Positions 1 to 23,739 of a stretch of 23,739 bases of DNA are shown one piece after another. The first letter of the stretch is position 1. The number at the start of each line of letters is the position of its first letter. The notes under the pieces were generated by a model. That model saw only the letters and a list, made by a program, of their open reading frames with translations. It was not told the origin of the DNA and did not search any database. This stretch comes from a virus, in the IMG/VR virus record IMGVR_UViG_3300018481_000075, positions 1 through 23,739 of that record; one strand, 5' to 3'. The position numbers and the translations under genes are program-made.

Positions 1-483
1 GTCAAGGTATTCTCGTTGTTTAAATGGCGTGTTTGAATCGTTGAACCAAGTTTTCAAATTGGTATTAGTGGCTTTAACGCTTTCCAAATGATTCGCAGCC
101 ACTCGTTTCATGATCTTGTCGTGATTCTTCGACCCAGCAGCCGCGTTAGCTCTGGCCGCCAAGGCTCTTGAGCGAAGCTCAGGAGAAACTGGAGTAGAAC
201 CATGCCGATTCATGAATCCTTTAGCAGCAATCTTTCCCGCTTTGGTTTTTTTTTGAAAAACAGGAACGTTCTTGAGTGCACTAACCTTTTGGTTTCTGAT
301 TGCATAGATGCTGCCTGCAGCTACTGCGGCGCCAAGACCTATTCCTACGACGACAGCGACACGTTTCCTACGCTGAACAACCGAGTCGCGCTCCGGATCA
401 CCAGAAGTTTTCTTCTTTCGAACGCCCCACTTCTGGCCTTTTACTCCGTGGTGTTCAAGATAAACGGCCTCATCGATAATCAT
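1..483 (-). CDS. Tagged phage protein with N-terminal HHGVKGQKWGVRK motif (3' end outside window)
   Basis: The reading frame is open from the ATG at 483 to the left edge, giving 161 residues without a stop; the C-terminus is missing. The start has a strong SD (AAAGGAGGTG) and lies 13 bp after the preceding gene. Residues 9-23 carry the motif HHGVKGQKWGVRKKK, and residues about 42-61 form one hydrophobic helix, followed by a basic region rich in Ala, Lys and Arg. Motifs of this HYGxKGxKWGxR type recur in phage proteins near head genes; their function is not established as far as I know. The next gene upstream carries the same tag. I infer a structural or virion-internal protein, but the role is unknown. 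Confidence 0.75.
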   Translation of the reverse strand, partial: MIIDEAVYLEHHGVKGQKWGVRKKKTSGDPERDSVVQRRKRVAVVVGIGLGAAVAAGSIYAIRNQKVSALKNVPVFQKKTKAGKIAAKGFMNRHGSTPVSPELRSRALAARANAAAGSKNHDKIMKRVAANHLESVKATNTNLKTWFNDSNTPFKQREYLD

Positions 484-496
484 TGAACACCTCCTT

Positions 497-841
497 TTAG
501 TTTCCTCCGAACTTTGCCTTTAGGGCTCGTGCAACCGCAAAAGAGACAGTAGTACCAACCACCGTTCCTGATGCAGCTTTTCCGGAGTTCTTAAGGATCT
601 CTGAAGCGTACTTCTTACCTTCAGATTTCTGAGGAGCATTCAGATCTGTGTATCGCTTCTCAAGCTCCATTCGCTTGATTCGAGCCTTCAAGACTTCGTC
701 ATCAAGACGACGAGCTTCCTTTTGATACTTAGGCCCCTTGGCGAATTTGGCTTTACGAGCAGCCTCATTTCGATGCTTTCGGACTCCCCACTTCTGACCC
801 TTAACTCCGTAATGCTTTAGAAAAGCTTCGACATCAATCAT
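497..841 (-). CDS. Small tagged phage protein with N-terminal HYGVKGQKWGVRK motif
   Basis: The protein has 114 residues. The start at 841 is chosen because its ATG overlaps the stop of the connector gene (ATGA) and a GAGGAGG SD sits about 10 bases upstream; a longer form starting at 880 would run into the neighbour without an SD. Residues 9-22 are the tag HYGVKGQKWGVRK. Residues about 25-65 are very basic and probably helical, and residues 90-106 are hydrophobic (Ala, Val, Thr-rich) with a Gly-Gly-Asn end. Tag, basic helix and hydrophobic tail resemble the layout of the neighbouring gene at 1-483, which may be a paralogue. Function unknown; a head-associated or DNA-ejection role is inference. 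Confidence 0.8.
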   Translation of the reverse strand: MIDVEAFLKHYGVKGQKWGVRKHRNEAARKAKFAKGPKYQKEARRLDDEVLKARIKRMELEKRYTDLNAPQKSEGKKYASEILKNSGKAASGTVVGTTVSFAVARALKAKFGGN

Positions 842-1185
842 GCAGGTTGATCCTCCTCTCTGAAGTTGGTGAGCCGCCATTCATGCTCAGTGATCTGTCT
901 ATCCATTGCATCAACAGCATAAGAAGTAGTAGGAGGATCAAACAGCACACGAACCTTCAAATAAATGTAGGTCTTAATCATGTTTAGCTGCTTATGAGGA
1001 AGATCAAGACCAGACCACTTGTATGCTTCATCTTCAATTTGAAATCCGGCCTTAGTGCCAATTCCAAGCTGTTCCAGGTTCGTGAACGCTGAGTTGATGA
1101 ACGTGATCACGTCTTGGTCGAAAGGCGTATAGTTTTCGCCAAGACCGAGAACCTTTTTAGTGCTGATTAGAATGCTATCTTCCAT
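838..1185 (-). CDS. Head-tail connector protein, gp6-like
   Basis: This 115-residue protein matches the pattern of gp6-like head-tail connectors of siphophages: an N-terminal helix (SILISTKKVLGLGENYTPFD), then DVITFINSAFTNLEQLGIG, and a central KTYIYLKVRVLFDPPTT segment followed by a C-terminal helix with HEWRL. Such proteins form a ring beneath the portal that joins capsid and tail. The size is usual for the family. The start at 1185 has an excellent SD (AAGGAGGTTATATT before ATG). It overlaps the tagged gene at 497-841 by four bases (ATGA). Recognition is from remembered family patterns, not from a search. Confidence 0.8.
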   Translation of the reverse strand: MEDSILISTKKVLGLGENYTPFDQDVITFINSAFTNLEQLGIGTKAGFQIEDEAYKWSGLDLPHKQLNMIKTYIYLKVRVLFDPPTTSYAVDAMDRQITEHEWRLTNFREEDQPA

Positions 1186-1197
1186 AATATAACCTCC

Positions 1198-1605
1198 TTA
1201 CCAAAGTTTGGTGTCTTCAGGGAAACGTTGGATAGCCACCTTGGGTTCAAGGCGATCTTTACCATAGTGAATTGCATTATGCGTGTTGTGCGTTGTCGTG
1301 ATTAGAAATTCTGGATCTACAATCCATTCTTCGTGGTGAAGAATATCCTCCACACCCATTGGGTTTATGTGGTGAATTAGCGGTGAAAGGTGAATTTCAT
1401 ACCCACGAATGCCCAAATCACAGCCGTTATCCCTGAATATGACATAGTTTCTAGCGTCTTGCCATTCTCTTGACACGTAGAAACGTTGATTAATATGCCG
1501 ATCGAAACCAAATGTAGCTCGACCAACTCCTCCGCTAAGTCTAAGATAGTCAAATCTTTCGTCAAAGGTTTCCAGCATTTCTAGTTCAGAATATGTTCTA
1601 ATCAT
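1198..1605 (-). CDS. HNH endonuclease of the head/packaging module
   Basis: The 135-residue product has an HNH-type core: RDNGCDLG near residues 58-65, LIHHINPM (His78, His79, Asn81) and TTHNTHNAIHYG (residues 104-115). The opening IRTYSELEMLETFDERFDYL is characteristic of a phage HNH family found next to terminase and connector genes. HNH proteins beside terminases often assist DNA cleavage during packaging; that role is known for HK97-type phages and inferred here. The gene overlaps the preceding one by 8 bp and has no strong SD, so it is probably translated by coupling. It lacks the paired Cys-x2-Cys zinc sites seen in many HNH proteins. Confidence 0.8.
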   Translation of the reverse strand: MIRTYSELEMLETFDERFDYLRLSGGVGRATFGFDRHINQRFYVSREWQDARNYVIFRDNGCDLGIRGYEIHLSPLIHHINPMGVEDILHHEEWIVDPEFLITTTHNTHNAIHYGKDRLEPKVAIQRFPEDTKLW

Positions 1606-1930
1606 CGTACTGAGGCTCTTGAGGCTGTTGACCAGTGTACGAACGCATGGCTTCGATAGCCCTCTCGTACAGTTTTTCCATGGTCTTTGTCGATGAGATC
1701 TGATCTACCTTAGCACTTAGCAGAAGGTTCTCTCTTTGCAGACGCTCCTGCTCAAGTTTTTCCCTTGTCGAAGCGAGCTTCAAGAAGTGGGTAATAACTT
1801 GAGAGGAGGCCGTGCCACTAACCAGTTGTTTTTCCGCCAGATCGGCAGCGAGGGAAATGAGTTGACTCTCCCTGCCTTCCGGCGTAGTTGCCGGTCGACG
1901 CGGTCTGCGACCGGGGGTCTTCGTTCCCAT
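1598..1930 (-). CDS. Conserved small phage protein, possible small terminase-like factor
   Basis: The start is placed at 1930 (MGTKTPG) because AAAGGAGGGGA directly precedes it; an in-frame ATG at 1945 would put this SD inside the gene. The 110-residue protein opens with a basic, Pro-rich arm (PGRRPRRPATTPEGRE), followed by a long, mostly helical stretch containing GTASSQVITHFLKL and STREKLEQERLQREN, which looks like a coiled coil. I recognise this as a phage protein that travels with the downstream HNH gene. A basic arm plus coiled-coil oligomerisation would fit a small terminase subunit or a DNA-binding adaptor, but this is inference. Confidence 0.75.
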   Translation of the reverse strand: MGTKTPGRRPRRPATTPEGRESQLISLAADLAEKQLVSGTASSQVITHFLKLASTREKLEQERLQRENLLLSAKVDQISSTKTMEKLYERAIEAMRSYTGQQPQEPQYDD

Positions 1931-1948
1931 TTCCCCTCCTTTCAAACG

Positions 1949-2698
1949 TTAACTCTTAGCCATGAAGTCAATGCAAGCCCACGTTTTAGGACCAACAAGA
2001 CCATCATAACTTCCAAGTTTGAATACTCGCTGAACCTGAGAAACTCTGGACTGAGTGTGAGGACCAAAGACTCCATCAACCGTGATGTATGCCCCACCCT
2101 TAGCCAGAATCACCTTCTGGAGATACTTAACTGCTTCTCCAGTAGACCCAGGCTTTAGATTCGGCTTGTTCGTCTTGTTAGGCCAATCACCGAACTGAAC
2201 AAGCTTCGGCTTGGTCAAGAAGTCTTTCATCGCCGCAGTTTTGGCACGAGCATAAGAGACAGAACCAAGGAACTCGAAGTGCATAGGGTCAGGCTTCTCG
2301 TAGTACCGACCACCCCAACGGAATCCATTTCCTTCCCACAACGAAACGCATTTCTGTGGAATGTTGCAAACAAGCGCAAGCCCAAACGGCCTGGTGCCAC
2401 GAGCATTCCTTCGATGCCATTCACGAGAAGCATAGGGATTGCTTGGCGCGTTAATATCTACAGCCGTGCCCCAAGAATGATTTGACGGAATCCGAGTGCC
2501 ACTAATAGGACGATTAGAATAGCCCCAAGTCTCTCCGGGCTTGATGTTATAGCCAGAAAGCTCAGTGAGATCCATGAGCATTGAAATAAGTTCATCAAGC
2601 TCACTATGAATAGGAAGCCGAAGCCCATCGCGACGAACAAGGGTTACAATTCTTGGATTCGAAGACGGCCAACCACTACCAAAAGACGAATCAGCCAT
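1949..2698 (-). CDS. Endolysin: M15 D-Ala-D-Ala peptidase with peptidoglycan-binding domain
   Basis: The 249-residue enzyme has an M15/VanY-type zinc peptidase core: SNHSWGTAVDIN (His74, Asp81) and DPMHFEF (His140) supply the zinc ligands of the SxHxxGxAxD...HxH pattern. Residues about 181-245 form a PG_binding_1 domain (LKPGSTGEAVKYLQ, VDGVFGPHTQ, DGLVGPKTW). It should cut peptide bonds in the host wall at lysis. The start at 2698 is preferred over an upstream ATG at 2821 because CCGGAGGACG precedes it and the longer form would overlap the whole acidic gene. It overlaps that gene by 8 bp. There is no signal peptide, so release depends on a holin. Confidence 0.92.
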   Translation of the reverse strand: MADSSFGSGWPSSNPRIVTLVRRDGLRLPIHSELDELISMLMDLTELSGYNIKPGETWGYSNRPISGTRIPSNHSWGTAVDINAPSNPYASREWHRRNARGTRPFGLALVCNIPQKCVSLWEGNGFRWGGRYYEKPDPMHFEFLGSVSYARAKTAAMKDFLTKPKLVQFGDWPNKTNKPNLKPGSTGEAVKYLQKVILAKGGAYITVDGVFGPHTQSRVSQVQRVFKLGSYDGLVGPKTWACIDFMAKS

Positions 2699-2978
2699 CG
2701 GCGTCCTCCGGAGCAAGATCAGGCGGGTCTTCACCCTGCTCATGATGATCATTGGGAGGCGTATCAGTCTCCTCGTTGAACTCTTCCCTGGTGAAGGAAC
2801 TTCCCACGCCAGTATCCTCAACAGGCAGAACGCTGCCTGGGGCAGGTTGTCCTGATTCGCCTGGAGTATGAGTGGCAGGCGCCTCTTCTGGCGTCACTTC
2901 TGGCTCTTCCTCCGGAGAGGGAGCGGGGGCATCAGGCTCGACCGGCTGAGGGGAAGGGGTTTCGGAATGCTCTTCCAT
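2691..2978 (-). CDS. Acidic Pro/Glu-rich protein in the lysis cassette
   Basis: This 95-residue protein is almost entirely low-complexity and acidic: Pro, Glu, Asp, Ser and Thr dominate (for example PEEEPEVTPEEAPATHTPGE), with no hydrophobic segment and no Cys. It should be intrinsically disordered. The start at 2978 has the SD AAGGAGAACACC. It overlaps the endolysin gene by 8 bp, so the two are translated together. I do not recognise a family. Because composition alone could arise from a shadow frame, the SD and the operon spacing are the main evidence that it is real. It could be a disordered partner or spacer protein in lysis or the virion. Confidence 0.65.
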   Translation of the reverse strand: MEEHSETPSPQPVEPDAPAPSPEEEPEVTPEEAPATHTPGESGQPAPGSVLPVEDTGVGSSFTREEFNEETDTPPNDHHEQGEDPPDLAPEDADG

Positions 2979-2993
2979 GGTGTTCTCCTTTTT

Positions 2994-3350
2994 CTAGTTG
3001 TTTGGATCGCCACAAGGACCACCACAAAGCTCTTGCTCAATTCTAAAGATTGAAAACAAAGCATCTCGGAGCGCTTCGGGTGATGAACCTAACAGCGCTT
3101 CTACTTGAGTATTTGCAGTCTGCAAATTCTCTTCGGCTGTCTTTACTTGTAGACTCAGATCATCTGTCTTTTGTTCAAGATCATTCACTGTGTCAGAAAG
3201 CTGAATGCCACGAATTGCTATAACGACAGTAATGACAAATAGAACCACAAGCACCCACAAAATAACTTTCATAAGCTTGTTCAATTCTCGTTGCTGTGCA
3301 ACAAGAGTCAATTCTGCTTCATCTATAGTAAATTCTTCATTCTCTGACAC
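2994..3350 (-). CDS. One-helix membrane protein with coiled coil (lysis cassette)
   Basis: I place the start at a GTG at 3350, because GGAGGTGTAT lies five bases before it; the ATG at 3362 has no SD and would contain that SD. The resulting 118-residue protein has a short acidic N-terminus, a transmembrane helix at about residues 28-46 (LWVLVVLFVITVVIAI), a predicted coiled coil at about 50-90, and a C-terminus with two Cys (CGGPCGDPNN). It lies between the holin candidate and the acidic gene. A second holin, a spanin-like factor or a holin regulator would fit, but no family is recognised. Confidence 0.7.
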   Translation of the reverse strand: MSENEEFTIDEAELTLVAQQRELNKLMKVILWVLVVLFVITVVIAIRGIQLSDTVNDLEQKTDDLSLQVKTAEENLQTANTQVEALLGSSPEALRDALFSIFRIEQELCGGPCGDPNN

Positions 3351-3365
3351 ATACACCTCCATTCA

Positions 3366-3578
3366 CTATTTGAAAAAGTTTGTACCAAAAGCTGCCGCCA
3401 TAACAATCGTCATTGCAGTACCAACAGATGCCGGTGGTTGATAACCAGGCAAAACCGCTTGAGCAACCATACTAAGTGCCCAAATAAACGTAATGACCCA
3501 GGCAAGCTTTTGAACAAACTGTCTATTGAATTTCGGATGATCGCTTACGGGAGTTTCTTGCGCTGAGTCCGGCAACAA
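3366..3578 (-). CDS. Holin candidate, two transmembrane helices
   Basis: The 70-residue protein has a polar N-terminus and two hydrophobic helices (about residues 25-43, AWVITFIWALSMVAQAVL, and 52-69, VGTAMTIVMAAAFGTNFF), separated by a short PGYQPP turn. Small size, two helices and position beside an endolysin and a wall hydrolase are typical of phage holins, which form the lesions that release the endolysin. No ATG is available: translation probably starts at one of two adjacent TTG codons (3578 or 3575) 5-8 bases after AGGGAGGAG. A rare start codon would keep the level low, as is common for holins. Confidence 0.72.
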   Translation of the reverse strand: MLPDSAQETPVSDHPKFNRQFVQKLAWVITFIWALSMVAQAVLPGYQPPASVGTAMTIVMAAAFGTNFFK

Positions 3579-3603
3579 AATCTCCTCCCTGTGGGTATTA
3601 GCC

Positions 3604-4134
3604 TCAGCCGTACTTTCCGCAGACAGGCCAATGGGATAGACTCATGGTTGATGCGATGGCGATTTGATTTTCTGCCGAGGTTAGATGTGCGTTCTCTGAA
3701 TACTGCCTACCGCCATAGGCAACCCACGTTGAATGAGAGAACTGCAAACCTCCGTAATATCCATTACCTGTGTTGATGCTCCATTGAGGAGCGCCAGTTC
3801 CTAGACTTGATTCACACATGGCAACGGCGTACCAATCGACTCCACCATTGTTTTGCTTTGGGGGAATTGATTGGGTCGTCGGTGTTGGTGGTATTGTCAC
3901 CTCCACTTGCATAGTCGTTGTCGTTGTAACAGGTTGAGCTGTCGTAGTAGTTGGCGGTATGGTTGTCGTTGTAGTAGTCTGTTCACTTAACTTGAACGAA
4001 GAAACTTGATATGCTAAAGCATCCGTTTCAATGTCCAGCGTTTTGTCATTGTAGTTTCTTGAAACCAGAAGCAATGACAAAAGAATTAGAGCTACAATTA
4101 GAATCACCAATACAGTTCTACTATTTCGTCTCAT
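3604..4134 (-). CDS. Membrane-anchored Rpf-like transglycosylase
   Basis: The 176-residue protein has an N-terminal membrane anchor (residues about 8-24), a Thr/Pro-rich linker (about 52-92), and a C-terminal transglycosylase/resuscitation-promoting-factor domain. VDWYAVAMCESS carries the expected catalytic Glu (Glu108), followed by SINTGNGYYGGLQFSHSTW and a final WPVCGKYG, whose Cys probably pairs with Cys107. Rpf domains cleave peptidoglycan glycan strands and are typical of Actinobacteria. The SD is GAAAGGAATTT before the ATG. The domain is complete. It heads the lysis cassette, so it may aid lysis, or act from the outside of the cell; both are inference. Confidence 0.9.
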   Translation of the reverse strand: MRRNSRTVLVILIVALILLSLLLVSRNYNDKTLDIETDALAYQVSSFKLSEQTTTTTTIPPTTTTAQPVTTTTTMQVEVTIPPTPTTQSIPPKQNNGGVDWYAVAMCESSLGTGAPQWSINTGNGYYGGLQFSHSTWVAYGGRQYSENAHLTSAENQIAIASTMSLSHWPVCGKYG

Positions 4135-4203
4135 AAATTCCTTTCGGTAAGGCCCGATTAGCGCAAAAATAACGTAAATAGCGCTTTTTCATGGTTTTAC
4201 CTA

Positions 4204-5793
4204 TCAGGGCCACGGATAACGAATGATGAGAACGCCAGATCCGCCGTTTCCACCGGCGTAATCATCGCGACGTCCTCCACCTCCACCTCCTAGTCCATCT
4301 GTTCCTGGGTTACCTGGACCACCACTAGAGTCTGATCCAGCTCCACCACCTCCAGTACCTCCAGCCGCAGTGGACGCAGCGCGACGCATACCTCCGCCGC
4401 CACCACCGTAAGTTACTGAAGAACCTGAGATAGAGGATACAAATCCATTACCACCAGCACCAGAACCACTGCCAGCGTTTCCTCCATTAGCCGGAGCTGC
4501 TCCACCACCACCAGCGGCTGCGCCTCCTGCAGAAGTATTTCCACCGTTTCCACCTTGGGATCCGGTTCCTCCAGAAAGAGTTCCTTGACCTGCTCCTCCA
4601 CCACAGCCGCCGTTACCTCCGGGGCTGTTGTAACTTCCTCCATAACCGCCGCCTTCGGCGACGACCAAGGAACCAAGCGAAGTATCGTCTCCCTTGTTAC
4701 CACTAGCATTGGCAACACCTAGACCGCCTTGTCCAATGATAACAACTTCTGAACCGCTGAGAACAACGCCGGTGTCATAGACAACGCCGCCGCCTCCACC
4801 ACCAGCTCCAGACGATGGGGTGCTAACTCCGGCTCCGCCTGCTCCACCTCCACCAACCGCTAGAACATCAACAGTTAGAGGCGAGAATCCACGGGGCTTG
4901 AACAAACCAGAAGACAAGAAAGTGTGAATACGATAGCCACCACTTTCGGTTACTGTTCCACCAGAAGGATTGATCAAATCTAGAGGCCAAGGATAACGAA
5001 CGATGACAATTCCTTTGCCGCCGTTCGCGCCTTTTCGAACACCAATTGATGCGTCATCTCTTTGTCCGCCACCACCACCGCCAAGAAAATCAGTTCCTGC
5101 AGTAGGGTTTCCGTTAAACGGACAGCCATTCCCGCCGCCTCCAGAACCACCTGTACCAGGAGAACCACCTCGTGTTCCTCCTCCTCCGCCTCCAGCGTAA
5201 ACTACACTGGATCCAGAAATACCTATAGTCTTTCCAGCTCCTCCGTTTGCACCGTTACCGCCAGAAGAGTTGCTGCCGTTTTGTGGCAGTGCACCTCCAC
5301 CTCCGGCTCCACCAGATCCAGAACAAGTACCACCATCACCACCGGTTGCGCCTGAACCAGCAGTGGTGTTTATAGTACCACCACCGCCGCCACATCCACC
5401 GGCTTGGCCTGCCGTGTTTCCACCACCTCCACCGCCACCGAGGGCGGTAAGCATGGTGCCAAAGTTAGAATCCTGGCCGTTTTGACCGGTTCCTTCGACA
5501 ACACCAGTGCCACCATTACCAACAGTGACTATTTGAGTCCCGGTAACATCCGTGTTGAACTCATAGATGATTTCGCCACCACCTCCACCGCCACCTGAAG
5601 AAATAGTGGGAGAATCACCACAACCACCAGCGCCGCCGCCACCTACGACCAAGATTTCACATTCAAGAGTGTACCCTGCTGCCTTGAAGTAACCATCTTC
5701 GTAGAAAGTGTGGACGCGATAGTTGAGAATATCAGTAATTACGCCTCCGCTAGGAAGGCCATCGACCAACATGTGCATAGCAGGACTAGGCAT
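4204..5793 (-). CDS. Glycine-rich tail appendage protein with duplicated domain
   Basis: The start at 5793 shares bases with the stop of the preceding gene (TAATG) and has GGAGGAGG upstream; an earlier in-frame ATG lies inside that gene. The 529-residue protein is two copies of one domain: residues about 15-270 and 277-529. Each copy begins with a GG(V/T)(I/V)T...YR(I/V)HTF segment, continues with ILVVGGGGAGG-type strands and long Gly runs with Ser/Thr/Asn, and ends in a near-identical I(V/I)RYPWP. This glycine-rich fold is common in phage tail fibres and appendages, where the Gly-rich loops pack as a polyglycine-II-like lattice in some adhesins. A receptor-binding or fibre role is likely. 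Confidence 0.85.
   Translation of the reverse strand: MPSPAMHMLVDGLPSGGVITDILNYRVHTFYEDGYFKAAGYTLECEILVVGGGGAGGCGDSPTISSGGGGGGGEIIYEFNTDVTGTQIVTVGNGGTGVVEGTGQNGQDSNFGTMLTALGGGGGGGNTAGQAGGCGGGGGTINTTAGSGATGGDGGTCSGSGGAGGGGALPQNGSNSSGGNGANGGAGKTIGISGSSVVYAGGGGGGTRGGSPGTGGSGGGGNGCPFNGNPTAGTDFLGGGGGGQRDDASIGVRKGANGGKGIVIVRYPWPLDLINPSGGTVTESGGYRIHTFLSSGLFKPRGFSPLTVDVLAVGGGGAGGAGVSTPSSGAGGGGGGVVYDTGVVLSGSEVVIIGQGGLGVANASGNKGDDTSLGSLVVAEGGGYGGSYNSPGGNGGCGGGAGQGTLSGGTGSQGGNGGNTSAGGAAAGGGGAAPANGGNAGSGSGAGGNGFVSSISGSSVTYGGGGGGMRRAASTAAGGTGGGGAGSDSSGGPGNPGTDGLGGGGGGRRDDYAGGNGGSGVLIIRYPWP
4207..4965 (-). repeat. Glycine-rich domain, copy 2
   Basis: Second copy, residues about 277-529, ending VLIIRYPWP at the protein C-terminus. 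The YR-IHTF start and RYPWP end match copy 1, while the Gly-rich middle has diverged. Boundaries are approximate. Confidence 0.75.
4984..5751 (-). repeat. Glycine-rich domain, copy 1
   Basis: First copy of the tandem duplicated domain, residues about 15-270 of the appendage protein, ending IVIVRYPWP. Boundaries are approximate. Confidence 0.75.
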
Positions 5794-6299
5794 TAGAGGA
5801 AACCTCCTCCGGAAAGCATTCCGAACCAAGTAGCGCCTTCATCCACCGTCTTGAACACGTAGATACTAGGCGAATCATAAGTTGGTTCCACTCCACCAGG
5901 CCAAAGTACAGTTGCTGGCCAACTTGGATCAAAATCTCCTCGAACAATCAAAGAAAACGTTGTGTCTTTCCCTGCTGGTGCTGGGTTCTCAAATATGAAT
6001 TCAACATCAGCTTCGAGTGTGACATCAAACATCGAATGCAAAGACGTATCTAGTGTTCCTTCGGGAAGAGTTGAGACAAGCGTGTTGACAACTGACTCAA
6101 TGCACCCAATGTTAGTCAGGTTGAATTCGTTCGCATCCACATTACTTTGCCAAAGAGCAACATTAACAAAGCCTGCGTCGACTTCTTCCCCATTATGCTT
6201 GACGAGAATAAGGTGATCATCTACGAGTGACCCACTAACAATAGCGTTGTCTTCAATTTCCTGCATTCGCTCTGCTGTGAATACGGTTACTGTAGTCAT
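5793..6299 (-). CDS. Minor tail protein with TAERM N-terminal module
   Basis: The 168-residue product starts MTTVTVFTAERMQEIEDNAI and continues SGSLVDDHLILVKHNGEEVDAG. The same module opens the larger tail protein at 6631-7653 (MTTVNVYTAERMAAIEAQAV), so both probably dock to the tail through it. The remainder is beta-rich with aromatic residues and ends SGGGFL. SD AGGAGGTGAC precedes the start, which overlaps the upstream stop (ATGA); its own stop overlaps the glycine-rich gene. The TAERM-type module is common in minor tail proteins of actinobacterial phages. Precise function is unknown; it may be a short appendage or a trimeric cap. Confidence 0.75.
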   Translation of the reverse strand: MTTVTVFTAERMQEIEDNAIVSGSLVDDHLILVKHNGEEVDAGFVNVALWQSNVDANEFNLTNIGCIESVVNTLVSTLPEGTLDTSLHSMFDVTLEADVEFIFENPAPAGKDTTFSLIVRGDFDPSWPATVLWPGGVEPTYDSPSIYVFKTVDEGATWFGMLSGGGFL

Positions 6300-6628
6300 G
6301 TCACCTCCTGTTCATGTGGGGAACTTACTTGCTTTCCATCTACTCTAAGCCATTCGTCCAATTCATGAGCAGAAGCGTTGTTGATCAATGATTTTACAGC
6401 CCAAAGAACGTTAGAAAACGAAGCTTTCTCTGGTACTCGTCGACTCATCCATGTTTCCCAGATTCGTGTAATTGGTTTATCGAAGTCTCGAGAATCTGGT
6501 GATAGTACATACAAATGAAGAACTATTCCTTTTTCGTCTTCATCTATTTGTATATAGGATCCTGGAAGATACGTAATTCGTGCCAAATGATCGGCAATTG
6601 GATGGTTTATCAAACCAACGACCTTCAT
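6296..6628 (-). CDS. Hypothetical protein in tail module
   Basis: This is a 110-residue protein of mixed alpha/beta character with no recognised family, no membrane helix and no Cys pair. It begins MKVVGLINHPIADHLARITY and has a Trp-rich central part (ITRIWETWMSRR, NVLWAVKSLI). It lies tightly between two minor tail genes (two bases after one stop, ATGA overlap with the next start), which supports a role in tail assembly or appendage attachment. No clear SD precedes the ATG, so it is probably translated by reinitiation from the upstream gene. Confidence 0.65.
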   Translation of the reverse strand: MKVVGLINHPIADHLARITYLPGSYIQIDEDEKGIVLHLYVLSPDSRDFDKPITRIWETWMSRRVPEKASFSNVLWAVKSLINNASAHELDEWLRVDGKQVSSPHEQEVT

Positions 6629-6630
6629 TG

Positions 6631-7653
6631 TTACACGTATACAACAGAGTCGTCTTCAGTATTTACCCCAACAATAGCTACAATGTCGATACGACAGTAG
6701 CCTCCGGAGGAGCCACCGCCGTCGCCTTCGTTACTGCCAATGAAATCTGCTCTGATAGTATGCGCGCCAGCGTCTAGCGTTGTTCCAGTAGTGATGTGCT
6801 CGGTGTGATCACCGGCATCGTTGTTAACCACTGGACTAGGAGTTTGAACAAGGTCGCCGTCGATTTGCCAAGTCAATTCACCAGTAACACCAACTGTGCC
6901 GATGTATCTCCAGTTAATTTGAACGTTCACCGTAGATCTAGTAAACAACTCAAATGAAAGAGACGTGTCCATGTCGCCTGCCGAACCCAGAGTTGCAGAT
7001 TCAGTAGTGGAGTAGATATACGTAGCAATTTCATTAGGCGCAGTTTCAACTCCACCGTCCATGACGATGTTAAGTTTACGGATAAAAACTTCACCATAGG
7101 TCAAGTTGTATGACCCAGAAGTCTTCACGTCTACTCGAACGAATTCTCCGGCCATGTACATGTTCGTCATTTGAATTTCGGGTCGAACATCTGTCCCCGA
7201 AACATGGTCAAACTCTTTTGCTCCACTGGTGGCCGTGTCAGTAATTTTGATTGTGCTATGCCCAGTACCATCGGCTGAGGAATCAACGACAGCATAGGTA
7301 AAGATGTCGTAAAACCCAGTTTCGTCGAAGACAAACCGATTGTTGTCATCCGTATCCCAATGCCCCCAAGATGGATCACCATCACTGGTATCCATGATGG
7401 TATCGTCTAGCGGCGTTTCAATTCCGCCAGTAAGCGCGAGCGGACTTGCGGCGTCGGTATAGCGATAGAACGTTTCTTCATCAACATTCAAAGTCAGATT
7501 ACCAATCACACTTACGTCGATCGCGCCACCATCAAACGTAGTCCCATTGAATCGTTCGAAGATGATGTGCCCATCGACAAGCTCCGCGCCAATGACGGCT
7601 TGCGCCTCGATCGCCGCCATTCGCTCTGCGGTATACACGTTTACTGTGGTCAT
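6631..7653 (-). CDS. Minor tail protein, beta-rich, TAERM N-terminal module
   Basis: The 340-residue protein opens with the same roughly 50-residue module as the protein at 5793-6299. The rest is beta-strand-rich in two parts: residues about 60-195 (DDNNRFVFDETGFYDIFTYAVV, a C1q/TNF-like jelly-roll look) and about 205-335 (TSLSFELFTRSTVNVQINWRY ... GAHTIRADFIGSNEG). Such domains in phages often form trimeric receptor-binding heads. The start overlaps the upstream stop (ATGA) with GGTGA as weak SD. The domain assignment is from strand pattern and is tentative; its tail location is well supported. Confidence 0.78.
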   Translation of the reverse strand: MTTVNVYTAERMAAIEAQAVIGAELVDGHIIFERFNGTTFDGGAIDVSVIGNLTLNVDEETFYRYTDAASPLALTGGIETPLDDTIMDTSDGDPSWGHWDTDDNNRFVFDETGFYDIFTYAVVDSSADGTGHSTIKITDTATSGAKEFDHVSGTDVRPEIQMTNMYMAGEFVRVDVKTSGSYNLTYGEVFIRKLNIVMDGGVETAPNEIATYIYSTTESATLGSAGDMDTSLSFELFTRSTVNVQINWRYIGTVGVTGELTWQIDGDLVQTPSPVVNNDAGDHTEHITTGTTLDAGAHTIRADFIGSNEGDGGGSSGGYCRIDIVAIVGVNTEDDSVVYV

Positions 7654-7979
7654 GCTGTCACCGGATCCTTGATTAGAACCTCAAGAGGCTCATCAAACAA
7701 CTGAATTGGCTCTCCGCCTGTGATGCGCTTAACGTCCATGTAACCTCTAGACGCCTCAAGCTCTGAGTCAGCATCGTCAATCGTAAGAATAAGTTCTCCA
7801 TCGATTCCATCAGTCTCAAAAGAAACTTCAAAAGTCGCGATCAAGTCAGATTCACGATTGTCTTCCTTACGAATTTCGCTTGCAAACGTGTCGTTAGACA
7901 CATCATACCCAAGAGCAAGTTGGATGATGTTGGTCCGACCCTTGTAGATCCAGAGCTGATTGCTAGCTTGTCCAATCAT
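7650..7979 (-). CDS. Small tail/baseplate protein, BppU-N-like
   Basis: The start at 7979 is chosen over the ATG at 8060 because it overlaps the glycosyltransferase stop (ATGA) and has AAGGA upstream. The 109-residue product has the pattern of the N-terminal domain of baseplate/minor tail proteins: YKGRTNIIQLALGYDVSNDT, SEIRKEDNRESDLIATFEV, DGIDGELILTIDD, then GYMDVKRITGGEP. In related phages this domain anchors fibres to the tail tip. Here it stands alone as a separate gene directly before the TAERM-module proteins, so it may be their attachment platform. That link is inference. Confidence 0.75.
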   Translation of the reverse strand: MIGQASNQLWIYKGRTNIIQLALGYDVSNDTFASEIRKEDNRESDLIATFEVSFETDGIDGELILTIDDADSELEASRGYMDVKRITGGEPIQLFDEPLEVLIKDPVTA

Positions 7980-9025
7980 GAGTACCATCCTTCCTTGTCC
8001 AGAGTAGCGAGACGATTTAGATATGCTTTGTACAACGGAGCTATAGAATCGAGCGACCACTTTGCAATTGCGTTCGCTCGGATCTGTTCTCCATGTGACT
8101 TCCTAAGAAGTGGAGCAAGTTTACACGCAGCAATAAAGTCACTACGAGTGAAACACTTGAAACCAGAAACGCCGGTTGTCACTGTTTCAGTAAACGCACC
8201 CCAATCAACAGTAATAACTGGAACACCAGAAAGCTGAGCCTCAACCGCGACGCCGCCAAATGGCTCAATGTACCCTGTAGGACAAAGAACTGCAGTGGCC
8301 TCAGACAGAAGCTTTTTTCTCTCTTCTGGTCCAACTGGCCCTAGATGCTCAGCACCTTCAACGCGCTCATCTCCCTGTCCACAGACGATTACATTTTGTT
8401 CTTTTGCGATCTCAGCAATAACTGCCAACCCTTTTCGCGGAGTGAGTCTACCAAGATAGAGAACGTACCCTTTATCATCCCCCAAGGCAAACTGAGACGG
8501 GTCAAAAGCGTTTGGAATAACCGCGTCATAGAATCGACCATCGTTGATTCCTTGCCTTCCATAAGTATGATGCATCCAAGCGTATGACTCGAACACACGA
8601 AAATCCGCAAACGAGGCCTCGTATCCTACGCCAAGTTCAGCATGTCTGAATTCAGGCAGAAGACGCGCGACCATCTCGTGTGCGTAACCCATTGAGAGAT
8701 GAATGACGTCTCCCGGCCGTGCGATCTTTCGAATAGCATCAGCCGAGCGAACATTGAGTTCAACCCAACAAGGATCATTTACATCCCAGTGGTCAAACAC
8801 CTTCTCACGGTAATCTGTCTTGCCGAACCAACGCTCACGATCCTTATAATCGAAAATTACATTATGAGCACCACTGTGGGAGTAAACATCCGAACCATAA
8901 ACCACAGTTGGAATCCCTTGACCCTCCAACATGTTGGCAAGATGCCTGATCTTCTGAGTGAAAGCACAAGTAGACCACGTCGGATCGATGTCTGTATGCG
9001 GAAGAGTAAGAATGTGAACAGTCAT
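7976..9025 (-). CDS. GT4-family glycosyltransferase embedded in tail module
   Basis: The 349-residue protein has the GT-B layout of family GT4: an N-terminal acceptor half, then GYVLYLGRLTPRKGL (about 187-200), and the donor-binding EPFGGVAVE (Glu254 and Glu262, the Ex7E motif) followed by AQLSGVPVITVDWGAFTE. It would transfer a sugar from a nucleotide-sugar. The length is complete for the family and no signal peptide is seen, so it acts in the cytoplasm. It lies between tail genes: eight bases after one stop and ATGA-coupled to the BppU-like gene. Substrate unknown; the collagen-like or Thr-rich tail proteins made from the same operon are attractive acceptors. Confidence 0.88.
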   Translation of the reverse strand: MTVHILTLPHTDIDPTWSTCAFTQKIRHLANMLEGQGIPTVVYGSDVYSHSGAHNVIFDYKDRERWFGKTDYREKVFDHWDVNDPCWVELNVRSADAIRKIARPGDVIHLSMGYAHEMVARLLPEFRHAELGVGYEASFADFRVFESYAWMHHTYGRQGINDGRFYDAVIPNAFDPSQFALGDDKGYVLYLGRLTPRKGLAVIAEIAKEQNVIVCGQGDERVEGAEHLGPVGPEERKKLLSEATAVLCPTGYIEPFGGVAVEAQLSGVPVITVDWGAFTETVTTGVSGFKCFTRSDFIAACKLAPLLRKSHGEQIRANAIAKWSLDSIAPLYKAYLNRLATLDKEGWYS

Positions 9026-9033
9026 TAGAATCC

Positions 9034-9765
9034 TTAGGGAATGTAGAAAGACACCGACTTGTGGACGATGGTGGTTGGGACGTCCAAGTAATCATCGACA
9101 AGATGCGTATCGAAACAGAATCCGTGCAGCGTTGACTCTTGCAATTCCACTGGCACAGGAATGGGGTCAAGACCGAACGGCGACATAGGAATTTGAATCC
9201 CATTAATGTAGGATAGAATTCCTGTTCCGTTTGAATAGCCTCCAATAGTTACATCTTCACCTTCTGTAACCGGAAATGCTACTGCACCTACAGGGGCCCA
9301 TTCTTCTGGCGGATCGCCAAGATCTCCAACAGCAAGTATGCCGTTTCCTGAAACAATAGTCAACCAATAACCAAAGCCGAAGGCATCTGTTCCCGGTGTT
9401 ACATGGAAAAGAGGCCCACCTTCTGTATGAACAGGAGGAGTCCACAATCCGTTGTAATTACAGTCAATACGAATTTCTGTACTTCCGGTTTCCCTGACAG
9501 CGCCACCGATTCCGTAGTAGAGTTCCCCGTCCAAGTCTCCTGGCTCTGTCAATTGATCAGCAGCATAAACGCCAGGACGTGTTTTTGCATCGAGACAAAC
9601 AACGCCGTGGTTGTAAACGCCTACTGGTTCATAAGAGTTAGGCGCCAGCGTCTTGATGTCGATCCAATCTAGGCCAAGATCGCCGTTGGCGCGACGAAAT
9701 CCATCGATCCATTGATTAGGACCTGGCCCAACTCCTATGAGTTCTCCGGTTTGTGTAACGATCAT
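9034..9765 (-). CDS. Beta-rich tail protein, lectin/LamG-like
   Basis: The 243-residue product begins MIVTQTGELIGVGPGPNQWI and continues with a long series of strands separated by Gly and Pro turns, including GYSNGTGILSYINGIQIPM, which resembles the strand-loop pattern of concanavalin/LamG-type jelly rolls. There is no membrane helix. The start has a very good SD (AAAGGGAGGTGCGTC). It lies after the collagen-like genes and before the glycosyltransferase. I infer a tail appendage, possibly carbohydrate binding; no specific family is certain. Confidence 0.7.
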   Translation of the reverse strand: MIVTQTGELIGVGPGPNQWIDGFRRANGDLGLDWIDIKTLAPNSYEPVGVYNHGVVCLDAKTRPGVYAADQLTEPGDLDGELYYGIGGAVRETGSTEIRIDCNYNGLWTPPVHTEGGPLFHVTPGTDAFGFGYWLTIVSGNGILAVGDLGDPPEEWAPVGAVAFPVTEGEDVTIGGYSNGTGILSYINGIQIPMSPFGLDPIPVPVELQESTLHGFCFDTHLVDDYLDVPTTIVHKSVSFYIP

Positions 9766-9779
9766 GACGCACCTCCCTT

Positions 9780-10618
9780 TTATCCTGGCGCAGCTACGTT
9801 AAGAATTGCATCGACCGTGTTGCTCGCATTAGCTCTTGCGTAACGAACTTCCAAAGTAGAACCTACTGGAGCATTGACCACACCGAATGTTGTTGGCATG
9901 ATTCCCGGCCACCACGTTTCAGTTGTTTGACCAGCAAAGTAGATGTCGGAAATGATTTGCTCGTTTGGCAATGTTCGGTTGATAGCAATGTCTATCAGAA
10001 CGCCGTTAGCAGTCAGAACTGTTTGCCCCGCTGCTTGAATAGTCAAAGTGATCGCCGCTACTGCTGCGGCCGTCGATGCTGAGAACGACAACCAAGCGCC
10101 TTTCGTGTTCAATGATCCAGGAGCCGTCAAAGCAGTCCCTCTTGACGAAGCAGTAGTTACGCCATACGAGGTCACACCACCAAACGCCAACCCAAGAGTT
10201 TTCTTAGGCAGAAATTCGTATAGAAATGACACTGCCTTGACTGTAGTTGCCGATCGGGCTCTTGCTGTGACTCGTGTTCCCGCTGCAAAGTGTCCAGGAA
10301 GGATGTACGAATAAGGTTCTGTGATGTAACCTACGCAAATCGTTTGTCGTAGTACCTCTGAACCCGAACCACCAGTGTAGATCTCAAGCAATGTCGAAGA
10401 ATCTACACCTGAGGCTGCCGTCTGAGAGACAACAGTGATCACCAAGCCATCTGAATCAGCCGACAACGAAGCATCAAGTACTTGAAGCGTTCCATCTCCA
10501 GCATGTGGAGTAGCTGATGCTACGCATGGAACAGTGTTCCGGTTCGAAGATCCAGCAGCAACGCCATCATTCATCAAATCTGTTGGGTAATTCATCCATG
10601 AGCGAGCTGGATCGTACG

Positions 10619-10622
<4 letters not shown>
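9780..10622 (-). CDS. Tail protein with two similar beta-rich halves
   Basis: The 280-residue protein starts [20 protein letters not shown]. It seems to contain two related jelly-roll-like halves: [21 protein letters not shown]...[22 protein letters not shown] (about 78-126) and [21 protein letters not shown]...[15 protein letters not shown]...LEVRYARAN (about 202-268), each ending in a hydrophobic strand. It overlaps the collagen-like gene by ATGA and has only a weak SD, so translation is probably coupled. It is Ala-, Thr- and Val-rich. A structural tail or fibre-head role is inferred from position and fold pattern. Confidence 0.72.
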
Positions 10623-11901
<1,279 letters not shown>

Positions 11902-11902
<1 letters not shown>

Positions 11903-13491
11903 CAGGTAACTCCTCTCATGCGTAGCCATTCACAACCGACACGACCTACTCCAACTTGGTTGACGCCAAAACCAATATGAGTTGGATCACCACCAAGTGT
12001 AGTATTGATGTCCAGGTTAGAACCAACTTGAGTCCACCCAACACCGTCAAACGATGAATAGAAATCGTAAGAGGAGTCAGATTCCTTGACAATCTTGTAG
12101 AACACGTGCGGACCAGCAGGACGCTGGAAAACTGGCGAACCAGTAACAAGCGAACCAAAGTTGTCTGCGTCCGAGTAATAGGTCACGTAGAAATACGGAT
12201 CGCTGTACCTTGTAGGACTGAACGCAGCATTCTGATGACCACCAAAGATAATGTATCGCCCGTTTACTGAGTTGTGAAGCACAGCAATCGCGGCGTACGA
12301 ATCGCCAGAATCAGCAGTATTAGCAGACCACAAATGCATGAAAGCTTCGAAGGTGGTTGTCGCCGGAATGGTACGAACCACCGCATGAATGTTGGAATCA
12401 TCGCCAGGACTACCTGGATGATCAATGAACCCAGCGCCGAAAAGGTTCTTGAAGACAGATGTGTCGCCGTTTAGAATTGACCAATCTGTCGGGTAGGTAT
12501 CATCTGCAACACCAACACCGTCAAACTCCTGGTCATAACCTTCGTCTGGCCCAAATTCTTCTTCAAACCAATAACGAGAGTCAATACCAGAATACATTGA
12601 GCCTTGTTCTGGGATGGACGGACCGCCAGGCCCTCCCAGTTCACCAGGAATCCAGGCATAGACTTCGTCAGGATCAGCAGTTCCAACAGGATCTGTTTCA
12701 CCCAAATACAGTTGACCAGTGACATAGGTGCCAGGATCGTCTGGATCCTCGATGTTGACACCACCTGCTCCACCAGAACCCGAAGGGCCAGTAGCACCTA
12801 CGGCTCCGGATGGGCCCGTCGCTCCGGTAAGGCCAGTAACTCCAGTAGGTCCAGTAGGACCGGTAACGCCTGCCGCGCCAGAAGGACCAGTACTACCAGC
12901 AACACCAGTAGCACCAGTAACTCCTGTTGGGCCTGTCGCACCTACGCCTCCGGTAGTACCTGCTGGCCCGGTGGCTCCAGTTGGACCGGGAACAGTTGAA
13001 TCTGCGCCAGCAGGTCCAGTAGATCCAGCAGGCCCGGTAGCTCCAATAACACCAGTAGGTCCAGTAGGACCAGTTGCTCCGACGGCTCCTGCGGTTCCGG
13101 TTGCACCTGCAGGGCCAGAAGCTCCCGTAGCTCCGATTGCTCCATCATTACCTGCAACTCCTGTTGGTCCCGTGGGTCCTGCGATACCTGTAGGGCCAGT
13201 TGCTCCAGTGACACCAGTAGATCCGGCTGGACCAGTAGGGCCTGGAACTGTTGAGTCGGCACCTTGAGGCCCAGTAGCCCCAGTGGGTCCGGTCGCGCCT
13301 GCAACACCTGTAGGTCCTGGAACAGTAGAATCAGCTCCAGCAGGGCCAGTAGGTCCAGCAGGTCCAGTAGGACCTGGTACAACAGAAGGCGGTGCGCCAG
13401 GACCAACTGGCCCAGCGTTCACCACCGTAGTTCCGTTCAACGGATCAACCACAATCCTCTGAGTCCTAGAAAGGACTTCAATTGCTGTCAT
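11902..13491 (-). CDS. Collagen-like minor tail protein with C-terminal LamG-like domain
   Basis: The 529-residue protein begins [20 protein letters not shown], a typical opening of actinophage minor tail proteins. Residues about 27-243 are collagen-like Gly-X-Y, mostly GPT, GAT, GPA and GVT, broken three times by the same ADSTVPG insert. A linker rich in Asp and Pro follows, then a concanavalin/LamG-like domain at about 300-529 ([66 protein letters not shown]). The SD is AGGGAGGAAGT before ATG. It should form a long trimeric fibre with a sugar-binding tip. It lies first in the tail-appendage operon. Confidence 0.9.
12763..13413 (-). repeat. Collagen-like Gly-X-Y repeats (long fibre)
   Basis: Over 200 residues of Gly-X-Y with Thr in many Y positions (GPT). 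Three copies of the interruption ADSTVPG divide it into blocks and may act as kinks or trimer-register sites. On the DNA it is a nine-base-periodic, recombination-prone repeat. Confidence 0.9.
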
Positions 13492-13525
13492 ACTTCCTCC
13501 CTAGTCTCGGACGATTATTGGGTTG

Positions 13526-13597
13526 TCAAACTCGCTTAGCCAAATAGATGATCAAAAGAATAGCGATAAGGATGATCAAAAGCGTTAGAAGATTCAT
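13526..13597 (-). CDS. 23-residue membrane micropeptide
   Basis: A strong SD (AAAGGAGGTACAG) precedes ATG at 13597; the product MNLLTLLIILIAILLIIYLA plus KRV is one hydrophobic helix with a basic end, pointing to a membrane micropeptide with its C-terminus in the cytoplasm. It lies 34 bp before the first collagen-like gene. A longer in-frame ORF to 13744 exists but runs through two hairpins and has no SD, so I prefer the short form. Very short hydrophobic peptides of this kind occur in other phages, but I know no assigned role. A regulator of a membrane process or a leader peptide are alternatives. Confidence 0.68.
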   Translation of the reverse strand: MNLLTLLIILIAILLIIYLAKRV

Positions 13598-13634
13598 CTG
13601 TACCTCCTTTGAGGAAAGCCTATGAATGCTGGGA

Positions 13635-13664
13635 TCTAAAACCCCCAATTCTAGGGCTTTTAGA
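13635..13664 (-). other. Hairpin TCTAAAA...TTTTAGA
   Basis: Seven perfectly paired outer bases (TCTAAAA/TTTTAGA) enclose a CCC/GGG pair and a short loop. It lies about 25 bases upstream of the SD of the 23-residue micropeptide gene and has no U-run. It may influence mRNA processing or translation of that gene. Confidence 0.4.
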
Positions 13665-13665
13665 C

Positions 13666-13692
13666 TGTCCCTTTTGTCCCAAATGTCCATTA
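13666..13692. repeat. Three 9-bp direct repeats (TGTCC)
   Basis: TGTCCCTTT, TGTCCCAAA and TGTCCATTA follow each other with an exact 9-bp period. The short array could be a protein-binding site, or a coincidence of a small sequence. Confidence 0.4.
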
Positions 13693-13743
13693 ACATTACA
13701 CCCGATGTTCCTCCGGGGCAAAAATATGGATCGAGGCGATGCA

Positions 13744-13780
13744 TAGGGGGGGTATATCTTGCGACCCCCCTCCCCCCCTA
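13744..13780 (-). terminator. G-tract hairpin after the 85-residue gene, terminator-like without U-run
   Basis: TAGGGGGGG at one arm and CCCCCCCTA at the other are exact complements (9 bp), with a 19-nt loop that holds a second run of six G (minus strand). It starts about 15 bases after the stop of the upstream gene. No U-run follows, so a standard intrinsic terminator is not shown; an RNA stability element or pause site is possible. Confidence 0.4.
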
Positions 13781-13795
13781 CACAAAGCCTTTCCA

Positions 13796-14053
13796 TTACT
13801 CTTTTGAATCTTCGACTTCTCGTGTCACTCTTTTGTAATTGTCAGTTACATCATTCGAAACAATTTCTTCAATCACAATCTCAATCGCGAACTTCTGATC
13901 TTGTTCAGAAAGTTCATGACCTTGAGCCACTAGTCTGGCGAGGTAGGATGGTGTATGGTAACCTTTTGCTGCATCCCACCTAAACCATTCATCGTACTGC
14001 TCAAAAGGATTGTAAGGATTGTCTTTAGTTGTGAGCATAGATTCGATTGCCAT
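13796..14053 (-). CDS. Conserved 85-residue phage protein
   Basis: The 85-residue protein contains TTKDNPYNPFEQYDEWFRWD, then GYHTPSYLARLVAQGHELSE and an acidic helix (AIEIVIEEIVSNDV). I recognise the DNPxxPFxxxDEWxxxD...GYxTxxYLARL pattern as a small phage protein that follows the DFDGD polymerase-like gene in other phages as well, which supports a functional link, but no function is known to me. Start and upstream stop share bases (TAATG), and AAGGAGC lies upstream. It is the last gene of this transcription block; a structured, gene-free segment follows. Confidence 0.82.
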   Translation of the reverse strand: MAIESMLTTKDNPYNPFEQYDEWFRWDAAKGYHTPSYLARLVAQGHELSEQDQKFAIEIVIEEIVSNDVTDNYKRVTREVEDSKE

Positions 14054-16758
14054 TACTCGTATGCTCCTTCACTATTCAATGATGAATCCAACGTACTGAT
14101 AGAGACACCGAGGGCAGCCGCAACTTCTGATCTTGTTGCACCACTAGCAAGCATAGCTCTAGCACGCAATGTCTTAGACCCGGACATCTTCAAAGAAGAG
14201 CGGGGGGTGGCAAGCTCACGAACTCTATCAATGTCAGCATTCTTTAGGATCTTCTCCAGTTTACTGTTACTGATAGCTCCAGCTTGAATGGCATTCCACT
14301 CATTGTCTTCAATGATGATGATGTCTTTCTTGGCACCGGTTCTGATGCGGGCTTCTTCAAGGGCCTGGAATCTAATCTTCTTGAGGGTGTCTCCTTCAAG
14401 ATTAGGATTAGTATCTCGCTTAGCTCTGATCGTTGCATTACCAATGATCTGTGCCTGCCTCTCTCGAGGGGCATTGCGCTCGGCGAGTGCCAACTTAGAA
14501 TTGAGGGAGGCTACTTCTGAAGAATAAATTTTCTTAGCAGAAGGCGAATACTTTAGAGGGGGGGTCTTTAAAGATTCAAGCCTAGCCTTGTTGGCCATTG
14601 ACTTCAGGTTATTGGAGTAGCTAGCATAGTGTCTCTCTATGGGAGTGTTAGCATCAGACACCAAGGTTCGTGCATCGTTGGTTTCCCTTAGCTTCTCAGA
14701 CTTCTCCTGCCTAGGGGTACCCTTCTGATTCAGCCTGTTGGTAGGTACAAAGACCTTCTCACCAGTAAGCCTATCAACAGGGCCGCCTTGAGATTGGGGG
14801 CGGGGCTTTCTTTGATCAACACGTTTCTCAGATGTAGCTCTAGAGATTAGTGTAGATGCACCACGCCTTGACCCACCTTGATACTGCTCTTTAAGTTTAG
14901 CAATACCATTGTCGATGTACGATTGCTTGTAGTTAAGCTCATGCTTCTCAGCATCAATGACTACCATTGAATGCCTAACTGCCTTAGCAATCTCATCATG
15001 AGACGCACCACGAATAGTCATGTCAGTAATCAAGTTGGACACGTTGCCCATCTCATGCTGCTTAGTAGCACCACTCATTACTGGCATACCATCATACTTA
15101 GGGTACGCTCTTTGTGGATCGAAGTCCTTCAATTTTTCTAGGGCGGGGGTAATTTTTACCTTACCACTATTGTTAGGAATTACAACAACAGTATCACCAT
15201 CGAAGTCTGCGCCAGAGAGACGCTCTGCTACAGACTTATGAATGCCGATGGCATCAGGTGCATCACCCAACAAACGCTTAGCTTCCCTGTTCCTGTTGTT
15301 AACAGTGAGCTCAGGGATCTCGAATGTACCACCATGTGGATACCTAACGAGAACCAGTCGTTCGCCATCCTTGTAGTTAGGCGCATAGACTTGAGTCGGC
15401 GGCATTGAATCTACTGGAAGAATCACATGCCATGCTTGACGACGCGACAAAGCAGCAGCCTCGAGGTGTACTGCTGCTGAATCTGTATCTTCAGCAAAGT
15501 TATCAAGCAATGATTTCTTAACAGTAGGGTTAGTAAGGGCCATGATTTCAGCGAGATCTTTTTCTCGCCTGCCCTGAGCCTTATCAAGTTGTGCCTTAGC
15601 CAGAGAAGGACTCTGCTTAGACAGGAACTGAGTTGACAAGTTCTTAGACCAATCAGTCCAGTCACCTTGCTCGTTGACAATATTCATGGCCGACTTGGCG
15701 CGTTCATTAGGCGTGCCTTGATCAGCGAGAATTTGCCTACGAATTACGGCACCAAAAGGAAGTGAAGGATCATTGTCACTGATCTTCTTCATAGCATCCA
15801 GTTTGTTACCAGTTGAATCCTTGTTGGTGTTGAACACCAGGTCTACGCCAGGAGGGAGATCATCCTTGTACATTGCCATGCCTTTGAGGTAATGATTCTC
15901 ACCGACCTGAACTCGAACCTGTGCATACCTAGCACCACCAAGAGAGATGTCATCTTTTCCTTCTCTTACAAAGATAACACCATCTGCATCTTTACCACCT
16001 TCATTAGCATACCGAACAGAAACTCTTTTTGGATCTACAGCAAGAGCATCGTGAATCTTGTTAAAGCTTCTGCCACCATCCTCAGAGAATTCGGTAACTG
16101 ACTGGATTTGAGATTGATTCCTTTTCACATCACCCCAAGTCGTTTTAGGGGGGGCCAAAACTTTGACTTGTGTATCCTTTCCTGTACCAATTTGCGGAAC
16201 GGGAATAGAATGCACGACGTAGCCTTGTTCTTTTAGAATAGCTACAGCAGCACCAAGTTTGGTCTGGCTGATTCCAAGGTAGTTCTCAACACCAACACCA
16301 ACATCGACGAATTGCTTCTCATCGACTTGACGTTTGAGCATGTCTGCGGTTCCTGTAAGAATCGCGTTCTTCTCTTGTGCATCATCCTTGATAAGAGATC
16401 GAAACGTTGATTCAGGAATACCCATTTGTGTGGCAGCCGCGACATTAGACATTCCTTTGTCCTTAAGACGAAGGGCTGTCGCGATTTGTTCTGCCTTCTG
16501 TTCATTCCTTGCAATAGTACGTGCAGCTCGGAGTTGTGTAGTTGAAGGACGGAAGTTTCCTTCTCTGTCAATACTTCCGATTCCGAAAGCAGTACAAATT
16601 TCAGGATCAGTCATTCCTTGCTTGCGAAGATCATCAGTAATTTGCAGAAAGGAACGGTTGATTGTGTTCTGGTTTCCTCCACTACCCCATGGATAACGGC
16701 CAGAACGTCGGAGGATCCCATAATGTGATAGATAAGCTTCTTCGTCCATTACTACCAT
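14053..16758 (-). CDS. DFDGD-motif RNA-polymerase-like protein with N-terminal HYG tag
   Basis: The 901-residue protein carries SGADFDGDTVVVIPN (DFDGD at residues 518-522), the metal-binding signature of the double-psi-barrel of cellular, YonO-like and crAss-phage RNA polymerases. VLVRYPHGGTFEIPELTVNN (469-488) lies before it, as the barrel strands should. Residues 9-27 (YLSHYGILRRSGRYPWGSG) are a variant of the tag at the left edge. Helix-turn-helix-like segments are seen at about 44-70, 100-123 and 871-890. SD AAAGGAGG lies four bases before ATG. The conserved HSMVVIDAEKHELNYKQS (596-613) supports one phage family. Polymerase activity is inferred; DNA-binding scaffold function is an alternative. 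Only one DFDGD is present. Confidence 0.8.
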   Translation of the reverse strand: MVVMDEEAYLSHYGILRRSGRYPWGSGGNQNTINRSFLQITDDLRKQGMTDPEICTAFGIGSIDREGNFRPSTTQLRAARTIARNEQKAEQIATALRLKDKGMSNVAAATQMGIPESTFRSLIKDDAQEKNAILTGTADMLKRQVDEKQFVDVGVGVENYLGISQTKLGAAVAILKEQGYVVHSIPVPQIGTGKDTQVKVLAPPKTTWGDVKRNQSQIQSVTEFSEDGGRSFNKIHDALAVDPKRVSVRYANEGGKDADGVIFVREGKDDISLGGARYAQVRVQVGENHYLKGMAMYKDDLPPGVDLVFNTNKDSTGNKLDAMKKISDNDPSLPFGAVIRRQILADQGTPNERAKSAMNIVNEQGDWTDWSKNLSTQFLSKQSPSLAKAQLDKAQGRREKDLAEIMALTNPTVKKSLLDNFAEDTDSAAVHLEAAALSRRQAWHVILPVDSMPPTQVYAPNYKDGERLVLVRYPHGGTFEIPELTVNNRNREAKRLLGDAPDAIGIHKSVAERLSGADFDGDTVVVIPNNSGKVKITPALEKLKDFDPQRAYPKYDGMPVMSGATKQHEMGNVSNLITDMTIRGASHDEIAKAVRHSMVVIDAEKHELNYKQSYIDNGIAKLKEQYQGGSRRGASTLISRATSEKRVDQRKPRPQSQGGPVDRLTGEKVFVPTNRLNQKGTPRQEKSEKLRETNDARTLVSDANTPIERHYASYSNNLKSMANKARLESLKTPPLKYSPSAKKIYSSEVASLNSKLALAERNAPRERQAQIIGNATIRAKRDTNPNLEGDTLKKIRFQALEEARIRTGAKKDIIIIEDNEWNAIQAGAISNSKLEKILKNADIDRVRELATPRSSLKMSGSKTLRARAMLASGATRSEVAAALGVSISTLDSSLNSEGAYE

Positions 16759-17312
16759 CGGGCCTCCTTTATGTTTTCGATTTGCTGGTCAAAATCAACA
16801 ATCTTATCCATAATCTCCAGGATGGCTTCAGGCTCTGGAACATGAACTCTTGTCTCATCTCTTTGGTAAATACGAAGCTCAATGTTAATATCAAATGGAG
16901 ATACACCGTATTCCAAACAGAACAAACCAGCGTACACTTCGAGTTGTTTAAATGAAGTAGCTGAAATACCTGTCTTAAGGTCATGAATCCTAAGCCAGTT
17001 ACGCCGGAAAGAAATTGTATCACATGTACCAAAGCAATTATCCGAATAGAACAGCATTTGCTCACAAGACATCTTATAGCCAATACCATCAGCTACATAA
17101 GAGGCTAGCGCTTTGTGAGCTCTTGCGAGTTTAACTCCAAGCCTAATGGATTCGTGAGCATGAGCATGTAGATCCTGACCTCGACGTGCAGACATAACAG
17201 TATCAAAGCGAGCGGCTAGTTTCTGATCATCATAATTCAGCCAATGATAATAGCTCGGACTAAGAAACGCATGTCGAGAGTGCAGGTCTTTGGGATGCCT
17301 ATTGAATATCAT
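16752..17312 (-). CDS. PD-(D/E)xK nuclease, Cas4/RecB-like
   Basis: The 186-residue protein has the core of the PD-(D/E)xK superfamily: FGTCDTISF (Asp98), RIHDLKTG (Asp111, Lys113) and FKQLEVYAGLFCLEYG (Gln123), as in RecB/Cas4-type nucleases; His residues near 49-53 (LHAHAHES) may be the N-terminal metal ligand. The opening MIFNRHPKDLHSRHAFLSPS and the ending IMDKIVDFDQQIENIK fit a phage family I recognise. The four Cys of a Cas4 iron-sulfur cluster are not evident. It overlaps the zinc-knuckle gene by ATGA and the polymerase-like gene by 7 bp. Role in DNA end processing or recombination is likely. Confidence 0.85.
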   Translation of the reverse strand: MIFNRHPKDLHSRHAFLSPSYYHWLNYDDQKLAARFDTVMSARRGQDLHAHAHESIRLGVKLARAHKALASYVADGIGYKMSCEQMLFYSDNCFGTCDTISFRRNWLRIHDLKTGISATSFKQLEVYAGLFCLEYGVSPFDINIELRIYQRDETRVHVPEPEAILEIMDKIVDFDQQIENIKEARW

Positions 17313-17521
17313 GCTGACCCCCTACAATTATGACATCGAACAACGACGATCCAGAGGCCTTCTCCATAGTCTTCCATTTCGCCAATCTCATTACGAAATT
17401 TGAAAGCCCATGGAGGAGTTGCATTACGCTCGTAGTGATCGCCCTTGCCGATTTCATCGCCGCATTGACAAGTATGTGATTTGGCGGCTGTACGAATTTC
17501 ATTAAAGACACTAGCACCCAT
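17309..17521 (-). CDS. Small zinc-binding protein (CxC...CxxC)
   Basis: The 70-residue product has Cys18-x-Cys20 (SHTCQCGDEIGKGDHY) and Cys63-x2-Cys66 (VVRCHNC), a four-Cys zinc site of treble-clef or knuckle type. It is preferred over an overlapping frame ending at 17299, which lacks any pattern. It overlaps the VRR-NUC gene by 11 bp and the Cas4-like gene by ATGA, so it belongs to the nuclease block. A nucleic-acid-binding or partner role is inferred. The central WAFKFRNEIGEMEDYGEGLW loop is unusually long for a knuckle. Confidence 0.78.
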   Translation of the reverse strand: MGASVFNEIRTAAKSHTCQCGDEIGKGDHYERNATPPWAFKFRNEIGEMEDYGEGLWIVVVRCHNCRGSA

Positions 17522-17837
17522 CGTATTCTAGTGCAAGTTGTGTCGGAGAACGGAAGAAGGTTTGAAGCTGATACAATACCTCTTCTTCATTTTCCGGATA
17601 GATAAACGAAGCAAACGACATTTGGTTGAACAGGTTCACCATATGAATTTGATTAGGTTGAACTGAGTCTTCCTTAGACCGTTTCACTTCAAGCATGGCC
17701 CATGATGAACCAAACAAAATGAGAAGATCAGGAATCCCTTGATGGCGCGATGGATCATTCTTTGCAATAAAGCAATCAGGGAAAATAGTCTGGATCTTCT
17801 TGATTAGTTTCGCTTGGTAGGCATTTTCCAATTTCAT
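17511..17837 (-). CDS. VRR-NUC nuclease
   Basis: The 108-residue protein matches the VRR-NUC branch of PD-(D/E)xK nucleases: RHQGIPDLLI (Asp37), AMLEVKRS (Glu50, Lys52) and VQPNQIHMVNLFN (Gln60, Gln63). Stand-alone phage VRR-NUC enzymes act on branched DNA such as Holliday junctions. Length is normal. The start at 17837 has GGAGG four bases upstream. It overlaps the zinc-knuckle gene downstream, which could be a cofactor. Upstream, 17838-17918 (81 bp) holds no gene that I can support. Confidence 0.85.
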   Translation of the reverse strand: MKLENAYQAKLIKKIQTIFPDCFIAKNDPSRHQGIPDLLILFGSSWAMLEVKRSKEDSVQPNQIHMVNLFNQMSFASFIYPENEEEVLYQLQTFFRSPTQLALEYDGC

Positions 17838-17918
17838 TCTGCCTCCAAAAAGAAATATGGGATGAATAGTCTGCTGTAGAGACTTTCTCCTATAGTAAGC
17901 GATGTTTTGCGAGCGAGC

Positions 17919-18065
17919 TTATACCCTTTTATCAGTTTTCGGGGTGAGAGGAGGTGGCTTAAGATGGGTACCGCAGTTACTGCAGACGAGTGATCCATCA
18001 GGCATGATCTTTCTATACGGGTGCTTTGCTTTCGCACACAGACGACGTTCCGCTCGATTAGACAT
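17919..18065 (-). CDS. 48-residue zinc-ribbon-like microprotein
   Basis: This gene begins MSNRAERRLCAKAKHPYRKI and carries Cys10, His15 and Cys28-x2-Cys31 (LVCSNCGTH), a possible zinc site, followed by a basic Pro-rich tail. GGAGG lies 8 bases before the ATG at 18065, which overlaps the preceding stop by 8 bp. The competing frame (17834-18037) has no SD and no pattern. The small basic protein may bind nucleic acid; no family is certain. Confidence 0.75.
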   Translation of the reverse strand: MSNRAERRLCAKAKHPYRKIMPDGSLVCSNCGTHLKPPPLTPKTDKRV

Positions 18066-18576
18066 TGACATTTCCTCCATTTACTTCAAAGATGGACCCG
18101 GTTGGGAAGATAGGATTACCCATGTAAGTAGACCGCCAGATGTCGACAAAGAGAAGACCTACTGACATGCCGGCATGAATAACCGAATCATATTCCTGTT
18201 CATAGATTTTGTCATAGACATACAAGTTCTGATATTGAAGCGGTTGCTTCTCCTTCAATTGACGAGTGTACTTCCACTCAAACCATCTAGGACGCCACAC
18301 AAGGTTCTCTGCTGCGACGTTATCCAAATTGCCATCAAGTATCACGACGGCATCACAGAGGATGTTAGGAGGCAATACAAAGCACTCTGCGACGATCTTA
18401 GCAACACTCCTGGTAAAGCGCTCAGACGACCAATCGGATCGCAACGTGATCTTAACATGACCATGCGGTGTGTGACTGGTCTTCATGATCTTCTGAGTTC
18501 GGTTGTTGAACACTCTTCCAAAGCTACTGATGTTGTACATAGTGAACTCAGGAATAGTTACCCACTCTTCTTTCAT
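18058..18576 (-). CDS. NUMOD4/HNH-like protein lacking the usual catalytic His
   Basis: The 172-residue product begins EEWVTIPEFTMYNISSFGRV, the NUMOD4 DNA-binding motif of homing-type endonucleases. It is followed by the position of an HNH core, VVILDGNLDNVAAENLVWRP (residues 77-96). The family consensus has a His before the Asp-Gly (HxDG); here it is Ile-Leu-Asp-Gly, so the key His appears lost, while the Asn and Asn-Leu-x-Trp remain. It may bind DNA without cutting it. SD AAAGGAGCGAA precedes the ATG, which overlaps the upstream zinc-protein gene by ATGA. A C-terminal segment (from about 105) is unrecognised. Confidence 0.8.
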   Translation of the reverse strand: MKEEWVTIPEFTMYNISSFGRVFNNRTQKIMKTSHTPHGHVKITLRSDWSSERFTRSVAKIVAECFVLPPNILCDAVVILDGNLDNVAAENLVWRPRWFEWKYTRQLKEKQPLQYQNLYVYDKIYEQEYDSVIHAGMSVGLLFVDIWRSTYMGNPIFPTGSIFEVNGGNVNV

Positions 18577-18773
18577 TTCGCTCCTTTCTCTTTAGCTGGG
18601 TCATCATGGCCTCGAATCTTATATCGACCATCATCCAATCGCCTTGGCATGGTCTGTTGCCGCATCAAACACTTACAGCCAGATTCTTTACAACCGTTAG
18701 TGTTGTGCCTTTTCCTAGTATGTGCACAATTCGGACAAATATCGTCCCACTCTTCATCAAACGCATTAGTCAT
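18573..18773 (-). CDS. Cys-rich small protein, possible zinc finger
   Basis: The start at 18773 (MTNAFDEEW) is chosen because AGGAG lies four bases before; a longer form to 18797 would contain that SD. The 66-residue product has Cys13-x2-Cys16 (DICPNCAHTRKRH), then Cys28, Cys33 and Cys35 (GCKESGCKCL), and a basic C-terminal part. This could form a zinc finger with His23. It overlaps the NUMOD4-like gene by ATGA. Function unknown. Confidence 0.72.
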   Translation of the reverse strand: MTNAFDEEWDDICPNCAHTRKRHNTNGCKESGCKCLMRQQTMPRRLDDGRYKIRGHDDPAKEKGAK

Positions 18774-18780
18774 GTGTCTC

Positions 18781-19011
18781 CTAAGTGAGTGTGTCAAATG
18801 TCACAGAATTTCGATAGTAAAAAACCTCTTGGGTATTCTTACCCCTATACCCCTTTACGCGGACGGAAGAAAGAGTATATGGGTAGTAAATGTCTACAGG
18901 GTTTTTAGGTCTAAAATCTGTGACATTTGACACACTCCGTTTCCTTCTCGTATCCACCCTTTTAGCCACATATACAGTGTCTTTTACTGGTATTTCGGTA
19001 CACTCCATCAT
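18781..19011 (-). CDS. Hypothetical 76-residue ORF spanning the inverted repeat
   Basis: The frame would encode MMECTEIPVKDTVYVAKRVD and continue to a stop 8 bp before the next gene, which fits operon spacing. However, it has no clear SD, no recognisable family, and both 21-bp inverted-repeat arms lie inside it. The two arms would be translated as related peptides (SVSNVTD and SVTFDTL). It may be real, or this may be a regulatory segment without a gene. Confidence 0.3.
   Translation of the reverse strand: MMECTEIPVKDTVYVAKRVDTRRKRSVSNVTDFRPKNPVDIYYPYTLSSVRVKGYRGKNTQEVFYYRNSVTFDTLT
18787..18937. repeat. 21-bp perfect inverted repeat flanking 109 bp, operator-like core
   Basis: Arms at 18787-18807 and 18917-18937 are exact reverse complements (21 bp). 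Inside each is TGTGACATTTGACACA (or its complement), itself a near palindrome of the form TGTG-N-CA-NN-TG-N-CACA, as expected for a dimeric repressor site. It lies between the helicase gene and the next small genes. No flanking target duplication is seen, so a miniature transposon is not supported. A regulatory or replication-origin role is possible. Confidence 0.65.
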
Positions 19012-19066
19012 GTGTCATATTTTGTCAAATTTGCCCACGTCTCCATACGTTCCGCAATTTTCGCTC

Positions 19067-20254
19067 TCAGAAGGGCTCCGATTCCAACATTTCTTCCATG
19101 AACTTACGCTCATTGAATGCCCGTTTTGCACTAATTGCTCCACGGATGGCTCGATCGGGAATAGAATTTGACACAAAAATGTAGTAGTACAGCGACTGGT
19201 ACAAAGTGTCCAAACGGTCTATTCTACCCTGCACTTGTTCGAAGTTCTTATAGCTATATGTCAGGCTATAAAGAACCATAGCATCAGTAGCCGTGCAGTT
19301 CCAGGCTTCAGCTCCTGCCACATACTGCACGAGATAAACCCATCGTTCTTCATGCTCAAATTGGGAATTATGTACCTTTCTATGTCCATTCCACTCGTAA
19401 CAAGGAATATCATCATTTAGAGTCCTTAGTATGTCGAGCTCGTAGTTCCAGTTGTAGTAGATGATGAGCTTGGGGTGTGCTTTCATCAGGTATTTGATGA
19501 GCTTCAGCCTACTCGGATCAGAGTTCACGATCCTGCGCATGACTCTGAAGAGCTCAGCCGCGTCCTTAATCGGCCGGTCTTCGTATACATGCCAGCGATC
19601 CTTGTAGGCCCGAAGCATCAGTTCCTCATCGTACTGAACGTCCATCCAGTTGAGAAAGCGTGTGGTGTGCTTCTCATATGGCATCTCTACCAGGATGTCG
19701 TTACGCAACACCTCTAGCTTTTGCTCACCTAGATAACCGCGAATCTTCGGATACCGAACGTACGGTTCGTACAGAACGTGCTTAAGCTTGAACTCCGTTG
19801 TGTTCTTGAAGAAGCCGTTCGCGACGAACACTGGCGCATAGTCCATCCAGGTATCCCCTGGCGTAGCACTCAGCATAACCCATCTGTTCTTCTTCGCTAT
19901 CTTCTTGAAGCTCTTTACCCATGCTCCTGATCCGACCAATCGCTGCTCGTCGAAGATGAAAAACATGTCCTGGCAGTCTTCATAATGTCCGATGTTGTTC
20001 CAAGAATCGACTTCAATGATTCCAGCAACTGTTGCAAATTCCTCAGTGCCAATTCCAAACTTTGCAGCTTCACGTTCCCAATCAAGCGAGTCTCTTTTCT
20101 TTGCTGTAGTGATTACCTTGATGTGAGCGGGGGCTTCTTTCTTCATGTAGTACCCGAGCACCGCTGCGCTTTTGCCAGACCCTACGCCTCCATAAAGGAT
20201 CTTGCCAGTATCCAATCGGTCGATTACTTCGAGCTGGTGCTCCATCAATTCCAT
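19067..20254 (-). CDS. SF2 helicase (DEAD/SNF2-like)
   Basis: The 395-residue protein has the motifs of a superfamily 2 helicase: Walker A GGVGSGKS (22-29), motif II DEQR (102-105, instead of DEAH or DEAD), motif III SATP (129-132) and motif VI QGRIDR (342-347) with the arginine finger. It should use ATP to move on or unwind DNA in phage replication or recombination. Length is near the minimum for the fold and no accessory domain is apparent. The start at 20254 has AGGAGGTGAGTT directly before. It heads the DNA-processing block. The DEQR variant is a recognisable feature of phage SF2 helicases, not a sign of damage. Confidence 0.9.
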   Translation of the reverse strand: MELMEHQLEVIDRLDTGKILYGGVGSGKSAAVLGYYMKKEAPAHIKVITTAKKRDSLDWEREAAKFGIGTEEFATVAGIIEVDSWNNIGHYEDCQDMFFIFDEQRLVGSGAWVKSFKKIAKKNRWVMLSATPGDTWMDYAPVFVANGFFKNTTEFKLKHVLYEPYVRYPKIRGYLGEQKLEVLRNDILVEMPYEKHTTRFLNWMDVQYDEELMLRAYKDRWHVYEDRPIKDAAELFRVMRRIVNSDPSRLKLIKYLMKAHPKLIIYYNWNYELDILRTLNDDIPCYEWNGHRKVHNSQFEHEERWVYLVQYVAGAEAWNCTATDAMVLYSLTYSYKNFEQVQGRIDRLDTLYQSLYYYIFVSNSIPDRAIRGAISAKRAFNERKFMEEMLESEPF

Positions 20255-20264
20255 AACTCACCTC

Positions 20265-20429
20265 CTAAAGAATCATCACGTTAAGCGTTTCGTATTGTCT
20301 CTCTTTAACAATCATTTGGATTCGATGCTCAAGCTCGTCAAACAAAGAGTCGTCTAGATCGTCCTGATCCGAGTTGTGTCGTGAAACATGCCCGGTAATT
20401 GTGATACTTCGTGTGTCCCAACCCATCAT
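20265..20429 (-). CDS. 54-residue hypothetical protein
   Basis: The gene begins MMGWDTRSITITGHVSRHNS and has an acidic middle and a basic, Gln-rich end. GGAGGTGA lies right before the ATG at 20429, and the upstream stop TGA directly abuts the start; it ends 10 bp before the helicase start. The SITITGH strand and the following helix suggest a small alpha/beta fold. Alternative start at 20426. No family recognised. Confidence 0.72.
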   Translation of the reverse strand: MMGWDTRSITITGHVSRHNSDQDDLDDSLFDELEHRIQMIVKERQYETLNVMIL

Positions 20430-20648
20430 TCACCTCCTAAGTAGTCGTCGAATAATCCTGAAGCGAAGACCAGTCTCTCTATTGATTCGCAGCCCAGTAT
20501 TAGCCAGCTCGGCCAACACATGGAGTTCAGCCTCAGTCATTCGATCAACAGTTTTTACCCATGTCTCATTGTTCTCTGCGGCAAAGTAATATTGGTTGTC
20601 TTTGTTCCGGTATACTCCGAAATGTCGAAAGATCTTCCATGATTCCAT
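20430..20648 (-). CDS. Hypothetical 72-residue protein
   Basis: A small protein with an N-terminal beta part (WKIFRHFGVYRNKDNQYYFA) and a very basic C-terminus (RETGLRFRIIRRLLRR). The SD-start leader (GGAGGTGAGTTATGGA) is identical to that of the helicase gene and the gene at 20659-20970. A nucleic-acid contact by the basic end is inference. No family recognised. Confidence 0.72.
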   Translation of the reverse strand: MESWKIFRHFGVYRNKDNQYYFAAENNETWVKTVDRMTEAELHVLAELANTGLRINRETGLRFRIIRRLLRR

Positions 20649-20658
20649 AACTCACCTC

Positions 20659-20970
20659 CTATCGTTCGTTACTTGGCGGCTGTGGTATCCTACTGAAGTT
20701 CAATAGTTTTGCGTCGCTGTTGTTGCTATCGAAGTTAGCGTAGATATGCCCCCAACCATGTTCGTCACTTCCGAACAAACCGTTGATAATGCCTAGAATA
20801 CCGACTTCCCAACCTGTGCTTAGATTGACACCGCGTCCTACTTGTACCGTGGGGTCATCCGCAACCAATTGATTACATGGAACCCGATGGAAAATCAGAC
20901 TCTGCATAACCGTAGGATCGGCTTTGTGAATTCGATTTAGAACTTCAATTGCCTGATCTACTGCATCCAT
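20659..20970 (-). CDS. Conserved phage hypothetical protein
   Basis: The 103-residue product contains MQSLIFHRVPCNQLVADDPT followed by VQVGRGVN...VGILGIINGLFG, a pattern I recall in small phage proteins (HRVPCN, HPTVQV, GxLGLLNGL). No function is known to me. The leader is GGAGGTGAGTT before ATG. It lies between two unknown small genes upstream of the helicase and probably belongs to the same unit. Cys32 lies in the conserved RVPCN. Likely cytoplasmic. Confidence 0.78.
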   Translation of the reverse strand: MDAVDQAIEVLNRIHKADPTVMQSLIFHRVPCNQLVADDPTVQVGRGVNLSTGWEVGILGIINGLFGSDEHGWGHIYANFDSNNSDAKLLNFSRIPQPPSNER

Positions 20971-20973
20971 AAC

Positions 20974-21216
20974 TCACCTCCCACTACTTTGGTATCTGTA
21001 CAGAACGTCAAATCCATATGCCTGCGCGAACGGATTAGTTGGGTATCTGTAGTAGGTGTTGACCTTAAGTGGAGTCAAAGGATCAACGTCGTCAATCTTA
21101 TATGAAAGAAATCTTTCACTTGGGTCCAGAATCTTGAACGTGTTTGTTTTATTTGGAAGATTGCCAACATCAACAATCGTTCCTTTATTCGGACCGTCAA
21201 CGCACAGTCCCTTCAT
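20974..21216 (-). CDS. Hypothetical 80-residue protein
   Basis: The protein begins MKGLCVDGPNKGTIVDVGNL, a Gly-rich beta pattern, and ends with several Tyr and Arg (KVNTYYRYPTNP, DVLYRYQSSGR). GGAGGTGAGAT lies before the ATG at 21216. It is the first gene after the terminator hairpin at 21243-21270, so its transcript probably depends on readthrough. No family recognised. Confidence 0.7.
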   Translation of the reverse strand: MKGLCVDGPNKGTIVDVGNLPNKTNTFKILDPSERFLSYKIDDVDPLTPLKVNTYYRYPTNPFAQAYGFDVLYRYQSSGR

Positions 21217-21242
21217 ATCTCACCTCCAAGGGTATATGGTAC

Positions 21243-21270
21243 AAAAAAGAGATGCCACGTATGGCACCTC
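21243..21270 (-). terminator. Intrinsic terminator with TACG tetraloop
   Basis: GAGGTGCCA pairs with TGGCATCTC (9 bp, one G-T) around the loop TACG, followed by six T on the minus strand. It directly follows the 70-residue membrane gene and lies only 26 bp before the next start, leaving no room for an obvious promoter. Confidence 0.85.
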
Positions 21271-21279
21271 CTTTTGGGT

Positions 21280-21492
21280 CTACTCCGTCACCACGGCTTC
21301 CATGATGATGTCCGAGTTCTTCTTGAGCTTCCGAGCTTCGATCCGGTCCTTCACCGCGAACGTCACGCGTCCCACGCCCTTCCCGACGAAGTAGCTGCAT
21401 GTGGCAACTCCAACGGCGGTCAGTGCGAGGACGGCGACGCCGACTGGCGAAAGCACGGTCTCTTCCTCGGAGGTCTCGATGATTTCGGTCAT
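21280..21492 (-). CDS. One-helix membrane protein (70 residues)
   Basis: The product begins MTEIIETSEEETVLSPVGVA, has an acidic N-terminus, a transmembrane helix at about residues 17-36 and a basic stretch (DRIEARKLKK) after it. The SD AAGGAGACCGAA precedes the ATG at 21492. A TATAAT promoter and dyad lie upstream and a terminator follows, so it forms a single-gene unit. Function unknown. Confidence 0.75.
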   Translation of the reverse strand: MTEIIETSEEETVLSPVGVAVLALTAVGVATCSYFVGKGVGRVTFAVKDRIEARKLKKNSDIIMEAVVTE

Positions 21493-21511
21493 TTCGGTCT
21501 CCTTGATTGAT

Positions 21512-21540
21512 GGGTGTATCTCCTATTATACACCCTGTAT
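21512..21540 (-). promoter_or_regulatory. Promoter with TATAAT inside inverted repeats
   Basis: TATAAT (21525-21530, minus strand) lies inside GGGTGTAT-N8-ATACACCC (8-bp perfect dyad, 21512-21535) and next to ATACA-GGG-TGTAT (21528-21540). The -35 position falls on TTTTTC at the end of the upstream terminator and is poor. This suggests a repressible or activator-dependent promoter for the gene at 21280-21492. Confidence 0.6.
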
Positions 21541-21548
21541 TTCTTGCG

Positions 21549-21576
21549 AAAAACCTAAGCCTTGTAGGGCCTAGGT
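21549..21576 (-). terminator. Intrinsic terminator after the 68-residue gene
   Basis: ACCTAGGCC pairs with GGCTTAGGT (9 bp, one G-T) around CTACAA and is followed by TTTTT on the minus strand. It starts about 8 bases after the stop codon of the upstream gene. Confidence 0.85.
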
Positions 21577-21584
21577 CTCTTGAG

Positions 21585-21791
21585 CTAGCTGTTCATCTCC
21601 ACGAAGTACTCAGGGTTGTAGTACTCGATCGGGTCGATGCCCTTCGTCTCCAGGAACTGGTCGAAGGCGCGACGGTTCGACTGCTGCAGTGCGATGGCGC
21701 CGAGGGCGACACCGGCCATTGCGTAGCCGAACTTGTTGTCCTTCACGTGGTTCTTGACGGTGACGAGGGCTGACTTGATGCGGTCCTTCAT
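21585..21791 (-). CDS. One-helix membrane protein (68 residues)
   Basis: The product begins MKDRIKSALVTVKNHVKDNK, a basic amphipathic helix, with a hydrophobic segment at about residues 22-36 (GYAMAGVALGAIALQ) and an acidic C-terminus. AAGGAGACAACGAA precedes the start. It lies between two terminators with its own promoter-like dyad upstream. No family recognised. Confidence 0.75.
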   Translation of the reverse strand: MKDRIKSALVTVKNHVKDNKFGYAMAGVALGAIALQQSNRRAFDQFLETKGIDPIEYYNPEYFVEMNS

Positions 21792-21824
21792 TTCGTTGTC
21801 TCCTTAGTGGTGTGAATAGTTCTC

Positions 21825-21841
21825 ATTACAACCCATGTAAT
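21825..21841 (-). promoter_or_regulatory. Promoter-like dyad ATTACA...TGTAAT
   Basis: ATTACA-TGGGT-TGTAAT forms a 6-bp perfect inverted repeat; TGTAAT can serve as -10 on the minus strand. Its context (T-run, CGCA, TACA, GGGT, GTA-AAT, GAGA) aligns with the promoter at 21512-21540. Likely drives the gene at 21585-21791. The -35 is weak. Confidence 0.5.
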
Positions 21842-21850
21842 TACTGCGAG

Positions 21851-21886
21851 AAAAAGGGGGAGGCCATGTAAGCCCCCACCCTTTTT
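21851..21886 (-). terminator. Strong hairpin terminator, A- and T-flanked
   Basis: AAAAAGGGTGGGGGC pairs imperfectly with GCCTCCCCCTTTTT around TTACATG on the minus strand, followed by the T-run. It begins at the stop codon of the upstream gene. A and T flanks would allow termination in both directions. Confidence 0.8.
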
Positions 21887-22154
21887 AGTTGTTGTCTTCT
21901 GGCTTCTGCTCGAACACGTTCTGCTTGATCTCCACCGGGCCGAGTTGCTTACGGAATCCCGGGAAGAACTTCACAAGAACGGTAGTGCAGTCCTTGCAGA
22001 AGAACATCTCAGGAGAGGCCGTCTCGTCTGGCCCATGATCATGGAACTCTCCGTATCCGAAATGAAGCTGGATGTGGAGTGCGTCGATGTACTGGGTTCC
22101 TTCTTGACTGTCGAATACCGGCTCTAGCTCGGCGTCACAGTTGGCACAAATCAA
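21885..22154 (-). CDS. Two-CxxC zinc-binding protein (89 residues)
   Basis: MICANCDAELEPVF places Cys3 and Cys6 at the N-terminus, and MFFCKDCTTVLV supplies a second Cys-x2-Cys near residues 53-56, giving a four-Cys zinc ribbon. The middle is His-rich (HIQLHFGYGEFHDHG). The start overlaps the upstream stop (ATGA), and a strong terminator follows. It may be a small nucleic-acid-binding or adaptor protein; no family is certain. Confidence 0.77.
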   Translation of the reverse strand: MICANCDAELEPVFDSQEGTQYIDALHIQLHFGYGEFHDHGPDETASPEMFFCKDCTTVLVKFFPGFRKQLGPVEIKQNVFEQKPEDNN

Positions 22155-22510
22155 AGCGCGCTCACAATCTGTACGTAGTTGGCACGCCGCGCGATCTCCT
22201 TGTTGAACTCGGTCGCGTCAACGTCTGGATTGCTCAGGCCTGAGATCACGAAGTGGAGAAACTGGTTCTCCATGTTCAGGAGCTCGATCTTCGACCCTTG
22301 GGTCTTGGTCTTCTTGTGCAGGATCTGAATGCTCGCTCCCACAAGGCAAATCCCAACGGCCTTCAGGAGCTTCCTGTTGTTCTTCAAGAAGTAGGTCCGC
22401 ACTCGCGGCGCGACCTGCTCCTCGACCTTCTCTTCCACCACAGTTTCGAGGTCGGTGATCTTCATTCGAACCTCGTCGATGAACTCTTGCCTTGTCTTGT
22501 GCTCTTCCAT
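22151..22510 (-). CDS. Coiled-coil/one-helix membrane protein (119 residues)
   Basis: The N-terminal half (residues about 5-40) is a charged predicted coiled coil (KITDLETVVEEKVEEQV). A hydrophobic segment at about 49-64 (LKAVGICLVGASIQIL) is flanked by Lys, and a second helix-rich part follows. Start shares bases with the upstream stop (TAATG). No family recognised. It may be a membrane-anchored factor. Confidence 0.72.
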   Translation of the reverse strand: MEEHKTRQEFIDEVRMKITDLETVVEEKVEEQVAPRVRTYFLKNNRKLLKAVGICLVGASIQILHKKTKTQGSKIELLNMENQFLHFVISGLSNPDVDATEFNKEIARRANYVQIVSAL

Positions 22511-22839
22511 TATTCTTCCTCTTCTCCTAGTGGTCCGTCTAGAACCTCGATGTGCACAACGTCTTCTGGCTCGATACCAAACACTCCGGTATCGTCCTCA
22601 AACATCACGCGCCCTTCTGCCATGCTTCCAGCCGTGCCCCAGTCCCCGTCCTCACTGATCAGAATCAGCGCGTTCTCGGAGGTAACCTTCATCACAGGCT
22701 CGTCATCGGCCATCAGAGTGCAGACTTCCTTGATCTCCATGCCTTCATGCTTACGCGTCAAGATTACTTTCTTACCCACCGGTGTGATGTCTCCTTTAAG
22801 TATGTGATTATGGCTGACACCTACGTATTGCTTAGTCAT
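22510..22839 (-). CDS. Hypothetical beta-rich acidic protein (109 residues)
   Basis: The product begins MTKQYVGVSHNHILKGDITP and has several short strands (KKVILTRKH, VMKVTSENALILISED) with an acidic tail (GPLGEEEE). It overlaps the upstream 36-residue membrane gene by 8 bp. It has no good SD at a normal distance; translation is probably coupled. No family recognised. Confidence 0.68.
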   Translation of the reverse strand: MTKQYVGVSHNHILKGDITPVGKKVILTRKHEGMEIKEVCTLMADDEPVMKVTSENALILISEDGDWGTAGSMAEGRVMFEDDTGVFGIEPEDVVHIEVLDGPLGEEEE

Positions 22840-22942
22840 CCTCTTTGAATTCCTTCATGAGCGACTTGTAAAAGTGCTTCAGCTCTCGAATGCACCACAA
22901 GACGGTAAGAAGGCCTAGGATGATGATGACCCACCATTCCAT
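22832..22942 (-). CDS. 36-residue membrane microprotein
   Basis: MEWWVIIILGLLTVLWCIRE is one membrane helix (about residues 3-18), followed by a charged tail (KHFYKSLMKEFKEDD). It starts five bases after the upstream stop with no good SD and overlaps the next gene by 8 bp, so it is probably translated by coupling. A short ORF of this kind may be coincidence, but its fit between two overlapping genes supports it. Confidence 0.62.
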   Translation of the reverse strand: MEWWVIIILGLLTVLWCIRELKHFYKSLMKEFKEDD

Positions 22943-22947
22943 GCCGG

Positions 22948-23301
22948 TCAAGTTGTCACGATCCTTCCGTCATTCCGAAGATCGTAGATCACTCCGTCCT
23001 TCGTGAAAGCAAGCCAAAGGCCGCCTCCATCACGGAAGACTGAGTCCTGTCGCTGGTCTGGTCCCATGTCCTTCCACCCAAGGATAAGGATCTCTCCTTC
23101 CTCAAGCATTCCACCAAATCGGATGATGTCGGTCTCATCGATGTCACCGAAGAGGAACCACTCACCTGGATTGATGTGATTGACCTTGTCCTTGCCGAGG
23201 TACCAGTTCAGGTTCTTGTATCGATAGTCGGACATGACACGTCCGTTGGAGATCCTGAACCTGTCACGAATCTCTTGCACTCGCTGATTTCCTGGGAACA
23301 T
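22948..23301 (-). CDS. Hypothetical protein (117 residues)
   Basis: The product begins MFPGNQRVQEIRDRFRISNG. It contains a beta-rich middle part (GEWFLFGDIDETDIIRFGG, EEGEILILGWKDMG) and ends with short strands (LWLAFTKDGVIYDLRNDGRI). AAGGAGAATC lies directly before the start. No recognised domain, membrane helix or Cys. It seems a compact soluble protein. Confidence 0.75.
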   Translation of the reverse strand: MFPGNQRVQEIRDRFRISNGRVMSDYRYKNLNWYLGKDKVNHINPGEWFLFGDIDETDIIRFGGMLEEGEILILGWKDMGPDQRQDSVFRDGGGLWLAFTKDGVIYDLRNDGRIVTT

Positions 23302-23309
23302 GATTCTCC

Positions 23310-23477
23310 TTAATTAAGTTTGTTTCGGATGGCTTCCAACAGGTCTACATCGAAGTACTTCGCGCCGTTGAACCAGAGATCTCGACCCTCCGCCCGTGGG
23401 TGGTCCTCTAGAAACTTCCAGAGCTCGTCTTCGGTGGATGCGTTGATCTTGCCCCACATGTCTAGGTATTGGCTCAT
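23310..23477 (-). CDS. Hypothetical 55-residue protein
   Basis: The start at 23477 overlaps the upstream stop (ATGA); a longer form to 23567 would run over the upstream Cys-pair gene and has no SD. The protein (MSQYLDMWGKINASTEDELW...) seems mostly helical, with Trp and acidic residues. No family recognised. Confidence 0.68.
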   Translation of the reverse strand: MSQYLDMWGKINASTEDELWKFLEDHPRAEGRDLWFNGAKYFDVDLLEAIRNKLN

Positions 23478-23584
23478 GGCCCCAACCTTTCCCCACAGCG
23501 ATCGCATTCCTTCCACGAGCCCCAAGAGAAATGCACCCAGTATGTGTGATGCCCGATCACTCGGCACAGAAATCGTTTGATCAT
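23474..23584 (-). CDS. 36-residue Cys/His microprotein
   Basis: MIKRFLCRVIGHHTYWVHFS followed by WKECDRCGERLGP contains Cys7, His12/His13 and a Cys-x2-Cys pair, as in a very small zinc site. AAGGAGACATA precedes the ATG at 23584, and its stop overlaps the next start (ATGA). Microproteins with C...GHxxx...CxxCG are common in phages. Function unknown. Confidence 0.75.
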   Translation of the reverse strand: MIKRFLCRVIGHHTYWVHFSWGSWKECDRCGERLGP

Positions 23585-23598
23585 TATGTCTCCTTAAA

Positions 23599-23739
23599 TT
23601 AGACGACGTCGAAATGCTTTCCTTGCGTTCTCCACTTGCTCATTCCGTCGCTATGCTCTACCTCAGCATGGCCACGTATTCGATTGCACACTACAGGAAT
23701 GCTCCATGGCTTGTCTACCAACGTGGTACGGGCCCCACA
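23599..23739 (-). CDS. Hypothetical protein, start outside the window
   Basis: The frame is open from the right edge to a TAA at 23599-23601, giving 46 C-terminal residues that include VVCNRIRGHAEVEHSDGMSK and end GKHFDVV. The next start lies 14 bp downstream with its own SD. The N-terminus is not in the window. No family recognised. Confidence 0.55.
   Translation of the reverse strand, partial: CGARTTLVDKPWSIPVVCNRIRGHAEVEHSDGMSKWRTQGKHFDVV

Follow-up and report, generated by a model that had tools for sequence, protein, structure and literature searches.

The viral DNA analysed here (the window), which is itself a 23.7-kb IMG/VR record (IMGVR_UViG_3300018481_000075), encodes a 901-residue protein that, as judged from its predicted structure, is very probably a two-barrel RNA polymerase. 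Taking all lines of evidence together, we consider it probable that this protein is a DNA-dependent early-gene polymerase with a three-box promoter of its own, and that an N-terminal tag delivers it with the virion. Earlier work has established the protein family, its two-barrel character in general terms and the existence of virion polymerases. In the part of the literature covered, main texts without supplements, we found no description of the promoter, tag or packaging of this family, PHROG 4291.

The initial annotation had placed an open reading frame at 14053-16758, and the gene has exactly these ends on the minus strand, the plus strand being interrupted by stops throughout. It lies in a minus-strand gene run comprising a helicase, small genes, an exonuclease, the polymerase and an 85-residue phrog_4303 protein, followed by tail-fibre and other genes:

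19067..20254, minus strand: DNA helicase of the same replication module (profile matches)
16752..17312, minus strand: exonuclease (phrog_3953; relatives labelled Cas4/RecB-like), directly upstream of the polymerase
14053..16758, minus strand: predicted two-barrel single-chain RNA polymerase, 901 aa (PHROG 4291), with barrels within residues 232-735 of the predicted model and DFDGD at 518-522
13796..14053, minus strand: phrog_4303 protein, 85 aa (MLTTxDNPYNPF...), overlapping the polymerase stop codon

Farther along the same strand are two adjoining collagen-repeat tail-fibre-like proteins (10619-13491) and a group 1 glycosyltransferase (7976-9025), the latter between the tail-fibre-like and glycine-rich genes.

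The polymerase matches the PHROG 4291 profile, named 'RNA-dependent RNA polymerase' (RdRp), over its full length (E=0, residues 4-896 against profile positions 6-907 of 909). Members of this family include Arthrobacter phage Mudcat gp94, the RdRp gene of Rhodococcus phage ReqiPepy6 and Lactococcus phage 1706 orf75; the window protein is 39-58% identical to its relatives among the matches listed and shows no essential difference from them. Searching with tblastn revealed homologues in 250 phage records, 249 of them covering at least 80% of the length, with Arthrobacter (95), Gordonia (55), Streptomyces (54), Lactococcus (13) and others as hosts. A further 130 polymerase loci, many in gut Firmicutes, came from scanning contigs of bacterial and archaeal genomes. 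The protein had been described as a conserved phage family usually left without a function; conservation is evident, but the homologues in phage records are often named, as RdRp or as helix-turn-helix (HTH) DNA-binding protein, besides those labelled hypothetical. The gene order exonuclease-polymerase-phrog_4303 is common to the window and to actinophages bearing PHROG 4291. Moreover, phrog_4303 occurs in 248 phage records, compared with 250 for the polymerase, with the same distribution over organisms; its product is a candidate partner of the polymerase.

The catalytic core could be traced at the level of motifs and of the predicted fold. The parts of the protein referred to below are as follows:

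16678..16758, minus strand: N-terminal tag, residues 1-27, with EEAYLSHYGILRRSGRYPWGSG; nearly invariant, disordered in the model, distantly DUF7211-like
16138..16674, minus strand: N-terminal DNA-binding-like region with HTH 44-80, HTH 91-124 and a winged helix at about 126-207 (Pfam, models)
15193..15207, minus strand: putative metal-binding motif DFDGD, residues 518-522 (sequence, conservation)
14086..14175, minus strand: C-terminal HTH, residues 862-891 (Pfam, model)

As the initial annotation had stated, DFDGD lies in a strand ending in VIPN (TVVVIPN, 523-529) and is preceded by RYPHGG (472-477). Residues D518, F519, D520, G521 and D522 are invariant among 63 sequences, which agrees with the DxDxD pattern of the two-barrel superfamily, and K292-G293 and residues of the RYPHGG region are likewise invariant among the 63 relatives. 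K313 is as invariant as K292, and K298 nearly so, in the alignment of the same 63 sequences; these lysines are candidates for the conserved basic residues of the second barrel. The AlphaFold2 model built from these sequences has a mean pLDDT of 81 and a pTM of 0.69. When it was compared with the PDB by Foldseek, all eight matches at E <= 0.001 were two-barrel polymerases, namely QDE-1, the non-virion RNA polymerases (nvRNAPs) of Thermus phages and RDR2, and E-values from 8e-9 to 7e-8 were obtained for QDE-1 (7y7t, 2j7n), P74 gp62 (8f5m) and 8f72. The entry 8f72 is titled phage P32 gp64, which we take to be the P23-45 gp64 nvRNAP. VIA-align gave Z 14.7 to maize RDR2 (7w82, 424 residues, rmsd 5.0) and Z 14.5 to QDE-1 (2j7n, 378 residues, rmsd 4.4), whereas single-barrel matches to multisubunit enzymes reached about 10.5. 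The alignments to QDE-1, RDR2 and 8f72 span model residues 232-735 or beyond (232-836 in the best match), and therefore cover both barrels of the predicted model. Thus the polymerase core postulated at DFDGD is supported by a two-barrel fold, and the comparison with QDE-1 that had been called for found the second barrel, whose absence would have spoken against a polymerase. The domain packing of the model is not trustworthy, because whole-chain TM-scores are low (about 0.3). No polymerase was retrieved from the solved structures by sequence search, either with the protein itself or with the family profile, and the fold assignment therefore depends on the model. YonO and crAss gp66 (6VR4) were absent among the matches listed, which for gp66 is no evidence of a different fold.

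Both ends of the chain carry putative DNA-binding modules. Pfam reports HTH_23 at residues 91-124 (E 7e-11, above the cut-off) and HTH_7 at 862-890 (E 2.6e-4, just under the cut-off), with GATRSEVAAALGVSISTL at residues 873-890. HTH arrangements are present in the structure models at 51-58/from 73, 105-112/116-122 and 876-883/887-896, so that the three HTH-like segments first noticed at about 44-70, 100-123 and 871-890 are all recovered in the models, the second and third also by Pfam. Both in the full model and when residues 29-232 are modelled separately (pLDDT 89), two HTH units are followed by a winged-helix-like unit at about 126-207, an extra module absent from the initial annotation. 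Its structural matches are weak (PadR, TFIIE and TFIIIC, Z 7.4 at most) and show a common arrangement, not a function. By itself, the N-terminal region gave these winged-helix matches and no sigma-factor assignment.

Several known enzymes share this core. The nvRNAPs of P23-45 and P74-26 (8f72, 8f5m) are likewise single-chain two-barrel phage polymerases, acting at phage-specific early promoters, but their chains of about 590 residues match model residues 232-730, beyond which the window protein has about 230 extra N-terminal residues (HTH and winged helix) and the C-terminal HTH. YonO of SPbeta, likened here by description only, is also a phage RNA polymerase in a single chain, about 100 kDa in size and containing two double-psi barrels; it differs in acting on late genes, and no promoter was known for it as of 2017 (PMC5467207). 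QDE-1 and RDR2 are two-barrel single chains as well, but they are eukaryotic, act in RNA interference and are 11-15% identical over the core.

A promoter-like motif was found de novo in the intergenic gaps of phages that carry the polymerase. We collected words common to the gaps of four such phages, of Rhodococcus, Streptomyces, Arthrobacter and Lactococcus, picked before any motif was known. The motif TCGCR-N5-TACA-N5-TATAATGAGA was present in ReqiPepy6, RosaAsantewaa and Mudcat, and Lactococcus phage 1706 has the variant CACA-N5-TACA-N5-TATAGTAGA. In a Faecalibacterium phage, CTTTATGG takes the place of the third box, the two upstream boxes and the spacing being unchanged. The boxes are spaced at intervals of 10 and 9 bp, about one helical turn; they would thus lie on about one face of the DNA, which would suit HTH and winged-helix units in tandem, together with a melting element. 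The motif stands about 25-40 nt ahead of early start codons, and the distance from the TATA-like box to the start is tight, with medians of 25-34 nt by phage. Where 0.00 sites were expected, the window has two, each on the coding strand:

21859-21877, minus strand: hairpin and T-run, directly upstream of the motif at 21821..21849
21821..21849, minus strand: promoter-like motif TCGCAGTAATTACATGGGTTGTAATGAGA, 1 mismatch, TATA-like box 39 nt from the ATG of the open reading frame 21791..21585
21521..21549, minus strand: promoter-like motif TCGCAAGAAATACAGGGTGTATAATAGGA, 2 mismatches, TATA-like box 38 nt from the ATG of the open reading frame 21492..21280

T-rich stretches also precede many motif sites in relatives, and the combination of T-rich stretch and motif suggests terminator-promoter units. 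Immediately ahead of the polymerase gene, the window showed no promoter-like site; in Mudcat, a site also stands ahead of the operon that contains this gene.

The motif follows the polymerase gene across genomes. In 23 of 25 polymerase-bearing records, 3-15 sites each were listed at up to three mismatches, on one strand only per record, which was the strand of the polymerase gene wherever the strand was checked. The two other records are those of Lactococcus phage 1706 and the Faecalibacterium phage, both with the variants described above. A reversed-pattern control yielded one hit overall, in one record, and four phages that lack the polymerase (three actinophages and one Lactococcus phage) had no motif site. 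Scanning IMG/VR contigs for the exact consensus returned at least 120 stretches, compared with a chance expectation on the order of one for 19 fixed bases (our own estimate for an assumed collection size). Among 50 distinct motif contigs tested, 30 encode the polymerase fully or nearly so, one a C-terminal fragment and one a weak HTH match, left uncounted. Every one of the 23 tested contigs that reach 39 kb carries the polymerase gene, and the contigs lacking it are all shorter, up to 38,952 bases. For the CTTTATGG variant the number of hits was near chance (16 fixed bases; our own estimate), yet 8 of 24 contigs encode the polymerase. Hundreds of related phages carry the same gene and, as far as sequence tells, the same putative promoter. 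Terminase genes more than 60% identical to that of RosaAsantewaa occur in 243 records. Since polymerase, phrog_4303, terminase and motif travel together in one lineage, another protein of that lineage, phrog_4303 included, could read the motif. The polymerase is the sole shared gene found that combines recognisable DNA-binding modules with a transcription-related fold, and we hold that its HTH and winged-helix modules, with good probability, read the three-box promoter. The proposal that these modules provide the protein's own DNA recognition gains indirect support from a conserved promoter-like motif that tracks the gene. The protein is likely a DNA-dependent polymerase for the phage's own early genes. 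The corresponding motif of P23-45 and P74-26 has been described as GC-rich (PMC10770324), unlike the one found here.

A further element is the N-terminal tag, whose residues 6-27 (EEAYLSHYGILRRSGRYPWGSG) show high conservation although disorder is predicted for them. Related tags are borne by two proteins at the left edge of the window, whose tag motif is Pfam DUF7211 (PF23847), a 25-residue tag:

500..880, minus strand: DUF7211-tagged protein, MIDVEAFLKHYGVKGQKWGVRK (E 8.4e-11)
1..483, minus strand: DUF7211-tagged protein, MIIDEAVYLEHHGVKGQKWGVRK (E 6.5e-7), running off the window

The polymerase misses the DUF7211 cut-off, the window protein being unreported at E<=0.5 and one homologue scoring 15.8 against 27 bits. 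With hhalign, polymerase residues 1-38 matched DUF7211-type tags at 95% probability, with a score of 31 against 13.6 for the polymerase's own best non-overlapping slice. Furthermore, in a search of 9,737 open reading frames with a tag HMM built without polymerases, the polymerases ranked straight after the true members, which counts as one observation and not eighty because the polymerases are mutually homologous. Both tags have the core LxH[YH]G[VI] in common; that of the polymerase differs by an insert and by SGRYPWGSG in place of KGMKWG. Among the loci examined, the SGRYPWGSG form was on no non-polymerase protein, two other hits being incomplete polymerase open reading frames. Judged by a strict pattern, 67 of the roughly 80 homologues on bacterial genome contigs retain the tag, and several others have a longer variant. 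Of 25 polymerase-bearing records, 23 encode DUF7211 proteins, the remaining two being short (23.5 and 29.6 kb). In RosaAsantewaa, Mudcat and ReqiPepy6, these proteins are encoded in the neighbourhood of the terminase and portal genes. ReqiPepy6 has eight of them; its gp013 (10681-12273) joins an N-terminal 2'-5' RNA ligase/2H phosphoesterase domain to a DUF7211 tag at residues 340-356 and is possibly an enzyme carried in the virion. In the record of Lactococcus phage 1706, orf7, with two DUF7211 tags, and orf75, the polymerase, are both annotated as structural protein. The genome paper of this phage reportedly included virion proteomics; our literature search on its virion proteins gave nothing usable. 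Two small early-region proteins of phage 1706, orf62 (12929-13207) and orf71 (17535-17888), are annotated as structural too, both without the tag.

These observations lead to a putative model of early transcription. The tag, as a distant relative of DUF7211, would bring the polymerase into the virion, and the enzyme would be delivered together with the DNA. Early genes could then be read before any phage protein is made. Promoter-like sites stand ahead of the early genes, whereas the polymerase gene, which these sites precede, is last in the early module. Two routes are conceivable: initial transcription by the host polymerase, or entry of the enzyme along with the virion. Virion delivery is moderately favoured by the tag and by the structural label in phage 1706, and we rate packaging in the virion slightly above an even chance. 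A virion-delivered polymerase is an established strategy in P23-45 (PMC10770324): like the enzyme proposed here, P23-45 gp96 and gp66 of the crAss-like phage phi14:2 travel in the virion and serve to transcribe the first genes, but they are fused to the tape-measure or another giant protein, whereas the window polymerase has a short N-terminal tag.

Alternatively, the same enzyme with the same promoters might be made only after infection, the host RNA polymerase transcribing its gene first and the tag having another role. Packaging would then not be needed. We give this alternative an appreciable, though minority, probability. In its favour, YonO of SPbeta transcribes late genes (PMC5467207), P23-45 gp64 is a non-virion early polymerase (PMC10770324), and the polymerase tag departs from canonical DUF7211 in having SGRYPWGSG, not KGMKWG. 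Against it stand the sites ahead of the first early genes and, in Mudcat, of the polymerase operon itself, the structural label of the 1706 homologue and the similarity of the tag to DUF7211.

It is unlikely that the motif is instead a host sigma-70-type promoter assisted by a phage activator, with the protein doing a different job. TATAAT is the host -10 consensus and might be used by host sigma factors as well, TCGCA and TACA are potential binding sites for an activator, and Mudcat has a separate gene for an HTH protein. However, no TTGACA is found at -35, and the motif is common to phages of Actinobacteria and Firmicutes. The third box varies (TATAGTAGA in phage 1706, CTTTATGG in the Faecalibacterium-phage relatives, in the latter with unchanged upstream boxes) while the spacing of the upstream boxes is constant, which speaks against an ordinary sigma-70 -10 element of the host. 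The lack of any other shared gene with recognisable DNA-binding modules among those found also speaks for the polymerase as the reader of the motif. Sigma-70-type sites in the window number 23 against 16.6 +/- 4.5, with no clear enrichment.

That the annotation is correct and the protein is an RNA-dependent RNA polymerase that copies RNA in an RNA-interference-like or regulatory role is very improbable: QDE-1 and RDR2 are its best structural matches and the PHROG label points the same way, as does a match to the eukaryotic-type RdRP (PF05183, residues 508-612, E 3e-3) that is below the Pfam gathering score (16.7 against 23.8 bits), but QDE-1 itself has been solved with DNA templates (7y7r, 7y7s, 7y7t), the HTH and winged-helix modules and the association with a DNA promoter point to double-stranded DNA, and YonO, also a two-barrel single chain, is DNA-dependent (PMC5467207). 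The RdRp label on PHROG 4291 is probably misleading.

In summary, the label under which at least 250 sequenced phages carry this polymerase gene conceals what it probably does. The predicted promoter of fixed spacing makes polymerase activity and specificity accessible to a single in vitro transcription experiment, and an orthogonal polymerase-promoter pair of small size could be derived from the system. Should the tag prove to be a loading signal, the entry of this enzyme of about 100 kDa into the particle would be accounted for, and DUF7211 would have its first role. We tentatively extend this model, at somewhat under an even chance, to the whole lineage of hundreds of genomes from phages of Actinobacteria and Firmicutes, which would have a one-chain virion polymerase with a built-in promoter reader, the short DUF7211-type address tag, borne also by other carried proteins such as the 2H-phosphoesterase-like one of ReqiPepy6, serving as a general enzyme-loading tag for siphovirus particles.
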